Made by a program: the position numbers and the translations under genes. A stretch of 64,000 nt of DNA, taken from the NCBI RefSeq assembly GCF_003095655.1, contig NZ_CP029151.1, positions 329,501 to 393,500 of the forward strand. The letters run 5' to 3'. The notes beneath the pieces were generated by a model. The model worked only from the letters and a program-made list of their open reading frames with translations. It made no database searches and was not told the origin of the DNA. This document shows positions 1 to 64,000 of this stretch, in pieces (position 1 is the first letter of the stretch; every line of letters starts with the position of its first letter). Source of the stretch: Dokdonia sp. Dokd-P16. Lineage in GTDB: Bacteria > Bacteroidota > Bacteroidia > Flavobacteriales > Flavobacteriaceae.

Positions 1-748
1 GGTGTTCTAATTGTGCTGCTGTATTCACATACAGATCTCCTACATGAGATAATCGCAATGTAAAATCTGCATCCTCGTAGAGACCATAACCTTCAAAATA
101 TTCAGAGAACTTATGTTCTTTTAAAACAGCAAGAGGAAAACTAGAAACACCTCCCATTAACTGTTCTACTTTATAAATCTTACCAGAAGGTGGCAAAAAA
201 CTTATAGATCTACCATGACCAAATTCAGGATAAATAGCTGGTTGTGTTGTTTGTGCCAGCCCTAATTTTCTTCTTAGTTTGTAGCGACTGCTCTCCTTTC
301 TCCTATAACCATCGTAATAATAATGGTTTAAATCCTCAACTTTTCCCTGTTCTGTCTTCTCCCAAGAAACTTCGTTTGTGATATAACCACCTACACCTAT
401 TGCCGCAGGAAAGTGACTGTATGTAGCTAATAATTGCTCAAAGTAATCAGGATTAAGAATCGTGTCATCATCAAGAAATGCAACTATATCTATCTCATCA
501 TTGACTCTCGCTATTCCATAATTACGTTGCTTCGTAAGCCCGCGGTGTTCTTGTGGCACTTTATGATAGTGTATAATGTTGTTTCCGCTTTCGCGAAAGC
601 GTGATCCTGTATCATCATCTATAGAACCATCAATGATTAAAATTTCATCAGGCACCTGGGTTTGCAACATCACAGACTCCAATAATCTTGTTAAGGGATC
701 TGGTCGCATGTAGGTGCAAATGATAAGACTAAGTTTATACTGTTGCAT
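1..748 (-). CDS. Family 2 glycosyltransferase (3'-truncated by window edge)
   Basis: The reading frame starts at the ATG at 746-748 and is open to base 1, so the C-terminus is missing. The N-terminus reads LSLIICTYMRP, then the nucleotide-binding segment ILIIDGSIDDDTG and the metal-binding FLDDDT around residue 88, which are GT-A fold marks. A later GLYEDADFTLRL segment matches the acceptor-side ED motif of GT2 enzymes. It likely transfers a nucleotide-activated sugar to the growing surface glycan in the cytoplasm. An exact palindrome copy at 586-601 is translated as RFRES just after the nucleotide-binding motif. The start overlaps the end of the upstream gene by 14 bases. Donor and acceptor cannot be deduced. 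Confidence 0.85.
   Translation of the reverse strand, partial: MQQYKLSLIICTYMRPDPLTRLLESVMLQTQVPDEILIIDGSIDDDTGSRFRESGNNIIHYHKVPQEHRGLTKQRNYGIARVNDEIDIVAFLDDDTILNPDYFEQLLATYSHFPAAIGVGGYITNEVSWEKTEQGKVEDLNHYYYDGYRRKESSRYKLRRKLGLAQTTQPAIYPEFGHGRSISFLPPSGKIYKVEQLMGGVSSFPLAVLKEHKFSEYFEGYGLYEDADFTLRLSHVGDLYVNTAAQLEH
586..601. repeat. Palindrome copy inside a coding sequence
   Basis: Exact CGCTTTCGCGAAAGCG, 16-bp perfect palindrome, translated as RFRES in the minus-strand glycosyltransferase. Confidence 0.95.
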
Positions 749-2219
749 CCTGAGCTAATTTTTGTGACCAGTAGAGACTTTTACTCCATGCCTTTTTAAA
801 ATATTTATAATAAGCAATAGGATTTTTTATTGAGTAGTCTTTATAAAACTTGATAAACAAAGTGACTTTGTATCCTATCAACTGTTTTGGAGTATAATTC
901 TTAGTACGATGATACATGATTTGTGGGGATGGCTTAGGTAAGACAGCATCTTCTTGCCATGGAAAAACATGTAGTTTTCTAAATCCTCCTACAGGAGCCT
1001 TTAAATGCAATAATTGAATTTGAGGCGCATATATCACGTCATATCCGGCATTACGTATTTGCATCCCATAATCTACATCTTCACCGTAACCATGCTCAAG
1101 TGCCATATCAAATTTACATTTATTAATAATATCTCTATGAACAATAGAACATCCAGAACCGAAAGCTTCCCATTGCTTAAAATAGGTGTCATTTTCAATT
1201 TCTCCTTGCTGTAGATAGGCTAGATTTATAACTTTTGAATTAGTTGATTGAATTGCTTCTGAAACACGTTCTAGCACATCATTGTTAAAGCGATTATCAT
1301 CATCAAATAATAAAACCCAATCTGAACTAGTCTTTGCTATAGCATTATTTCGAGCATTACAAGCACCTGTACGGTGAATAAAGTAATGATCTATTTCAAA
1401 TGGCCACGATTGAATTAATAGGTAATCTAATTCCGTAACTGTATTAGGATTTTCATTTTGCTCAACAATTATTACTTTTTTCGCTAATAATGTTTGCTTA
1501 GCTAAATCTTCAAGAACATCTTTTAAATAACCAGCCCTTCCTATAGTAGGGATAATGACGTCGTATTCAAAATTTGACTTAGTCTGTACTTTTTTAAAGG
1601 TTTGCAATTCATGTATATCAATTTTCAACAAAGATTTTTTAATAAAAATTGTTCTCATTAATGAAATTACAGGAAAGCGTTTCTCATACCATAAATGACA
1701 GAGAAGTAAAATGAATACCCATCTAGTTCTATAATGTTGTTTTACAAACTTATAAAGTTCGTACGTTTCAAATTCTTCATTTTGAATGGTTGTAGGAATT
1801 TGATAGTTCAAGACACCTCGAGTTTGCGATAGTTTACCTAACGAATTTAACCAGTATAAATAATTCTTTTGACTAGAATGACTAAGAACACTTTCATTGA
1901 TAAAGTTGGCATGCATACAAACTATCGCTGTTCCTTTTAACCAAGTGGGATATGTAACCTTTTTATTAATATTCAAAAAAGGACTATCCTCTACGTATCC
2001 TATGTCTGGATGTGAATTATTGTAATTAGAGAAAAAGTATGCACTATGGTTTAATACAGGTAGCGCGGCTTTAAATGCATCAACATCTGCTGTTTTCTCA
2101 TAAACCAATAAGTAATTATCAGGGTTTTCTCGAGCACATTTATAAATAGCCTCAATTATTGGCAGTCCATTATAATTGCCAGTAATCGCAATACCTTTAT
2201 GATGTACAAGGGAAATCAT
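735..2219 (-). CDS. Two-part glycosyltransferase, C-terminal GT2 domain
   Basis: About 494 residues. The C-terminal half (from about residue 220) is a GT2 domain: YDVIIPTIGRAGYLKDVLED, VIIVEQNENPNT, LLFDDDNRF as the metal-binding motif, and EHGYGEDVDYGMQIRNAGY as the acceptor motif. The first 200 residues match no family I recognise; they read like a small alpha/beta domain and may belong to a second transferase or a substrate-recognition domain. I chose the ATG at 2219 because it makes an ATGA overlap with the upstream stop; an ATG three codons earlier (2228) is also open. Likely cytoplasmic, acting in the same glycan pathway as its neighbours. Confidence 0.8.
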   Translation of the reverse strand: MISLVHHKGIAITGNYNGLPIIEAIYKCARENPDNYLLVYEKTADVDAFKAALPVLNHSAYFFSNYNNSHPDIGYVEDSPFLNINKKVTYPTWLKGTAIVCMHANFINESVLSHSSQKNYLYWLNSLGKLSQTRGVLNYQIPTTIQNEEFETYELYKFVKQHYRTRWVFILLLCHLWYEKRFPVISLMRTIFIKKSLLKIDIHELQTFKKVQTKSNFEYDVIIPTIGRAGYLKDVLEDLAKQTLLAKKVIIVEQNENPNTVTELDYLLIQSWPFEIDHYFIHRTGACNARNNAIAKTSSDWVLLFDDDNRFNNDVLERVSEAIQSTNSKVINLAYLQQGEIENDTYFKQWEAFGSGCSIVHRDIINKCKFDMALEHGYGEDVDYGMQIRNAGYDVIYAPQIQLLHLKAPVGGFRKLHVFPWQEDAVLPKPSPQIMYHRTKNYTPKQLIGYKVTLFIKFYKDYSIKNPIAYYKYFKKAWSKSLYWSQKLAQDATV

Positions 2220-3349
2220 AAAGAACAAATATTTTTATAGTACGCTATATTTTGCTCCACAATAACTTCGGTAGAGAAATATTCCTTTACTCTTTTTCTT
2301 GCATTTTGTCCTAATAGAGATCTCAAGCTAGAATCATCAAGAAATTCTTTCATAAAATATGTCATATTTTTATGATCTAATGGATGTACCATAAAGCCTG
2401 TCTCTCCGTGAACCATCATTTCTTGCGCCCAACCTATACTTGATGTAACTAGCGCTTTTTCCATACTCATCGCTTCTAGCCAAGTCATAGGAAAGGCTTC
2501 AGCATAACTTGGTAGACATATTACGGTAGCATCATTTACATATTGCCTCACCTGATCATAGGGTACCTGACTAACAAAATGTACATTTTTTTGAAAAACT
2601 GTATCTATTTCCTTTTTAATGAGTGTAGATGTCAATTTTCCGGTAAGACTATCCTTTACATCTTTACCAAGGTAAATAAGTTCCACATTTGGAATCTGAG
2701 CAGCCAGTTCGTTAAATGCTTTAGCCAGAACTAGTACTCCTTTTTTTCTTATAATAGATCCAAAGTTTAAAATGTATCTATTATTTACAATTGATTCAAA
2801 TGGTGCAAATCGATCTAAATCTATAATATTATGAATTACTCTTATTTCAGAGCTTAGTTCAAAAAGCTCTTTAGTTTTTTTCGACGTGTATTCACTTACG
2901 CTAATTATAAATTTAGCATTTTTTAGTGCCCACTTTTCAAACAAAAAATTTTTCTTTTTTTGAGGTCTATTTTCTAAGTGACAAAAATAAGTGTCACTCC
3001 CATGCAATCTAATTACTAATGGTTTTCTTAATTTCATAAAAGCCGTTACACCAGTCCAGTCCGGTGCTTCTATGATATCTATTTGCTCACTATGTTCATT
3101 AATGTATTCTTGCAAGTATTTTCTATAGAAATAAAAGCCGCCTAGTTTGTATTTTTTTTGATAGATCAGATGAAAATTAATCTTATTCTCTTGAAATCTC
3201 AAGTATTTTTCCTGACCATAAATAAATAAGGTGACTTGATGACCTTTCTCCACGAGTGCTGTAGCTAGATTTTTTATGCTCGTTCCTATTCCTGCGCTAT
3301 TATTTACTTCCGGATGCGGATACTCTGGTGTTAAATAGGCTATATGCAT
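2216..3349 (-). CDS. Family 4 (GT-B) glycosyltransferase
   Basis: A 377-residue protein of normal GT4 length. The start MHIAYLTPEYPHPEVNNSAG followed by a GIGTSIKNLA segment is the N-terminal acceptor domain with its glycine-rich loop. The C-terminal domain holds NFGSIIRKKG and, near residues 284-292, the donor-site E-x7-E motif in EAFPMTWLEAM. Such retaining enzymes use UDP- or GDP-sugars. Its ATG overlaps the stop codon of the upstream gene by one base (TAATG), so translation is probably coupled. The specific sugar is not readable. Confidence 0.88.
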   Translation of the reverse strand: MHIAYLTPEYPHPEVNNSAGIGTSIKNLATALVEKGHQVTLFIYGQEKYLRFQENKINFHLIYQKKYKLGGFYFYRKYLQEYINEHSEQIDIIEAPDWTGVTAFMKLRKPLVIRLHGSDTYFCHLENRPQKKKNFLFEKWALKNAKFIISVSEYTSKKTKELFELSSEIRVIHNIIDLDRFAPFESIVNNRYILNFGSIIRKKGVLVLAKAFNELAAQIPNVELIYLGKDVKDSLTGKLTSTLIKKEIDTVFQKNVHFVSQVPYDQVRQYVNDATVICLPSYAEAFPMTWLEAMSMEKALVTSSIGWAQEMMVHGETGFMVHPLDHKNMTYFMKEFLDDSSLRSLLGQNARKRVKEYFSTEVIVEQNIAYYKNICSL

Positions 3350-4755
3350 TAATCAAGAATTTGATGTATACCTTCCCAAATACGCTCACTAGCTTTCTCA
3401 GGTTGTTCTGGTTTATTTACAATTCCAAACCACTTTTTAGTGACAGGCACTGGATTAAGACTACCATTAAGTAAGCCTTTAATTCCATCATAAATCTCTT
3501 CTTTATTCATTGCCCATGTGACACTTGTATCATAATCTGGCATAGATCGAAAGTGAACATACTTATAATTTTGCCCTATGTCACGTATTCCCTTTTTAAG
3601 TTGTGGCTGCTCATAGTTAGGGTAAATAGTAGGCTTATCGTGAGCCACAAAGTCAAACACCATGCTCGAGCATATGTTTACCACAAGCTCGCAGTGGTGA
3701 CAGGTATTTACTAATAAAGCAAAATCTTCTTTGGTAGGCATCACTTGATTCCATTGTGAGCCCATAGGTTTCCACAAAGGATCTATAGATGTTATGACAT
3801 CACTATAGTTAGCCAAAACCTCATCATACCTACCAGAAAAGTCAATAGGCACTTTTCTATATACAATGGCTATATCTTCACCTTCTTCTCTCAATTTACG
3901 TACAGCAATTGCTGTGTCTTCTAGATAATATTGATCCAATGGTGACGTGGTTTGATCATCCCCAGAAAAACAAATATATCGTGTCTCCTCGCTAAGGTTA
4001 TGCTCTAGACAAAATTGCTTTCGCGAAAGCAAAATACTACTATCATAATGAGGCTCAAACTGCGGAGTTCCTGTAACAAATATCTGCTCTTCTCTCGTTT
4101 TTGGATAATACTGTAAGAGCTGCTCCTTCATCAACTCAGACCATACAAAATAGTAATCTGTCTCTACCGTAGTCATTCCCTTAGGCAGGTTATCCCAACT
4201 GTATATCCAGCACGCGGTTTTAATTCCTAAATCTTTTGCAGCCAGTATAGGAGCAATGGCCTGTGTAGCGCGCTGTGTGGTGCAAAAAACAATATCTGGA
4301 CGGTGTTCTTCTAGTTGTGCTTTAAGCTCTTTGTAGCGAACAGTAGATCGTTCGGCGGTTTGCATTTGATTCATTATTCGTTGCCATCCCTTTGGTGTGG
4401 CACTAAACGTTTCATGATACTTAACAAAAGCACTTTTTAAGGCTTTCTTCAAACTATTCCACTGCAATGGAAAACGATAGGTACGATAGACATTATCCTT
4501 TTCACGCTTTCGCGAAAGCGCAAGTTCTATCCTTTTTCTTGCGTGACTAAGTGTAGGCGTTTTAGGGTGAATTCTTGTGTTTTCAATAACCACTTCTTTA
4601 TAACCCAGTTCCTTTTCTAAAGAAAATATGGTGTTATTCCAGTAAGTGATATCAAATCCTTGTGCCTCTCCTACTTCTTTAAACTTAGTAAAAGCAAAGT
4701 TGCGCAGGCCTACACCGTCAGGGAAAAGAATGAAAACTTTATTTTTTTTAATCAT
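3349..4755 (-). CDS. Putative GT-B-type surface carbohydrate transferase
   Basis: A 468-residue soluble protein beginning MIKKNKVFILFPDGVGLRNF. I see no GT2 motifs. The central ACWIYSWDNLPKG, YYFVWSELMKEQLLQYYP and IFVTGTPQFEPHYD segments and the later VVNICSSMVFDFVAHDKP resemble CDP-glycerol-transferase or UDP-sugar-transferase GT-B proteins that bind a nucleotide donor in the C-terminal half. The gene carries two exact palindrome copies (4017-4030, read LLSRKQ, and 4505-4520, read ALSRKR), the highest density in any gene here. It is preceded by the 4813-5510 repeat array and so may have its own transcription start. The function is inferred from fold-level resemblance only. Confidence 0.6.
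   Translation of the reverse strand: MIKKNKVFILFPDGVGLRNFAFTKFKEVGEAQGFDITYWNNTIFSLEKELGYKEVVIENTRIHPKTPTLSHARKRIELALSRKREKDNVYRTYRFPLQWNSLKKALKSAFVKYHETFSATPKGWQRIMNQMQTAERSTVRYKELKAQLEEHRPDIVFCTTQRATQAIAPILAAKDLGIKTACWIYSWDNLPKGMTTVETDYYFVWSELMKEQLLQYYPKTREEQIFVTGTPQFEPHYDSSILLSRKQFCLEHNLSEETRYICFSGDDQTTSPLDQYYLEDTAIAVRKLREEGEDIAIVYRKVPIDFSGRYDEVLANYSDVITSIDPLWKPMGSQWNQVMPTKEDFALLVNTCHHCELVVNICSSMVFDFVAHDKPTIYPNYEQPQLKKGIRDIGQNYKYVHFRSMPDYDTSVTWAMNKEEIYDGIKGLLNGSLNPVPVTKKWFGIVNKPEQPEKASERIWEGIHQILD
4017..4030. repeat. Palindrome copy inside a coding sequence
   Basis: Exact GCTTTCGCGAAAGC. It is read as LSRKQ in the minus-strand gene. Its right flank up to 4044 matches the flank of the copy at 17440 with one difference. 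Confidence 0.95.
4505..4520. repeat. Palindrome copy inside a coding sequence
   Basis: Exact CGCTTTCGCGAAAGCG, read as LSRKR in the same gene that carries the copy at 4017. Confidence 0.95.
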
Positions 4756-4812
4756 ATTTCATATACAGCGACTTACTGTAATAAGGTTTTTTTTGGTTGT
4801 ATTGTTTTTTCT

Positions 4813-5510
4813 CTCTAACCAAAGGAGAAATCACATTATCAAGCTCACGTAAAAAGCTCAAAATACATTATTTACTCTTCTCTGCTTACTCTGATGAGAT
4901 TTCTCGTCGCTTCGCTCTGTCGAAATGACGACTTCTGCTCTTCTCTTCTTACTCTGATGAGATTTTATTTTGCTCTAACCTTTTGTCATTTCGACGAAAG
5001 GAGAAATCACATTATCAAGCTCACGTAAAAAGCTCAGATACATTGCTTACTCCTCTCTGCTCACTCTGATGAGATTTCTCGTCGCTGCGCTCTGTCGAAA
5101 TGACAAGTTCTGTTATACTTACCCTATAAAATTTCATTTTGCTCTAGCCTTTGTCATTTCGACGAAAGGAGAAATCACATTATCTAGCTCACGTAAGAAG
5201 CTCAAATACACTGCTTACTCTTCTCTGCTTACTCTGATGAGATTTCTCATCGCTTCACTCTGTCGAAATGACGACTTCTGCTCTTCTCTTCTTACTCTGA
5301 TGAGATTTTATTTTGCTCTAACCTTTTGTCATTTCGACGAAAGGAGAAATCACATTATCAAGCTCACGTAAAAAGCTCAGATACACTGCTTACTCTTCTC
5401 TGCTTACTCTGATGAGATTTCTCGTCGCTTCACTCTGTCGAAATGACGGGTTCTGCTCTTCTCCACTCACGATGATGAGATTTCTCGTCGCTTCACTCTG
5501 TCGAAATGAC
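4813..5510. repeat. Four-unit tandem repeat array (about 160-175 bp units)
   Basis: Units begin with CTCTAACC or CTCTAGCC at 4813, 4973, 5142 and 5316, giving periods of 160, 169 and 174 bp. Units two to four open with GTCATTTCGACGAAAGGAG (the first unit keeps only AAAGGAG of it); all run through ATCAAGCTCACGT or its variant and end in GATGAGATTTCTCGTCGCTT and CTCTGTCGAAATGAC. The opening and closing parts are partly reverse complements (GTCATTTCGAC against GTCGAAATGAC), so each complete unit can fold into a long hairpin. The last unit has a second copy of the closing part (5472-5510). The array fills the 812-base gap between the NeuB gene and the next gene and would be transcribed with the operon. 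It has no tandem spacers of CRISPR type. Confidence 0.9.
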
Positions 5511-5567
5511 TGCATCTACTTTTAGTAAGCAATCGCATATTAAACGAGCGCTTTCCTTTAATATCTT

Positions 5568-6443
5568 CTAAGCTTTTCTATACTTTAACTTATCTCGCTG
5601 TACTTGCTCAATAGGCAAGATATCTGTTGCTTTATAAGCGAGTGCTTGATACACCGCCTTTAAATCTCTAGAGAGCTTCCTCATTCCTGCTGGTTCCAGT
5701 GATGCACTGTGATCTGTACCTTTCCAAGTACGGTCTAGTGTATAGTGGCGTTCTACAATGTTTGCACCTAAGGTATAAGCAGCAACATCTACTGCAATAC
5801 CTAGATGGTGACCAGAAAACCCTATGTGCTTTACACGATCGCCATACTTCTCTATGAGCGTTTTAATATCCAGCAAACAAACATCTGGAAATGGTACTGG
5901 ATATCCAGATGTACAGTTATATAGAACCAGATCTTTCCCTCTTTTATGCTTTTCAAAAAACTGTACTAGCTCCTCGATCTCATCTCTAGTAGTCATACCA
6001 GTAGAGCAGTGAATCTCTCCTTTGTAATTCTCACATAACCATCCTAGCATTTCGTAATGGTTATTACAAGCACTTGGTATTTTTATAAATTCTGGATGAA
6101 GGCCTGCAATTTCCTTTGCACTCGTTGTATCCCAAACAGAAGTTGCATAGGTTATCCCTAGGTCCTCACAATACTTTTTAAGCTCTGCGTGCTGATTCAC
6201 ATCAAACTCAAGAAACTCTCTATGCGCTCCATAAGAGTCTCCATAAGAATTTACAGGATTAGGATGTGGTGCTTCATATTGTTCTTTAGTAAGAAGTTCT
6301 ATATTATGTCGCTTCTGGAATTTTACAGCATCTACATTACAGAAGATTGCCGCTACTTTAATCATTTCCTTTGCGATTTCCATATCGCCTTTATGGTTTC
6401 CGCCTATTTCTGCTATCGTATAAGGCGCTTTGTAATTACTCAT
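5568..6443 (-). CDS. neuB: NeuB-family nonulosonic acid synthase (no SAF domain)
   Basis: A 291-residue TIM-barrel protein. It opens YTIAEIGGNHKGDMEIAKEM and contains VDAVKFQKR, FIKIPSACNN, HCSTGMTTRDEIEE, YNCTSGYPVPFPD and IGFSGHHLGI, then ERHYTLDRTWKGTDHSASLE, all marks of the NeuB domain that condenses phosphoenolpyruvate with an N-acyl hexosamine (or its 6-phosphate) into a sialic-type acid. The family is usually about 345 residues with a C-terminal SAF (antifreeze-like) domain; here the protein stops after the barrel. The start overlaps the end of the CMP-sugar synthetase gene by 8 bases. Whether the product is Neu5Ac, Kdn, legionaminic or pseudaminic acid cannot be told. Confidence 0.88.
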   Translation of the reverse strand: MSNYKAPYTIAEIGGNHKGDMEIAKEMIKVAAIFCNVDAVKFQKRHNIELLTKEQYEAPHPNPVNSYGDSYGAHREFLEFDVNQHAELKKYCEDLGITYATSVWDTTSAKEIAGLHPEFIKIPSACNNHYEMLGWLCENYKGEIHCSTGMTTRDEIEELVQFFEKHKRGKDLVLYNCTSGYPVPFPDVCLLDIKTLIEKYGDRVKHIGFSGHHLGIAVDVAAYTLGANIVERHYTLDRTWKGTDHSASLEPAGMRKLSRDLKAVYQALAYKATDILPIEQVQRDKLKYRKA

Positions 6444-7599
6444 ATCGGTTATTGTATTTTATAATAAAGTCACAGGCCTCGCGTATCGCTCCTTCTGCAC
6501 TATTGTTTTGTAATATGATATCTGCATGGTTCTTAATAGGCATCGTCGCATTTGAAGGTGTAAGTGACCATCCTGCTGCACAAATGTTTGCAAGATCATT
6601 CACATCATCACCTATATATGCTATTTCAGAAAAATCAATCCCACGATCTGTAGCAATTCTAGAAAGCAGACTATACTTGTCCTTCACTCCTAGAAACACG
6701 TCTTTAATTTTTAATTTCTTCATTCGGCTGGCAACTATTTGGGAATCTTCAGACGTCATTACCATTACCTCAACATTATATTGTCTCAAAATCTCAAGTC
6801 CCATACCATCGCGCATATCAAACTTTTTCATCAGTTCGCCGTCTGCACCATAATAGATACAACCGTCTGTAAAAACGCCATCTACATCTAGGATAAGATA
6901 TGAGATACGAGCGCTACCTTTTTTTGTCTTGAGTCTAGCCGCTAGCAATTCCTCCACGATTTTCCAGTCGGTCAGCGTGTCTATCTCTGTAAGACTATCC
7001 TCAGGCATGTGTACCGTAGCTATTTTACCGCTAATTCTATTTCCGCTTTTGCGAAAAGCGTCACGCGTGGTCACATAGCAAGCTCCATTCTCAATAAGTA
7101 ACCCATCAAAATCTTGCCTACGAGGTCTGCTAAACACATCATAATTTTGAGGTGTGCCATCTGCATTCCAAGTAAATCGGTGTGTATTTACCACCGTAAG
7201 AGCCGAATCATTATCAGTACCTGACGCCACGGCATCTAAACAAGCATTAATATCTGCTGAAGTTGTAAAAGGTGATGTTGCTTGAAGTAAACAGAGCACA
7301 TCAAAATCTTCTTTTAAATCAGCTACAAACTCCTGCATCCCCATTTCTGTAGATGCGGTATCAGTAGCACTCTCTTCACTACGTTTTACGGCTTTTACTT
7401 TATCTGTCCAGTGATATTCTTTTTCTACAAAAGCGATGATATCCTCATCATCTGTAAAGATATAAGTGGTAGCTAGCTGTGAAGCGATAGCTTCACCCAG
7501 CACCCAGCAAAATAGCGGGCGACCTAGGAGTTTCTTTTTATTTTTACCTGGAATGCCTTTTGAGCCTTTGCGCAGGGGTATAAAACCGATGCTTTTCAT
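6436..7599 (-). CDS. CMP-nonulosonic acid synthetase fused to KdsC-like HAD phosphatase
   Basis: About 387 residues from the ATG at 7597-7599, chosen because MKSIGFIPLRKGSKGIPGKN is the conserved N-terminal CTP-binding loop; an upstream ATG (7641) would add 14 unlikely residues. Residues 1 to about 225 are a cytidylyltransferase (LLQATSPFTTSADINACLD, LTEIDTLTDW). The rest is a class C0 HAD phosphatase: YLILDVDGVFTDG with the nucleophile Asp, VMTSEDSQIVASRMKKL, VKDKYSLL and IGDDVNDLA. The pair plausibly removes the 9-phosphate of a nonulosonic acid phosphate and then activates the sugar with CTP. A degenerate palindrome (7044-7060) lies in the first domain, read AFRKSG. It sits directly before the synthase gene. 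Confidence 0.88.
   Translation of the reverse strand: MKSIGFIPLRKGSKGIPGKNKKKLLGRPLFCWVLGEAIASQLATTYIFTDDEDIIAFVEKEYHWTDKVKAVKRSEESATDTASTEMGMQEFVADLKEDFDVLCLLQATSPFTTSADINACLDAVASGTDNDSALTVVNTHRFTWNADGTPQNYDVFSRPRRQDFDGLLIENGACYVTTRDAFRKSGNRISGKIATVHMPEDSLTEIDTLTDWKIVEELLAARLKTKKGSARISYLILDVDGVFTDGCIYYGADGELMKKFDMRDGMGLEILRQYNVEVMVMTSEDSQIVASRMKKLKIKDVFLGVKDKYSLLSRIATDRGIDFSEIAYIGDDVNDLANICAAGWSLTPSNATMPIKNHADIILQNNSAEGAIREACDFIIKYNNRYE
7044..7060. repeat. Degenerate palindrome copy
   Basis: CGCTTTTGCGAAAAGCG, like the family consensus but with one extra base in each arm region and a mismatched centre. Lies in frame inside the CMP-sugar synthetase gene. Confidence 0.6.
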
Positions 7600-7654
7600 T
7601 GTAGTTGGGTTGTAGTCAAATTTAAGGATAAGAGCCGACAACTTGTTAAAATAA

Positions 7655-8782
7655 TTAACGATTAATTACATTATAAGCTTTAACAACTTGCTTAGTAATT
7701 AAGTGACGACTAAGTGTAGGCAAAATATTCAACGTATTATATGCCATGCCACTTTTTAAGAGCTCTTGGTTATTAATCGCTTTCGAAATTAATTCTTGAA
7801 TATGATGGACATCTTCACAATCTTCTATGAGAAAGCCATTCAATCCATCCTCTATAATTTCGGCGGTAGCGCCACCAGGATTAGATTGTATAGGAAATGC
7901 TCCTGCACAAATTGCTTCTAATAATGTATTAGGCATTCCATCACTGTTTGAATTACCAATATAGATAGCACTTTTACAGAATAACTCTATCAACTGCTTA
8001 TGACTTATAAGTCCTTGAACAGTGATATTAGGAATCTTGCTTTCTTGAAATTTAACTACCTCAGTATTTTCAACGCCAAAAACTACTACTTCAAAATCTT
8101 TTAAATGGGCTGAAATTTGCTCAAGTGCCTTTAAAACAGGAATGGCTCTACCAGATCTATTTTGATTTCCTTTTACAGCAATAATCTTTCGAGTTTGAAA
8201 AGGTATTTTATATTTTTCAAATAGCTCTAAATCAAATCCTCCTCCTCCTGGAAAAACGCCTAAATGTTCTCCTGTAAAACCTAACTTATTAGCAATATTT
8301 TGATCGCGAGCACAGTCTGCAAACATATAATTTACACGAGGCAACACGGCTTGAATGCTTTTTAGGTACTCTGGTTTGTTTTTATAATAATATAAGTCAC
8401 TTCCCCAAGATGAGTATATCCATGGGATTTTGTTATTAAGCATGACAGAAAGTATAGGTGATGCACTTATATACAATGCAAAACTATGAACAACATCTGG
8501 CTCAATTTCTCTCAGTGCTTTCGCAAAAGCATCCTCAGTAGAATGATCATATCTTCGAACTAGAATCTTATATAATTGAGGGAATTTATTTTTTATAAAC
8601 GTACGCCCTCTTTTCTTAAAAAACCCTTTTTTCCATCCTGTGACTTGCGTCATCCAGCTCATGGATGGTGCATAACCTTGATCTAGTATATCAAACCAGT
8701 ATACATCATGACCACTATCTCGCAACTGGTCTGACCAGCGACGAAAGTGTATAGAGTTCATGGAAACTAGCAGGATTTTCAT
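7655..8782 (-). CDS. Family 4 (GT-B) glycosyltransferase
   Basis: About 375 residues from the ATG at 8780-8782 (MKILLVSMNSIHFRRWSDQL); a TTG three codons earlier is possible. The C-terminal Rossmann domain shows KIIAVKGNQNRSGRAIPVL, VQGLISHKQLIELFCKS and SDGMPNTLLEAICAGAFPI, where Asp takes the place of the first Glu of the usual E-x7-E donor motif, then SNPGGATAEII. These are GT4 features for retaining transfer from a nucleotide sugar. A degenerate palindrome at 8517-8530 encodes AFAKA at about residue 92. It lies between an uncharacterised transferase and the CMP-nonulosonate synthetase. Confidence 0.85.
   Translation of the reverse strand: MKILLVSMNSIHFRRWSDQLRDSGHDVYWFDILDQGYAPSMSWMTQVTGWKKGFFKKRGRTFIKNKFPQLYKILVRRYDHSTEDAFAKALREIEPDVVHSFALYISASPILSVMLNNKIPWIYSSWGSDLYYYKNKPEYLKSIQAVLPRVNYMFADCARDQNIANKLGFTGEHLGVFPGGGGFDLELFEKYKIPFQTRKIIAVKGNQNRSGRAIPVLKALEQISAHLKDFEVVVFGVENTEVVKFQESKIPNITVQGLISHKQLIELFCKSAIYIGNSNSDGMPNTLLEAICAGAFPIQSNPGGATAEIIEDGLNGFLIEDCEDVHHIQELISKAINNQELLKSGMAYNTLNILPTLSRHLITKQVVKAYNVINR
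8517..8530. repeat. Degenerate palindrome copy
   Basis: GCTTTCGCAAAAGC on the plus strand, one change from the consensus; translated AFAKA in the minus-strand gene. Confidence 0.65.
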
Positions 8783-8787
8783 TTTTT

Positions 8788-10269
8788 TCAATTATTTAAA
8801 TCAAATAAGTGTTTCGGACTCTTTATTTCAGAGTCTGTAATACTATTATAATGTTTTGAATTATTTAAAAAATTCAAATAGAAAGCTTTAAAATCATTGT
8901 CATATTTATCCTTAAATACCACTTTTTTGAGATCAACATAGTCCTTGTAAAATTCTAAACCAATTTGATCTATAATTATACTTGGTACTCCTAATTGATA
9001 TGCTTCAATAAGACATCCGGAAAAGTTAGTTATATGAATCTTTGATTCATATAAACTTTCTAACATCGATTTATTGTGAGCCATTTCTAGATGATAATTA
9101 TTAACAGATATTTGTTCTTTCGTTAAAAAGGCCTCAATTTCTTCTATTTTAAATACAGATCTAGGATGAATTCTTATTTTCCATTCTATTGATGTTGAGC
9201 GCATCAAATCTAAGATTGATTCTGTAAAAAAATACTTGATATTGTGTGCATTTACTACTTGCAAAGAATACATAATATACTTTTTTGTCTTCTTGACTTT
9301 ATTGGAAAGTGTATACTGTAGCCAAGTATTCCCTAGCGGTATTGCTCTATAGCCGCTATGCCATTTATTAATAGTATTACTAGACTTATCATCCCAGCAC
9401 CAGTAATGGGTAGGCATTGTATTATAGCCATTTTCAGGTAATGAGGACCATGCTGCATATGCCATATGAACTTTAGTCTGTGGTCCATGTTGATAATCAG
9501 CTACCGGAATATTCAACTCCTTTGCTGCTAGAATAGCTGCTGCGGTATCTTCATAACCGTAATAGCTAGCAATTACGACACCTTTAACTTTGGCCTTGTT
9601 AAAATAGTTTATAAAAAAAATCTTTTTACTGCTTACCTTAATTACCCAATTTATCCAGTAATTAAGGTCCATTTTTAACTCTTTTGAATTCCAAGGCATA
9701 CGAGATATTTCTTCATAAAACTCTTCAAACTCTAAAACATTAATTTGTGCTGTGGTGTTTTCTGATTTTCTGAACTTGCCCTTTACAGTTTTACATAATG
9801 AATATGATTGTAAAAGCTCAGGTAATGAGTAACTAATAGAGGTATTATTAATAGGCTGCACCAATTTATCTATCTCGAAATGCATAAATCTCAATTCCGT
9901 TTTATACGTGTCTATAATCGGATCAAAAAAGCGATTATACCATTTTCTTTCAAAGGAAACCCTATGCATCTTAAGTCCCATAAATAGATAATCTACATCT
10001 TTAAGAGTAGCTTTAAATTTGTAATATTTTAAAAGAGAACTAATTTGAATTAAACGTAATATAGATTTATTGAAAGGCTTTTTTTTATGAGTTGATTCTG
10101 CTTTCGAAACATTACTATTATTTTCTTCTTCTAAATGATTTAAAAGATGAAAGTAAAGCTTAAACCTTATGTTAGGCCATATATCTATACCATTGATATT
10201 CCATTTGGAGACTGGATATTTATTTTCAAAATTTAGTATAATAGACTTAATTGATTGATGTTTAATCAT
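8788..10269 (-). CDS. Uncharacterised protein, possible GT-B surface carbohydrate transferase
   Basis: A 493-residue protein without signal peptide or membrane segments. I do not recognise the family with certainty. The middle contains VVIASYYGYEDTAAAILAAK and PVADYQHGPQTKVHMAYAAW, followed by THYWCWDDKSSNTINKW, and the C-terminal part has IRIHPRS and HITNFSGCLIEAYQLGVPSI. This order (a conserved QHG followed later by HPR and S-x-x-IEA-x-x-LGVP) resembles GT-B proteins of capsule and polysialic acid synthesis. The ATG overlaps the upstream stop by ATGA. It could be the transferase that adds the nonulosonic acid made by the neighbouring genes; that is inference. Confidence 0.55.
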   Translation of the reverse strand: MIKHQSIKSIILNFENKYPVSKWNINGIDIWPNIRFKLYFHLLNHLEEENNSNVSKAESTHKKKPFNKSILRLIQISSLLKYYKFKATLKDVDYLFMGLKMHRVSFERKWYNRFFDPIIDTYKTELRFMHFEIDKLVQPINNTSISYSLPELLQSYSLCKTVKGKFRKSENTTAQINVLEFEEFYEEISRMPWNSKELKMDLNYWINWVIKVSSKKIFFINYFNKAKVKGVVIASYYGYEDTAAAILAAKELNIPVADYQHGPQTKVHMAYAAWSSLPENGYNTMPTHYWCWDDKSSNTINKWHSGYRAIPLGNTWLQYTLSNKVKKTKKYIMYSLQVVNAHNIKYFFTESILDLMRSTSIEWKIRIHPRSVFKIEEIEAFLTKEQISVNNYHLEMAHNKSMLESLYESKIHITNFSGCLIEAYQLGVPSIIIDQIGLEFYKDYVDLKKVVFKDKYDNDFKAFYLNFLNNSKHYNSITDSEIKSPKHLFDLNN

Positions 10270-11321
10270 TTTAAGTTTATTTTTAAAAGAATAATTTGAT
10301 CTTCAATTTTATAGCTATAGCTGGAGTTTCTTGAATTATTGATAATCCATTCTAAAACTAGATTATTTACATTTTCTAGTGGTAGAGTTTTAGGTAAATT
10401 ATTTCTAATTAATTTTTTAATTATTTTCTTAAATGAAAATGTTGAATTACAATCTATCCTTAAAAGGTAATTACCTGATAATTCTGAGAATTGATATAGC
10501 AACGCTTTAAGTTCATTCTCAAGAGACAATACTGTAATAACTTTTAAATCAGATTTATTTAATTCAGCTGGAATTTTCCCCATCTCAAATTTCCTATTGC
10601 TCCTTATTCTATTTAATTTAATAGTTCGATTTAAATAAGAAGCATTGGTACGCTCTTGTAATGTATGATAAGGATATTTACTCTTGATACTACGATAAGC
10701 TTTTGGATGCCACTGGTGTTTGAAAAAAATATCGCTTTTGTGGAAGCGGACTTTATAACCTGCATTTTTCAAACGAACATGAACATCGGTATCCTCACTT
10801 CCCCAACCATGATAATACTCATCAAAACCATTGATGAATTTTAAATGTGCAGTAGGAAAAATAGAAATTCCTGTCGCTTCATTGTTTGTTTGGAATTTAA
10901 CTTTATAATCTTCAAAAGTTTTATCCTGCTTACTTTCTTCTTGGGTTATCACACCTACTGTAAAATAAACTGACTCATTTAGTGAAAGCGGTTCTACTTC
11001 CTTTTTTACAAATTCAGGATGCCATAACATATCCATGTCAGAAACCATTAAATGAGTGGTCTTACAAGATTGGAGTACAATATTGATGCATCTCGACTTA
11101 TTCCATAGTTGACCTTGTGTAGGACATTTAATAAGCTCTACTTGATCAAATGTTTTCAGTAACTGTTCCAGCTCTACTTGATAGGACAGTTCACTGCCGT
11201 AATCTACTACTACTAGATGCGTAGACTCATTAAGTTGTGGGATAATAGAATTCACGCTGCGTCGAACCGTTTTAAGGTCACGATTGCGATTAGGTATTAC
11301 TATGGTAAGGCTATTAGACAT
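10266..11321 (-). CDS. Family 2 glycosyltransferase with galactosyltransferase-type C-terminal motif
   Basis: A 351-residue GT-A protein. LTIVIPNRNRDLKTVRRSVN and HLVVVDYGSE form the nucleotide site, HLMVSDMDMLWHPEF holds the metal-binding DMD motif, and FDEYYHGWGSEDTDVHVRL is the GWGxED motif of Glyco_transf_7C / chondroitin-polymerase-like enzymes that transfer galactose or N-acetylgalactosamine. The tail after about residue 250 is not conserved as far as I can see. It overlaps the next gene by ATGA and is followed upstream by a 74-base gap. Confidence 0.82.
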   Translation of the reverse strand: MSNSLTIVIPNRNRDLKTVRRSVNSIIPQLNESTHLVVVDYGSELSYQVELEQLLKTFDQVELIKCPTQGQLWNKSRCINIVLQSCKTTHLMVSDMDMLWHPEFVKKEVEPLSLNESVYFTVGVITQEESKQDKTFEDYKVKFQTNNEATGISIFPTAHLKFINGFDEYYHGWGSEDTDVHVRLKNAGYKVRFHKSDIFFKHQWHPKAYRSIKSKYPYHTLQERTNASYLNRTIKLNRIRSNRKFEMGKIPAELNKSDLKVITVLSLENELKALLYQFSELSGNYLLRIDCNSTFSFKKIIKKLIRNNLPKTLPLENVNNLVLEWIINNSRNSSYSYKIEDQIILLKINLK

Positions 11322-11395
11322 ATATTAAATACTTCTTATTATATCTGAATCTAATTACATAACATTGTGTCATATAGCTTAAGAAGTTTAATTCA

Positions 11396-12178
11396 TTAAT
11401 TAAATTTTTCTGGCTTATTAATGATAAAAGAAATAACATATATGTATCTCTTAACCGCATAAAATAAATCTACAAACATATTTTTTATAGCTCGGTAAAA
11501 ATTCATTATTAGACCTTTAGAGGCAGACAGGAATGCTATATCCTCGTGCCATAATTGATAATTACCTATCACGTCGTTTTTAAACCTAAAGAACAATTGC
11601 GCCTTTGACCTTTTAATTTGATAGTTAAAGATAGAAGGAACAAAATCGATTTCATATCCTTTTTCAAGGACTCTTTTAGACCATTCCTTATCCTCAAAAG
11701 TGGCCACATCTGCTTTAAAAGGATGTTCTCTCCAGACCTTTTTATTAAAAGCAGATCCTGAAAATATTAAGCCTGACTTGTTAGGATCATCCTTTGCTTT
11801 TACTTGATTGATATAATTTTTGTAGTCATTTGAGTTGTGCAGGCATCGCAGTCCAGCGAGGTTATCATTTTCATCAAATTTCTTTTGAATCAACTGAAAA
11901 AAGTCGTGACTGACTGGGTAAGAATGTGCGCTAAAAATCACGACAATATCATGAGTTGCTTTTTGTGCAGCAAAATTAGCACTGCCACCATAACTAAATT
12001 TCTCAATGGTTTCAAAGCGTGCGTTATATTTGTTAGTGATTTCTTCACTTCTGTCTGTAGACAGGTTGTCTATAACTACAATCTCTGCTATATCATCATT
12101 GTAACGCTCTCTAAGGTTTTTAAGTAAAAACTCTAGTGCTACTTCTTGATTCTTATTACGTATGACTATAGATATCAT
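11396..12178 (-). CDS. Family 2 glycosyltransferase
   Basis: A 260-residue GT-A protein. MISIVIRNKNQEVALEFLLK and EIVVIDNLSTDRSEEI are the nucleotide-binding region, IVVIFSAHSYPVS replaces the usual DxD stretch (the metal site is SAHS here, as in rhamnosyl-type GT2 enzymes), and FEDKEWSKRVLEKGY is the ED acceptor motif. Short C-terminal basic-aromatic tail. It is 12 bases downstream of the preceding gene, so probably in the same transcript. Sugar specificity unknown. Confidence 0.82.
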   Translation of the reverse strand: MISIVIRNKNQEVALEFLLKNLRERYNDDIAEIVVIDNLSTDRSEEITNKYNARFETIEKFSYGGSANFAAQKATHDIVVIFSAHSYPVSHDFFQLIQKKFDENDNLAGLRCLHNSNDYKNYINQVKAKDDPNKSGLIFSGSAFNKKVWREHPFKADVATFEDKEWSKRVLEKGYEIDFVPSIFNYQIKRSKAQLFFRFKNDVIGNYQLWHEDIAFLSASKGLIMNFYRAIKNMFVDLFYAVKRYIYVISFIINKPEKFN

Positions 12179-12190
12179 ATATTTAAAATT

Positions 12191-13156
12191 TTAAAACAGA
12201 TCCAACCGGTTTATAGACAAACCCTTTGATGCAAAAATGAACTTTCTTAAGGTAGGAAAAGACATTATTTTCTTGAAAAGATAATTTTTTAAAAAGTTTA
12301 GAAATACTTTTTCTTTAAGAGGTTCACATACGTGAGATATTTTAGTTTTAGTAACACTTTTAAGGTTTTTAAAAGCATCTGTCATCCATTCTTCTTTAAA
12401 ATTCCCCATATGAAATGCAAAATTATCCTCTGTGGATAATCTATAACCATCAAAATACAATGCAGGCTTATCTAGGTAATTACCTTCACTATCACCACCT
12501 AATTGAAATTTAGAATTTGCGTCTGGTATTTTTTTGAAAATACTTCTATTATACGTAACAACACTATGATTACACCCCACGACAGCTCTAACATTTGAGT
12601 TTGACGAAATGGTCAATATCACATCTTTCCAGTGATTATCTAGTCTAGGCCAGCCTATACTTTTTGCAAATAAGGTTAAGGCTTCTGGATTTTTCACCTT
12701 AGTGAATCGCATATTTTTTGAAAATAGGTAATCAAATAAAATATTTGAGGTATGGTGATTTTGAGTTCTAAATACAGGCATAGGACTTACGGCAGCTGCT
12801 TTGGGGAATTCCTTAAATACTTTGAGCACTTGGTTTTCCCAATCATTACTAAATAAAATATCAGCGTCGGAAACTGTTACGTATGGCTCAGTACAAGTTC
12901 TTAGAACTTTAAGAATACTGTTTAATTTACCTATACTGTCTCTTTCGATAATAAGTTCATTGATCTCTTTTAAGTGGTATAATTCTAGCAACCTTGTATT
13001 TACTATATCACAAGAACCATTGCTAATAACAGATATTTTAATATTAGAATTGGAAGTTATTCTTAAGGATTTGAGACACAGAAGGAAAACTTCATAGGCA
13101 TCTTTATAATAATCCATTTCATGAGGCACATAAAGTGGTATTATAACTCTATGCAT
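12191..13156 (-). CDS. GT-A fold glycosyltransferase (GT2-like)
   Basis: About 321 residues if started at the ATG at 13154-13156 (MHRVIIPLYVPHEM), which places the beta-strand at the N-terminus as in GT2 enzymes; an earlier ATG at 13210, one base after the upstream stop, would add 18 residues. ISNGSCDIVNTRLLEL and INELIIERDSIGKLNSILK match the nucleotide-binding half, and YVTVSDADILFSNDW carries the metal-binding DAD motif. No membrane segments. Function assigned only to the fold and locus level. Confidence 0.75.
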   Translation of the reverse strand: MHRVIIPLYVPHEMDYYKDAYEVFLLCLKSLRITSNSNIKISVISNGSCDIVNTRLLELYHLKEINELIIERDSIGKLNSILKVLRTCTEPYVTVSDADILFSNDWENQVLKVFKEFPKAAAVSPMPVFRTQNHHTSNILFDYLFSKNMRFTKVKNPEALTLFAKSIGWPRLDNHWKDVILTISSNSNVRAVVGCNHSVVTYNRSIFKKIPDANSKFQLGGDSEGNYLDKPALYFDGYRLSTEDNFAFHMGNFKEEWMTDAFKNLKSVTKTKISHVCEPLKEKVFLNFLKNYLFKKIMSFPTLRKFIFASKGLSINRLDLF

Positions 13157-13211
13157 ACAAGAACCTAAATCGATTAATTTCTCCTTTGACACGTTTTTAC
13201 CTGCTCTCACT

Positions 13212-13901
13212 CTAATTTGAAATTAAAAATAAATTTCCAAGATTACCTTTTATAATAGATTTACCCAATAGTCTATAATTAACGGATTTTAAATATGTAA
13301 CTATATCTGATTCAATATCCATCTCAATGGATACATCTGACTCAATGACGATAATCTTTGGTCTATATAAATCCCAGTCATTTGATTTTAAAACATCTAA
13401 GTCAAACCCTTCAACGTCTATATCAAAAAAATCTAGGCGATCTGAAGGAGAGATATGCTTGTCTAAGATTTCCTTCAGACTTAAAACGGGAACTTTTAAC
13501 GTATTAACTATTTTAGCTTCTAGTCTGTTTTTTTGAATAAAATCAGAACTAAAGGTATTCATTGAGCTTTCTTGAAACATATAGTATTCAAGACTTTTTG
13601 AAGAACTTCCTACACCTGCGTTAATAAAAATATCTTTAGGCCGCATTGAATCATACAGCCTTATTAATTCTGGATTAGGGTCGATACAAATGCCTTTCCA
13701 ATTTCTTAAATAAAAGTAATAAGTATTAGAAGCTAGTTTAGGATGCCAGGAACCGATATCCACATACACCCCTGGCGTACTTTTATTGATAAGCTTGATA
13801 AGCTGAATATCATCACCAGACCTAGCAAAACTTATATTCAACTTTTTCCCTATGATGTCATTCAGCTTCCCTTTTACTTTATTTTTAAAATCACCAGTCA
13901 T
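13212..13901 (-). CDS. FkbM-family SAM-dependent methyltransferase
   Basis: A 229-residue protein. VYVDIGSWHPKLASNTYYFY is the family version of the SAM-binding motif I, ICIDPNPELIRLY is motif II with the acidic ribose-binding residue, and VPVLSLKEILDKH followed by LDFFDIDVEGFDLDVLKS is the FkbM signature. FkbM enzymes O-methylate sugars and other hydroxyls. In this locus it probably methylates one sugar of the glycan, which can also act as a chain modification. It has one to three bases between neighbours on both sides. Confidence 0.85.
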   Translation of the reverse strand: MTGDFKNKVKGKLNDIIGKKLNISFARSGDDIQLIKLINKSTPGVYVDIGSWHPKLASNTYYFYLRNWKGICIDPNPELIRLYDSMRPKDIFINAGVGSSSKSLEYYMFQESSMNTFSSDFIQKNRLEAKIVNTLKVPVLSLKEILDKHISPSDRLDFFDIDVEGFDLDVLKSNDWDLYRPKIIVIESDVSIEMDIESDIVTYLKSVNYRLLGKSIIKGNLGNLFLISN

Positions 13902-13904
13902 GAA

Positions 13905-14732
13905 TTATCTTTTAAATAAACTTTTTAAGGAATGATATATTTTAAAAATAAAGGTTCCTTTTACTTTTTGCACAAACTTCACTTGATTCACATAATCATC
14001 ATAAAGTAAAATAAAATTAGGAAAATATTTATCATATAAATTTATATGCTTTTTGTAGACATAATCATATAGAGATTCATAAAATTGATTGTCTTGACGA
14101 AAGCGGTTTGATAATGAATCACTTTTATGTTTTCTATAATAATAGAGTACTTCATTAATTTCACAATGTGCACCACCATCCTTTAAGGCTCTTATCCAAA
14201 ATTCCCAATCTTCAAAAGACTTCAAATTCTCATCATAACCTCCAACTCTTTCAAAAGTTGATTTTTTGAAAATAGAACAAGCTATAAAGCAGTTATTAAT
14301 TAGCAACCTTTCAAAAGAGTATTTAGGTAGTTGCAATACATTATTTTTTGCTCCAAAATGCTGAACTCCTGTTGTTAAGACCTCTACATTTTGATTATTT
14401 TTTAAAACATCCATTGCCTTTTCTAGGAACTCCAAATGTAACCTATCATCAGAATCAAATGGTAAAATATAATCACAATTACTTAGTTCTATACCTTTAT
14501 TCCTAGCGCTAGACAAACCACCATTTTCCTTAAAGACATAAGAGAATCTCGTATCTTTTCTAACCCATTTATTTGCAATAGCCTCAGTATCATCTGTGCT
14601 TCCATCATTAACAATGATACATTCCCAATATTTGAACGTTTGATTTAAGACTGACTCTAAAGCTTCATCTAAAAAGTTCGCTTGATTATAACAAGGAACA
14701 ACAACCGTTATTTTTGGGCTTAACTTAGACAT
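13905..14732 (-). CDS. Family 2 glycosyltransferase
   Basis: A 275-residue GT-A enzyme with all GT2 marks: ITVVVPCYNQANFLDEALES, CIIVNDGSTDDTEAIA, NGGLSSARNKGIE, YILPFDSDDRLH (DSDD metal site) and FEDWEFWIRAL. The C-terminal tail is basic and aromatic, which may hold it at the inner membrane. It lies three bases from the FkbM gene and one base from the next transferase. It belongs to the same subfamily as the genes at 14734 and 16550. Confidence 0.88.
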   Translation of the reverse strand: MSKLSPKITVVVPCYNQANFLDEALESVLNQTFKYWECIIVNDGSTDDTEAIANKWVRKDTRFSYVFKENGGLSSARNKGIELSNCDYILPFDSDDRLHLEFLEKAMDVLKNNQNVEVLTTGVQHFGAKNNVLQLPKYSFERLLINNCFIACSIFKKSTFERVGGYDENLKSFEDWEFWIRALKDGGAHCEINEVLYYYRKHKSDSLSNRFRQDNQFYESLYDYVYKKHINLYDKYFPNFILLYDDYVNQVKFVQKVKGTFIFKIYHSLKSLFKR

Positions 14733-14733
14733 A

Positions 14734-15585
14734 TTACGAGTTCAACTTATTTTTAAAATACTTTAATGGACTCAATATAAAATTCCCTAATACATACTCT
14801 TTACTGTTTTTTAATTTTACAATATTTTTCATTGATTCTTGATTCTTGAAAATCAATTGTGCATATACTCTATCGATGTACTCTAGGTAAACGTCTTTAT
14901 GTTTATCATAGATTTTCATTTTCAATTCCTTATTATAAAGAGCTACAGCGATTTGATCACGAGACTTATCTTTAATTCTGTATTTAAAGAGTAACTCAGG
15001 AATTACATGCATTTCCCAGTCATTTTTCAAAATAGAAATCCAGAAATCCCAATCTTCATAACCTTTATCAAAACTTACATCATACCCATTTACTGCTTCC
15101 CAACAAGATTTTCTAAAAAGTGCCGATGCTACCCCATTATTTTGAACTAAGAAATTATGAACTTGGCCACCAAGCGGCTTTATCACAGCAGTAAGAGCAC
15201 CATTTGTTCTAAAACCTTCATAATAACTACACACAACGCCTATTTTTTCTTGAGTAGAAATCACCTGATAAGCCTTTTCTATAAAAGTCTGTTCAAAATA
15301 ATCGTCAGCATCTAGAGTAAGGATAAGGCTTGTTGTAGCTTCTTTTATAGCCCGGTTTCTTGCACCACAAACGCCTGTGTTTTCTTGATATATTATTTGA
15401 ACGAGAGGCGATTGAATTTTTTTCAAAATCTGCAATGTATCTTCATCAGACCCATCATCAATGATTATAATTTTTTCCGGTAATAGACTTTGATGCAGTA
15501 CAGAATTCACAGCGTCATTAATGTATATCCCATCATTATAACATGGAATGATTACGGTAATATCAACTGGAGCTGGTTCTTTCAA
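14734..15585 (-). CDS. Family 2 glycosyltransferase
   Basis: A 283-residue GT2 enzyme. ITVIIPCYNDGIYINDAVNS, KIIIIDDGSDEDTLQIL, NTGVCGARNRAIKEA, LTLDADDYFEQTFIEKA and YEDWDFWISIL are the donor, metal and acceptor motifs. The frame has no suitable ATG; it seems to start at a TTG at 15583-15585. It is clearly related to the gene at 16550 (same GVCxARN, LTLDxDDxFEPTFxEKA and YEDWD segments), so the two look like an old duplication. Probable role: one linkage of the repeat unit. Confidence 0.87.
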   Translation of the reverse strand: MKEPAPVDITVIIPCYNDGIYINDAVNSVLHQSLLPEKIIIIDDGSDEDTLQILKKIQSPLVQIIYQENTGVCGARNRAIKEATTSLILTLDADDYFEQTFIEKAYQVISTQEKIGVVCSYYEGFRTNGALTAVIKPLGGQVHNFLVQNNGVASALFRKSCWEAVNGYDVSFDKGYEDWDFWISILKNDWEMHVIPELLFKYRIKDKSRDQIAVALYNKELKMKIYDKHKDVYLEYIDRVYAQLIFKNQESMKNIVKLKNSKEYVLGNFILSPLKYFKNKLNS

Positions 15586-15607
15586 ACTATAAGAGATTCT
15601 ATTTTTC

Positions 15608-16540
15608 TTAGGAACGAATATACTTGATTAGTTGATAACCTTTACCTGTATCTTTACTCAATCGCATCGCTAGCGGATACAGGTATCCTTTCATACCAAA
15701 ATACTTTACAAGTAATCTAGTAGCACCACTCATGTATTCTGGTGTTTTTTTAATTAAGGTTAATTTCTGATTAAGTTTCACATGACTGGATAACAGCCAC
15801 TTCATTACATCATCGGGAGCAATATCTTCAATATATACTGCCGTGACATAATATAACTCTGCATTCATTTGATCAAATCTTACTAAGTCCTTTCTTGCTT
15901 TTACCACAAAACCATCATCATGAATTCTTCTATGAGAAAGAATTTGATTTATAAGAAAGCCATTTTGAGTTAATAACATGAGTTTGATATTATACTGGTA
16001 TTCACTTGCTTGGTCTCTTATGCTTCCCCTAAATTCCAAGTGGTCTGCAAATTCACGTTTTACTAATAGATCATTGGTAATCCATCCGGTGGTAAATTGA
16101 GCAAAATTCATGGCCGATAAAACAGCCGTTTCTCTATCAATTTCATAGGGTCTATCCAGCAAACCGGTCGTGTCAAAATTTATACAGTCACCTACGACAA
16201 AGTCATACTTGCCTTCTAGCAAGACTTTCATGCTTATTTCCAGATGCTCTGGTAACATCACGTCATCACTGTCAAAAAACTTTACGTAATCGCCATTTGA
16301 TAGTGTATATCCATAGTTTCTAGAATGATTTGCACCTTTAAGAACCGTATCAGGTCTTAGCACATAGGTGAATCGATCATCATTTTTTACAAATGCTGTT
16401 ACGAGCTCGTCCGTATGATCTGTAGAGCCGTCATCTATGATGATACATTCAAAATCAGAATAGGTTTGATTTTTTATGGAAATAAGTGTTTCAATGATAT
16501 ATGCTGCTCGATTATAGGTAGCAATAATTATAGAAATCAT
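15608..16540 (-). CDS. Family 2 glycosyltransferase
   Basis: A 310-residue GT2 protein. MISIIIATYNRAAYIIETLI, CIIIDDGSTDHTDELV, GANHSRNYGYTLS and YVKFFDSDDVMLPEHLE define the GT-A catalytic core. The acceptor region IRDQASEYQYNIKLML is different from its neighbours, pointing to a different substrate. A long alpha-helical tail follows. Separated from neighbouring genes by 9 and 22 bases. Confidence 0.86.
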   Translation of the reverse strand: MISIIIATYNRAAYIIETLISIKNQTYSDFECIIIDDGSTDHTDELVTAFVKNDDRFTYVLRPDTVLKGANHSRNYGYTLSNGDYVKFFDSDDVMLPEHLEISMKVLLEGKYDFVVGDCINFDTTGLLDRPYEIDRETAVLSAMNFAQFTTGWITNDLLVKREFADHLEFRGSIRDQASEYQYNIKLMLLTQNGFLINQILSHRRIHDDGFVVKARKDLVRFDQMNAELYYVTAVYIEDIAPDDVMKWLLSSHVKLNQKLTLIKKTPEYMSGATRLLVKYFGMKGYLYPLAMRLSKDTGKGYQLIKYIRS

Positions 16541-16549
16541 AGAGGCTGT

Positions 16550-17386
16550 TTAATTGGACTTAAATATATTCTTAATTTTTTCTACGTTCGTAATTATCGC
16601 ATGACTCCATTTAAAAGAAGTACTGTTTTTAATGCGCTTATTTTCTTTTACGAGTCTGTTATTTTCCTTGATGAACTCCTTAAAAAAATATTCCTGGTGC
16701 AGTTCATAATCCTCACGGTATTTGTGAAATAGTTGCATTCTTAATTTGATATTCTTTTCAGTAGCTACATCATTTCTAGATTGCTCGCTATCCACATAAT
16801 TGAACAAGACTTCTCTCACGATTCCATACTGATAACCATTTTTTAATACTCTTATGTTTAGATCCCAGTCTTCATAGCCATCTTTCATAGAGGCGTCATA
16901 CAGTCCTGCTTCTATTAAAGCTGCTTTTTTAAATAACAGACAGGCTAGTGCGCCATTGTTCAATAGGCATGATTTAAACGATATTTCATTAGGAATATAA
17001 GGCATGATTTTCTTACCATGCACCACACGTACATAACCGCACATTACAGCACCATAATTATTATCTTCTTCAAACTTTTTAAGTGCTTTTTCTACAAAGG
17101 TCGGTTCAAAAAAATCATCACTGTCTAGCGTGAGTATGTAAATTCCTAATGCTTTTTTAATTCCATTATTTCTAGCCACGCAAACTCCTTGATTCTTCTG
17201 ATCTATTACGATTATCTGCTCGTAATCTTTATGCAGTTGGGTAATTACTTCTAAGGAATTATCAGTAGACCCATCATTTATGACTATAATCTCGTCTACA
17301 GAAACGCTTTGTTTCAGCACACTCTCTATAGCTCTTGCTACAGTAGATTGCGCATTAAAACATGGAATAATAGCAGATACAAGCAT
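16550..17386 (-). CDS. Family 2 glycosyltransferase
   Basis: A 278-residue GT2 protein with VSAIIPCFNAQSTVARAIES, IIVINDGSTDNSLEVI, NQGVCVARNNGIKKA, LTLDSDDFFEPTFVEKA and YEDWDLNIRVL. A closely related copy is at 14734. The last 60 residues are rich in Lys and Asn and may contact the membrane. Upstream is a 107-base gap that holds an exact palindrome (17440-17453); the gap is the largest inside this run of transferases. Confidence 0.87.
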   Translation of the reverse strand: MLVSAIIPCFNAQSTVARAIESVLKQSVSVDEIIVINDGSTDNSLEVITQLHKDYEQIIVIDQKNQGVCVARNNGIKKALGIYILTLDSDDFFEPTFVEKALKKFEEDNNYGAVMCGYVRVVHGKKIMPYIPNEISFKSCLLNNGALACLLFKKAALIEAGLYDASMKDGYEDWDLNIRVLKNGYQYGIVREVLFNYVDSEQSRNDVATEKNIKLRMQLFHKYREDYELHQEYFFKEFIKENNRLVKENKRIKNSTSFKWSHAIITNVEKIKNIFKSN

Positions 17387-17439
17387 GAGGCAAAATTAAA
17401 CTTTTAATGTTTAGTAATGTTAGTGATGGTTATTGTTTT

Positions 17440-17453
17440 GCTTTCGCGAAAGC
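17440..17453. repeat. Intergenic palindrome copy
   Basis: Exact GCTTTCGCGAAAGC in the gap between two glycosyltransferase genes. It is the only exact copy between 4521 and 27156. Flank 17454-17467 matches the flank of the copy at 4017 with one difference. Confidence 0.95.
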
Positions 17454-17493
17454 AGAATACTACTATCCTTTTTCATCCTATCCATTATTTGAT

Positions 17494-18333
17494 TTAAGAC
17501 CTTTTCTTTTTTAAAATCCACGCCATAAAAGCGATAATTTTATTTAAGATTTTAAGCAAATACTGATTTGTGGTTACCAACTGTAACTGCGGATTCACTT
17601 GTCCAAATATGCGATCGTTTTCCTGACTTGTTAAAAGCAACGCATCAAAACTCGAGTTATAAAGTCCGTAATGTTCTAGGAGCACTTTTTTAATTTCAGC
17701 TTTATGTTTTGCTTTATTGTTTGCTGTGGTAGAGATGCCGCCTTCATAAAAGTTAGAGACGACTAGATCTATCTTTTTATAGGTTGCCTGTCCTACACAA
17801 ATCACCTTTAAGAAGAACGCCCAGTCCGACACGATATGTAAGTCTGTTCGATAGTTGCCGTGCTTTTCAAACAATTCTTTCTTAATAAATGTAGCTGGAT
17901 GACCTAAAGAAGTCTGTTTAAAAAAGGTGAAATCTAATGATTTAGGATAGGTGTGTTTAAAACTAGGCTGGTTTGTAGGTACCATATAAAGATCTCCATA
18001 AATAAGGTCGTGCTCACTTCTAAGGTGAGGCAACACTTTTTCTATGACCTCAGGATTAAATAAAGTATCTCCACTATTTAAAAACAATAAGTAATCTCCA
18101 GTAGCATTTTTAATTCCTTTGTTCATAGCATCATAAACGCCATGATCTGGCTCACTTGAATTATAACTAAAATGATGTGTGTACTTTGCTATAATTTCTT
18201 TACTACCATCTGTGCTATTACCATCAATAATGATGTACTCATAATCGCTTGCCGTTTGCTCTAGAACACTTTTTATAGTGCGCTCCAGTCCAATGACGTC
18301 GTTATAATTGATAGTAATTATGGAGAGTTTCAT
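17494..18333 (-). CDS. Family 2 glycosyltransferase (WcaE-like group)
   Basis: A 279-residue GT2 enzyme. LSIITINYNDVIGLERTIKS, YIIIDGNSTDGSKEII, SEPDHGVYDAMNKGI and LLFLNSGDTLFN are typical of the colanic-acid WcaE / PglC-like GT2 group with SGD in place of DxD. IVSDWAFFLKVI is the acceptor segment. A C-terminal hydrophobic-basic stretch may bind membrane. It shares its whole motif pattern with the next gene (18355), so the two are probably paralogs. Confidence 0.85.
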   Translation of the reverse strand: MKLSIITINYNDVIGLERTIKSVLEQTASDYEYIIIDGNSTDGSKEIIAKYTHHFSYNSSEPDHGVYDAMNKGIKNATGDYLLFLNSGDTLFNPEVIEKVLPHLRSEHDLIYGDLYMVPTNQPSFKHTYPKSLDFTFFKQTSLGHPATFIKKELFEKHGNYRTDLHIVSDWAFFLKVICVGQATYKKIDLVVSNFYEGGISTTANNKAKHKAEIKKVLLEHYGLYNSSFDALLLTSQENDRIFGQVNPQLQLVTTNQYLLKILNKIIAFMAWILKKKRS

Positions 18334-18354
18334 ATTGTATTGTTTAATACACTA

Positions 18355-19227
18355 TTAATTTAAAATATAACGATTGAGTTCTTTAGAAAAAATAATTTGG
18401 GTAGCAGGTTCATTTTCAATATGCTTTATTCTTTTTTTAATAAAATGAAAAGGCAACTCTTTTTTTTCTAATGAATTCATCAACCAATAGAGTAGTTTTA
18501 ATATCAGAATATTCTTTTTTTGCTGCCATGTTTTGGTATAATTTGAAATAATGTCATCACATTCCTTAAGATATGCATTCATGTGAAGATCTGACAACTG
18601 TCCTTCTCTTTTGCGCCAAGCACCAATAGCTTTATGAGTTGTAAAAATCGTTTCATGCTGAAAAAAACGAAACCATAGCTCAAAGTCTCCTGCATATTTC
18701 AATGAGGTATTAATTCTACTTCCAGACTTTTCCCATAATGGTCTTCTCCAAAATGTAGACTCTTGCTGGATAAATTGGTAATCTCGATTTAAGTACTTTA
18801 CAAAACTAAATTTTTTAGGCTCATTTTGACTTATTACCTTTCCATTAAGGTTTATAAAACTGTTTAATCCATGAATCCAATTTACCTGAGGTAAATCTGT
18901 AAATAATTCGCTCATATTTTTAAGAGCATTTGGAAGCAACATATCATCACTATTGATCCAAGTCATAATTTGTCCTGTAGATAATTGAAAGCCTTTATTT
19001 AAAGCATCATACATACCACTATCTGGCTCGCTTATCAAATGGGTAATATGAGCATCATATTTTTTAACAATATCCAAAGTTCCATCTATGCTACCACCAT
19101 CTACAATAATATATTCAAGATTGAGGTAATCCTGATTAATTACAGAAAGGATGGTTTGCTCTATAAACTCCACTGAATTATAGCATGGAGTGATGATGGA
19201 AATTTTAGCATAGCCACGCGTACTCAT
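18355..19227 (-). CDS. Family 2 glycosyltransferase (WcaE-like group)
   Basis: A 290-residue GT2 protein. ISIITPCYNSVEFIEQTILS, YIIVDGGSIDGTLDIV, SEPDSGMYDALNKGF and MTWINSDDMLLPNAL are the catalytic motifs, and YAGDFELWFRFF is the acceptor loop. The tail from residue 220 is helical and basic. The spacing to the gene downstream is 21 bases and to the gene upstream 12 bases. Paralog of 17494 by motif pattern. Confidence 0.86.
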   Translation of the reverse strand: MSTRGYAKISIITPCYNSVEFIEQTILSVINQDYLNLEYIIVDGGSIDGTLDIVKKYDAHITHLISEPDSGMYDALNKGFQLSTGQIMTWINSDDMLLPNALKNMSELFTDLPQVNWIHGLNSFINLNGKVISQNEPKKFSFVKYLNRDYQFIQQESTFWRRPLWEKSGSRINTSLKYAGDFELWFRFFQHETIFTTHKAIGAWRKREGQLSDLHMNAYLKECDDIISNYTKTWQQKKNILILKLLYWLMNSLEKKELPFHFIKKRIKHIENEPATQIIFSKELNRYILN

Positions 19228-19239
19228 CTTTCTATAATT

Positions 19240-20397
19240 TTAATAAGTACTTGCTTTAAAAACTAACTCCATAAAGTCCTTTGCAAAAGTTTTAACAACC
19301 GCACTATAATCGAGTATTTCTTTACTTTTAAAACCACGCTTATCCTGAATAATTATTTCGGCTAACTCATCGGCTTGTTCTGGGTTAAAAAAGGTTACAT
19401 TATTTTTTACTTGTTCACGATGCACATCTATATCTGAAAGAATCAAAGAATTTCCTTGTGCCTTAGTATCCTCTACAACAGTACTCCAACCTTCAAACAA
19501 AGATGGCTGGATAATGGCTATGGCATTTCTTAATATTAAAAGTTGATCTTCTCTGGGTATAAATCCTAAGAAACATACATTATTTTCCAGTTTATATGAG
19601 GCTACCAGATTTTTAAGCTTTTCTACATGACCAGATGTTCTATTATCAAATTCTTTTCCTGAGAAAACAATTAATAGTTCAGGTCTTTTTTCGATAGCTA
19701 TCTTAAGCGCCTCAATAATAACAATATGGTTTTTATGAGTCCAAAATTGATTAGGCGAAAAAAAATAGGGTCTATCCAACTTATATCTATACTGGATATT
19801 TTTAAAAGACAATTGTTCTATTGAAGGATGTGTAACTGCAAATTTGAGAACAAAAGTATGACAAGTTGCCTTGGGAAATAAGTTTTTAAAATCTTTTTGC
19901 GCATCCTCACTGCTGAATACGACATAGTCTGCATTTCTAGCTACATTTTGATGGCTTTTGTACCTGTTTTTTATTTCTTCACTTGAAAACAAATCTGGCA
20001 GATGGATTTCTTGAAAATCTGGAATCCAAGCAATATGTTTTATTTTATGAAAAAAATTGATATTTAAAGGACTAGGGTATAATACATCAACTGTAGCATT
20101 TTTCAAATTTGATGTATTGAAAATATTACGCTTGAATATTTTTTTTGAGACTCGATTACTAAAAGTTTGAAAACGATTTAATCGCAAATTAAAATTTTCA
20201 AACTTCAGGTAAGAATACTTAGTAATATGTTTTAATTCTTCAAATCGCTCCTGATTATCTGTGAAAATTGTAATCTCTGGCTTATCTTTTTCTTCTAAAG
20301 TTTGAAGTGCATGTATTAAATTTAAAATATAATAAGTACCACCTATCCAATTTTCGTCATAGGAATATATTAAGCCTACTTTTACTCTTTGAGCCAT
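19240..20397 (-). CDS. Family 4 (GT-B) glycosyltransferase
   Basis: A 385-residue protein. VGLIYSYDENWIGGTYYILN is the N-terminal glycine loop; IKHIAWIPDFQEIHLPDLF and VVFSSEDAQKDFKNLF mark the MtfB-like GT4 subgroup. The donor site reads NQFWTHKNHIVIIEALKIA, FLGFIPREDQLLILRNA and SLFEGWSTVVEDTKAQG (E-x7-E with the glutamates intact). Transfers a mannose- or hexose-type sugar in family members. It overlaps the epimerase gene by 16 bases, an unusually long overlap that ties the two. Confidence 0.86.
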   Translation of the reverse strand: MAQRVKVGLIYSYDENWIGGTYYILNLIHALQTLEEKDKPEITIFTDNQERFEELKHITKYSYLKFENFNLRLNRFQTFSNRVSKKIFKRNIFNTSNLKNATVDVLYPSPLNINFFHKIKHIAWIPDFQEIHLPDLFSSEEIKNRYKSHQNVARNADYVVFSSEDAQKDFKNLFPKATCHTFVLKFAVTHPSIEQLSFKNIQYRYKLDRPYFFSPNQFWTHKNHIVIIEALKIAIEKRPELLIVFSGKEFDNRTSGHVEKLKNLVASYKLENNVCFLGFIPREDQLLILRNAIAIIQPSLFEGWSTVVEDTKAQGNSLILSDIDVHREQVKNNVTFFNPEQADELAEIIIQDKRGFKSKEILDYSAVVKTFAKDFMELVFKASTY

Positions 20398-21269
20398 TCT
20401 GTGTATTTATGTAAGCCTTGAGATAAGGAAACTTGAGGTTGAAAACCCAAATCGGCTATTTTATTAATTTGAGCAACCCAGTTGATAGGGTCACCTATTC
20501 TATTTGTTCCTTTGAACTTTATCTTTCCTGTATAGTTTAATTCTTTATAAAAAGTAGTTACCACATCTTCAATAGAAGTTTCTATTCCTGTTCCTAGATT
20601 AAGTGATTCTCCATTAAAAGAATGTCCAGTAGCAATTAATTTCAAAGCATGGACTAAATCAGTAACATATATAAAATCTCTCGTTTCATTTCCTGTACCG
20701 AATAACTCTACTTCATCTTTATCTATTGATTTTTTATATAAATCCCAAAATAATTGCTTTTTTAAACCAGGACCGTAAGCAGAGAAAACACGAACTGAGC
20801 AAGTATTTAAATCATATAACTTATGAAATTCTCTACAAATATTTTCAGCCATATCTTTATGATAACCATATGGCGAAACTGGATTTAAATTTTGAGATTC
20901 TACCACTGGCAGCGATAAAGGATTGCCGTAAACCGCAGCACTACTTAAATTGATAAATTTACATGAAGGATTTAGCTGCCTTATAGCATCTAAAATTTTA
21001 AAGACGTTTAACACATTGAGATTAAAATCTCTTAAAGGTTGTTTTACAGAGTCCGGAACGCTAGCTGCACCAGAACAGTTGATACACAAATCATAGTTAT
21101 GATTATCAAAACAAGATTTATAATCAGCATTTACAGTGTCGATTAAGAAGTAATTTGCATTATCATAGTCGGTAACAACATCACATTCAAAAACTTGAGC
21201 AAATGAAGAAAAATAGTCCACACAATGAGAACCTATAAAACCTTTTGAACCTATTATTAAGATTTTCAT
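20382..21269 (-). CDS. NAD-dependent epimerase/dehydratase (extended SDR)
   Basis: A 295-residue SDR protein. MKILIIGSKGFIGSH gives the GxxGxxG cofactor loop; INCSGAASVPDSV is close to the second conserved block; Ser and YGYHK give the catalytic S/YxxxK; SVRVFSAYGPG and TRDFIYVTDLVHAL are typical of UDP-sugar epimerases and dTDP-sugar reductases. It probably makes a nucleotide sugar used by this locus, but the substrate cannot be told from UDP-GlcNAc/Glc epimerases or 6-deoxyhexose enzymes. Its start overlaps the methyltransferase stop as ATGA. Confidence 0.88.
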   Translation of the reverse strand: MKILIIGSKGFIGSHCVDYFSSFAQVFECDVVTDYDNANYFLIDTVNADYKSCFDNHNYDLCINCSGAASVPDSVKQPLRDFNLNVLNVFKILDAIRQLNPSCKFINLSSAAVYGNPLSLPVVESQNLNPVSPYGYHKDMAENICREFHKLYDLNTCSVRVFSAYGPGLKKQLFWDLYKKSIDKDEVELFGTGNETRDFIYVTDLVHALKLIATGHSFNGESLNLGTGIETSIEDVVTTFYKELNYTGKIKFKGTNRIGDPINWVAQINKIADLGFQPQVSLSQGLHKYTEWLKE

Positions 21270-22123
21270 TGTTTTAATACTATATAACTATACATACGTC
21301 CAGGAATCTTTTCTTCATTTAAAGGATGGAAGTTAAACATCATTTTATAAATATGAAACATGAAACCAGTCGCTCCTATAAATCCTAACTTATCTGCTAG
21401 CTTTTTTCTTATACGTTTTTCTTCTTCTTCTACTTTTCTATCAAGTGACTGCTGTGTTTCTGGAAAATAATTAATTATACTATCGTAGTATTTTAATTCT
21501 TTTTCGATAATTCCTCCAGCTCGAGTCATGGCTGTTCTGTATTGCAAACTAGTGTAAGCATTCTCACCACCATAATATTTTTGCAAGGGATGAGATTTTA
21601 AAAACCATTTTTTGTCACTCTCATTGAAGATAACATGGTCTCTTATGGTAAACAACAAGCCACCAGGTTTGAGAACTCTTAAGCACTCACCTATGAATTT
21701 ATTCAAATCATTGGAGTGATGTACCGCTTGTCTCACATAAACAATATCAAAACTGTTATCCTCAAATTTTATATCTTCTGCAAATGCCTCATAAACCTTG
21801 ATATTATTGAGATTGAGTCGTGCTTTCATTGTTCTTATCGCTCCGGCACCTACGGTAGTGCTTGAATCTGGCTCTACGGCGGTGACTTGATATTCTTTTA
21901 AAGCAAAATTTATAGAGCTTATCCCATTACCGCAACCTATATCAAGAATGCTATTTGCATCCGGAGCATACTCTTTTATAATCGCTAGTGTTTCTTCAAA
22001 CTCTTTGCTTTTACCAAAGTTATTTATGTTGAATTCTAAATCTTCATGAAAATAGGCTTTCGTCACGAGGTCTTGATACTCAGGCTTTGTCCTGATAAAA
22101 GCTATGGTTTCTTCCCAAGTCAT
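21266..22123 (-). CDS. Class I SAM-dependent methyltransferase
   Basis: About 285 residues from the ATG at 22121-22123, which lies one base after the upstream gene's stop; a longer frame (to 22183) would overlap the previous gene by 59 bases. SILDIGCGNGISSINFALK is SAM motif I, VTAVEPDSS motif II, DNSFDIVYVRQAVHHSNDL motif III and CLRVLKPGGLLFTIRDH motif IV of a methyltransferase_11-type fold. Substrate unknown; candidates are sugar O-methylation or chain-end modification of the polysaccharide. Confidence 0.82.
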   Translation of the reverse strand: MTWEETIAFIRTKPEYQDLVTKAYFHEDLEFNINNFGKSKEFEETLAIIKEYAPDANSILDIGCGNGISSINFALKEYQVTAVEPDSSTTVGAGAIRTMKARLNLNNIKVYEAFAEDIKFEDNSFDIVYVRQAVHHSNDLNKFIGECLRVLKPGGLLFTIRDHVIFNESDKKWFLKSHPLQKYYGGENAYTSLQYRTAMTRAGGIIEKELKYYDSIINYFPETQQSLDRKVEEEEKRIRKKLADKLGFIGATGFMFHIYKMMFNFHPLNEEKIPGRMYSYIVLKQ

Positions 22124-22124
22124 T

Positions 22125-23039
22125 TTAAAAGGCACTTTTTTTAAACTTAATACAGCAAATACTTCTACAATGAGCAGCACCATCTGTACCTTTTCCTTTT
22201 CCTGTATGAGGATTATAAGATTTGTAATCTATTAGTTCTTCTTGGTTTGCAAAGCTCCAACCTGTTTTTTCGTATTTAAAATATTCATATTCGGCTTGAC
22301 CTGATTTATGGAGAATCTCAGTTATCTTATCGAGCATTTCTTCATCAAATTGCTGAAAAAAACCATGGTTTTCAAATTTTCCATAAGGAAAAGTAATTAA
22401 CAAAGTGCCATTAGGTTTTAAAACCCTTATCATTTCATCAATAACCTTTAAGTAGTCATAGGATTTTTGTTCTGATTTCTCATCGTCCACAATATCGTAA
22501 CCATATATGGAATTATCCATACCTATGTGCTCGATGGTTGATTGAGATATGATACAATCAAAAAAGTTTTTTTTGAAAGGAATATCTCTTAAATCTCCAT
22601 AAACATAAGAAACCCCTTTATTGGTAAATGAATAACTTTCAGGAGCGAAAGTATATATGTACAAATCATTAGAGTCAACAACACTATTGTCAACTAAAAA
22701 TTTGAAATTCAGAGTAGAACCAGCGTCTAATATTTTACAATCATTAAAGTTTAGATTGGACCATATCCATAAATACTCAACGATTCTTTCATCCAACTTA
22801 TAGCCATAACCACTAGGTAAACTTTTGAGCTGCATTTGCTCAATTAAGTCTTTGCTATTTATGGATTGGACTATTTGACTTTCTTTAAATTCAACATACC
22901 CTTCACTCCATGGAATCATTCCGTTTGATTTATAAACTTCGATAGGGTTGTAAGAATTTGGCGTACTGCTGTTGGAACTTATAATAGCTTTTGAAACTGA
23001 TTTTAATTTATTAAAAAAACGTTTGACTATTTTATTCAT
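22125..23039 (-). CDS. Class I SAM-dependent methyltransferase
   Basis: A 304-residue protein. A variable N-terminal part (about 110 residues) precedes KILDAGSTLNFKFLVDN, a degenerate motif I, followed by YVYGDLRDIPF, FFDCIISQSTIEHIGMDNS and MIRVLKPNGTLLITFPYG. The C-terminus has a Cys-rich HCRSICCIKF. Related to methyltransferases found in ABC-exported O-antigen clusters, where terminal methylation can stop chain growth and be read by the Wzt C-terminal domain; a role like that here is an inference from position just after the ATPase gene. Confidence 0.75.
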   Translation of the reverse strand: MNKIVKRFFNKLKSVSKAIISSNSSTPNSYNPIEVYKSNGMIPWSEGYVEFKESQIVQSINSKDLIEQMQLKSLPSGYGYKLDERIVEYLWIWSNLNFNDCKILDAGSTLNFKFLVDNSVVDSNDLYIYTFAPESYSFTNKGVSYVYGDLRDIPFKKNFFDCIISQSTIEHIGMDNSIYGYDIVDDEKSEQKSYDYLKVIDEMIRVLKPNGTLLITFPYGKFENHGFFQQFDEEMLDKITEILHKSGQAEYEYFKYEKTGWSFANQEELIDYKSYNPHTGKGKGTDGAAHCRSICCIKFKKSAF

Positions 23040-23115
23040 GAAAGTTCTTTATTGTTAAACCTCTTGTAAAATTTAGGCTATTATATATGTTACGAATGAT
23101 ACTGTCATGTTCATT

Positions 23116-24363
23116 TCAATACCATTCACAATCCACCATGACGCAACCAAAATCTTTCCCAGCAAATTGACTTAAATCTGAGCCCGTTTCTTCAATATGA
23201 AATTCTACAGCATGTTCAGTATAATTGATCAAATGAACATTTGGCACGTGATAGCCTATATTTATATAATAAAAATTAGGTACTAGAAATTCTGAGGGTA
23301 TCTTAACTGTTAAGCTATGCGTCCCTTTTTCAAATTCTGACAAACTCTTTTCTGAGCTGAAAATATTAACGTTTTTGAAATTAACAACGCGTATTCCAAT
23401 AAAAGATTTCTTAAGGTTCTCTGTTATTGAAAACTCAATTTTTACATTTATTTCGTCATCGAAACCAAAGTTACAATTGGGTTTATCATTTTTTAAAACG
23501 GAAACCTTTAAAATATCGGCCTCTGTATTAGGCTGTGGATTTATGTAAATTGAATTTTGTTCAGATTCATTATTAATTGATAAATATTGGTCTATGGCTA
23601 AAGCTGTATTTCCATCAAATTTTACACTTCCATTTTCTAGAACAATACATCGTGTACAAAGGTCATTAATGGAAGCCATATTATGACTCACAAACAGCAC
23701 CGTCCTACCACTAGTACTAGAAATATCCTGCATCTTACCAATAGCCTTTTTCTGAAACTCAGCATCACCTACAGCAAGCACCTCATCTACCACAAGAATA
23801 TCTGGCTCTAAGAATGCCGCTACAGCAAATCCTAATCGTACACGCATACCGCTAGAGTACCTTTTTACTGGTGTATCAATATACATTTGACAACCTGAGA
23901 ATTCTATAATCTCATCGATCTTACTAGAGATCTCTGTTTTATTCATTCCTAAAATTGCACCGTTCAAGTAAATATTTTCTCTACCGGTAAGTTCTGGATG
24001 CATTCCTGTTCCTACTTCTAGTAAACTGGCTATACGACCTTTAGTCTTTATACTACCCGTAGTAGGACTCGTTACTCTAGAAAGGATTTTTAATAGTGTA
24101 GATTTACCAGCGCCGTTTTTACCTATAATTCCAAGAATCTCTCCACGCTTCACTTCAAAATTAATGTCTTGCAATGCCCAGACATAATCTGAACTAGCAT
24201 TAGCGCTACGATCATTTACAGCACCTATTTGTAAATAAGGATCTTCTTTACCTCGTATTTTATGCCAGAACCTATTTAAATCATGGGTTAAAGTTCCCGT
24301 ACCTACTAAGCCTAGACGGTATTGTTTAGATATATTTTCAACCTTGAGGATGGTATGATTCAT
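23116..24363 (-). CDS. wzt: ABC transporter ATPase for polysaccharide export (Wzt-like)
   Basis: A 415-residue protein. Residues 1-255 are the ATPase: GKNGAGKSTLLK (Walker A), YSSGMRVRLGFA (signature), DILVVDEVLAVGD (Walker B) and SHNM (switch). The extension before Walker A, including LNRFWHKIRGKEDPYL, is typical of TagH/Wzt. The last 150 residues are the Wzt C-terminal beta-sandwich that recognises the glycan end (FIGIRVVNFKNVNIFSSEKS, FYYINIGYHVP). With the permease at 27461 it would form the inner-membrane exporter; unusually the two genes are separated by three other genes. Its start makes an ATGA overlap with the membrane-protein gene. A copy of the first 60 bases of such a gene is left at 26566-26637. 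Confidence 0.93.
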   Translation of the reverse strand: MNHTILKVENISKQYRLGLVGTGTLTHDLNRFWHKIRGKEDPYLQIGAVNDRSANASSDYVWALQDINFEVKRGEILGIIGKNGAGKSTLLKILSRVTSPTTGSIKTKGRIASLLEVGTGMHPELTGRENIYLNGAILGMNKTEISSKIDEIIEFSGCQMYIDTPVKRYSSGMRVRLGFAVAAFLEPDILVVDEVLAVGDAEFQKKAIGKMQDISSTSGRTVLFVSHNMASINDLCTRCIVLENGSVKFDGNTALAIDQYLSINNESEQNSIYINPQPNTEADILKVSVLKNDKPNCNFGFDDEINVKIEFSITENLKKSFIGIRVVNFKNVNIFSSEKSLSEFEKGTHSLTVKIPSEFLVPNFYYINIGYHVPNVHLINYTEHAVEFHIEETGSDLSQFAGKDFGCVMVDCEWY

Positions 24364-25772
24364 TTGTTATTCTCTTTAACAACTATTATACTTTCAAGTG
24401 ACAAATTGTATTTAGAATTAAGAAAAAAAGTATAACTTCTATTGTACCAATGCTCCTTATTCCCAGTAAGTTCTTCGTAATCTAAAGTTTTTGATTTATA
24501 TCTTTTCTTAAGAAGAATATTACTTTCATTAGTATGTTTCAAATTTTCAACTCTATTAATCAATCCAATTTCTTGTTTGTGAAAGGACGAATTTCTAAAA
24601 TCTTCAAATAGATTTAAATAATTATCTGAAATTAAAACATTTAATATTAATGCCATTGAAATAACGAAATAAAGAATTTCAGTCTTTTTTAAAAAAAATG
24701 AAAAAGAATTCTTTTTCCTAATACACAAATTCAAAATATTAACAAAAAAAATCAATAGCAATAAAATCTGAATTAGGTTTCCTAGCCTCCCTTCGTTGTA
24801 AGATATACCCCCCATCGCGTAATTAGGCGTTAATATTATAAGAAATATTGCTCCAACACTAATCGAACCTAATTTAATGATATTAATAGATCTCATCAAA
24901 TTATTGCTTCGATTAGAATACACGATAAGTATTGATAAAAATATAATCATTAGTAGAACTAAAATATCCCCAAGATTTAGGAATTGATTCATTATAAGAG
25001 AGACTGTATTCTTTAATGACAAAATAATAGACCCTAAGATATTGCCGCCATCTTCAAAATTACTTTGTCTACTTTTAGAACCAGGTCCTAGTATTACTAA
25101 TAATCCAGATACTAGACTAACGATTTGAATTATAACTAACTTACCACTGAATTTACCGAACTTCAAATAAAAATGTGTAATAAAAACAAAAGTTATATAA
25201 TTATTTAACAATATAAATATTTCATTATTTCCAATAGCTAATAGTGAAAATAGCGCCGCAATCAAAACAGCATTTTTCATATTTTGTTTGACACGTAATA
25301 AACCATAAATAAACAATAGAAAACAGAGTAAAGAGAATGAATAAACCGTCATTGATGAAATCCAGTAAAAAAACTCGACAGGTAATGGCAATTGTATTAT
25401 CATTAAAAATGTCAATATAAGAGTAGAGATATTCAGCACTGAATTATCTACATCTATCTCACTCAAGATGAAAAAACGTTTTAATAAAATTCTAATTACA
25501 AAAGGAAGAGCTAGAAAATTAATTAATAAAATTACTTTGAACATATTTCCACCGTAAAGTGGCAGAATACTTAGCATACCGTTAATAAACCTTCCATTAT
25601 GAGTAAAAAACCAATCAGAGTAGTTCAACGAAAAATCATTGATATCCATAACCGCTCTGGTAAAATCATCTCCAGACAATTCAGCGTATCTAATTATATA
25701 TAAAAAAGGTGTTAATAGGATAATTAATCCTATTAACAAGAAATTTCTAGTAACCTTTGTCATTTGTAACAT
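24360..25772 (-). CDS. Polytopic membrane protein, putative GT-C-type glycosyltransferase
   Basis: A 470-residue protein with about ten hydrophobic segments. Directly after the first one it has SGDDFTRAVMDINDF, a Asp-Asp motif on the first periplasmic loop that resembles the catalytic loop of GT-C glycosyltransferases and DUF6056 proteins. The last 80 residues are soluble. It is very rich in A and T compared with the flanks. It overlaps both neighbours (13 and 4 bases). Paired with an ALG5-like transferase it looks like a decoration module that uses a lipid-linked sugar on the periplasmic side. Family assignment is tentative. Confidence 0.6.
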   Translation of the reverse strand: MLQMTKVTRNFLLIGLIILLTPFLYIIRYAELSGDDFTRAVMDINDFSLNYSDWFFTHNGRFINGMLSILPLYGGNMFKVILLINFLALPFVIRILLKRFFILSEIDVDNSVLNISTLILTFLMIIQLPLPVEFFYWISSMTVYSFSLLCFLLFIYGLLRVKQNMKNAVLIAALFSLLAIGNNEIFILLNNYITFVFITHFYLKFGKFSGKLVIIQIVSLVSGLLVILGPGSKSRQSNFEDGGNILGSIILSLKNTVSLIMNQFLNLGDILVLLMIIFLSILIVYSNRSNNLMRSINIIKLGSISVGAIFLIILTPNYAMGGISYNEGRLGNLIQILLLLIFFVNILNLCIRKKNSFSFFLKKTEILYFVISMALILNVLISDNYLNLFEDFRNSSFHKQEIGLINRVENLKHTNESNILLKKRYKSKTLDYEELTGNKEHWYNRSYTFFLNSKYNLSLESIIVVKENNK

Positions 25773-26569
25773 CTACTAATTTTATAAATATCCATTATCA
25801 ACTTTGGGATTGTCCTTATGGTAATATTACTTGATCCAGAATTTGAAATTAGTTCAAGTAGTTCTACTTCTACGATATTAGATCGCTCAAAATTATCACT
25901 GTCTTTGAATCTCAATATTAGTTCAATATCAAATAACCAACTTGAGAGAAATTCGTCTTGGAATAAAAATGCTAACTGTGAATTGAACATTTTGCACCCA
26001 CATTGTGTATCTCTTAAAGGAGTTTTAAACCCTACGATATTCTGAGCAATTTTTTTAACAACAAAACTTCCTGTTTTTCTTATCCAATTAACATTCGCCA
26101 TTTTTTTTGGAGTTCGGTATGATAGTGCTAAACTATTGTCTGGAACCAATGCTAAATGAGACTGCAATGAAATTAATTGATTTAATGGTATTTCTAAGTC
26201 CGCATCAATAAAACTAAAATAACAATAAGATTGAAGGTTTATTGACTTCAAAACATATTGGATAACCCTACCTTTTCCAACATTACTAACCGATTTTAAA
26301 ATCTGACAACCATGAAGTTCACCAAAATTATTTACAAGAAACTCATAAGTTCTATCAGAGCTACCATCATCCACAAAATAAAAATGAAAATCACTGTTGC
26401 CCAGTATAAATTGTTGATAAGAAATAACATCCAAACGCGCAGTTTCATTAAAACATGGCACTATTACTGCAATTTTCCCCATAATTCCCAGTGGTCTTTG
26501 AAATTTAATAGTTTGTGAATAATTAGTAATTTTAGGTGAAAACAGCTTATATATTGACAAAGAATTCAT
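25760..26569 (-). CDS. ALG5/DPM1-like family 2 glycosyltransferase
   Basis: The GT2 core begins MGKIAVIVPCFNETARLDVI (ATG at 26480-26482); the open frame extends to an ATG at 26569 that overlaps the stop of the Wzt remnant as ATGA, so either start is possible. FHFYFVDDGSSDRTYEFL, NVGKGRVIQYVLKSI, YFSFIDADLEIPLNQLI and LRDTQCGCKMFN are the pattern of enzymes that make polyprenyl-phosphate-linked glucose or mannose. No C-terminal membrane helices. Next to the GT-C-like gene it would supply a lipid-linked sugar donor. AT-rich, like its partner. Confidence 0.82.
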   Translation of the reverse strand: MNSLSIYKLFSPKITNYSQTIKFQRPLGIMGKIAVIVPCFNETARLDVISYQQFILGNSDFHFYFVDDGSSDRTYEFLVNNFGELHGCQILKSVSNVGKGRVIQYVLKSINLQSYCYFSFIDADLEIPLNQLISLQSHLALVPDNSLALSYRTPKKMANVNWIRKTGSFVVKKIAQNIVGFKTPLRDTQCGCKMFNSQLAFLFQDEFLSSWLFDIELILRFKDSDNFERSNIVEVELLELISNSGSSNITIRTIPKLIMDIYKISRCYK

Positions 26570-26637
26570 GTACCTACTAAACCTAGACGGTACTGTTTAG
26601 ATATATTTGAGACTTTTAAAAAAAAATCATCGCTCAT
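26566..26637 (-). pseudogene. 5'-end remnant of a Wzt-type ATPase gene (23 codons)
   Basis: From the ATG at 26635-26637 (ATGA overlap with the stop of the gene at 26634) the frame reads MSDDFFLKVSNISKQYRL then GLVGT and stops at 26566-26568. The full Wzt gene at 24363 starts MNHTILKVENISKQYRL then GLVGT. The DNA from about 26569 to 26609 matches 24299-24339 with two or three differences. The fragment stops exactly where the ALG5-like gene begins. It is too short to be functional and marks a former start of a Wzt gene at this spot. Confidence 0.85.
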
Positions 26638-27461
26638 ATCGCTGTGTTTTTAAAAGGACAAACAGCCAGTAAGCCTTGTTGTATATATTTAATTTTTGAG
26701 GCACTAGGTAAGGCGTCTATGTGATTTTTAATATAATTTATAGATTCATCTATAGCTTGCGCTTCATACAATTCCATAGCAGTGTAGGTGTTTAAACCTA
26801 CAGATAAAAAATAATCGTGATACTTCACACCATCACCATGGATATTATTTGAAAAACGCACTTGTACCGCAGGTATTTGATAAGCGTGTGCCACAATAAC
26901 TCCATGTAAAGAGGAAGATAGAATATTTTCACACGACAGTATTTCATCTGTTGTTTGCTCCACATCATTAGTTCTAAAGTGAATCACTTTTACTTGTTCA
27001 ATGCTTTCGTACCATTCCTTAACCACTTCATAATCATTAATATGAGGCACTATTCCTAATTTGTATTTCTTCTCTATTTTTGGATTATAATACAAGGGTA
27101 ATAGTAACGCTGGATCACCATAGACTGCTGGACAGTTGTAATGGAGTTCTTGAAGACGCTTTCGCGAAAGCGGACCTCTAACAGCTAAAAATGTGGCGCC
27201 AGCTACTTGGGCATCTCTAGATATAATACCACTGCCCCAAACCGTACAATGCGTACCAATGTGTTCTAGTATACTACCGATAGTTACATAAACAGGTTGC
27301 CACAAATTCTTTACATAAAACTTATTTGCACGCAGCCATTTTACTGGTTTTCCTGAAATTTTTTCTACAAGATATTTACCGAGTAAATCGCCATAGTTTT
27401 CTTTATCTCTTTTTTGAATAAAGATCTCGCTCCACCAATATAGTCTTAAGGCTTTTCCCAT
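26634..27461 (-). CDS. Polysaccharide pyruvyl transferase family protein
   Basis: A 275-residue protein of the CsaB/WcaK family. ENYGDLLGKYLVEKISGKPV, TVWGSGIISRD, LAVRGPLSRKRLQEL, VYGDPALLLP, LGIVPHINDYEVV, ENILSSSLHGVIVAHAYQIP are the conserved blocks, including the SSSLHG active-site segment. Members add pyruvate ketals from phosphoenolpyruvate to hexoses, giving an acidic glycan. An exact palindrome (27157-27172) supplies LSRKR between two conserved blocks. The start and the permease stop overlap in TAATG. Placement between permease and ATPase genes is unusual. Confidence 0.88.
   Translation of the reverse strand: MGKALRLYWWSEIFIQKRDKENYGDLLGKYLVEKISGKPVKWLRANKFYVKNLWQPVYVTIGSILEHIGTHCTVWGSGIISRDAQVAGATFLAVRGPLSRKRLQELHYNCPAVYGDPALLLPLYYNPKIEKKYKLGIVPHINDYEVVKEWYESIEQVKVIHFRTNDVEQTTDEILSCENILSSSLHGVIVAHAYQIPAVQVRFSNNIHGDGVKYHDYFLSVGLNTYTAMELYEAQAIDESINYIKNHIDALPSASKIKYIQQGLLAVCPFKNTAI
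27157..27172. repeat. Palindrome copy inside a coding sequence
   Basis: Exact CGCTTTCGCGAAAGCG, read as LSRKR in the pyruvyl-transferase gene. Confidence 0.95.
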
Positions 27462-28330
27462 TACACCGTATCTATAAAAGTTTTCTCTGTGCGATTAAAG
27501 AAGATGAGACCTATAAAAAATAGAACAATTCCTAATCCAAATCCAACATAGAGTCCGGTCCAATGGATTTCTAGACTATTGAACCATAAAGTGCGGTAAC
27601 TTTCTATAATATGAGCTATAGGATTCCACTCTACTGCCCAGTAATAATCTGTCAACTTATCCTTTGCCGCATCCATAGAATACATCACTGCACTGAGGTA
27701 CATTAATAAATTTAAACCAAAACCAACGAGCAATGATAAGTCTCGATACTTTGTAGTAAAAGAGGATAAGACCATACCTATTCCCATAGCAAGTAAGATA
27801 ATGTTCAATAGTATGATGATCACAAGTGGGAAATACACAGAAGGTCTTACTTCCATGCCGTTATATGCAAAATAAACGTAAAAAATAACCAAGATCAACA
27901 GCTGAATTGCATATTTGAGCAGTCCTGAGATTACCTTAGAGGCTGGTGATATAAACCTAGGAAAATACACTTTCCCAAAAATCCCTGCATTACTTTTAAA
28001 GGAATTACTAGTAGCGTTTAATGATTCTTTAAAATAAGACCATAGTGTCAATCCTGTAAGATTGAATAAAAAATTAGGGATTGCACCATTACTAATTCCT
28101 GCAACCTCGTTAAAAATAAGGGTAAAAACTACACTGGTAAATAAAGGTTGTATGATAAACCATAGAGGTCCTAGGATCGTTTGTTTATAAACAGTTACAA
28201 TATCTCTTTTTACAAAAAGAACAAGCAAATCCCTATAGCGCCAAATTTCCTTAAGATTCAGGTCTATCAACTTACCCTTAGGTTTAATCTCGTAAAGCCA
28301 GTCTTCCTCCTCTTTCATTTTATCAACCAT
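27461..28330 (-). CDS. wzm: ABC-2 polysaccharide export permease (Wzm/TagG-like)
   Basis: A 289-residue inner-membrane protein. The N-terminal cytoplasmic piece LKEIWRYRDLLVLFVKRDIV then YKQTILGPLWFIIQPLF is the family signature, followed by six hydrophobic segments and an EWNPIAHIIESYRTLWF loop before the last helix. It would pair with the ATPase at 23116. ATG codons at 28330 and 28318 are both possible. It is 9 bases from the autokinase gene. Confidence 0.92.
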   Translation of the reverse strand: MVDKMKEEEDWLYEIKPKGKLIDLNLKEIWRYRDLLVLFVKRDIVTVYKQTILGPLWFIIQPLFTSVVFTLIFNEVAGISNGAIPNFLFNLTGLTLWSYFKESLNATSNSFKSNAGIFGKVYFPRFISPASKVISGLLKYAIQLLILVIFYVYFAYNGMEVRPSVYFPLVIIILLNIILLAMGIGMVLSSFTTKYRDLSLLVGFGLNLLMYLSAVMYSMDAAKDKLTDYYWAVEWNPIAHIIESYRTLWFNSLEIHWTGLYVGFGLGIVLFFIGLIFFNRTEKTFIDTV

Positions 28331-28339
28331 AAACCCCCT

Positions 28340-30796
28340 CTATTTACGACCTCTTATTAACCTTCCTAATTTACCTAATAAGCCACCTCTTCCTTCCTCT
28401 TCATGGTACCCATTATTATACGTGCCATAGCCGTATCCATAACCGTAACCTGCGCCATAACCATACCCGTACTTACGCTTTTGTTGGAAATAGTTGAGTA
28501 CGAAGCTTACATGTTTTATTTGTCCTTTTTCATACTTATCTGTAACCAGACCGAGCATGTCTTTCTTTGTATATCCTTGACGCACCATATATAGCGAAGC
28601 ATCTACATAAGGCATTAACTCAAATGCATCAGAAACAAGACCCAATGGAGGTGTATCAAAAACAATATAGTCATACTCTTCCTTAAGCTTATTAATAAAT
28701 TCGTGCATCGCATCACTTATAATAAGTTCCGACGGGTTAGGTGGTATAGGTCCAGAAAGGATTACGTCTAGATGATCTATACCTGAAGGTTGTTTTACCT
28801 CGTCTAATGTTGCGTCTCCTATCAAGTAGTTAACTACTCCTTTATCATTCTCCAGCTCAAAATCATCAAATATTTTAGGCTTACGTAAATCGAGTCCTAC
28901 AAGCACTGTTTTCTTTTCGCTTAAAGCGAAAACAGAAGCAAGATTCATAGATGTAAATGTTTTTCCCTCACCACTTACACTTGATGTTACTAATACAGTC
29001 TTTGCACCCGTAACTCCTTTCTTCTTGTACATAAACTGCAGTCCAGAACGCAAGCCTCTAAAAGCTTCTGCCATTGCAGATCGAGGATGATCACGTACTA
29101 CAAGTCCAGACGTACGCTTACTTTTACCTATCACTCCAAGTACAGGAATGGAAGAGCGTTTCTTAACATCTTCAGGAGTGCCTATTTTTGTATCCAAAAA
29201 GAAGATAATCAGCACCAAGGCTAAAGGAATAGCAGTTCCAAAAGTGGCTGCCATCACCTTATTAAGTTGTGTATTTGGACCTATTGGTCCTCTACCCACG
29301 TCTTTTGCTTTGTCTATAAATAAGATATCTGAAACGTTTGAGGCTTTTATTATTTCTGCCTCACTGCGTTTTGTAGTATATAAATTATACGCTTCTTGAC
29401 TTATGGTAAAACGACGTTGAATTTCTGCAAGTTCTTGTTCTTCTTTTGGAAATTGTCTAAGCTTCCTTTCGGCTTGACCTATTTCTCTATTTAAGTTTGA
29501 AATTTGCGAATTGATCTGAGATTTACTGGATCTTATATTTTCAAACAAGACAGCTTTCTCTGCATCTATACGTCTATCAAGATCTCTAAAAGCTGGGTTA
29601 CCTTCCTTTGCTGTATATGCAAGATTACTACGTTGTAATGCAAGCTGGATAATACTTGACACCCCAGAAGTAATACTTCCTTCGTTAATAAGAGAGACAG
29701 AAGGTGCAGGCACGTTTGTATAATCTGTACGTGTTCTTAAATATTCTTCTAACTGTTTATAATAAACAAGTTGTCTCGCTAAGTCATCTTTTTCATTATC
29801 TATCGTTTGTAGTTCTTCACTTATTTGCTCCGCTCCTCCGGATAGTGTAATAGCACTATTTTTATTTTGGAACGAATTAAGATCATTAAGCGCCTTGTCT
29901 AAATCGACATTACTTGACTTAAGACTACTATCGATATACTTTATAGTTTTTGTAGCAAATAGATTCTTCTGGCGCAATTGCTCTTCTGTACGCACCTCAA
30001 TACTCGCATTAAGGTAATCTATAAGTCGTTTCTTATTAGTCCCTACAAGGCTTAATTCTAAAGTAGAACTCCCTCGCGGAGTTTGGGTAACTCCCATCCC
30101 ACGATATCTTCCTGCGGTTCCATTAAAATTACCCATACTCACAAAGTACTCCTGACCCGTGGTAGGATAAACATCTGTGGCTAGCAATTGCCCTTTCAAA
30201 AATGGAGTATCTATGGTGTCACCTAACTCAAAAACTTGATCAAAATCTGCAGATGGTGCAGGTACCGTTGACGGTTTAAGCGTGTTATAATTAAATAATG
30301 CAGCGTTACCTCCACTAAAAGGTATGGTAAGCCTCATACTACCATCTCCTTGGTCTACTACAGTGATTCTTTTTCCATATAACTGCGGAAACGAGTCATT
30401 AAGTTTTAATTGAAATGGAGTGTAACCATACACATCCTCAATGGCATATTTGCCTTGTTTTTGGTAATTAATGTAGTACTGTAAGTATTGAACAACACGC
30501 TCTGCATGTGTTCTAGATTTAAGCATGATAATGCTTGTCTGTACCTTATCTGTAGTACCACCCCAGTTAAAAACCAAACTTGTGTTCCCTCCAAACATCT
30601 GATTCTGATCATCTTTTATAGAGATCATACTCGTCTCTCTATAAATAGGCACTTTACGCACGTTAATATAATGCGCTATAGAGAAGGCAATAAGCAATGA
30701 TATCACAAACAACCACCAGAAACTTAAGAGCCTAAACAAGAATCCCTTAAAATCAAAGAAACCTCCAGAGCTTTGTACGTCAAATTCTTCTTCCAT
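28340..30796 (-). CDS. wzc: Polysaccharide chain-length determinant / tyrosine autokinase (Wzc-like)
   Basis: About 818 residues from the ATG at 30796; a GTG one codon earlier touches the upstream stop. A Wzz domain starts with a helix at about 20-42; a long periplasmic coiled-coil region follows (about 270-480) with the GNVR-type RRFTISQEAYNLYTTKRSEA, and the second helix is at about 505-525. The cytoplasmic BY-kinase has SSVSGEGKTFTSMN (Walker A), VLVGLDLRKP (A') and YIVFDTPPLG (B), then the Tyr cluster KYGYGYGAGYGYGYGYG near 775-795. It controls length and export of the glycan by cyclic autophosphorylation. Confidence 0.93.
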   Translation of the reverse strand: MEEEFDVQSSGGFFDFKGFLFRLLSFWWLFVISLLIAFSIAHYINVRKVPIYRETSMISIKDDQNQMFGGNTSLVFNWGGTTDKVQTSIIMLKSRTHAERVVQYLQYYINYQKQGKYAIEDVYGYTPFQLKLNDSFPQLYGKRITVVDQGDGSMRLTIPFSGGNAALFNYNTLKPSTVPAPSADFDQVFELGDTIDTPFLKGQLLATDVYPTTGQEYFVSMGNFNGTAGRYRGMGVTQTPRGSSTLELSLVGTNKKRLIDYLNASIEVRTEEQLRQKNLFATKTIKYIDSSLKSSNVDLDKALNDLNSFQNKNSAITLSGGAEQISEELQTIDNEKDDLARQLVYYKQLEEYLRTRTDYTNVPAPSVSLINEGSITSGVSSIIQLALQRSNLAYTAKEGNPAFRDLDRRIDAEKAVLFENIRSSKSQINSQISNLNREIGQAERKLRQFPKEEQELAEIQRRFTISQEAYNLYTTKRSEAEIIKASNVSDILFIDKAKDVGRGPIGPNTQLNKVMAATFGTAIPLALVLIIFFLDTKIGTPEDVKKRSSIPVLGVIGKSKRTSGLVVRDHPRSAMAEAFRGLRSGLQFMYKKKGVTGAKTVLVTSSVSGEGKTFTSMNLASVFALSEKKTVLVGLDLRKPKIFDDFELENDKGVVNYLIGDATLDEVKQPSGIDHLDVILSGPIPPNPSELIISDAMHEFINKLKEEYDYIVFDTPPLGLVSDAFELMPYVDASLYMVRQGYTKKDMLGLVTDKYEKGQIKHVSFVLNYFQQKRKYGYGYGAGYGYGYGYGTYNNGYHEEEGRGGLLGKLGRLIRGRK

Positions 30797-30799
30797 CAC

Positions 30800-31585
30800 T
30801 TATCGGGTTGCTAGTAATATTACAGAGGCTAGCGTCGTTACTAATCCTAAGATGGTAGTAAAAGCTTGCAAGCCCGTAGTTCCTATACCTATAGCTTTTT
30901 GAGGTAGCGGATTCACTGTTATAATATCATTAGGTTGTATGTAGTAGTAAGGTGATTGCATCACATCTATAGTTGTAAGATCCACATGATGTACACGTTG
31001 CCCTCCTGGATATTGTCGTATAATAAGTACATCTGTAAGATCACCCGTAAGTGGCACACCTCCAGCATTTGCTATTGCTTCTAGTATGGAGACTTTCTCT
31101 GCAAGCACATTTTGTGTTCCAGAGGTTCCTATTTCCCCAACGAGCGTATATCGTATTCCTGGTAGTTTAACGGTGACAAATAAATCGGCCTCGTCTTTTA
31201 TATAATCGGCTAGGAGTCTTTTTTCGATGATTTCTCTTATCTCATCGGTTGTTCTTCCCAAGACATTAATTTCACCCAATTCTGGAACACGTATATTTCC
31301 ATGAGTATCTATAGCAAAACCATCATAATAAAAGCCTTCGTCAAGGGATACGCCTCCATTGCTGGATGGATTAAAAAAGTCAACCAATTGTTGATCCAAA
31401 GCCTTTAAACGAATACTCAATATATCGCCTATTTGTACTCGGTATGGTGGTTGCTGTTGCTGTAGAGATACAATACTGTCTGTAGCACGCTCTGTCTCGC
31501 GCAAATAGGTGATGTCTCTAAGCGGCACACAAGATGCTGTACTCGCGATAATTACGAGTAACAGTAGTATGATTGGGTATCTCAT
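30800..31585 (-). CDS. wza: Outer-membrane polysaccharide export lipoprotein (Wza-like)
   Basis: A 261-residue protein. The signal peptide ends in the lipobox ASTASC, so Cys19 is the lipidated residue. PYRVQIGDILSIRLKAL is the start of the poly-export (PES) domain, and two SLBB-type segments follow (YTLVGEIGTSGTQNVL, VSILEAIANAGGVPLTGDLT, IQPNDIITVNPLP). A hydrophobic C-terminal helix (about 238-258) fits the Wza pore helix. First gene of the operon; a TAnnTTTG box lies 21 bases upstream of the start. Confidence 0.92.
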   Translation of the reverse strand: MRYPIILLLLVIIASTASCVPLRDITYLRETERATDSIVSLQQQQPPYRVQIGDILSIRLKALDQQLVDFFNPSSNGGVSLDEGFYYDGFAIDTHGNIRVPELGEINVLGRTTDEIREIIEKRLLADYIKDEADLFVTVKLPGIRYTLVGEIGTSGTQNVLAEKVSILEAIANAGGVPLTGDLTDVLIIRQYPGGQRVHHVDLTTIDVMQSPYYYIQPNDIITVNPLPQKAIGIGTTGLQAFTTILGLVTTLASVILLATR

Positions 31586-31605
31586 TTATGTAAAGTTAGG
31601 CATCA

Positions 31606-31613
31606 CAAATATA
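31606..31613 (-). promoter_or_regulatory. Candidate -7 box for the polysaccharide operon
   Basis: On the minus strand the box reads TATATTTG, matching the Bacteroidota TAnnTTTG element, 21 bases before the Wza start codon. No clear TTG is found at the usual distance upstream, so this is a moderate call. Confidence 0.45.
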
Positions 31614-31748
31614 GCGTTTCATCGATAAAAATAAAACGTTCACAGATGGATGCTTAGTTATTAGCTTAAAATTATCAGAAATAAATTAAAATCTACGCTA
31701 CGCAACGACTTAAAATCAAGTTATTTCTATTTGTAAGCGTTATTTTTG

Positions 31749-31762
31749 CTTTCGCGAAAGCG
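31749..31762. repeat. Intergenic palindrome copy
   Basis: Exact GCTTTCGCGAAAGC followed by GTAAAC, between the divergent polysaccharide operon and the ABC-F gene. Confidence 0.95.
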
Positions 31763-31855
31763 TAAACGCATACCCATAATACTAAAAACTGGTTGAGCAC
31801 CTTGTGACCAACTAATCGTAAATGGTGCAACGTATTGCATCTACACTATTTCCTG

Positions 31856-33775
31856 ATGAATTACCTCTCTGTAGAAAACGTATCAAAATCTTTTGGCGAA
31901 CACCATCTTTTTAAAGACATCGCGTTCGGTATTAATAAAGATCAAAAAATAGGCTTTGTTGCCAAAAATGGAACAGGTAAAACCTCTCTCCTCAACATTA
32001 TCGCTGGACTAGAAGCTCCAGATAGTGGTCAAGTGGTGAGTAGAAAGGGAATTGTAATTTCGTTTCTACCTCAGGAACCAGATCTAGATCCTAATCTTAC
32101 GGTAGAGGAAACCATATTTGCTCACGATAACCCTATTCTTAAAACCATTGCAAATTACGAGAAGGCACTTCTCAATATGGAAGATGCAGATGCGTATCAA
32201 AAAGCATTTGACGCCATGGAGGTTGCACAAGCTTGGGATTTTGAAACTCAATATAAACAGATCCTTTTCAAGTTAAAACTTAACGATATGGATCGTAAAG
32301 TTGAGCTCCTTAGTGGTGGGCAAAAAAAGCGTCTTGCACTCGCTCAAATGATGCTTACTAAGCCAGATCTAGCCATACTAGATGAGCCTACTAACCACCT
32401 TGACCTGGAGATGATAGAGTGGCTGGAAGAATATTTCCGCTCAGAGAATATCACCTTATTCATGGTGACGCACGACCGTTACTTTCTAGAAAATGTATGT
32501 AATGAGATTGTAGAGCTTGAAGGTGGCGTTCTTTACAGCTATAAAGGAAATTATGCCTATTACCTAGAGAATAAAGATGCTCGCATTGCTGCATGGGAGA
32601 CAGAGACTGGAAAAGCAAAGCAACTTTATAAAAAAGAACTAGAGTGGATGCGTCGCCAGCCTAAGGCTCGTACCACAAAGTCAAAGTCTCGTATAGATGA
32701 CTTTGCAGAGATTAAATCTCGTGCACATGAGCGTCGCAATGACCACACCGTGCAACTTGAGATTAATATGGAACGCATGGGAAGTAAGATTCTTGAATTT
32801 CATAAAATCAGCAAATCTTTTGGAGATCTTAAACTACTTGACCAATTTGAGTATGTATTTAAAACTGGAGAGCGCGTAGGTATTATAGGTAAAAATGGAA
32901 CTGGTAAAACTACCTTCCTTAATATGATTACTGGCGAGCTAGCTCCAGATTCTGGAAAAGTGATTGTAGGAGAGACTGTGAAGTTTGGCTACTACACACA
33001 GAAGGGAATTAATATCAAAGAAGGTCAAAAAGTAATTGATGTTATAAAAGAATACGGAGATCACATTCCCCTTAAAAAGGGAAGAACAATTTCTGCAGGG
33101 CAGTTGCTTGAACGTTTCCTTTTTGACCGTAAGAAGCAGTATGATTTTGTAGAGCGACTAAGTGGTGGAGAGCGCAAGCGCCTTTACTTATGTACCATTT
33201 TCATACAGAATCCTAACTTCTTAATTCTTGATGAACCTACAAATGATCTAGACGTTGTAACACTCAACGTACTTGAGCAATTTTTACTTGATTTCCCAGG
33301 TTGCATCGTGGTAGTTTCTCACGACCGTTACTTTATGGATAAGATTGTAGATCACCTTTTTGTTTTTAAAGGAGATGCCGTGGTAGAAGATTTTCCAGGT
33401 AATTACTCAGATTTTAGAGCTTACGAGGGAGGGATTAGTAACGCTTTCGCGAAAGCAGAAAAAGAACAATCTCAAATCGAGAACAAACAAAAATTTAATG
33501 CTTCCATAGGAGAAACCGCTACCGAAACTAAGTCTTGGAAAGAGGAACAGCATACAGGAACGATAAGCTTTAACGAGCAGAAAGAGCACGCAAAGTTAGA
33601 ACGTGAGATTGCAAAACTAGAACGTGAGAAAGAAGACAAGCAAAAACTCTTCTTAAATCCTGATCTTACTCAAGATCAAATCACCGAAGAAAGTCTGAAA
33701 TTGCAAAAGATCATAGATGCGATTGCCTTAAAAGAGGAACGATGGTTTGAATTATCGTCTAAGATGGAAGGATAA
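31856..33775 (+). CDS. ABC-F family ATP-binding protein (Uup/EttA-like)
   Basis: About 639 residues from the ATG at 31856 (MNYLSVENVSKSFGEHHLF); an ATG-independent longer start at 31835 is unlikely. Two ATPase domains without membrane parts: GKNGTGKTSLLN and LSGGQKKRLALAQM with LAILDEPTNHLDLEM; then GKNGTGKTTFLN, LSGGERKRLYLC and LILDEPTNDLDVV. The linker carries the charged ABC-F tail (ARTTKSKSRIDDFAEIKSR). C-terminal coiled coil of about 75 residues. The family acts on ribosomes or in DNA repair. A palindrome at 33442-33456 encodes AFAKA at the start of the C-terminal extension. Confidence 0.93.
   Translation: MNYLSVENVSKSFGEHHLFKDIAFGINKDQKIGFVAKNGTGKTSLLNIIAGLEAPDSGQVVSRKGIVISFLPQEPDLDPNLTVEETIFAHDNPILKTIANYEKALLNMEDADAYQKAFDAMEVAQAWDFETQYKQILFKLKLNDMDRKVELLSGGQKKRLALAQMMLTKPDLAILDEPTNHLDLEMIEWLEEYFRSENITLFMVTHDRYFLENVCNEIVELEGGVLYSYKGNYAYYLENKDARIAAWETETGKAKQLYKKELEWMRRQPKARTTKSKSRIDDFAEIKSRAHERRNDHTVQLEINMERMGSKILEFHKISKSFGDLKLLDQFEYVFKTGERVGIIGKNGTGKTTFLNMITGELAPDSGKVIVGETVKFGYYTQKGINIKEGQKVIDVIKEYGDHIPLKKGRTISAGQLLERFLFDRKKQYDFVERLSGGERKRLYLCTIFIQNPNFLILDEPTNDLDVVTLNVLEQFLLDFPGCIVVVSHDRYFMDKIVDHLFVFKGDAVVEDFPGNYSDFRAYEGGISNAFAKAEKEQSQIENKQKFNASIGETATETKSWKEEQHTGTISFNEQKEHAKLEREIAKLEREKEDKQKLFLNPDLTQDQITEESLKLQKIIDAIALKEERWFELSSKMEG
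33442..33456. repeat. Palindrome copy inside a coding sequence
   Basis: Exact GCTTTCGCGAAAGC core, translated AFAKA in the linker between the second ATPase domain and the C-terminal coiled coil of the ABC-F protein. Confidence 0.95.
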
Positions 33776-33836
33776 GCAATTATAAACGACAACCTTTATT
33801 ATAACAAAGACCATACAATAGCTCACATTCTATAAA

Positions 33837-34616
33837 GTGAATCAGTATAAACACTCCATACTCGCTTACCTAAAATGGCTTCCTAAGACGTTCCACCTTC
33901 ATGGGATACACTCTCCTTTTATTTTCAAACTAGAGAAGGAAGTATTGAGAGGAAAGTCGGATCCTGCTATTTCGCAAATGGTCAACACCTATAAGAAGGC
34001 TTTGTTGGATAACGAGACATCCATAGAGGTTATGGACTATGGTGCTGGCTCTAGAGTATTTAAATCTGCACAACGAGAAGTAAAAGATATTGCTAGGTAT
34101 GCTGGCGCTACCCACAAAAGGGTGCTATTATTACAGCGACTTATGGCATATTTTCAGCCTAAAGAAGTATTAGAACTAGGCACCTCCCTTGGTGTTGCTA
34201 CTGCGGCATTAGCGATTCAGAACAACGCGCATGTCACTACTATAGAAGGTTGCCCTAATACTGCTGCCATAGCACAAAAAGAGCTCGATACGGCAGGGAT
34301 AACTAATGTTACACTTTGTGTAGGGGACTTTAATGATGAGATTGTAAAACATAATCACAAAAAATTTGAGTTCATCTATTTTGATGGAAACCACTCTAAG
34401 CAAGCCACGCTAGATTATGTGTCATCACTTCTTTCCACAACTACAGACGATACTGTCTGGATGTTTGATGACATTCACTGGTCACTAGAAATGACAGAGG
34501 CTTGGGAAACCATTAAAAAAAGACCGGAGATATCTGCGACCATAGACGCTTTTAATTTTGGGATGGCATTCTTTAGACCACAACAGGCTAAAGAAGACTT
34601 TTATATCAGATTATAA
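33837..34616 (+). CDS. Class I SAM-dependent methyltransferase (O-methyltransferase-like)
   Basis: A 259-residue protein started at GTG (33837). HLHGIHSPFIFKLEKEVLRG is a conserved N-terminal block in flavobacterial members; VLELGTSLGVATAALAIQ is SAM motif I, VTTIEGCPNTAAIAQ motif II, FEFIYFDGNHSKQATLDYV is the motif of the methyltransferase_24/O-methyltransferase group, and TVWMFDDIHWSLEMTEAW follows. No membrane or signal part. The substrate is unknown. It follows the ABC-F gene by 61 bases and may be co-transcribed. Confidence 0.8.
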   Translation: MNQYKHSILAYLKWLPKTFHLHGIHSPFIFKLEKEVLRGKSDPAISQMVNTYKKALLDNETSIEVMDYGAGSRVFKSAQREVKDIARYAGATHKRVLLLQRLMAYFQPKEVLELGTSLGVATAALAIQNNAHVTTIEGCPNTAAIAQKELDTAGITNVTLCVGDFNDEIVKHNHKKFEFIYFDGNHSKQATLDYVSSLLSTTTDDTVWMFDDIHWSLEMTEAWETIKKRPEISATIDAFNFGMAFFRPQQAKEDFYIRL

Positions 34617-34781
34617 TTACACAGAACAAAATAATCTTGAACTAGTTTTTACACGTACAGCGCTCAAACATCTCTCCTCGCTTTTCTTAAAAAATCATAG
34701 TTGCTACGTCCGAGATAAATTTTTACATAAATTGTGTAACATTTAGACGTTTACCTCTTCTAATAGCAAACCAAACACTCT

Positions 34782-35468
34782 ATGGGCAACCTTATTAAAA
34801 TTAGAAATATCATTCGTGACTTCCCATTAGGGACAGAGATTGTTCACGTACTCAAGGGTATAGACCTTGATATTGATAAGGGTGAGTATGTAGCTTTTAT
34901 GGGACCTTCTGGTTCTGGAAAGTCTACGCTTATGAATCTTTTAGGCTGTCTTGATACTCCTACCGCTGGATCGTATGTTCTTAATGGACGTGACGTGAGC
35001 CAGATGACAGATGATGAGCTAGCCGAAGTACGTAACACAGAAATAGGTTTTGTCTTTCAAACCTTTAATTTACTTCCTAGAACTACTGCTCTTGACAACG
35101 TAGCATTACCTATGGTCTATGCCGGAATGTCAAAGTCTGCACGTAATGCTCGTGCCGAAGAGGTGCTTACAGATGTAGGTCTTGCAGATCGTATGGATCA
35201 CAAACCTAACCAGCTCTCTGGAGGGCAACGACAGCGTGTTGCTGTAGGTCGTGCACTGGTTAATAAACCATCCATCATCCTTGCAGATGAGCCTACAGGT
35301 AATCTTGACTCAAAAACTGGTGTCGAGATCATGGCACTTTTTGACGCTATACATGCCGCAGGTAATACCGTAATTCTTGTTACACACGAGGAAGATATTG
35401 CAGAGCATGCACACCGTGTAATTAGATTGCGTGATGGAGTCATTGAGAGTGACACTAGAAATAAATAA
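34782..35468 (+). CDS. LolD/MacB-type ABC transporter ATPase
   Basis: A 228-residue ATPase with [18 protein letters not shown] (Walker A), [20 protein letters not shown] (Q loop), [16 protein letters not shown] (signature), [16 protein letters not shown] (Walker B) and [11 protein letters not shown] (switch His). Family members work with FtsX-like permeases in lipoprotein release or macrolide/peptide export. No permease gene is adjacent, so its partner must be encoded elsewhere. A 165-base gap with no recognised signal precedes it. Confidence 0.9.
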
Positions 35469-35563
35469 TTTACCTATTTCGTAAGTGAATTAATAATCAT
35501 TTTTATTATCAACATAGGAGCTCCTTTACGAATTTGATAGTATTTTGGTGAAAAATTGCAACT

Positions 35564-36664
35564 ATGAGTTTAATGAATGATGAGCTTAAACAAGCACTCA
35601 ACAAAAATGAGTTATTAAGTCAAGAAAATGATCTTTTAAAATCGCAGCTTAAAGAGCAATCTTCATCAAATAAAAAAGTAATTTTTACAACTACACTCAA
35701 AGGTATTCATCTATGGGCTGGCGCTGACTTAAAGGAAAGTTTTGACCAAGTCTATCATGAGTTACCTAATGTTACAAAATCTTCATTTGCCCAACTCTCT
35801 GCTAGTCTTGTAAAACGCATCACTCGCATAGGTCTATTTACCTTACTATTTGCCGTGATACCTGTATTCTTAATCTTAATTCAAACAGGCATTTTATTTC
35901 AGCAGAATAAAAAATTGGATATTCAGAATGATAGAATACAGCAACAGGTGTATCTAGAAGAGGCTAGCAGAAGGAATAATCTTGTTTTTTTAATGGATAA
36001 TGTGCTCGATCAAGTGCATGATGAATTACAAATTTCAGCATCCATATCGAAGCCTCTTATAGCTCGTACTCAAGCATTGCTTTATGGTTTTAGACCTTAT
36101 CGCTTTCTTGAAGACGAAATCCTCACGAAACCGCTGAGTCCAGAAAAAGGGCAATTTCTACTAGCCATTATTAATAGCGGGATGAATACTAAGAGTATTC
36201 AAAATATTTTTGCAGCATCCTTTAGTAACGTGTATTTAAAAAGAGCAAATCTCTTTGGAGCGCAACTTGCTAATATTGATATGCCAGATGCAGATCTATC
36301 TTATGCAGATTTATGGAATGCAAATCTCACAGGAGCAAATCTCAAAAACAGTGATTTTACCGGCTCACAATTAAACAACGCCATTCTTACAAATGCAGAC
36401 CTTAAAGGAGCACAACTTAATGGCGCTACACTTATAAAAGCAGTACTAGACGGTGCTTTTTTAGTAAAAACACAACTAGCTAATAGTGATATGAGAGGCG
36501 CCTCTCTAGTAAATGTTCATGTTGATAGTAAAAACTGGCTACAAGAATTAAAAGAGGTAAATGTCTTAGGAGCAGATGAGCTTATTGCAACCTATCAAGT
36601 TCAAGGACCCGAAAGTGATGAGGACAATAAACAGTACTTTGTCGTATCTTTAAAACAAAAATAA
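35564..36664 (+). CDS. Membrane-anchored pentapeptide-repeat protein
   Basis: A 366-residue protein. Residues 1-35 form a coiled coil (ALNKNELLSQENDLLKSQLK). A hydrophobic segment at about 90-112 (GLFTLLFAVIPVFLILIQTG) anchors it, then a second helical stretch follows. From about 225 to 320 there are roughly nineteen A(D/N)Lxx-type repeats (DADLSYADLWNANLTGANLK and so on), which fold as a right-handed four-sided beta helix. The function of such proteins is mostly unknown. Residues of the repeat are uninterrupted. No close neighbours indicate a pathway. Confidence 0.85.
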   Translation: MSLMNDELKQALNKNELLSQENDLLKSQLKEQSSSNKKVIFTTTLKGIHLWAGADLKESFDQVYHELPNVTKSSFAQLSASLVKRITRIGLFTLLFAVIPVFLILIQTGILFQQNKKLDIQNDRIQQQVYLEEASRRNNLVFLMDNVLDQVHDELQISASISKPLIARTQALLYGFRPYRFLEDEILTKPLSPEKGQFLLAIINSGMNTKSIQNIFAASFSNVYLKRANLFGAQLANIDMPDADLSYADLWNANLTGANLKNSDFTGSQLNNAILTNADLKGAQLNGATLIKAVLDGAFLVKTQLANSDMRGASLVNVHVDSKNWLQELKEVNVLGADELIATYQVQGPESDEDNKQYFVVSLKQK

Positions 36665-36706
36665 GTGTGAGTAGTTCATACCTGAACACTACCACTCTGA
36701 AACCAC

Positions 36707-36895
36707 ATGAATATGGATTTCTTTAATAACCTCTCCCCTACAACACAAATTATAGTGAGTATTATAGGAGTAGCACTCTTATTTCTTCTCGTATTTGCAA
36801 ATAGCAAACGTAACACTACAAACCAACGAGGGAGAAGAACACGTAAATTTGGAGAAGGTCTCAGCAAGAAATTGAAGGAAAGAGAAAACAAATAA
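36707..36895 (+). CDS. Small single-helix membrane protein
   Basis: A 62-residue protein with one hydrophobic segment (IIVSIIGVALLFLLVFANS, about residues 15-33) followed by a strongly basic tail (RGRRTRKFGEGLSKKLKERE), so the C-terminus should be cytoplasmic. The ATG at 36707 or two codons later. I do not recognise the family. It lies 42 bases after the pentapeptide-repeat gene and 67 bases before an even smaller membrane ORF. Confidence 0.6.
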   Translation: MNMDFFNNLSPTTQIIVSIIGVALLFLLVFANSKRNTTNQRGRRTRKFGEGLSKKLKERENK

Positions 36896-36962
36896 CGCTT
36901 CTATTTTAGACTAGTAGATTTCGCAAGACCTTAATTATACAAATCAAAATTCAAGAACACTG

Positions 36963-37055
36963 ATGAATCCTATTTATAAAGCAATGCTATTTGGAATACT
37001 TATGGCAATAAGTTACATCATCATGAACACCATAAAAAGGAAATCTCAATCTTAA
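36963..37055 (+). CDS. Very small membrane protein (30 residues)
   Basis: An ATG at 36963 opens a 30-codon frame to a TAA at 37053. It reads MNPIYKAMLFGILMAISYII then a basic end MNTIKRKSQS: one helix with positive charges after it. Size and charge pattern look like a real small membrane protein, but length gives little statistical support. It sits between the 62-residue membrane protein and the cobalamin adenosyltransferase gene. Confidence 0.4.
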   Translation: MNPIYKAMLFGILMAISYIIMNTIKRKSQS

Positions 37056-37091
37056 ACACCAGTATCACATACTGGCTCACAAAAAAAGATA

Positions 37092-37667
37092 ATGAAAGTA
37101 TATACAAAGACTGGAGATACAGGAACGACCGCTTTATTTGGCGGAACCCGTGTCCCAAAACATCATATTAGAATAGACAGTTACGGTACTGTAGACGAAC
37201 TCAACTCATTTATAGGATTAGTACGCGATCAAGAAATCGATGCACGTAGCAAAGAAATACTCACACACATCCAGAATAAACTATTTACCGTAGGCGCTGT
37301 ACTGGCAACAGATCCAGAAAAAATGGTACTTAAAAATGGAAAGGATAGGCTTAATATCCCAAAAATCAATGAAGAGGATATTGAGCTACTAGAAAAAGAA
37401 ATAGACTGGATGGAAACATCACTACCTCAAATGACACATTTTGTACTCCCTGGAGGACATACTACCGTGTCATATTGTCACGTAGCACGCACTGTATGCA
37501 GACGCGCAGAACGCTTGGCGACAGCACTTTATGAATTAGAGCCTTTTGACGCACACACTCTTAAATATCTCAACCGTCTTTCTGACTACCTATTTGTGCT
37601 GGCACGGAAGTTGTCTAAAGACTTACAAGCAGATGAGGTTAAATGGATACCTACAAAGCTAGATTAA
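37092..37667 (+). CDS. Cob(I)alamin adenosyltransferase (PduO type)
   Basis: A 191-residue protein of the normal PduO/MMAB length. MKVYTKTGDTGTTALFGGTR is the N-terminal ATP-binding motif, HHIRIDSYGTVDELNSFIGL the second block, and RTVCRRAERLATAL plus LKYLNRLSDYLFVLARKL the C-terminal block. It transfers adenosyl from ATP to cob(I)alamin to make coenzyme B12 for mutases. The MeaB chaperone gene lies about 9 kb away at 46825, so the cell probably uses B12-dependent methylmalonyl-CoA mutase. Confidence 0.93.
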   Translation: MKVYTKTGDTGTTALFGGTRVPKHHIRIDSYGTVDELNSFIGLVRDQEIDARSKEILTHIQNKLFTVGAVLATDPEKMVLKNGKDRLNIPKINEEDIELLEKEIDWMETSLPQMTHFVLPGGHTTVSYCHVARTVCRRAERLATALYELEPFDAHTLKYLNRLSDYLFVLARKLSKDLQADEVKWIPTKLD

Positions 37668-37710
37668 GAGTACCGATTACAGAAACATCAATATAAAGAG
37701 GATGGAAAAT

Positions 37711-37723
37711 TTTCGCGAAAGCG
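37711..37723. repeat. Partial palindrome copy, intergenic
   Basis: TTTCGCGAAAGCG followed by TAAACC: the right half and core of the element; the left GC is lost. Confidence 0.7.
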
Positions 37724-37791
37724 TAAACCACCACTTTACAAGGTCTGAAAGCCACGTTCTTACATTTATTTTGAAATAATCACCAATTCAC

Positions 37792-37821
37792 TTGCATTTC
37801 TGCCTAGAAAAATTATTTTTG
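37792..37821 (+). promoter_or_regulatory. Promoter of the DUF2795 gene (Bacteroidota type)
   Basis: TTG at 37792-37794 and TATTTTTG at 37814-37821 (TAnnTTTG) with 19 bases between, 24 bases before the start codon at 37845. Matches the -33/-7 consensus of the Bacteroidota primary sigma factor. Confidence 0.7.
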
Positions 37822-37844
37822 CACAAATTAAAAACACAAATGCT

Positions 37845-38066
37845 ATGTACTGGACACTTGAACTAGCTTCTTACCTAAGTGACGCGCCTTGGCCTGCTAC
37901 TAAAGATGAGTTGATCGATTATGCGATTAGAACAGGAGCACCACTTGAGGTTGTAGAAAATTTACAAGCTATCGAGGATGAAGGTGACTCTTATGATTCT
38001 ATCGAAGAGATCTGGCCAGACTATCCCTCAGACGAGGACTACCTCTGGAACGAAGACGAATATTAA
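37845..38066 (+). CDS. DUF2795 domain protein
   Basis: A 73-residue acidic protein that matches the flavobacterial DUF2795 pattern: MYWTLELASYLSDAPWPATK, then DELIDYAIRTGAPLEVVENL and a tail of Asp, Glu and Tyr. No signal or membrane segment. Function unknown. It has its own promoter and a terminator just downstream, so it is a one-gene unit in front of secA. Confidence 0.85.
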   Translation: MYWTLELASYLSDAPWPATKDELIDYAIRTGAPLEVVENLQAIEDEGDSYDSIEEIWPDYPSDEDYLWNEDEY

Positions 38067-38088
38067 AAAATATACCCGTTAAAACACT

Positions 38089-38118
38089 AAAAAGTCTCTC
38101 TATGAGGCTTTTTTTTTG
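38089..38118 (+). terminator. Rho-independent terminator
   Basis: Stem 38091-38098 with 38104-38111 (AAAGTCTC / GAGGCTTT, one G-U pair), loop of five, then a run of T. Confidence 0.85.
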
Positions 38119-38162
38119 ATTAAATTTACGGGTTCAAGATTGACATAAAACAACACCATATT

Positions 38163-41100
38163 ATGGGATTTTTAGATAATGTATTAAAGATTTTTGTAGG
38201 CGATAAGTCTAAACAAGATGTAGGAGCAATTACTCCTATTGTAGCCGAAATCAAAGCCCACGAAGCCGCTTTAGAAAAATTATCTCTAGATAGCTTACGC
38301 GAAAAAACGAACGAATTCAAAAGAACGCTAGCCGCTGCGCTTAAGGAAAATACAGACGCTGCCGAAGCGCTAAAAATAAAAGCAGAAGCTACTGATGATA
38401 TTGATGAGCGTGAAGACGTTTATGCTGCAATTGACAAGCTAAAAGATGAAGCTTACGAAATATCTGAAAAAACACTTACCGAAATACTACCTGAGGCATT
38501 TGCCGTTGTAAAAGAAACTGCAAAACGTTTTACAAACAATACTTCACTTGAAGTTACTGCATCAGAATATGACCGTCTTCTTAGTGCAACAAAAGATTAT
38601 GTAACACTTGATGGTGATAAAGCAATCTGGGCAAACAGCTGGGATGCCGCTGGTAAAGAAGTAACATGGGATATGATTCACTATGACGTACAGCTCATAG
38701 GTGGTATCGCAATGCACCAAGGAAAAATTGCAGAGATGCAAACGGGAGAAGGTAAAACACTTGTTGCGACCTTACCGGTATATCTTAATGCACTTACTGG
38801 AAATGGTATACACTTAGTAACTGTAAATGATTACCTAGCAAAACGTGATAGCGCGTGGATGGCTCCTATATTCCAGTTCCACGGGATGACGATAGACTGT
38901 ATCGATTATCACAGACCTAATAGTCCAGAACGTCGTGCCGCTTATGCTGCAGATATTACATATGGTACTAACAATGAATTTGGTTTTGATTACCTACGTG
39001 ATAACATGTCACATAAACCAGAAGATCTTGTACAAAGACCTCCTAACTATGCGATTGTAGATGAGGTAGATTCTGTACTTGTAGATGATGCTCGTACACC
39101 ACTTATTATCTCTGGACCTGTACCTAAGGGAGATGTGCATGAATTTAATGCGCTAAAACCACAGATTGAGAAAATTGTAAACATACAGCGACAAGAGCTT
39201 GTAAAAGTACTTCCAGAAGCAAAGAGATTAATTGCTGCAGGAGATACAAAAGAAGGAGGAATACAATTACTACGTGTTTTTAGAGGATTACCTAAAAACA
39301 AAGCACTTATTAAGTATTTAAGTGAGGAAGGAATACGTCAGTTATTACAAAAAACGGAGAACTTCTACATGCAAGATAACAATCGTGAGATGCCAAAAAT
39401 AGACGAGGCACTTTACTTCACGATTGATGAAAAGAACAACCAGATTGAGCTTACTGATAAGGGTATTGAGACGCTATCTGGAAAAGAAAATCCTGATTTC
39501 TTCACGATGCCAGAAATTGGTCTGGAGATAGGAAAAATAGAAGCAAAAGGATTATCGCCAGAAGAAGAAGCTGCAGAGAAAGAAGAACTCTTTAAAGATT
39601 TTGGGATTAAGTCTGAGCGCATACACACCATGAACCAATTACTAAAGGCATATACGCTGTTTGAAAAAGACACGGAGTATGTAGTAATGGATAACAAGGT
39701 AATGATTGTAGATGAGCAAACGGGTCGTATTATGGACGGGCGTCGTTACAGTGATGGACTACACCAAGCGATTGAAGCAAAGGAAAATGTAAAAATTGAA
39801 GATGCTACGCAAACATTTGCAACGGTAACACTTCAAAACTACTTCCGTATGTACCGCAAATTATCTGGTATGACGGGTACAGCCGTAACAGAGGCTGGCG
39901 AACTTTGGGAAATCTACAAACTTGATGTTGTTGAGATTCCTACTAACCGCCCTATTGCTAGAAAAGATAAAGATGATTTAGTTTATAAAACTAAACGCGA
40001 GAAGTATAATGCAGTAATTGATGAAGTAACAGAGCTTTCTAAAGCTGGAAGACCTGTATTAATAGGTACGACTTCTGTTGAAATTTCAGAATTACTTGGA
40101 AAAATGCTTACACTACGTAAGATTCCTCACAATGTACTGAATGCGAAACTTCACAAAAGAGAAGCAGATATTGTTGCAGAGGCTGGTAATCCAGGTGTGG
40201 TAACTATTGCTACAAACATGGCAGGTCGTGGTACAGATATTAAATTATCTGACGAAGTAAAAAAGGCCGGTGGTCTTGCCATTATAGGTACAGAGCGTCA
40301 CGACTCTCGTCGTGTAGACAGACAGTTACGTGGTCGTTCTGGACGTCAAGGAGATCCGGGAAGCTCACAGTTTTATGTATCTCTAGAAGATAACTTGATG
40401 CGTCTATTCGGGTCTGAGCGTATTGCAAAGATGATGGATAGAATGGGTCTTAAGGAAGGTGAAGTGATCCAACACGGAATGATTTCAAAATCTATTGAGC
40501 GTGCACAGAAAAAAGTAGAAGAAAACAACTTTGGAGTTCGTAAGAACCTTCTTGAGTATGATGATGTGATGAATATGCAACGTGAAGTGGTATACAAGCG
40601 TCGTCGTCATGCACTTTATGGAGAACGTTTACGAGTAGATCTCGCAAACATGATTTATGATACTTCTGAAGTTATTGTAGAGGCAAACAAGCAAGCACAA
40701 GATTATAAGAACTTTGAATTTGAGCTCATCCGTTATTTCTCAATGACGAGCCCAGTGAGTGAAAGTGAATTTGCAAGCAAATCTGCAAAGGACCTTACAG
40801 ATATTATTTACAAAGCTTCCTTTGAGCACTACAGAGAGAAGATGACTAAAAATGCAGATCTTGCGTTCCCTATCATCAAGCGAGTATATGAAGATCCTGC
40901 TGCAAAATTTGAGCGTATTGTGGTTCCTTTTTCTGATGGAACTAAAGAACTACGTGTAGTAACAAATCTTAAAGAAGCTTACGAAACTGATGGTAAGCAA
41001 CTAGTAACAGATTTTGAAAAGAATATTACTCTTGCCATTATAGATGACGCTTGGAAAGATCACCTTCGTAAGATGGATGAACTTAAGCAGAGTGTTCGTC

Positions 41101-41525
41101 TTGCTGTTCACGAGCAAAAAGATCCTCTATTAATTTATAAGTTTGAAGCTTTTGAGCTTTTCAAAACGATGATTGATAAAGTAAACAAGGATGTAATTTC
41201 TTTCTTATTTAAAGGAGAGATTCCTCAAGGCAACCAGCAGCAAGTAAGTGATGCTTCTCAAGTGCGTGAAACTCGTGAGCAAACGCAGACGCAAAAGGAA
41301 GAAATTCCTAATCTTGATGAGCGTTCTACAGAAGCTAGAGCAGCTGGAAACACACAGCCACAACAGCAGCAAGTAACAGAAACAATTGTAAGGTCTCAAC
41401 CTAAAATAGGTCGTAACGACCGCGTTACTATTAAAAATGTAATGAATGGTGAGACTAAGGAAGTAAAGTTCAAACAAGCAGAACCACTACTAGCTAAAGG
41501 ACAGTGGGTAATTGTACAAAACTAA
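38163..41525 (+). CDS. secA: Preprotein translocase ATPase SecA
   Basis: A 1120-residue SecA, long because of insertions common in Bacteroidota (for example residues 325-480). The motor has QTGEGKTLVATLPVYL at about 190 (Walker A), VDEVDSVLVDDARTPLI at about 300 (DEAD-like), TNMAGRGTDIKL and RRVDRQLRGRSGRQGDPG in motor 2. The C-terminus lacks the usual zinc-binding CxCxSGxxxxxCH segment; it reads GRNDRVTIKNVMNGETKEVK then a hydrophobic end instead. It drives export through SecYEG, and the zinc finger that binds SecB is absent. It is followed by a strong terminator. Confidence 0.97.
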   Translation: MGFLDNVLKIFVGDKSKQDVGAITPIVAEIKAHEAALEKLSLDSLREKTNEFKRTLAAALKENTDAAEALKIKAEATDDIDEREDVYAAIDKLKDEAYEISEKTLTEILPEAFAVVKETAKRFTNNTSLEVTASEYDRLLSATKDYVTLDGDKAIWANSWDAAGKEVTWDMIHYDVQLIGGIAMHQGKIAEMQTGEGKTLVATLPVYLNALTGNGIHLVTVNDYLAKRDSAWMAPIFQFHGMTIDCIDYHRPNSPERRAAYAADITYGTNNEFGFDYLRDNMSHKPEDLVQRPPNYAIVDEVDSVLVDDARTPLIISGPVPKGDVHEFNALKPQIEKIVNIQRQELVKVLPEAKRLIAAGDTKEGGIQLLRVFRGLPKNKALIKYLSEEGIRQLLQKTENFYMQDNNREMPKIDEALYFTIDEKNNQIELTDKGIETLSGKENPDFFTMPEIGLEIGKIEAKGLSPEEEAAEKEELFKDFGIKSERIHTMNQLLKAYTLFEKDTEYVVMDNKVMIVDEQTGRIMDGRRYSDGLHQAIEAKENVKIEDATQTFATVTLQNYFRMYRKLSGMTGTAVTEAGELWEIYKLDVVEIPTNRPIARKDKDDLVYKTKREKYNAVIDEVTELSKAGRPVLIGTTSVEISELLGKMLTLRKIPHNVLNAKLHKREADIVAEAGNPGVVTIATNMAGRGTDIKLSDEVKKAGGLAIIGTERHDSRRVDRQLRGRSGRQGDPGSSQFYVSLEDNLMRLFGSERIAKMMDRMGLKEGEVIQHGMISKSIERAQKKVEENNFGVRKNLLEYDDVMNMQREVVYKRRRHALYGERLRVDLANMIYDTSEVIVEANKQAQDYKNFEFELIRYFSMTSPVSESEFASKSAKDLTDIIYKASFEHYREKMTKNADLAFPIIKRVYEDPAAKFERIVVPFSDGTKELRVVTNLKEAYETDGKQLVTDFEKNITLAIIDDAWKDHLRKMDELKQSVRLAVHEQKDPLLIYKFEAFELFKTMIDKVNKDVISFLFKGEIPQGNQQQVSDASQVRETREQTQTQKEEIPNLDERSTEARAAGNTQPQQQQVTETIVRSQPKIGRNDRVTIKNVMNGETKEVKFKQAEPLLAKGQWVIVQN

Positions 41526-41549
41526 TTTCCACTTTTGATTATCCAACAA

Positions 41550-41576
41550 CGGCGAACTTTCTAAGTTCGCCGTTTT
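41550..41576 (+). terminator. Rho-independent terminator of secA
   Basis: Stem 41550-41559 paired with 41563-41572 (CGGCGAACTT / AAGTTCGCCG), three-base loop, then TTTT. Confidence 0.93.
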
Positions 41577-41589
41577 AGTTTCTTACATT

Positions 41590-42408
41590 ATGGAAAACAC
41601 TATAAAAATACTCTGTTCAGATATAGACGGCACTTTATTAAATAAAGAACGCTGGTTAAGTGATGAGACTGTTTACGCTTTCGCGAAAGCGAGATTACCC
41701 CTTATTCTAGCATCCTCACGACCGCCACAAGCTATGCGCTACTTACAAAAAGGTCTAGGCAACTTAGGTGAGTCTTTAATAGCTTATAATGGAGGGCTTA
41801 TTATAGGTAAGAATAACGCGATTATAGAAAGCAACACCTTCCCCACTGCGCTACTCGAGAACTTAGCAAGTCATCACGCTAAACATACTTACAACCTTAG
41901 TATTTATAGTCATGAGTACTGGTTTACAGATAATGAAGATGAGTGGAGCTTGCGAGAAATAAACAATACGCGTGCAACTCCAGTATACCAAACAGCCTTA
42001 GAAAGTCTTGATTTTTTAAACAACGAGCATCTTGGAATCCATAAGCTCATGTGCATGGGAAATCCAGCGGAGCTTGATGAAATTATAAAACTTCTAACGC
42101 CAACTTATGGAAATCTCGTACATTTTTACCGCTCTAAGGATACGTATCTCGAGATCACTCCAAAAAACATAGACAAAGCAACCGCTTTGAGAAAACTTCT
42201 AGTAGCTGAATATGGTTACGAGATGAGCGAAGTAATGGCTTTTGGCGATAATCATAATGACGACGAACTCATAAAAAATGTAGGATTAGGTATTGCCGTA
42301 GCAAATGCTACAGACACCTTAAAGTCACTAGCAGATTATGTGAGTCCTTTTACAAATAAAGAGCACGCCGTTGCACAAGCCATTAATAAATTTTTAATAG
42401 CAGATTAG
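41590..42408 (+). CDS. Cof-type HAD-IIB phosphatase
   Basis: A 272-residue protein. LCSDIDGTLLNKERWLS is motif I (Asp nucleophile), LASSRPPQAM motif II, and VMAFGDNHNDDELIKNVGLG plus IAVANATDTLKSLA motif IV; the cap domain has the mixed alpha/beta of Cof proteins. It hydrolyses phosphorylated sugars or cofactors; the substrate is unknown. A palindrome at 41676-41691 encodes AFAKA right after motif I. Its 3' end overlaps the convergent peptidase gene by 26 bases. Confidence 0.9.
   Translation: MENTIKILCSDIDGTLLNKERWLSDETVYAFAKARLPLILASSRPPQAMRYLQKGLGNLGESLIAYNGGLIIGKNNAIIESNTFPTALLENLASHHAKHTYNLSIYSHEYWFTDNEDEWSLREINNTRATPVYQTALESLDFLNNEHLGIHKLMCMGNPAELDEIIKLLTPTYGNLVHFYRSKDTYLEITPKNIDKATALRKLLVAEYGYEMSEVMAFGDNHNDDELIKNVGLGIAVANATDTLKSLADYVSPFTNKEHAVAQAINKFLIAD
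41676..41691. repeat. Palindrome copy inside a coding sequence
   Basis: Exact CGCTTTCGCGAAAGCG, preceded by GTTTA, translated AFAKA in the Cof phosphatase. Confidence 0.95.
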
Positions 42409-43063
42409 GGTCTGGGCAGTTTTTCTTGTAAAAATCTAAGGTATTGTGGCTCCCTACGCCGGCATAATCACCTTCCTTGCCTTCCATGTCTATTACAATT
42501 TGAAAATGTAGGTGCGGCGCATAATCACCATTCACATCAGGATTTCCTAAGGTTGCTATAACCTCACCTCCTCCTACCTTTTGCCCTACTTCCTTACCTT
42601 CAAGAGAAGCAAGACTAAGATGACCATACAAGGTGTGAAAAGTATGTTCCCCTATCTTATGTTTTAAGATTATGGTTGGCCCATAATCACCAAAGTTCTC
42701 ATTACGCTTAAAACTATGTATCTCACCCTCTAGAGGACTTAATACTGCTGTACCTTCATCACACCATAAGTCTATCCCTAGGTGGATATTACGTTTGTCT
42801 TTTGGGTCTGTAGCTTGAAAATAATCTGATCGATCATAAAGTGGTCGCTGCTCTAAATAGCCACCATAAGCAACTTTGGCATTATTCTTTGCAAGATACG
42901 CTTGTAAAAACACATGGTGCTCATGCGGACGTGTGAGCATATCAATATCCAAGTCCCTATTAGCTGTAGACAAGTCTAATGGAAAGTAATCCTCCTTTTT
43001 AAAAGTAGGGTTTATGATGGGTGTAAATTGCTGTGTGAGCGAACTAAAAAAATTGTTATTCAT
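42383..43063 (-). CDS. M23-family peptidoglycan DD-metallopeptidase
   Basis: A 226-residue protein. RNIHLGIDLWCDEGTAVLSP holds the first zinc ligands (HxxxD), then TFHTLYGHLSLASL and DYAPHLHFQIVID (HxH) complete the LytM-type site. No signal peptide is visible at the N-terminus, so it may be cytoplasmic or use another export route, or its annotated start is wrong. LytM enzymes cut cross-links in peptidoglycan. Convergent with the Cof gene, overlapping it by 26 bases. Confidence 0.85.
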   Translation of the reverse strand: MNNNFFSSLTQQFTPIINPTFKKEDYFPLDLSTANRDLDIDMLTRPHEHHVFLQAYLAKNNAKVAYGGYLEQRPLYDRSDYFQATDPKDKRNIHLGIDLWCDEGTAVLSPLEGEIHSFKRNENFGDYGPTIILKHKIGEHTFHTLYGHLSLASLEGKEVGQKVGGGEVIATLGNPDVNGDYAPHLHFQIVIDMEGKEGDYAGVGSHNTLDFYKKNCPDPNLLLKIY

Positions 43064-43153
43064 AGAGAGTCTATTACACTATAAAAGTACTTAATCTAGT
43101 GTGAACAGAAAAAGCAGCCATAGCTGCAAAGTAATTAATTATATAATCTTTAT

Positions 43154-44866
43154 CTACTGTAGTACTACGTCACTATACTTTGCATTAATAGTGATCGTAT
43201 TTGCACTACTGCGATATTTATGAAAACCATTTACCATCTCTGTAGATCCGTTTTTCATAGACTTTGTTTCCAATTGTTTCGGAATAAAAAAGTCGTTATG
43301 ATCTCCGCTATAATTGAAGTTAAATGCAGATTGTGGTAATCTTAACGTGAGATCACTATTCTCTAAAAAGATAGTCAGCGACCCAAAGTTATCACTTACC
43401 TGTGGTATAGATAGCTTACCAAAAGAGCCAGATATCATCCCAGCTCCATTAATCCGATTTATATTTACATTACTAGAGTTTGAAGTCACCTTAATATTAT
43501 TTGCGGTTGATATATTACATTCTTTCACGTGATTCACATTAAGAGTTCCCTCATTCCAGTTTACAACAGCCACAGGACTATAAGAAACATCGAAGGAGGT
43601 TTGCCCTCCATCGATGTTTGTTGCTACAAGGCTTCCGTGTGAGATTGTAGCTTTTGCATTATAAGCATCTACCATTCTCACTTTACCATAACGTACATTT
43701 AAGTCTAGCTCAGCCTTTTTAGGCATCTTGATGATAATTATACGTTTTACATTTTTATTTGGCTTTTTGGATCCATTACTTTCGGAGTCCCAATTAAGGC
43801 TAAAGTGGCTACTCTTGTTTCCCTTTTCGTCCTTAGTATGTTTTTCTTCCCATTCTCCTTCGTGATCTTCTGCCCAGCGCTCCATTTTCTTTCCAAAGTT
43901 TTCACCCCACTTTTCCATGTCTTTCCCAAAAGATTCTCCCCACTTCTCCATAGACTTACCAAAGTTCTCTCCAAAAGATTCTCCCCATGCTTCCATAGAC
44001 TCACCAAAGTTTTCTCCCCAGTCTTCCATCTTTTTTCCAAAATCTTCTCCCCAAGCCTCTACATCATCTAGCCATTTATCCACCTCACGCACACTTACTC
44101 TTGTGTTGTACTTTCGGTTTAGCTTGTTTACATATGCTTGTTTGTCTTTTTCATACTCATCACTATCAAAGGTCATATTACCTCCGCTTTTAAAAGGCCA
44201 TCTAGGTATCCCAGAGCGGTCTATAAGGCGTTCACTCCAATCCTCAGAGTTGCGCTCAAATTCCTTCTCCCACTTCTCCATTTTTTCTTCAAATTCTGGG
44301 CCATAACTTTTATCCACTTGCTTCTCCCATCTATCTAGATAAGCTCTTCCTTCTCTCTTGTATGCTTCATGGTCAAATTTCATCTTTCCCATTTCCTCAT
44401 AAAATTCATCTGGTAATCGCTGTCCAGATATTCCTTCTAATAGAGGCCCCACAAGGCCATTCATTACTGGCTCCACTAGGCTAAGGGATTGACCTATAAT
44501 TTCTCCAAGGTCTAAATCGAGATCGAGATTTAGATTACCTATATCATTTCTATCATACACCTTTGCATCGCTATAACCACCTTTACTGGTGATACGCACA
44601 TTATTACTATTACCTGATACATTCAAGTCCCACGATCTTAAAGCATCGCTAGCATCTTTACCTTCTACATAAGCCTCTACAGACACTTCATTTTTATTCC
44701 ATGTTTCAAAAACTACATCTGCATAGCGTGTATCTACTGTAATAGACACATCTTTATTTACTGAGAATCGCTCGTTTAGTTTTTCTTTTTTGCTTTGTGC
44801 AAATACACTTCCAGAAGCCACAAAAAGCAGCGTTAGGAAGGTCCAAAATATGTTTGACTGTTTCAT
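43154..44866 (-). CDS. Secreted DUF4097-like protein with 11-residue repeats, sigma operon effector
   Basis: A 570-residue exported protein: signal peptide MKQSNIFWTFLTLLFVASGS to VFAQ. The first block (VSITVDTRYADVVFETWNKN) and the last 200 residues (VKRIIIIKMPKKAELDLNVR, LSIPQVSDNFGSLTIFLENS) are the beta-rich pattern of DUF4097 / adhesin-like repeats. In the middle (about 275-350) an 11-residue helix repeat, W-G-E-x-F-G-K-x-M-E-x, occurs about six times. It is the last gene of an ECF sigma/anti-sigma unit, two bases after the anti-sigma gene. Function unknown; envelope-stress readout is possible. Confidence 0.75.
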   Translation of the reverse strand: MKQSNIFWTFLTLLFVASGSVFAQSKKEKLNERFSVNKDVSITVDTRYADVVFETWNKNEVSVEAYVEGKDASDALRSWDLNVSGNSNNVRITSKGGYSDAKVYDRNDIGNLNLDLDLDLGEIIGQSLSLVEPVMNGLVGPLLEGISGQRLPDEFYEEMGKMKFDHEAYKREGRAYLDRWEKQVDKSYGPEFEEKMEKWEKEFERNSEDWSERLIDRSGIPRWPFKSGGNMTFDSDEYEKDKQAYVNKLNRKYNTRVSVREVDKWLDDVEAWGEDFGKKMEDWGENFGESMEAWGESFGENFGKSMEKWGESFGKDMEKWGENFGKKMERWAEDHEGEWEEKHTKDEKGNKSSHFSLNWDSESNGSKKPNKNVKRIIIIKMPKKAELDLNVRYGKVRMVDAYNAKATISHGSLVATNIDGGQTSFDVSYSPVAVVNWNEGTLNVNHVKECNISTANNIKVTSNSSNVNINRINGAGMISGSFGKLSIPQVSDNFGSLTIFLENSDLTLRLPQSAFNFNYSGDHNDFFIPKQLETKSMKNGSTEMVNGFHKYRSSANTITINAKYSDVVLQ

Positions 44867-44867
44867 T

Positions 44868-45473
44868 TTATACGGTTTGAATTGCTGCTTCTTGTTGAGC
44901 AGCGTTTTTCATTTCTTTCAATTTTGACTTGAGCTTTATCATAAGCTCTACTCGTAATTTGAGATTCTCTATCATCGCACTTACCATTTCGTCACTTACT
45001 CCACTTTCGGTAATCTCACGATTGAGGCTCTTATACTCTTCATCTAGATCAGACAGTTGCTTCATAAAAGCATCTATAAGTTCTTTGTTATCATCTGTGA
45101 TTTCTAATCTCGCAATCTCAAGATTTACACTTGCGAGGTAATAATCCTCCACTCGTTTAAATTCTGGTGAGATGGCGCTTAGTAATACTTCTGGTTCTGC
45201 ATTTTGTTTTTCTCTTGTCTCTACCTCTACTAGTTGTTGATCTCCCGCTTTCGCGAAAGCGTTATTATACACCATAAATACAATTCCACCAGCCACAATA
45301 AGTACTGCTGCAATTTTCATCCATAGATAGATACCTCCTTTTGCCGAAGTTTTTTGCTCCTTAATAGGTAAGCGTTCTTCAAGTAAATTCTCAAAGCGAC
45401 GTGTATGTCCCTCGCGCAGTGATTGCTTACTGTCGCTATCATTCTTCATGAGCTCTCTAATATCCTGTGCCAT
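44868..45473 (-). CDS. Putative anti-sigma factor (single-helix membrane protein)
   Basis: A 201-residue protein. A cytoplasmic N-terminus (about 50 residues) precedes a hydrophobic helix near 50-70 (IYLWMKIAAVLIVAGGIVFM), then a periplasmic coiled-coil domain rich in Glu, Lys and Leu. Gene order after an ECF sigma gene and this topology suggest an anti-sigma factor. An exact palindrome at 45246-45261 encodes AFAKA just outside the membrane. The start overlaps the sigma gene by 17 bases, so the pair is translationally coupled. No classical zinc anti-sigma motif is present. Confidence 0.65.
   Translation of the reverse strand: MAQDIRELMKNDSDSKQSLREGHTRRFENLLEERLPIKEQKTSAKGGIYLWMKIAAVLIVAGGIVFMVYNNAFAKAGDQQLVEVETREKQNAEPEVLLSAISPEFKRVEDYYLASVNLEIARLEITDDNKELIDAFMKQLSDLDEEYKSLNREITESGVSDEMVSAMIENLKLRVELMIKLKSKLKEMKNAAQQEAAIQTV
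45246..45261. repeat. Palindrome copy inside a coding sequence
   Basis: Exact CGCTTTCGCGAAAGCG, read as AFAKA in the periplasmic linker of the anti-sigma protein. Confidence 0.95.
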
Positions 45474-46002
45474 AATTAAGCGTCTTTAATTGTTCTTGAA
45501 GTTTTTTCTTCCCGCGGTGCACCAGCGTTCTAGAAGCCACTTCTGTAATCTGTAATATTTCTGAAATTTCCTGATGATCATAACCCTCTATTAAGAATAG
45601 CATAAGAGGAAATTTATACTTTTCAGGAAGTTCGCTGATAACGTTTTTCACATGTTCTATGGTAACGTCATCTCCTACATCCCAACCCTCCTCATCATCT
45701 ACCTTGCCCATTACTTCCTCATTAAGAGGGATAATCACTGCTTTTTTTGCCTTGATCATATCTAGACTTTTATTAATCACAATACGCTTAAGCCAGGCTC
45801 CAAAGGTGACTTCTCCAGTAAACTGGTGCAACTTTGCAAAGGCGTTAATGAACCCCTCATGCATCGCTTCCTCTGCTTCAAATGAATCTTTCAAAAACCT
45901 AAAGGCGACGTGGTACATACCATCACAATACTTATTGTACAGCTGCAGCTGTGCCTTGCGATCATTAGTTTTACATTTTTCTATGATTTCAGTAACTAGC
46001 AA
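45457..46002 (-). CDS. ECF-type RNA polymerase sigma-70 factor
   Basis: A 181-residue protein. LYNKYCDGMYHVAFRFLKDS then FEAEEAMHEGFINAFAKLHQ is region 2, FGAWLKRIVINKSLDMIK completes it, and LPEKYKFPLMLFLIEGYDHQ plus EISEILQITEVASRTLVHRG is region 4. The reading frame seems to start at a TTG (46000-46002); no ATG fits. It is the first gene of the unit with the membrane protein and the secreted protein, and such sigma factors normally activate their own operon. Confidence 0.92.
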   Translation of the reverse strand: MLVTEIIEKCKTNDRKAQLQLYNKYCDGMYHVAFRFLKDSFEAEEAMHEGFINAFAKLHQFTGEVTFGAWLKRIVINKSLDMIKAKKAVIIPLNEEVMGKVDDEEGWDVGDDVTIEHVKNVISELPEKYKFPLMLFLIEGYDHQEISEILQITEVASRTLVHRGKKKLQEQLKTLNYGTGY

Positions 46003-46219
46003 AATGGTTGGTTGGTTTTGATGGTTGTGATTGCTATTCTCTTTAAAGACGATTCTATTTTCTCAATGTTGCAAAAGAGCTAAAAAAATACGACATTAAC
46101 AGAAAATTAAGATACTTTGCATTTTTTGAATAAACTATTCTTAAATATATTGGTATTAACAGTAAGTTAGTACACGTACGTTTAATCCTGAATTATATTT
46201 GACATCAACAACTAGCCCT

Positions 46220-46753
46220 ATGAAGCACCTTGACTTATCGTACGAAAAATTAAATGATTTACTAGATGAATGCTTTTGGGCAGAACGACGTTATTTTAAT
46301 GCCGCAGAAGATATCCAGATTACAGAATATAAACGCTTTCTGAGTCATGAAAGCGTTAATAGAAATCGCTTTTGCCATAAAATAGTAGAGCGTATGTCAC
46401 AAGAAGGAATTGAACCTAGTAGATTAGACATCGTTAAAGGAAATTCTAACCGTGACTGGATCGAAGTAAAAGCTGCACTAGAAAATAGCAAACCTAAATA
46501 TCTTATAGGAGAATGCATGGTACAAGATGAAATTGTACTTAACTTACTTAAAGATATTATAGATGATGGATGGCTTCCTGTAAATATCCTAGAGGTACTC
46601 GTACCTATGGAATTCCAGATGAAGCAATCACACATTGACCTCTTGAAGCTTAAAAAGAAAATGAAAAAAAAGAAGCAAAAAGCAAAAGAGAAAAAGCTTA
46701 AGAATAAAAAATCAGGGGTTATAGATTTTAAAAGAATGAACGCCTCAAAATAA
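46220..46753 (+). CDS. DUF2383/PA2169-like four-helix protein with lysine-rich tail
   Basis: About 177 residues from the ATG at 46220; a TTG at 46199 would add seven. LDLSYEKLNDLLDECFWAER then YFNAAEDIQITEYKRFLSHE suggests a ferritin-like four-helix bundle of the DUF2383 type. The last 45 residues are nearly all Lys with some Gln and Ala, a likely nucleic-acid or acidic-partner binding tail. An interrupted palindrome arm pair (46332-46357) lies in the coding region. The gene ends at a strong terminator. Assignment to the family is by resemblance only. Confidence 0.55.
   Translation: MKHLDLSYEKLNDLLDECFWAERRYFNAAEDIQITEYKRFLSHESVNRNRFCHKIVERMSQEGIEPSRLDIVKGNSNRDWIEVKAALENSKPKYLIGECMVQDEIVLNLLKDIIDDGWLPVNILEVLVPMEFQMKQSHIDLLKLKKKMKKKKQKAKEKKLKNKKSGVIDFKRMNASK
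46332..46357. repeat. Palindrome arms separated by an 8-base spacer
   Basis: AACGCTTTC (46332-46340) and GAAAGCGTT (46349-46357) are perfect reverse complements and equal the arms of the dispersed palindrome, but the two central bases are replaced by TGAGTCAT. In frame it reads RF-LSH-ES in place of RF-R-ES. Confidence 0.55.
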
Positions 46754-46756
46754 CAT

Positions 46757-46782
46757 AAACCACCAAATGGTGGTTTTTTTTT
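46757..46782 (+). terminator. Rho-independent terminator
   Basis: Stem AACCACCA with TGGTGGTT (46758-46765 and 46768-46775) and a following run of T. Confidence 0.88.
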
Positions 46783-46824
46783 GATGTAGATGTTTGTAGA
46801 AAGTAGTAATTTGGTATTACCATT

Positions 46825-47871
46825 GTGAGCGATAAAAACACACCCATAAACAAGAGTATTAATCCTGCATTTTACAAAAAAAGTAAGAAGCAAGGCACTA
46901 TTGATGTATCACAACTAGCCCAGCGATTAATTACTGGTAATATTACCGCATTATCACAAGGAATCACTTTAATAGAAAGCTCGATTCAAGAGCATCAAGT
47001 AAAAGCACAGCAACTTATAGAACTGTGTTTACCTCATGCCAATACATCTGTTAGGCTAGGAATCACAGGTGTTCCTGGTGTAGGTAAAAGTACATTTATA
47101 GAAAGCTTAGGAAACTATCTTACAGATCAAGGAAAAAAAGTAGCCGTACTTGCAGTAGACCCTACCAGCTCTGTTTCTCATGGAAGTATCTTAGGTGATA
47201 AAACGAGGATGTATGAGCTATCTCAAAACCCTAACGCCTTTATAAGACCTAGCGCTTCTGGAGATTCTCTAGGCGGCGTAGCTCGTAAAACTAGAGAGGC
47301 CATCATACTCTGCGAGGCTGCAGGCTTTGACACTATTATTATTGAAACTGTAGGTGTAGGACAAAGTGAGACCGTAGTACACTCTATGGTTGATTTCTTT
47401 CTATTACTAAAACTTGCCGGAGCAGGAGACGAATTACAAGGAATTAAACGCGGGATTATAGAAATGGCAGACACCATTGTAATTAATAAGGCAGATGGTG
47501 GTAATGAAAAGGCAGCACGGCTGGCTAGGTCAGCTTTTGCAAAAGCATTGCACCTTTTTCCACCTAAGTCTAGCAATTGGACTCCTAAAGTTATTACGTG
47601 TAGCGCCTTAGAACATTCAGGGATTTCAGATTCTTGGGACTTAGTTTCAGATTACTGTAATCATACGCAAGCCTCTGGATATTTTGCTAAGAAAAGAGCA
47701 GAGCAGAACAAGTTTTGGCTATTACAGACCATAGAGAATACTCTTAAGGATACATTTTATAATAACAAGGACGTGAAGTCAACACTTCCCGAAATTCTTG
47801 AAAAAGTTGCTCGTGGTGAGGTATCGCCATTTAAAGCGGCGAAGTCACTAATCGCAACAGCCGATTCTTAA
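46825..47871 (+). CDS. meaB: Methylmalonyl-CoA mutase-associated GTPase MeaB
   Basis: A 348-residue G3E P-loop GTPase starting at GTG (46825). GVPGVGKSTFIESLG is the P loop near residue 82, LAVDPTSSVSHGSILGDKTR the Mg/switch region, IIETVGVGQSE the G3 motif and VINKADGG the NKxD. The C-terminal helices (YFAKKRAEQNKFWLLQTIEN) form the dimer arm. It loads and repairs adenosylcobalamin on methylmalonyl-CoA mutase. The mutase gene is not in the window; a PduO-type adenosyltransferase is at 37092. A degenerate palindrome (47533-47546) encodes SAFAKALH. Confidence 0.95.
   Translation: MSDKNTPINKSINPAFYKKSKKQGTIDVSQLAQRLITGNITALSQGITLIESSIQEHQVKAQQLIELCLPHANTSVRLGITGVPGVGKSTFIESLGNYLTDQGKKVAVLAVDPTSSVSHGSILGDKTRMYELSQNPNAFIRPSASGDSLGGVARKTREAIILCEAAGFDTIIIETVGVGQSETVVHSMVDFFLLLKLAGAGDELQGIKRGIIEMADTIVINKADGGNEKAARLARSAFAKALHLFPPKSSNWTPKVITCSALEHSGISDSWDLVSDYCNHTQASGYFAKKRAEQNKFWLLQTIENTLKDTFYNNKDVKSTLPEILEKVARGEVSPFKAAKSLIATADS
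47533..47546. repeat. Degenerate palindrome copy
   Basis: GCTTTTGCAAAAGC, still palindromic but with TGCA at the centre, translated AFAKA in meaB. Confidence 0.5.
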
Positions 47872-48428
47872 GCCCACTTTGCTACAGCCCACTGTTGCAG
47901 TCTATAGATTCCAAAGCCTATTATTGCTCCTATTACCCAACCTGTAAGGACATCACCTGGATAATGAACACCTACATAAATACGGCTATAGCCTACCATC
48001 GCCGACCAAAAAAGCAGTAGAAAGATTAGATTTCTATGTGTTGATTTTAAGGCAAGACCTGCAAAAACAGCAACTGCCATACTATTTCCCGCATGTGCGG
48101 AATAATAACCATAACGACCACATCGCTCTGCTACATATCGTATAATTCCTTTAAAGTCTTCTACTCTACAAGGACGTGGTCTTTCAAAACCATGCTTAAA
48201 AGCATTTGCTAGTTGGTCTACACACGTAATGAGTAACGCAACCGCAACCACTGTTATCAAGGTTCCTTTTACACCAAATTTTTTATAAATAAAAAAAAGT
48301 AGTACGGCATATAAAGGAATCGAGCTAAGCTTATTTGTAACAATAAGCCAGAATTGATCCCACGCAGGCGATCCTAATCCGTTGAGGAAAAGGAAAAACT
48401 CTTGATCGTATTGGATAAGTTGGTCCAC
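47868..48428 (-). CDS. PAP2-family phosphatase (undecaprenyl-diphosphatase-like)
   Basis: A 186-residue membrane protein from a GTG start. The three PAP2 motifs are KHGFERPRP, the SAHAGNS version of PSGH and YSRIYVGVHYPGDVLTG with the catalytic His. About five hydrophobic segments. Such enzymes dephosphorylate undecaprenyl or phosphatidyl-glycerol-type lipid phosphates at the outer face of the inner membrane. Its stop codon shares bases with the meaB stop (TTAA at 47868-47871). Confidence 0.9.
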   Translation of the reverse strand: MDQLIQYDQEFFLFLNGLGSPAWDQFWLIVTNKLSSIPLYAVLLFFIYKKFGVKGTLITVVAVALLITCVDQLANAFKHGFERPRPCRVEDFKGIIRYVAERCGRYGYYSAHAGNSMAVAVFAGLALKSTHRNLIFLLLFWSAMVGYSRIYVGVHYPGDVLTGWVIGAIIGFGIYRLQQWAVAKWA

Positions 48429-48431
48429 TGT

Positions 48432-48665
48432 TTATTGCTCTTTGTCAAATTTTTCCATCTCTGCGTCATACCACTCGGTAGCATCTTTGATGGCATTTTC
48501 TGTTTCTGAGGCTAGCTCATCTTCGTCTTGACGGTCAAACTCTTCAAACCATTCTATCTCATCTATCGTAAGATCTATAATAAACCTTGGGAACTCGGTA
48601 TGTATCACAAAGATGTGATCTGAAAAATCTGAATTATCGCCTAAAAGGAACTTAGGTACTTTCAT
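48432..48665 (-). CDS. Small acidic conserved protein
   Basis: A 77-residue protein with one clear part: MKVPKFLLGDNSDFSDHIFV then IHTEFPRFIIDLTIDEIEWF, and a tail made of Asp, Glu and Lys. No signal or membrane helix. It looks like flavobacterial small proteins of unknown function. It lies three bases from the PAP2 gene and thirteen from the MATE gene, so it is in the same minus-strand unit. Confidence 0.65.
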   Translation of the reverse strand: MKVPKFLLGDNSDFSDHIFVIHTEFPRFIIDLTIDEIEWFEEFDRQDEDELASETENAIKDATEWYDAEMEKFDKEQ

Positions 48666-48678
48666 AAATATCGTATTA

Positions 48679-50025
48679 TTACTGTTGGTCTATTAATTTC
48701 TTGCTAAGGTAATTAAATCTAAAGTACAACATCACTGCAGAGGCCGTAAGCCCTGCTAGCAAACCTACCCAGACACCTTGTACTCCCATCTGCTCATCTT
48801 TACCCATGTACCACATTATAGGAAATCCTACTATCCAGTACGCTATAAAGCAGATTACAGTGGGAATATTTACATCTTGCAATCCTCGTAATGCTCCTAG
48901 TATAGTTACTTGTACACCATCACTTAGCTGGAATAAGGCTGCTACAATTAATAATTGAGCTGCTAGAAAAATCACTTCTGGATTATCTAGATAAAATGGA
49001 GGAAGCCAATCTTTGAGAAGTATAAACCCTACTGCAAAAACCGCTTCAATCAAGAAACATAATATAAATATAGAGAATGCTATTCGACGCAGATTAGGAA
49101 AATCGGCTTTACCTTTTTGATTTCCCACGCGTATGGTTGCTGTTACTCCAAGTCCTACCGCAATCATAAACGTCATCGATGCAAGGTTAAGCGCAATTTG
49201 ATTTGCTGCTTGTGCATTTGTTCCTAGTATACCAGATAAGAATATAGCTGCTGTAAAAACGCCTACTTCAAAAAGCATCTGTAATGCTGTTGGAAATCCT
49301 AATTTAAACAAGGTTTTAAACTCAGCAAGCTGGATGTGCTCCTTACTTCCCCAGTGAAAATAGGGTTTGAATTTACGCTTTCGCGAAAGCATAAAAATTA
49401 ACAGTGCCACCATAAAGAAACGAGAAATTAATGTTCCCCAGGCTGCACCTTCTACTTCTAATCTTGGGAATACCCAGATTCCATAAATCAAAACATAGTT
49501 AAATACGACGTTGACCACGTTTGCTACAATGGTAGCATACATTGCATATTTGGTTTGAGATAAACCATCTGCAAACTGCTTGAAACCCTGAAATATCATG
49601 AGTGGAATCATAGACAATGCTACAATCTCAAGGTATGGAATTGCCAGTTCTACCACCTCTGGCGGCTGATCAAGCATGTATAACAAAGGCTTTGCGATTA
49701 ATAGCGTGATAAATAATAACACACCATTTATAGTACACATAATCACACCATGATGAAAGTGCAATCGACCCTTTGCTATATCTCCCTTCCCGTCTGCTTC
49801 TGCTACGAGTGGTGTGATTGCAAATGAAAATCCGATACCTATTGAAAGCGCAATAAACACCAAGCTATTGCCTAGGCTCACTGCTGCAAGTTGTGCTGCA
49901 CCCAGCTGTCCCACCATCAAATTATCTGCCAGCGCTACAAGAATATGACCCAGCTGTCCTAGCATAATAGGATATGCTATTTTAAGATTGATGCCAAATT
50001 CCTTTGTGTAGTCTGAGAATCTCAT
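48679..50025 (-). CDS. MATE-family multidrug/Na+ antiporter
   Basis: A 448-residue protein with twelve hydrophobic segments in two homologous halves. Conserved blocks are PIMLGQLGHILVALADNLMV and LGAAQLAAVSLGNSLVF in the N half and PTALQMLFEVGVFTAAIFLS in the C half, with QAANQIALNLASMTFMIAVG following. NorM-type enzymes export cationic compounds in exchange for Na+ or H+. A palindrome at 49376-49390 encodes LSRKR in the cytoplasmic loop between the halves. Confidence 0.92.
   Translation of the reverse strand: MRFSDYTKEFGINLKIAYPIMLGQLGHILVALADNLMVGQLGAAQLAAVSLGNSLVFIALSIGIGFSFAITPLVAEADGKGDIAKGRLHFHHGVIMCTINGVLLFITLLIAKPLLYMLDQPPEVVELAIPYLEIVALSMIPLMIFQGFKQFADGLSQTKYAMYATIVANVVNVVFNYVLIYGIWVFPRLEVEGAAWGTLISRFFMVALLIFMLSRKRKFKPYFHWGSKEHIQLAEFKTLFKLGFPTALQMLFEVGVFTAAIFLSGILGTNAQAANQIALNLASMTFMIAVGLGVTATIRVGNQKGKADFPNLRRIAFSIFILCFLIEAVFAVGFILLKDWLPPFYLDNPEVIFLAAQLLIVAALFQLSDGVQVTILGALRGLQDVNIPTVICFIAYWIVGFPIMWYMGKDEQMGVQGVWVGLLAGLTASAVMLYFRFNYLSKKLIDQQ
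49376..49390. repeat. Palindrome copy inside a coding sequence
   Basis: Exact GCTTTCGCGAAAGC core preceded by TTTAC, read LSRKR in the central cytoplasmic loop of the MATE transporter. Confidence 0.95.
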
Positions 50026-50040
50026 TACTTAGATTTATAA

Positions 50041-50056
50041 CGCTTTCGCGAAAGCG
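50041..50056. repeat. Intergenic palindrome copy
   Basis: Exact CGCTTTCGCGAAAGCG between the divergent MATE and hypothetical genes, 15 bases from the MATE start. Confidence 0.95.
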
Positions 50057-50129
50057 CAAAAATACTTCATCCCATAGAAAAAGCGTCTAGATTTCAACCT
50101 ATTTACTATCTTGAAGCTTGTAATTAATA

Positions 50130-50525
50130 ATGGAACTGCCTATGATCACAAATCCCATCGAAATAGACCTTGCACTTAGAGCAATTATAAAGCGACACGA
50201 GAAAAATCTACAGTTTCGAAAAGACGACAGTAGCGGCTTAGAAGCTGCCGGCACCATACCTACTATGCAAGGAAAACAGAAGGTAGATGGTTTTTATTTT
50301 GCTAGCACCATACCAAAGCCTAAAGATTGCAGATTGTACTTCTTCCCTATTTATACAGATGTAGCTGCATTTACAGACATAGATCCTGATTTGAGAAAAT
50401 GCTTGAAAGGAAAAAGCTGTTTTCACATCAAAAAAATGGACGCCTCGCTAGAAGCATCCATTAGTGATATGATAGATAAAGGTATTGCCGTTTATCAAGA
50501 AAAGGGACTGCTGACATCCACTTAA
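50130..50525 (+). CDS. Hypothetical protein
   Basis: A 131-residue protein with no signal peptide or membrane segment. It starts MELPMITNPIEIDLALRAII and contains KPKDCRLYFFPIYTDVAAFT and a Cys-rich RKCLKGKSCFHIKK. I do not recognise a family. An internal ATG at codon 5 is an alternative start. It converges with the barrel-protein gene with three bases between stops. Confidence 0.7.
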   Translation: MELPMITNPIEIDLALRAIIKRHEKNLQFRKDDSSGLEAAGTIPTMQGKQKVDGFYFASTIPKPKDCRLYFFPIYTDVAAFTDIDPDLRKCLKGKSCFHIKKMDASLEASISDMIDKGIAVYQEKGLLTST

Positions 50526-50528
50526 GAG

Positions 50529-51089
50529 TTAGAATAAAACGTATTGCAGCTTAAATTCTAATAATGGATAAACAGTGGCATCCTCATCTGTAAATAAATA
50601 TCCTAGTCCGAATTCGCATTCGTAATTTAAGTTTCTTGTGATGTTTCTGCGTAGACCATATTTTGCTCCTACAAGATAAGTAGTCAGATATCTTACATTA
50701 CGCTCTTCTGTTGCCACGGTGAAATCAGGAATTACTTGAAACTCTGCAGCCCAAAAGTTTCCTGCGTTCTGGGTGAGCTTTTTTCCTTTTTCAAAGCGGC
50801 GTTCTCTGTTATAATAATAACGAGCACCTACAGATAGATTACCTGCAAAGGTTAAATCAACATCTTGATTACTGCCACCACTAACTCCTACAAGTTGATA
50901 AGAGGCATTGAAATGGGTAGTAAATTTATTACCAAGAACGCGCTCATAAGTTAATCCTGCACCAATAATATTGAAATTTGCGCTAAATAAATTTTCTAGT
51001 GGAGCAACCGTATCTTCTTGAGAATATACCGTGAGCGAACAGAACAACAATGTGATTGAGAGGTACGTGAGTTTCAAATTTCTTTTCAT
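50529..51089 (-). CDS. Outer-membrane beta-barrel protein
   Basis: A 186-residue exported protein: signal peptide with LKLTYLSITLLFCSLTVYSQ, then alternating strands such as FNIIGAGLTYERVLGNKF, THFNASYQLVGVSG and LSVGARYYYNRERRFEKGK, ending in an aromatic residue (LEFKLQYVLF), the typical BamA signal. Probably a small eight-stranded barrel. Function unknown. 110 bases separate it from the peptidase gene. Confidence 0.75.
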   Translation of the reverse strand: MKRNLKLTYLSITLLFCSLTVYSQEDTVAPLENLFSANFNIIGAGLTYERVLGNKFTTHFNASYQLVGVSGGSNQDVDLTFAGNLSVGARYYYNRERRFEKGKKLTQNAGNFWAAEFQVIPDFTVATEERNVRYLTTYLVGAKYGLRRNITRNLNYECEFGLGYLFTDEDATVYPLLEFKLQYVLF

Positions 51090-51199
51090 TTTAAGATTGA
51101 TTGATGAATTAATTCTTAAAAGTATTTAAAACATTGGAGATAAATCAATTATCTACAAGTATAAATTAAGTTTTAATTATTGTATAATCGGCATCTGCA

Positions 51200-52600
51200 T
51201 TATTTACCTGAAGGCTGTATATAGTTATCCATCAAATATAGTAGGCTAGTCATTGTGGCAGCGCCCAGTTCAAGTTCTCTTTTATTTACTGCGTCAAAGG
51301 TATCATTTGCTGCATGGTGATGGTCAAAATAACGTTGCGAGTCTGGACGCAGTCCTGCGAGCACAATACCATCATTTGTAGCTTTGAGCGGACCAATATC
51401 TGCGCCGCTCCCTCCTCTTGTAAAGTCGTGAATTAAGTAAGGCTCAAATAATGATTTCCAAGTAAGCACTTCATTGAAGTTACGATCATCACTATCAAAA
51501 GAAAAACCTCTTGGTGTAAATCCGCCAGAGTCACTTTCTAAAGCAAATACATGGTTTTCACCTTTTGCCTTTGCTTCTTGTGCATATTTATTACCTCCTC
51601 GAAGGCCATTTTCTTCATTCATGAATAATACTACACGAATACTATGCTTAGGCTTATAACCTATTGCCTTCATTAATCGTAGCGCTTCCATACTTTGTAC
51701 TACTCCTGCTCCATCATCATGCGATCCGTCTCCTAGATCCCAAGAATCTAAGTGACCACCTACAACCATGTATTTATCTGGATATTCACTTCCTGTAATT
51801 TCAGCAATCACATTATGCGACTCTACATCTGCAAGATTCTTACAAGACATTTTATAAAAAAATTTGGTGTCAGGATTTAGCTTTAAAGAGGTACTTAAAA
51901 GCGCTGCTCCTTTGGTACTTATTGCAGCTGCAGGAATACGTTTTGAATTAGGCAAATCACCATAAGACATCGATCCTGTATGTGGGTAATCATCAAAGCT
52001 GTGTGTCACAGATCTTACAATCACACCTACCGCTCCTAGCTTTGCAGCTTCCATCGCTCCTGCATAACGCTGGTCTACACAACCACCATAAGCTTGAAAA
52101 GTTCTTATAAGCTCATCATCCATAGGTCTATTAAAAAAGACAATCTTTCCTTTTACCTCGTTTGGATCGAGTGCTTTTAATTCTTCTATTCCCATTACCT
52201 CCACTACATTGGCCTTAAGTCCAGTGGTTTTTGTCGCAACAGATCCTCCAAGTGCGCAAATAGGCACAGAGGTAGTGCTTGCATTATCTCCTTCTATAAA
52301 TGCTCTTTCGGCTTCACCTCGTATCCATTTTGGCACCATCACTGGTTGTAACCATACCTTATCAAGACCCACTTTTTCTAGTTCGCTTTTTGTCCAGGTC
52401 ACCGCTCTTTCGGCTCCTAAGCTTCCGCTTAGTCTCGATCCTATTTGATTAGACAAGTGATCAAGCCACTCGTAACTTTGTCCTTCTGTAAGCGCTGCCG
52501 AATATATTTTTCTCACAGTAATTGAATCATTTTGCGCTTTCGCGAAAGCGGAAACAACTACAAGTGCAGTCGCAAGGATATAATGTAAATTTTTATTCAT
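51200..52600 (-). CDS. Exported M28-family metallopeptidase with PA domain
   Basis: A 466-residue protein. The signal peptide MNKNLHYILATALVVVSAFA ends at KA-QND; AFAKA, the signal peptidase site, is encoded by an exact palindrome (52535-52550). A PA domain (about 135-245) precedes the peptidase core: VVGGHLDSWDLGDGSHDDGA with the first zinc ligands, MNEENGLRGG with the catalytic Glu pair, and FALESDSGG, ending near HHHAAND. M28 enzymes release amino acids from peptides in the periplasm or outside. The stop overlaps nothing; the start overlaps the PPK2 gene end by 8 bases. Confidence 0.92.
   Translation of the reverse strand: MNKNLHYILATALVVVSAFAKAQNDSITVRKIYSAALTEGQSYEWLDHLSNQIGSRLSGSLGAERAVTWTKSELEKVGLDKVWLQPVMVPKWIRGEAERAFIEGDNASTTSVPICALGGSVATKTTGLKANVVEVMGIEELKALDPNEVKGKIVFFNRPMDDELIRTFQAYGGCVDQRYAGAMEAAKLGAVGVIVRSVTHSFDDYPHTGSMSYGDLPNSKRIPAAAISTKGAALLSTSLKLNPDTKFFYKMSCKNLADVESHNVIAEITGSEYPDKYMVVGGHLDSWDLGDGSHDDGAGVVQSMEALRLMKAIGYKPKHSIRVVLFMNEENGLRGGNKYAQEAKAKGENHVFALESDSGGFTPRGFSFDSDDRNFNEVLTWKSLFEPYLIHDFTRGGSGADIGPLKATNDGIVLAGLRPDSQRYFDHHHAANDTFDAVNKRELELGAATMTSLLYLMDNYIQPSGK
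52535..52550. repeat. Palindrome copy forming a signal peptidase site
   Basis: Exact CGCTTTCGCGAAAGCG, read AFAKA at the end of the M28 peptidase signal peptide. Confidence 0.95.
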
Positions 52601-53471
52601 TGCTTAGCTGTTCTTTATAATCGGCAAGATTTGCCTTTGTTTTATCGTCTAATTCTGGCTCTTGAATATCGTCATATTGCGACAGTGTCTCTAGTAATAT
52701 GGTTGCTACTGCAAGACGTGCAGCAGGCTTATTATCTGCTGGAATCACATACCACGGAGCTTTCTCTGTAGAAGTACGATTTATGGCGTCCTCATAATAT
52801 TCTTGATAAGTATCCCAGAGCTTGCGCTCCTTTAAATCTCCAGCCGAAAATTTCCAGTTCTTCTCTTTCTTATTAAGTCTGCGTAATAATCTATCTTTCT
52901 GCTCATCTTTAGATAAATGCATAAAGAATTTATAGATGATGGTTCCGTTCTCTGTAAGATGCTTTTCGAAGTTTTTGATTTGTTCAAATCGCTTATCCCA
53001 GAATGCGTCATTGACATCATCTATACTATGAACGTTAGGAAGTTTTTCTCCTAAAATATATTCTGGGTGCACTCGAGTTACAAGTACATTTTCATAATGC
53101 GTACGGTTATGGACACCAAATTTCCCACGCTCTGGCAGCGCAAGGTAATGACGCCATAAGTAGTCATGACTTAACTCTAGCTCTGTAGGCACTTTGAAGC
53201 TTTGTACCTCAACACCGCGTGCATTAAAATCCTTAAAGACTTCACGTATGAGACTATCCTTACCAGAAGTGTCCATCCCTTGAAGACAAACTAGCACGCT
53301 ATATTTATCATGCGCGTACATGGTGTCTTGGAGTTTACCTAGTTTCTTACGTATTTTCTTGAGCTTGCGTTCTAGCTCCTTCTCTTCTACGTCTGAAAAC
53401 ATGATGGTTTCTCTATCTGAAAGTGTTACTCCGTTTGTGATTTTATAATCTTCTGGTTTAATGTCACTCAT
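52593..53471 (-). CDS. ppk2: Polyphosphate kinase 2 family protein
   Basis: About 292 residues from the ATG at 53471; an earlier ATG (53492) would overlap the regulator gene by 14 bases. LVCLQGMDTSGKDSLIREVF is the Walker A loop, YLWRHYLALPERGKFGVHNR the lid-side block, THYENVLVTRVHPEYIL the Walker B region and FFMHLSKDEQKDRLLRRLNK the lid. PPK2 enzymes phosphorylate nucleotides from polyphosphate (or the reverse). Single-domain form, about 290 residues, as expected. Follows the REC-AAA+ gene with a short gap. Confidence 0.93.
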   Translation of the reverse strand: MSDIKPEDYKITNGVTLSDRETIMFSDVEEKELERKLKKIRKKLGKLQDTMYAHDKYSVLVCLQGMDTSGKDSLIREVFKDFNARGVEVQSFKVPTELELSHDYLWRHYLALPERGKFGVHNRTHYENVLVTRVHPEYILGEKLPNVHSIDDVNDAFWDKRFEQIKNFEKHLTENGTIIYKFFMHLSKDEQKDRLLRRLNKKEKNWKFSAGDLKERKLWDTYQEYYEDAINRTSTEKAPWYVIPADNKPAARLAVATILLETLSQYDDIQEPELDDKTKANLADYKEQLSNE

Positions 53472-53478
53472 AATTATA

Positions 53479-54642
53479 TTATTTACTAGCAAATAGTTTT
53501 ACATCTCCTTCTGACACTTCTGGGCCACTTAAGATAATAAGTCGTTCTACTACATTGCGCAGTTCACGTATATTTCCTGTCCAGTCATAAGCCTTAAGTA
53601 AATCAATGGCTTTGTCTGAAAATGATTTTTTTGCAGTTCCCTGCTCTTGAGAGATTTTCTTTGCAAAATGTTCTATAAGAATCGGAATGTCATCTCTACG
53701 ATCATTGAGCGCTGGCACTTTAATTAAAATTACTGCCAGTCTATGATATAAATCCTCACGGAATCTTCCTTCTGCTATTTCTTCTTTTAGATTCTTATTA
53801 GTTGCCGCCACTACACGCACATCCACTTTAATGTCTTTATCACTACCTACACGTTGTACACGGCTTTCTTGTAAAGCTCTAAGTACTTTGGCCTGTGCAG
53901 AAAGACTCATATCTCCTATTTCATCTAGAAAAATAGTTCCACCGTTTGCAGCTTCAAACTTTCCAGCACGATCTTTATTTGCGCTAGTAAAAGCACCTTT
54001 TACGTGGCCAAAAAGTTCGCTCTCTATAAGTTCTGACGGGATGGCAGCACAGTTTACCTCTATAAGTGCTCCTTTTGCACGATCACTTTTCTCGTGCAGC
54101 CAGTGTGCTACCAGCTCTTTACCAGTACCATTAGGTCCAGTAATAAGTACTCTAGCATCTGTAGGTGCAACCTTCTCAATCATTTCTTTAATTTGACCGA
54201 TCTCCTTGCTTTTACCCACCATCTCGTATTTCTTACTCACCTTTTTCTTAAGCTGAATGTTTTCTACAACAAGGGTTTTACGGTCTAGTGCGTTGCGTAC
54301 CGTATTAAGTAATCTATTAAGGTCTGGCGGCTTAGATATATAATCAAAAGCTCCTAAACGCATCGTGTTTACAGCCGTATCTAGGTCACCATGCCCTGAG
54401 ATCATTACCATAGGAGTTTCTGGCTTGAGCTTACGTGCAGCTTCAAGTACCTCAACACCATCCATTTTAGGCATTTTAATATCACAAAGGACTAAGTCAT
54501 AGTCTTCCTCGCGGATCTTATTAATACCTTCAAGTCCATCTGCAGCTTCTTCTACTTGATAATCCTTACTCTCTTCTGATAATATTTTAGTAAGTACACG
54601 ACGTATCGCAGCCTCATCCTCTATAATTAAAATCTTTGCCAT
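53479..54642 (-). CDS. Response regulator with AAA+ domain, lacking the DNA-binding domain
   Basis: A 387-residue protein. A receiver domain (1-120) has the acidic pair E8/D9 and phosphoacceptor D54 in LVLCDIKMPKMDG. The AAA+ domain (about 140-370) has GPNGTGKELV (Walker A), SELFGHVKGAFTSANKDRAG (L1 loop), GGTIFLDEIGDM (Walker B) and the R-rich WTGNIRELRNVV sensor 2. The L1 loop is GAFTSA rather than the GAFTGA that contacts sigma-54. The chain ends after VSEGDVKLFASK, with no helix-turn-helix, whereas NtrC-type proteins have about 60 more residues. It may work without binding DNA. Confidence 0.85.
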   Translation of the reverse strand: MAKILIIEDEAAIRRVLTKILSEESKDYQVEEAADGLEGINKIREEDYDLVLCDIKMPKMDGVEVLEAARKLKPETPMVMISGHGDLDTAVNTMRLGAFDYISKPPDLNRLLNTVRNALDRKTLVVENIQLKKKVSKKYEMVGKSKEIGQIKEMIEKVAPTDARVLITGPNGTGKELVAHWLHEKSDRAKGALIEVNCAAIPSELIESELFGHVKGAFTSANKDRAGKFEAANGGTIFLDEIGDMSLSAQAKVLRALQESRVQRVGSDKDIKVDVRVVAATNKNLKEEIAEGRFREDLYHRLAVILIKVPALNDRRDDIPILIEHFAKKISQEQGTAKKSFSDKAIDLLKAYDWTGNIRELRNVVERLIILSGPEVSEGDVKLFASK

Positions 54643-54644
54643 TG

Positions 54645-55541
54645 TTATATTTTAAATTTTATACCTGAACGACCGTAAAACGTATTTCTGTCGTTTATGG
54701 TAAATACATCATCTCTATCGCCATCACGTAATCGTATGTCATTTATAATCGTGTGTCCAGCATATATATAGAATACTAAGTGTTTTGTAAAACAGTATTC
54801 ATATCCTACGCCAAATAGTGCTACCATCATAGAGATACTCTCCGCAGTTTCAAACTCACCAGCAGGTATTGCAACATCTACATTATCTTGAATATTTGCA
54901 TAAAATCCATCAAGTGTCACAAAACTTTGAAGTATGTGCCTACGGTCTTTCCCAAAATAGCGTTTTATATTTGATTTTGGAACACCTAGCGTATATGACC
55001 AGTCTGGATGAAATTCTTTATAATAGTTTACAAAAGGTAATGGAAATGGTCTTCCAGATTCTGTATCATAGCGACCACCAATAATAAGTCGCCACGGTTT
55101 ATCCAGACCTTCATTTGTTTTATCGTTAATAAAATATAAAGCCCCAGTATGCACATAATCACTACTAGCAGCAGACCCTGTACTAAAATTAGACGTTACC
55201 GTAGTACCTAGTTTTGCTCCTATGCGCCACTCCTCACTTATTTTCTGAGTATATCCTAGAGACAGACTAAACGATTGAAATCTATCTAAGTCTTCACGGC
55301 TAAAAGGCACAACATCTTCAAACTTCAAATTCACATTGCGATATTCAAATCCAGGAACTAAGTATGTATCTTCTTTAAGTTTTATAGGAACATTAATAAA
55401 TGTTCTAAACCTCCTAAACGAATTATCAGATTGCTCCTGCGGGAAGTATGTATACTCAATCCTAGCTAAATCTGTAAGCTGAGCAAAACAAGTACCACTC
55501 AACAGTAGTAATACTATAATAATGTTAGTCTGTTTATTCAT
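54645..55541 (-). CDS. DUF6268-like outer-membrane barrel protein
   Basis: About 298 residues from the ATG at 55541. Signal peptide MNKQTNIIIVLLLLSGTCFA then QLTDLARIEYTYFPQEQSDN. Strand-like blocks such as TYLVPGFEYRNVNLKFEDVV, LSLGYTQKISEEWRIGAKLG and WRLIIGGRYDTESGRPFPLP repeat through the chain, which ends in GRSGIKFKI, a barrel-type C-terminus. Function unknown; similar proteins are in flavobacterial outer membranes. It overlaps the MscS gene end by 8 bases. Confidence 0.75.
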   Translation of the reverse strand: MNKQTNIIIVLLLLSGTCFAQLTDLARIEYTYFPQEQSDNSFRRFRTFINVPIKLKEDTYLVPGFEYRNVNLKFEDVVPFSREDLDRFQSFSLSLGYTQKISEEWRIGAKLGTTVTSNFSTGSAASSDYVHTGALYFINDKTNEGLDKPWRLIIGGRYDTESGRPFPLPFVNYYKEFHPDWSYTLGVPKSNIKRYFGKDRRHILQSFVTLDGFYANIQDNVDVAIPAGEFETAESISMMVALFGVGYEYCFTKHLVFYIYAGHTIINDIRLRDGDRDDVFTINDRNTFYGRSGIKFKI

Positions 55542-56529
55542 CAATCATATCATTTTTAAGGGGTTCAATATTGGTGTTAACTGCTGTTTTATTAGGTGTA
55601 TATACTGGATTTGCCGTATTAAAAAGATGTACATCCCTCTGTGGAAAAGGAATGGTAATCCCGCTTTCGCGAAAACGGTCGTCTATCGCATACCTAAGCG
55701 CACTTTTGATTCTTGGGTCTACAAAACTGTCTCTCACAAAAAAGTATAGACCAAAATCCAGCGAACTATCACCAAAGTTTTCAAAAAGCGCAAAAGGCTT
55801 TGGATGCTTTAAAATCTCAGGATGTGCGACTGCACATTCTAGTAATATTTTTTCTACCTGTCTAGTATCACTTCCATAAGCAACGCCCACCTTTACATTC
55901 TCTCGGGTAGTTTTATGATTTTGAGTGTAATTATAAACAGTATCAGTTATAAACTTATGATTGGGTATAATTATTACTTTATCATCTCTTGTTAATGCTC
56001 TTGTAGTACGTAGTTTTATTTCAAACACACGACCTACTCTTCCATCCATTTCAATAATATCTCCTGCAGATATAGACTTATCTATCATAATAAGGATACC
56101 ACCTATTACGTCTTGAAATACCTCTTGCAATGCAAGACCCAGACCAACAAATAATGCTGCGGATGCTGTGAGCAGCACCGTAATATTAATCCCTGAAGCA
56201 CTCATCGTAGCAAGCACTACCACTATATAAGCGATATACTTGATAAACTTAAAAACGCTTACAAACTTAAGTTTGTCATCGCCCTCCATTTTACGTGTCA
56301 TTAACACACGTATCCACTTAAGGAGAATGCTTGTGAGTATAAAAGCTATTATTAGAATGATAAGGTGACCCACTGTAAAACCTATATGATTAGGTTCTTT
56401 ACCTACACTTATAAGCTCAAAGCCAAGCCACTCTTTAATAGTGCCCCAGACATCTTCTTCTATAATATCTTTTACTTTATCTACAGTCTCTTCCTGTAGA
56501 ACAAAAAGGAGTGCTAGTATTTTAACCAT
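55534..56529 (-). CDS. MscS-family mechanosensitive channel
   Basis: A 331-residue inner-membrane protein with three hydrophobic segments. The pore helix TM3 is ALFVGLGLALQEVFQDVIGG, followed by GDIIEMDGRVGRVFEIKLRT and IIIPNHKFITDTVYNYT of the beta domain. The C-terminal FRESGITIPFPQRDVHLF is the conserved MscS ending. It opens under membrane tension and releases solutes. A degenerate palindrome (55662-55677) encodes RFRESG in this conserved end. Starts in an overlap with the exporter permease gene. Confidence 0.93.
   Translation of the reverse strand: MVKILALLFVLQEETVDKVKDIIEEDVWGTIKEWLGFELISVGKEPNHIGFTVGHLIILIIAFILTSILLKWIRVLMTRKMEGDDKLKFVSVFKFIKYIAYIVVVLATMSASGINITVLLTASAALFVGLGLALQEVFQDVIGGILIMIDKSISAGDIIEMDGRVGRVFEIKLRTTRALTRDDKVIIIPNHKFITDTVYNYTQNHKTTRENVKVGVAYGSDTRQVEKILLECAVAHPEILKHPKPFALFENFGDSSLDFGLYFFVRDSFVDPRIKSALRYAIDDRFRESGITIPFPQRDVHLFNTANPVYTPNKTAVNTNIEPLKNDMIDE
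55662..55677. repeat. Degenerate palindrome copy
   Basis: CGCTTTCGCGAAAACG, one change from the consensus; read RFRES within the conserved MscS C-terminal segment. Confidence 0.7.
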
Positions 56530-57818
56530 TTAATTAAATCTTTATAAGTAGGTTTTTTACCATACATCAATATCCCTACGCGATATATTTTTGAACCAAA
56601 CCATACTGTAAACACGAATGATGCCACTAGTAAGGTAATAGACAATGCAAGTTGCCACACCGGAACCTCAAATGGTATACGCATTAACATCACAATAGGC
56701 GAGGTAAGCGGTATAATTGAAAAAACTGTTGCTACGGTACCATGAGGATTATCTATTACTGCAAAAAAGCCAACATAAATACCTAACATCAACGGCATAA
56801 TGATAGGCAACATAAACTGCTGAGTATCTGTCTCATTATCTACTGCTGCACCTATTGCCGCATATATAGAGCTATATAAGAAGTATCCTCCTATAAAATA
56901 AATAAAGAAGCCTACTACGAGTTGCAATAGCGGAAGTTTTTGAATTTCTTGTAGTAACTCAATCACCATCCCAGGGTCTTCTGCAATTTGTTGTGCTTGA
57001 GAAGCAGCAGGGCTCGCCGCTGATGCCGCTGAAGGATCTATACCGAATACCGTGGTTAATACCACTAGCAATACTCCTCCCACAATAACCCAAATCGAGA
57101 ATTGCGTAATTCCGGCAAGTGTAGTACCTAGTATTTTACCCATCATTAGTTGGAAAGGTTTTACAGACGATATGATTACTTCAATGATTCTATTAGTCTT
57201 TTCCTCAATCACAGAACGCATCACCATGTTGCCATAAATGATAATAAACATCATTAATAAGTAACCCGCAGCTCCTCCAAAACCAGCCTTCACCCAGTTA
57301 CTCATTTTAGAACTCGTTTCTCCAGAAAAGTTTTCTATTTGCACGTCAATACTGCTTTTGGCAGTTTCTAATGTGTTTAAATCTATACCTTGAGCGATGA
57401 GATTTTCATCGGTCATTTTCTTTTCAATGCGTTTTTCTATATCTCCTATAAAACTAAAAGAAGGTGTTTCATTACCGTAAAAGGTAACTGCATCTTCTAC
57501 TATAGCAGCATTATCGTTAATATGGATGAGCCCATAATACCCTTCGCCTTTTGCAACCTCTTTTCCAGCTTCCAGTCCTTGATCACTTAGATTGAGATAG
57601 GTAGTTTGGTCAGTATTGAAAAATACAGTTTCAAATTTCCCAGAGTCGTCTACTACTACAATTGTGCGTTTATCTTCGCTATTAAGTTGAGTAAGGTAAG
57701 AGATTAATAAAATCATCCCCACAAGTATAAGCGGACTCAAAAATGTCATTATTAAAAATGACTTATTGCGCACTCTTGCAATGTATTCCCTCTTTATAAT
57801 TAACTTAAGTATGCTCAT
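56514..57818 (-). CDS. ABC-2 type transporter permease (NatB-like)
   Basis: A 434-residue protein with one N-terminal helix, a large extracytoplasmic domain (about 45-175) and five more helices from about 185 on. LIIKREYIARVRNKSFLIMT is the typical start, and MVMRSVIEEKTNRIIEVIIS plus SVKPFQLMMGKILGTTLAGI is the signature of NatB/ABC2_membrane_3 proteins. It would pair with the ATPase encoded just upstream; start and ATPase stop overlap as ATGA. Substrate (Na+, peptide or lipid) is not determinable. Confidence 0.9.
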   Translation of the reverse strand: MSILKLIIKREYIARVRNKSFLIMTFLSPLILVGMILLISYLTQLNSEDKRTIVVVDDSGKFETVFFNTDQTTYLNLSDQGLEAGKEVAKGEGYYGLIHINDNAAIVEDAVTFYGNETPSFSFIGDIEKRIEKKMTDENLIAQGIDLNTLETAKSSIDVQIENFSGETSSKMSNWVKAGFGGAAGYLLMMFIIIYGNMVMRSVIEEKTNRIIEVIISSVKPFQLMMGKILGTTLAGITQFSIWVIVGGVLLVVLTTVFGIDPSAASAASPAASQAQQIAEDPGMVIELLQEIQKLPLLQLVVGFFIYFIGGYFLYSSIYAAIGAAVDNETDTQQFMLPIIMPLMLGIYVGFFAVIDNPHGTVATVFSIIPLTSPIVMLMRIPFEVPVWQLALSITLLVASFVFTVWFGSKIYRVGILMYGKKPTYKDLIKWLKY

Positions 57819-58753
57819 TTGTTTTGACTAACTGTTTGAATGAAGATATCGTTTACACTTGGTATCACTTCCATAAAATGGGTGACTTGTCCATGATTTT
57901 TCAAGGTAGTAAGTAATTCATTTGGCGTAGACTTATCACCCATTTCCACACGAAGCTTGTGTTCATTACCCAAACTTTTAAAATGCGCTGGAGTTACATT
58001 AAAAGCAGCTTTGAGTTCTTGTTCTGCTTTCGCGAAAGCGGTCTCATCTACAACTTGTACTCCTACATCAAACGTATTATTCTGGTATGCTCTCTTAATG
58101 CTGTTTACTTCACCATCGAGAATTTTATTAGATTTATTAATAAGTGCTATATGATCACAAAGCTCCTCTACAGATTCCATACGGTGTGTACTAAAGATAA
58201 CCGTCGCACCCTCATCACGCAATTGTAAAATCTCATCCTTAATAAGATTTGCATTTATAGGATCAAACCCACTGAAGGGTTCATCAAAAATGAGCAACTT
58301 AGGCTGATGCATTACGGTCACTACAAATTGGATTTTCTGCGCTTGACCTTTAGAAAGCTCCTGAATTTTTTTATCCCACCAGTCTCCTATTTTCAGTTTT
58401 TCAAACCAATGTTTGGCTCGTTTTTTTGCATCTGCTTTAGATAAACCTTTAAGTTGGGCTAGGTAAAGTACCTGCTCCCCTACTTTCATAGATTTATATA
58501 AGCCACGCTCTTCTGGCATATAGCCTATGTCGCGTATGTGATGTTGTTGTAATGGCTCACCTCCCAGCGTTACACTACCGGTATCTGGCATGGTAATCTG
58601 GTTGATAATACGAATGAGTGTTGTCTTTCCTGCGCCATTAGGGCCTAGGAGGCCAAAAATGCTTCCTTCTGGAACAGCAATGGAAACGTTATTAAGTGCG
58701 GTAAAGTCACCAAACTTCTTTGAGACTGTATCTGCAACGAGTAATGAATTCAT
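57815..58753 (-). CDS. ABC transporter ATPase (NatA-like)
   Basis: A 312-residue protein. GPNGAGKTTLIRIINQI (Walker A), LSKGQAQKIQFVVTVM (signature), LLIFDEPFSGFDPINA (Walker B) and FSTHRMESVEELCDH (switch His) are intact. A C-terminal regulatory domain of about 85 residues (DUF4162-type) follows. A palindrome at 58026-58040 encodes AFAKA in that tail (VVDETAFAKAEQEL). First gene of the pair with the NatB-like permease. Confidence 0.92.
   Translation of the reverse strand: MNSLLVADTVSKKFGDFTALNNVSIAVPEGSIFGLLGPNGAGKTTLIRIINQITMPDTGSVTLGGEPLQQHHIRDIGYMPEERGLYKSMKVGEQVLYLAQLKGLSKADAKKRAKHWFEKLKIGDWWDKKIQELSKGQAQKIQFVVTVMHQPKLLIFDEPFSGFDPINANLIKDEILQLRDEGATVIFSTHRMESVEELCDHIALINKSNKILDGEVNSIKRAYQNNTFDVGVQVVDETAFAKAEQELKAAFNVTPAHFKSLGNEHKLRVEMGDKSTPNELLTTLKNHGQVTHFMEVIPSVNDIFIQTVSQNK
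58026..58040. repeat. Palindrome copy inside a coding sequence
   Basis: Exact GCTTTCGCGAAAGC core with G on its right, read AFAKA in the C-terminal part of the NatA-like ATPase. Confidence 0.95.
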
Positions 58754-58934
58754 AGATAGTGGTTAATCAAGCTAAGATAGGAATATGACCTGACGGAGGC
58801 ATAACTGTTAGCTATAATTTAGGAGTTTTATTAAACGTGCTGAGACCTTTACAGTTATAAACCATTTATTATAACGAGAAAACTAGACAAACAGTATTAT
58901 AAAACAAGATTTACAAAACGTCCTAAAAGCAAAA

Positions 58935-58962
58935 CCCACCCTAGACGTAAGTTCAGGATGGG
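58935..58962. terminator. Weaker terminator-like hairpin
   Basis: CCCACCCT (58935-58942) pairs with AGGATGGG (58955-58962) with one mismatch; read on the minus strand the stem is followed by TTTTGCTTTT. Confidence 0.5.
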
Positions 58963-58976
58963 AAAAAAAATTGCTA

Positions 58977-59016
58977 TGAAAAAGAAAAATAACGTCAAAC
59001 ATTGTTTAACGTTATT
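58977..59016 (-). terminator. Rho-independent terminator of dnaJ
   Basis: AATAACGTCAAAC (58988-59000) pairs with GTTTAACGTTATT (59004-59016), 12 of 13 positions, three-base loop. On the minus strand it is followed by a T-rich run (TTTTTCTTTTT), 63 bases after the dnaJ stop. Confidence 0.8.
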
Positions 59017-59078
59017 CAAATATAAGTTTTTTTTATGAACCCTATAATTTTGGTTTCACAAAATTTGAAAGTTTCACA

Positions 59079-60209
59079 TTATGAGAACATATCTTTAACT
59101 TTTTCAAAGAATGACTTATCTCCAGTTTCAGGATTAGGCATAAAATTATCATCTGTTGCCATCTTCTCAAAAAACTGCTTTTGCTCTTTATTAAGTGTCT
59201 TAGGCGTCCATACATTTACGTGTACTAATAAATCTCCTTTACCGTACCCATTTATAGATGGAATACCTTTACCACGCAAGCGTAGTATCTTACCACTTTG
59301 TACACCTTCTTCTATCTTGATACGTACTTTACCAGTAACAGTATCAATCTCTTTAGATGTACCTAGCACTGCCTCACTAATACTAATGTAAAGATCTAGG
59401 TGAAGGTTATCACCTTCTCTCTGTAAGAACTCGTGATCTTTTTCTTCTATTGCTACAAGTAAATCTCCTGCAATACCGTTACCCGGCGCTTCGTTACCTT
59501 TTCCAGTAACCTTAAGCTGCATTCCATCTACTACTCCTGCAGGTATTTTGATACTTACAGTTTCTTCATCTATAATAAGTCCTTGAGCATCTGCTCCATC
59601 TGGACGTTTGTCAATCATTTGCCCTGCACCACCACATGTAGTACAAGGAGCACTTGTTTGCATACGTCCTAAAATAGTATTCTGGATTTTTGTTACTTGT
59701 CCAGCACCATTACAGGTAGTACACGTTTTATATGAAACTCCAGCGGCTTGCTTTTTACGCTTAACCTTGATTTTTTTCTCAACGCCGTTTGCAATTTCTT
59801 CAATAGTAAGTTTTACACGAATACGTAAGTTACTTCCCTTCACTCGACGCTGACCTCCGCCACCACCAAATCCAGAAAAACCACCTCCGCCGCCACCAAA
59901 AGCACCGCCGAAAATATCTCCAAACTGACTGAAGATATCATCCATGTTCATACCTCCACCACCGAAGCCGCCACCGCCACCTCCGCCTTCAAAGGCTTGG
60001 TGACCGTATTGATCATAACGAGCACGCTTGTTATCATCACTAAGCACCTCATATGCCTCTGCAGCTTTCTTAAAGTTTGCTTCTGCAGTATCATCACCAG
60101 GGTTTTTATCTGGGTGATATTGCACCGCTTTCTTTCGGTACGCTTTTTTAATTTCGGCTGCTGTGGCTCCTTTTGAGATACCTAATATGTCGTAAAAATC
60201 TTCTTTCAT
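59079..60209 (-). CDS. dnaJ: Chaperone protein DnaJ
   Basis: About 376 residues from the ATG at 60207-60209; a TTG two codons earlier is possible. The J domain has YHPDKNPG (HPD at 32-34). The glycine-rich linker from about 72 is followed by a zinc domain that keeps only two of the four CxxCxGxG motifs (CTTCNGAG and CTTCGGAG), equal to motifs 2 and 3, with the outer two lost. The substrate-binding beta domains and C-terminal FLQREGDNLHLDLYISISEA are normal. Co-chaperone of DnaK. It follows grpE by 89 bases in one unit. Confidence 0.96.
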   Translation of the reverse strand: MKEDFYDILGISKGATAAEIKKAYRKKAVQYHPDKNPGDDTAEANFKKAAEAYEVLSDDNKRARYDQYGHQAFEGGGGGGGFGGGGMNMDDIFSQFGDIFGGAFGGGGGGFSGFGGGGGQRRVKGSNLRIRVKLTIEEIANGVEKKIKVKRKKQAAGVSYKTCTTCNGAGQVTKIQNTILGRMQTSAPCTTCGGAGQMIDKRPDGADAQGLIIDEETVSIKIPAGVVDGMQLKVTGKGNEAPGNGIAGDLLVAIEEKDHEFLQREGDNLHLDLYISISEAVLGTSKEIDTVTGKVRIKIEEGVQSGKILRLRGKGIPSINGYGKGDLLVHVNVWTPKTLNKEQKQFFEKMATDDNFMPNPETGDKSFFEKVKDMFS

Positions 60210-60298
60210 AATCAAAGCTCAGCGTTACTGAGCACTCTTAATCTATTGCAATCGCAGTATAAGTTTAGCCCAATACTGAGATATAAATCATTTTAAAA

Positions 60299-60865
60299 TT
60301 ATTGTCCCGTAACTACTTTAGGAAACCGGATGATCTTATCTCCCAGTTTATATCCCTTTTCTATCACGTCTACAATTTTACCTTTCAATTTCTTGCTAGG
60401 TGCTGGTATTTGAGTTATTGCCTCATGTTGATCTGCATTAAAATCATCTCCAGCTCTCACACTCATTTCTTCAAGTCCTTTAGACTTAAGCGTCTCCTTA
60501 AATTTATTGCTTATAAGCGTCATTCCTTTTACGTGAACGTCGTCTTTATCGCCTTTAAATTCATTAAGAGCACGGTCAAAATCATCTGCAACTGGAAGCA
60601 TCGCTTGTATGACTTCTTGTCCAGCTGTTTTATATAACTCTATACGCTCCTTAGTAGTACGTCTTTTGTAATTCTCAAATTCGGCAAAAAGGCGTAAAAA
60701 TTTATCTTTCTCCTCTGCAAGTTGATCTTGAACGATTTCTAGTTCGCTTCTTTCATCTTTTACTTCCTCAGCAGGCTCTACCGTTGCATCTTCTGCCTCG
60801 TGTACAAACTGCTCTTGAGCAGCTTCGTCTACTGTATTATCTGGTGTTTTATCTTCTGTTGCCAT
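60299..60865 (-). CDS. grpE: Nucleotide exchange factor GrpE
   Basis: A 188-residue protein. A charged, disordered N-terminus of about 40 residues precedes a long coiled coil (LEIVQDQLAEEKDKFLRLFA) with FENYKRRTTKERIELYKTAG, and the C-terminal beta domain has FNADQHEAITQIPAPSKKLK and VIEKGYKLGDKIIRFPKVVT. It releases ADP from DnaK. A promoter with TTG/TACTTTTG and a short direct repeat lies upstream. Confidence 0.95.
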   Translation of the reverse strand: MATEDKTPDNTVDEAAQEQFVHEAEDATVEPAEEVKDERSELEIVQDQLAEEKDKFLRLFAEFENYKRRTTKERIELYKTAGQEVIQAMLPVADDFDRALNEFKGDKDDVHVKGMTLISNKFKETLKSKGLEEMSVRAGDDFNADQHEAITQIPAPSKKLKGKIVDVIEKGYKLGDKIIRFPKVVTGQ

Positions 60866-60897
60866 AATGGTCTTAAATTCAATTTTTATTGAGGTGG

Positions 60898-60929
60898 CAA
60901 AAGTACTGCCAATTGTATCAAAATGTCAA
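60898..60929 (-). promoter_or_regulatory. Promoter of grpE-dnaJ
   Basis: On the minus strand TTG (60929-60927) and TACTTTTG (60905-60898) are 21 bases apart, fitting the Bacteroidota consensus, 33 bases before the grpE start. Confidence 0.65.
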
Positions 60930-60936
60930 AATGTCA
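60918..60936 (-). promoter_or_regulatory. Direct repeat overlapping the grpE -33 box (possible operator)
   Basis: The minus strand reads TGACATTTTGACATTTTGA, two copies of a nine-base word on top of the -33 TTG. A transcription factor bound here could control the chaperone genes. Confidence 0.35.
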
Positions 60937-61197
60937 CTGGCTTTTTAAAAGTTACAGTTTTGTACATTTTCAATGTTCTAAACTATAAATCTGCATTATA
61001 ACAATAACTATAATATAGTAGATACTTTGCTCTGTTTCTCTATCTAATCTTTACTACTCAAGAAGAAATATATAAGTAGCAACGAGCCTTCAAAATACAC
61101 TCATTAATAACTTAGATCAAATTACAGCGTTTGAGATGATGCTCAGCCCTTATTCCCATTACTAATATTTAATCAAAGAACTTGTTATAATGTTTGT

Positions 61198-61217
61198 TAC
61201 GCTTTCGCGAAAGCGTA
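61198..61217. repeat. Longest palindrome copy, intergenic
   Basis: TACGCTTTCGCGAAAGCGTA, a perfect 20-bp palindrome about 80 bases before the YceI start codon. Confidence 0.95.
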
Positions 61218-61261
61218 CTACTATTTAAGATAACATTATGATAAGGGCTATGGATAAATGT

Positions 61262-61269
61262 TAATTTTG
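61262..61269 (+). promoter_or_regulatory. Candidate -7 box of the YceI gene
   Basis: TAATTTTG (TAnnTTTG) 25 bases before the start codon; no TTG at the normal distance upstream. Confidence 0.5.
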
Positions 61270-61294
61270 CAGTTCACTAAATAATATTATCAAC

Positions 61295-61960
61295 ATGAAA
61301 AAACAAATTTTAAATACACTTGCTGCTGTAGCTCTTGTTGCAGGAGTAGTTTCTTGTAAAGGAGAAAAGAATGAGACAGAAGCAAAAGATGCTCAAGAAG
61401 TTGCTGTAGTAGAAGATGCTGCAAAATTTAAGGTAGATGCTGCAGGCTCTACAATTGCATGGGTAGGAAGCAAGCCTACAGGAAAGCACAACGGAACTAT
61501 CAACATAGAAAACGGTGTTGTGAACGTTGCAGGAGATGCTATTACTGGAACATTTCTTATTGACATGACTTCTATTACTGTAACTGACCTTGAGGCTGGT
61601 GACGGAAAAGAAAGTCTTGAAGGACACTTAAAAGGAATGGCAGAAGGAAAAGAAGATCATTTCTTTAACGTTGCAAAATATCCTACTGCTGCTTTTGAAG
61701 TAACTGGAGTTACAGAAAAAGATGGTAAAAAAATGATGCAAGGTAACCTTACTATAAGAGACCAGAAGAAGAACATTGAGTTCCCAGTTTCTTATGCTGT
61801 AGAAGGTGAAAATATGACACTTACAAGTGAACCATTTACTATAGATCGTACTGATTGGGGAGTAAACTACGGATCACAATCTGTATTTGACGATTTAGGA
61901 GATAAATTTATTTCTGACGATATCGAGCTTACTGTAAATCTTAAAGCTACAAAAGCTTAA
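61295..61960 (+). CDS. YceI-family lipoprotein
   Basis: A 221-residue exported lipoprotein. The signal peptide ends in AGVVSC, so Cys21 should carry lipid. The YceI domain starts KFKVDAAGSTIAWVGSKPTG and includes HNGTINIENGVVNVAGDAIT, ITVTDLEAGDGKESLEGHLK and the strand-rich end FDDLGDKFISDDIELTVNLK. YceI barrels bind isoprenoid-type lipids. The acidic spacer after the Cys (KGEKNETEAKDAQE) is a linker. A two-way terminator follows. Confidence 0.92.
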   Translation: MKKQILNTLAAVALVAGVVSCKGEKNETEAKDAQEVAVVEDAAKFKVDAAGSTIAWVGSKPTGKHNGTINIENGVVNVAGDAITGTFLIDMTSITVTDLEAGDGKESLEGHLKGMAEGKEDHFFNVAKYPTAAFEVTGVTEKDGKKMMQGNLTIRDQKKNIEFPVSYAVEGENMTLTSEPFTIDRTDWGVNYGSQSVFDDLGDKFISDDIELTVNLKATKA

Positions 61961-61984
61961 GACTTACTTTTTAAAAAGCATAAA

Positions 61985-62015
61985 AAAAGCCACTCTCACG
62001 AGTGGCTTTTCTTTT
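61985..62015. terminator. Bidirectional terminator
   Basis: AAAAGCCACTC (61985-61995) pairs with GAGTGGCTTTT (62000-62010) around a four-base loop; T run on one side and A run on the other serve both converging genes. Confidence 0.92.
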
Positions 62016-62020
62016 TTTGG

Positions 62021-62941
62021 TTAATCCAATAAGCTTTCAATAGCCTTGTCAATTTTTGGATACTTAAATTGATATCCATCTGTCTTAATTTTAAGAGCAC
62101 TTACTTTCTGACTTTCAAGTACGATTGCTGCCATGTCGCCTAGCATGAGTTTAAGTGCAAACTTAGGAACTCTAGAGATTATAAGCGGTTTACCCATAGT
62201 GTCTGCCACCACTTCTGTCAGCTTTTTATTTGTAACTGGATGTGGAGCTACTCCATTATATATTCCAGCCAATTTATTTTTTAATATATGGAAGTAAATC
62301 CCTGCCATATCATCCACATGAATCCATGATTGCCATTGCTTTCCAGATCCTAGTGGCGCTCCAGCTCCATATTTTACAGGTTGCATGATCTTAGGTAACG
62401 CTCCACTATCTTTATCAAGAATAATCCCCGTTCTCACACGGCTAGTAATGATGTCAAGTTTTTGAAATTCTAAAGCAGCTTTCTCCCATTCTTCAACAAC
62501 TTGTCCTAAAAATCCTTTAGCATATTCTGGATATGACTCATCATACATTTTTGTAAATGAAGATGGATATCCACCTACTGCGCTAGCAGATATGTAATGT
62601 TTTATAGAAATAGGTTGGTTTTTAGACCGCTTTCGCGAAAGCGCACTATACAACAATCTCGCTGTTGTAGCTCTACTTTCAAAAATTGCCTTTTTATTTT
62701 CTGGTGTCCAGCGCTGCGCAATAGATGCTCCGGCGAGATGGATAATAGTTTCTACTCCTTCAAAACATGCTTCGTCTAGCTCGTCTGTCTTTGTGTTCCA
62801 GTAAAATCCTTTATAATTAGGTGTATCCTCAATTTTATCTTTTGAGGTAGTTAGATAATGTACACTTATGCCGTCTTTATGACACAAATCTGTAAGCGCG
62901 CGCCCCACTAATCCTGTTGCGCCTGTAATAAGTACTTTCAT
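62021..62941 (-). CDS. TIGR01777-family epimerase-like SDR protein
   Basis: A 306-residue protein. MKVLITGATGLVGRALTDLC is the NAD(P) loop; VETIIHLAGASIAQRWTPEN then KKAIFESRATTARLLYSAL is the family signature, and the C-terminal YNGVAPHPVTNKKLTEVVAD and the DUF1731 end (VPKFALKLMLGDMAAIVLES) are typical of YfcH-like proteins. A palindrome (62628-62643) provides LSRKR after the signature block. Physiological role unknown. Confidence 0.92.
   Translation of the reverse strand: MKVLITGATGLVGRALTDLCHKDGISVHYLTTSKDKIEDTPNYKGFYWNTKTDELDEACFEGVETIIHLAGASIAQRWTPENKKAIFESRATTARLLYSALSRKRSKNQPISIKHYISASAVGGYPSSFTKMYDESYPEYAKGFLGQVVEEWEKAALEFQKLDIITSRVRTGIILDKDSGALPKIMQPVKYGAGAPLGSGKQWQSWIHVDDMAGIYFHILKNKLAGIYNGVAPHPVTNKKLTEVVADTMGKPLIISRVPKFALKLMLGDMAAIVLESQKVSALKIKTDGYQFKYPKIDKAIESLLD
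62628..62643. repeat. Palindrome copy inside a coding sequence
   Basis: Exact CGCTTTCGCGAAAGCG, translated LSRKR in the TIGR01777 protein. Confidence 0.95.
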
Positions 62942-63025
62942 TATTATTTGATTGATGAGGAATAAAGGTACAAAGTAGCATCATTTATCCTTTAACACTT
63001 GTAGGAATTTAGTGTAATTTTAACG

Positions 63026-64000
63026 TTACTCTTTCCCATCTACATAGTCTTGAAGATAGTTGTAACGCTCAGTAAGCTTTCCATCTTGCGTCATTCTGGC
63101 ACGCTCAAGAAGTCCTGTCTTATCACCATCAAAAAATGCTGGAATCACATGCTTTAAAAACATCTCACCAAAACCTTCACTAGCGTCCTTAGGTAACTCA
63201 CAAGGAAGATTATCTACCGCCATCATTGCAATCACACCATCCTTATTATAATCATCTTCTTGTTCTGTAGCAGGATTGTATCCATAAAAAGGATCTGCAA
63301 TAGTAGAAGGACGTATCGTACTAGCTACTGGACCATCTATGTCGCAAGAAATGTCTGCAACAAGATTAATCTTAAACTCTGGACGTTTTGCATCTTCTCT
63401 AGTAAATAAATAAGGAGCACCGTCACCGTAAAAATGCCCCGCAATAAAGTAGTCTGTAACTTTTGCATACTTCATAAAGTCACTCTCATAGCCAGAAGGA
63501 TCTTTATAAAACTCTGCTCGAGCACCCTCTGTACCATCAATACGTTTATTATACTCCAGTACGTCAATAGTACAATATACTGGTTCACTGAATTCTTCAT
63601 TTAAATAAGCCTGATCTGTCACCTCCTTAATATTAAGATGATCTAAAATTTCTTGTGCTCCACGGGCAACCTTTCCGCTACCTGAAAGACAAATCTTAAT
63701 AGCAGGAAGTTTAATCTTATCGAGCTCGCGCTTTACAGCATCTAGGTCTAACAACGTTTCTACCTTAGGGAGTTCAAAAAGTCCATCACGTAATCCTAAT
63801 AATCTAAATCCATTATATGCCCCTACGAGACCTGCATAGCGACCAAAACCTATAAGTCGCGCTCCACTAGCCTCCGTAATTACTTCGTGATCATACATCT
63901 CGATATTCTTATCAAGCATAGCCTTAAGCAACTCACGGTTGTATGGTTGCTTCTTAATGGTATGGCTAAAGAAGAAATACTTTTTATTAGGTACAAGCGC
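63026..64000 (-). CDS. Saccharopine/alanine-dehydrogenase-like NAD(P)-dependent oxidoreductase (5'-truncated by window edge)
   Basis: The frame is open to base 64000 and ends at 63026; the start is outside. The visible 324 residues begin ALVPNKKYFFFSHTIKKQPY and include GARLIGFGRYAGLVGAYNGF, IKICLSGSGKVARGAQEIL (GxGxxA-like nucleotide loop) and VTDYFIAGHFYGDGAPYLF, then FKINLVADISCDIDGPVAST. This order fits the lysine-forming saccharopine dehydrogenase and AlaDh_PNT group. The exact substrate cannot be set from this piece. It ends 85 bases after the TIGR01777 gene start. Confidence 0.75.
   Translation of the reverse strand, partial: ALVPNKKYFFFSHTIKKQPYNRELLKAMLDKNIEMYDHEVITEASGARLIGFGRYAGLVGAYNGFRLLGLRDGLFELPKVETLLDLDAVKRELDKIKLPAIKICLSGSGKVARGAQEILDHLNIKEVTDQAYLNEEFSEPVYCTIDVLEYNKRIDGTEGARAEFYKDPSGYESDFMKYAKVTDYFIAGHFYGDGAPYLFTREDAKRPEFKINLVADISCDIDGPVASTIRPSTIADPFYGYNPATEQEDDYNKDGVIAMMAVDNLPCELPKDASEGFGEMFLKHVIPAFFDGDKTGLLERARMTQDGKLTERYNYLQDYVDGKE

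Follow-up and report, generated by a model that had tools for sequence, protein, structure and literature searches.

A tandem array of REP-like hairpin dimers in a neuB operon of Dokdonia, and a GIY-YIG nuclease as its putative partner

Introduction

What fills the junction between two genes of one operon that abut in related bacteria? In the window analysed here, the whole stretch of 64,000 nucleotides from Dokdonia sp. Dokd-P16, the interval that separates neuB from a glycosyltransferase-like gene is occupied by a unit of 168-175 bp, repeated 3.8 times. We consider it probable that this array consists of non-autonomous REP-like dimers whose putative partner, a stand-alone GIY-YIG nuclease, has its gene at another locus of the same genome. 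An earlier note, made from the letters of this DNA, did not contain the reading of a mobile repeat family.

Results

Anatomy of the array

Tandem Repeats Finder places one array at 4821-5483, with a period of 175, 3.8 copies and 88% matches; its score of 1058 is far above that of every other tandem repeat in the window. The neighbouring genes all lie on the minus strand, with neuB transcriptionally upstream, its stop codon 57 bp from the array, and three genes, from 4755 down to 735, downstream. The earlier description of a tandem array of hairpin-forming units inside an operon is borne out, as is the claim that the units had diverged after duplication. When a decayed half-unit is counted, the array reaches approximately 4766. 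Its features are as follows:

3349-4755, minus strand: glycosyltransferase-like gene, which directly follows neuB wherever the array is absent
4766-4820: decayed half-unit at the edge nearest the glycosyltransferase-like gene, aligning to the CTTACTCTGATGAGATTT part of the unit (D3)
4821-4929: unit 1, opening half without GTC tag; closing half complete at 4898-4929 (minus)
4985-5104: unit 2, head-to-head dimer; opening half 4985-5008 (plus), closing half 5073-5104 (minus)
5153-5272: unit 3, head-to-head dimer; halves 5153-5176 (plus) and 5241-5272 (minus)
5328-5447: unit 4, head-to-head dimer; halves 5328-5351 (plus) and 5416-5447 (minus)
5479-5510, minus strand: last closing half, complete (family D2, 63-bp offset)
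5568-6443, minus strand: neuB-type sialic/pseudaminic acid synthase gene (Pfam NeuB, 2.2e-66)

The repeated half-unit reads GTC, ATTTC, a loop of 10 or 18, GAAAT and C, and a complete unit is an inverted pair of such halves with the GTC tags outermost, in REP terms a head-to-head dimer. The dimer spacer is also conserved and carries a tail of the nCATnnGAGTAAG type. Complementary ends had been ascribed to all four units; this holds for units 2-4, in which both ends are kept, but not for unit 1, which lacks the opening GTCATTTCGACG: about 16 bp are missing between CTCTAACC and AAAGGAG. Nor is the closing half of the last unit the extra element it had been taken for: it sits 63 bp from the preceding closing half, and degenerate copies with the same offset are found in the spacers of units 1 and 3. 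Allowing at most one mismatch, GTCATTTCGAC has 9 matches in 64 kb against 0.56 expected, and its exact copies (8 of 8) lie inside the array. A palindrome, TTTCGCGAAA, was also observed at 17 places in the window against 0.08 expected.

The conserved structure

Each unit folds as RNA into a more stable structure than its shuffled versions on both strands, with z between -3.0 and -4.4 for complete units. In an alignment of 18 dimers, however, the whole-unit stem contains 17 G-U cells and no double-sided changes, whereas the local hairpins are Watson-Crick in 180 of 180 cells and the second of them carries double-sided changes (TT/AA, CT/AG, CC/GG) exceeding all 500 shuffles and all slid versions. 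A scan made without a pairing requirement found half-units paired in 82 of 85 cases, against 43.5 expected if the two sides were independent. Such covariation counts can be inflated by kinship of the sequences and serve as supporting values, not probabilities. What is conserved between copies is the short hairpin within each half, not the whole-unit stem. Identity with a known RNA family was considered and rejected, Rfam giving no match in 4000-6500 up to E = 1 and none at the gathering score for five related loci; the same applies to an array of intrinsic terminators or promoters, as no terminator-like site lies within the array and promoters there are not in excess.

Distribution and history of the neuB junction

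The genome search for further units that the earlier note had proposed was productive: with a relaxed pattern, 29 half-units occur at seven sites in the 3.62-Mb genome (reversed control, 0), and the half-unit pattern is present in 14 of 18 Dokdonia genomes. Inspected sites are intergenic and mostly near stop codons; a search of a plasmid collection returned no copies of the neuB array.

At the neuB junction itself, four Dokdonia genomes (G003, G016, G002, G011) have no insert, the next gene following within a few bp of the neuB stop codon, and the gap is also short in two Flavobacteriaceae MAGs. An array-filled gap of 337-815 bp with one to four units is found in G000 (the genome of the window), G006, G008 and G012, which are closest relatives by neuB identity. 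Across species, the orthologous junctions are thus empty or measure 337, 593, 766 or 815 bp, a variation in unit number of the kind anticipated if the array expands, contracts or recombines. Judged from these alignments, the array is an insertion specific to one Dokdonia branch and variable in size, and the simplest reading of its history would be one gain followed by unit-number change. The decayed edge at 4766-4820 has a homologous counterpart in loci L077-L079 and L060; with the array edges at neuB decayed, a clean target duplication is unreadable. Another hairpin repeat (CCTAGACTTTTTTGGTTACTTTTTTTGGCAATG...) was observed in the neuB junction at L077:2724, L078:2729 and L064:1248.

Longer gaps occur at the neuB junction of Nonlabens (L063-L070, L073, L074), several with hairpin repeats unrelated to the array, as if the junction were a hot spot. 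One of these, L070, has a GIY-YIG gene inside a hairpin-repeat array.

A GIY-YIG gene enclosed by dimers of the same family

In the genome of the window, a gene for a single-domain GIY-YIG nuclease (G000:C1:1530411-1530638; PF01541, 63.4 bits against a cut-off of 22.6) is enclosed by dimers of the array's family, which can be aligned with the window units over their whole length. The junction in which it lies, tex-hdac, is empty in G005 (22 bp), holds one dimer in G006 (135 bp) and four in G008 (614 bp), and contains dimers together with the nuclease gene in G000, G016 and G009 (688-985 bp). Dimers without a gene would be the expected residue of internal deletion. A dN/dS of 0.16 between G000 and G016 indicates purifying selection on the gene. 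At E<=0.001 it is missing from G006, G008 and G012, all of them array carriers, and since it occupies one orthologous locus in three genomes, any recent movement of its own would be conjectural.

A different nuclease was observed in G000, where the leucyl-tRNA synthetase gene (L021:1500-4970, minus strand) contains a DUF559 nuclease domain in frame (aa 339-441), edged by inverted CCCCCTAGCCCCC-type hairpins that resemble repeats in L024; this is possibly another nuclease-repeat pair.

GIY-YIG genes and their flanking repeats

Counting a repeat as shared when the two 400-bp flanks of a gene score 18 or more against each other, 30 of 50 single-domain GIY-YIG genes of Dokdonia have shared flanking repeats, compared by Fisher tests with 0/15 fused GIY-YIG genes, 1/157 other ORFs at the same loci and 5/725 random windows. 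Judging by the sequences that the flanks have in common, we assign about 14 of the 30 to the tRNA type and the remainder to hairpin repeats; roughly 40% of the single-domain genes show no strong shared repeat. A phylum-wide best-hit sample gave shared repeats at 14 of 27 genes (control windows, 0/21). At non-orthologous loci, similar nucleases tend to have repeats in common: the Mantel r is 0.19, and the highest value in 2000 permutations is 0.11. This permutation test, which uses the capped score, is significant; the rank correlation is weak (rho 0.05, p 0.08).

A tRNA gene lies within 400 bp of 16 of 51 GIY-YIG genes and of 0 of 15 controls. In a GIY-YIG tree, whose 98 columns limit support for deep forks, the tRNA-adjacent genes all fall in one clade, together with a single unlabelled row, and UPF0213-like proteins, which are without repeats, are separate from the hairpin-associated ones. 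Members of the tRNA-adjacent clade often stand between partial tRNA copies and are sometimes tandemly repeated (Dokdonia loci L133-L151, L163 and others; G000:C1:1774782 and 2020803). GIY-YIG genes in tandem with regular spacing were also seen at G291:C1:120132-122135 and G188:C1:1733881-1734727.

Outside Bacteroidota, a tblastn search of the plasmid collection with a Dokdonia GIY-YIG protein, using no repeat information, gave 33 records, of which 16 were inspected and near-identical ones omitted. In 11 of the 16, canonical CGTC REPs flank the gene on either side within 400 bp, and two more have them on one side, against a background of 9 CGTC REP hairpins in 280 kb (forty-kb stretches from seven of the same records). 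The relatives come from Rhizobium, Shinella, Azospirillum, Aeromonas, Neisseria and others, with REPs of the type CGTCATTCCCGCGCAGGCGGGAAT in Neisseria and Aeromonas and CGTCATCCTCGGGCTTGACCCGAGGAT in Sinorhizobium and Shinella, among other types. By the GIY-YIG genes of Planktothrix, Spirosoma and Novosphingobium, clear CGTC REPs were not seen. In seven of the 11 both-sided records the gene lies between nearest repeats that point towards one another, and so stands where the spacer of a head-to-head dimer would be. GIY-YIG genes are thus associated with hairpin repeats in several phyla. As to the records themselves, three (L242, L249, L256) are plasmid-labelled, 2-5 Mb long, carry almost no annotated features and are probably chromosomes, and in the Planktothrix plasmid (L251) the GIY-YIG gene is flanked by an MmeI-type restriction enzyme and DISARM drmA.

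Discussion

The dimer anatomy of the array, the covariation of its hairpins, its lineage-specific presence and its variable unit number are direct observations, and it is the mobile character of the family that we propose on top of them. A REP-like dimer would have entered the junction between neuB and the glycosyltransferase-like gene on one Dokdonia branch, after which unit number would have altered. RAYT transposases are thought to spread GTAG REPs in a manner that may serve as a model here: the GIY-YIG nuclease would recognise the tagged hairpin and make a nick or cut at that point, and further intergenic sites would acquire copies of the element through repair. We infer these steps of recognition, cutting and mobilisation from the company that gene and repeats keep. 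Separation of two otherwise abutting genes is probably a side effect.

This proposal may be extended, and here our confidence is evenly balanced, to stand-alone GIY-YIG nucleases as the enzymes dedicated to mobilising CGTC-type REPs in Bacteroidota and Proteobacteria at large. REP dimers would then derive from REP-nuclease-REP elements by internal deletion, and the window array would be one such non-autonomous cluster. We know of no mobilising enzyme for the CGTC REPs, which include the abundant Neisseria dRS3 and rhizobial repeats. If the extended proposal is true, GIY-YIG would be a second enzyme fold behind REP-like elements, the elements would form a class that runs parallel to REP/RAYT but uses a nuclease of another fold, and such a partner would explain the continued invasion of operon junctions by small hairpins. 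A nuclease gene between CGTC-type repeats in several phyla is, in any case, a directly testable candidate enzyme.

The relation between gene and repeat could also be the reverse, with GIY-YIG genes as parasites that home into existing hairpin repeats or tRNA genes, the repeats spreading otherwise and the array being an ordinary REP cluster without a dedicated enzyme. The tRNA-adjacent clade, with its partial tRNA copies, hints that structured sites may be targets into which the nuclease homes rather than elements that it mobilises, and arrays without a GIY-YIG gene fit as well. We regard homing as a serious rival but find it rather unlikely, because the repeat family tracks the nuclease subfamily at non-orthologous loci and the position of the gene in the place of the dimer spacer suits gene-less dimers as internal-deletion derivatives.

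The proximity of the array to the neuB stop codon within a co-directional operon, and the ease with which its units fold as RNA, would suit a regulatory or mRNA-structure element selected in the operon, its hairpins stabilising the upstream neuB mRNA or cutting downstream expression. This seems to us quite improbable, given that other Dokdonia lack the array at this junction, that its family recurs at six further unrelated sites, that it has no terminator, and that the Nonlabens repeats at the neuB junction are unrelated to it. Passive tandem duplication, with a history neither mobile nor linked to a nuclease, is scarcely credible: slippage or unequal exchange can expand tandem repeats, and unit number does vary, but homologous dimers are dispersed over seven sites, their hairpins covary and the orthologous junctions of relatives are empty. 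Mobile REP-like dimers with a putative GIY-YIG partner remain our preferred reading.

Stand-alone GIY-YIG proteins of the UPF0213/YhbQ type (1zg2, 1ywl) and I-TevI (1mk0) belong by sequence to the fold family of the candidate partner; the sampled UPF0213-like clade differs in having no flanking repeats, and at the GIY-YIG genes considered here no intron was seen. A full-text search, with preprints and most subscription papers outside its scope so that absence is not proof, returned no literature linking GIY-YIG genes with REPs or dRS3.

The CGTC-tagged REPs, among them Neisseria dRS3 and Rickettsia RPE-4 and RPE-6, were described without associated transposase genes or a dedicated enzyme, their discoverers leaving the mobilising enzyme as an open question (Di Nocera et al., 2013, PMC3733652), and this is what makes the GIY-YIG association notable. 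The array resembles them in its tag, all eight complete halves starting with GTC and seven being preceded by C or T; in the paired A and T of the first two stem positions (ATTTC/GAAAT in all halves); in head-to-head dimers, which predominate among CGTC REPs and are seen in units 2-4 and the 18 aligned dimers; in placement beside 3' ends of genes; and in having no associated HUH transposase. It departs from them in stem length (5 bp, against their 8-9), in loop length (10 or 18, against their 4-5), in a tail of CAC or CTC followed by AT (nCAT) where CCA is the rule in most, and in a linked GIY-YIG gene. As far as its motifs tell, the array is CGTC-like and not a strict member, its stem, loop and tail being unlike those of the four published families.

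With the REPIN/RAYT system (REPtron, GTAG REPs), the array shares non-autonomous units built from two tagged hairpins in inverted orientation, their clustering, and one candidate cognate nuclease between repeats. A RAYT/IS200-type transposase was rejected as partner: PF01797 has no match in the genome of the window, and the inspected flanks of its matches in four other Dokdonia carry no array-type hairpins. The tag is GTC and not of the GTAG type, and in place of a Y1 (HUH) transposase the genome offers a candidate GIY-YIG nuclease; in operation, the array is comparable to a REP cluster.
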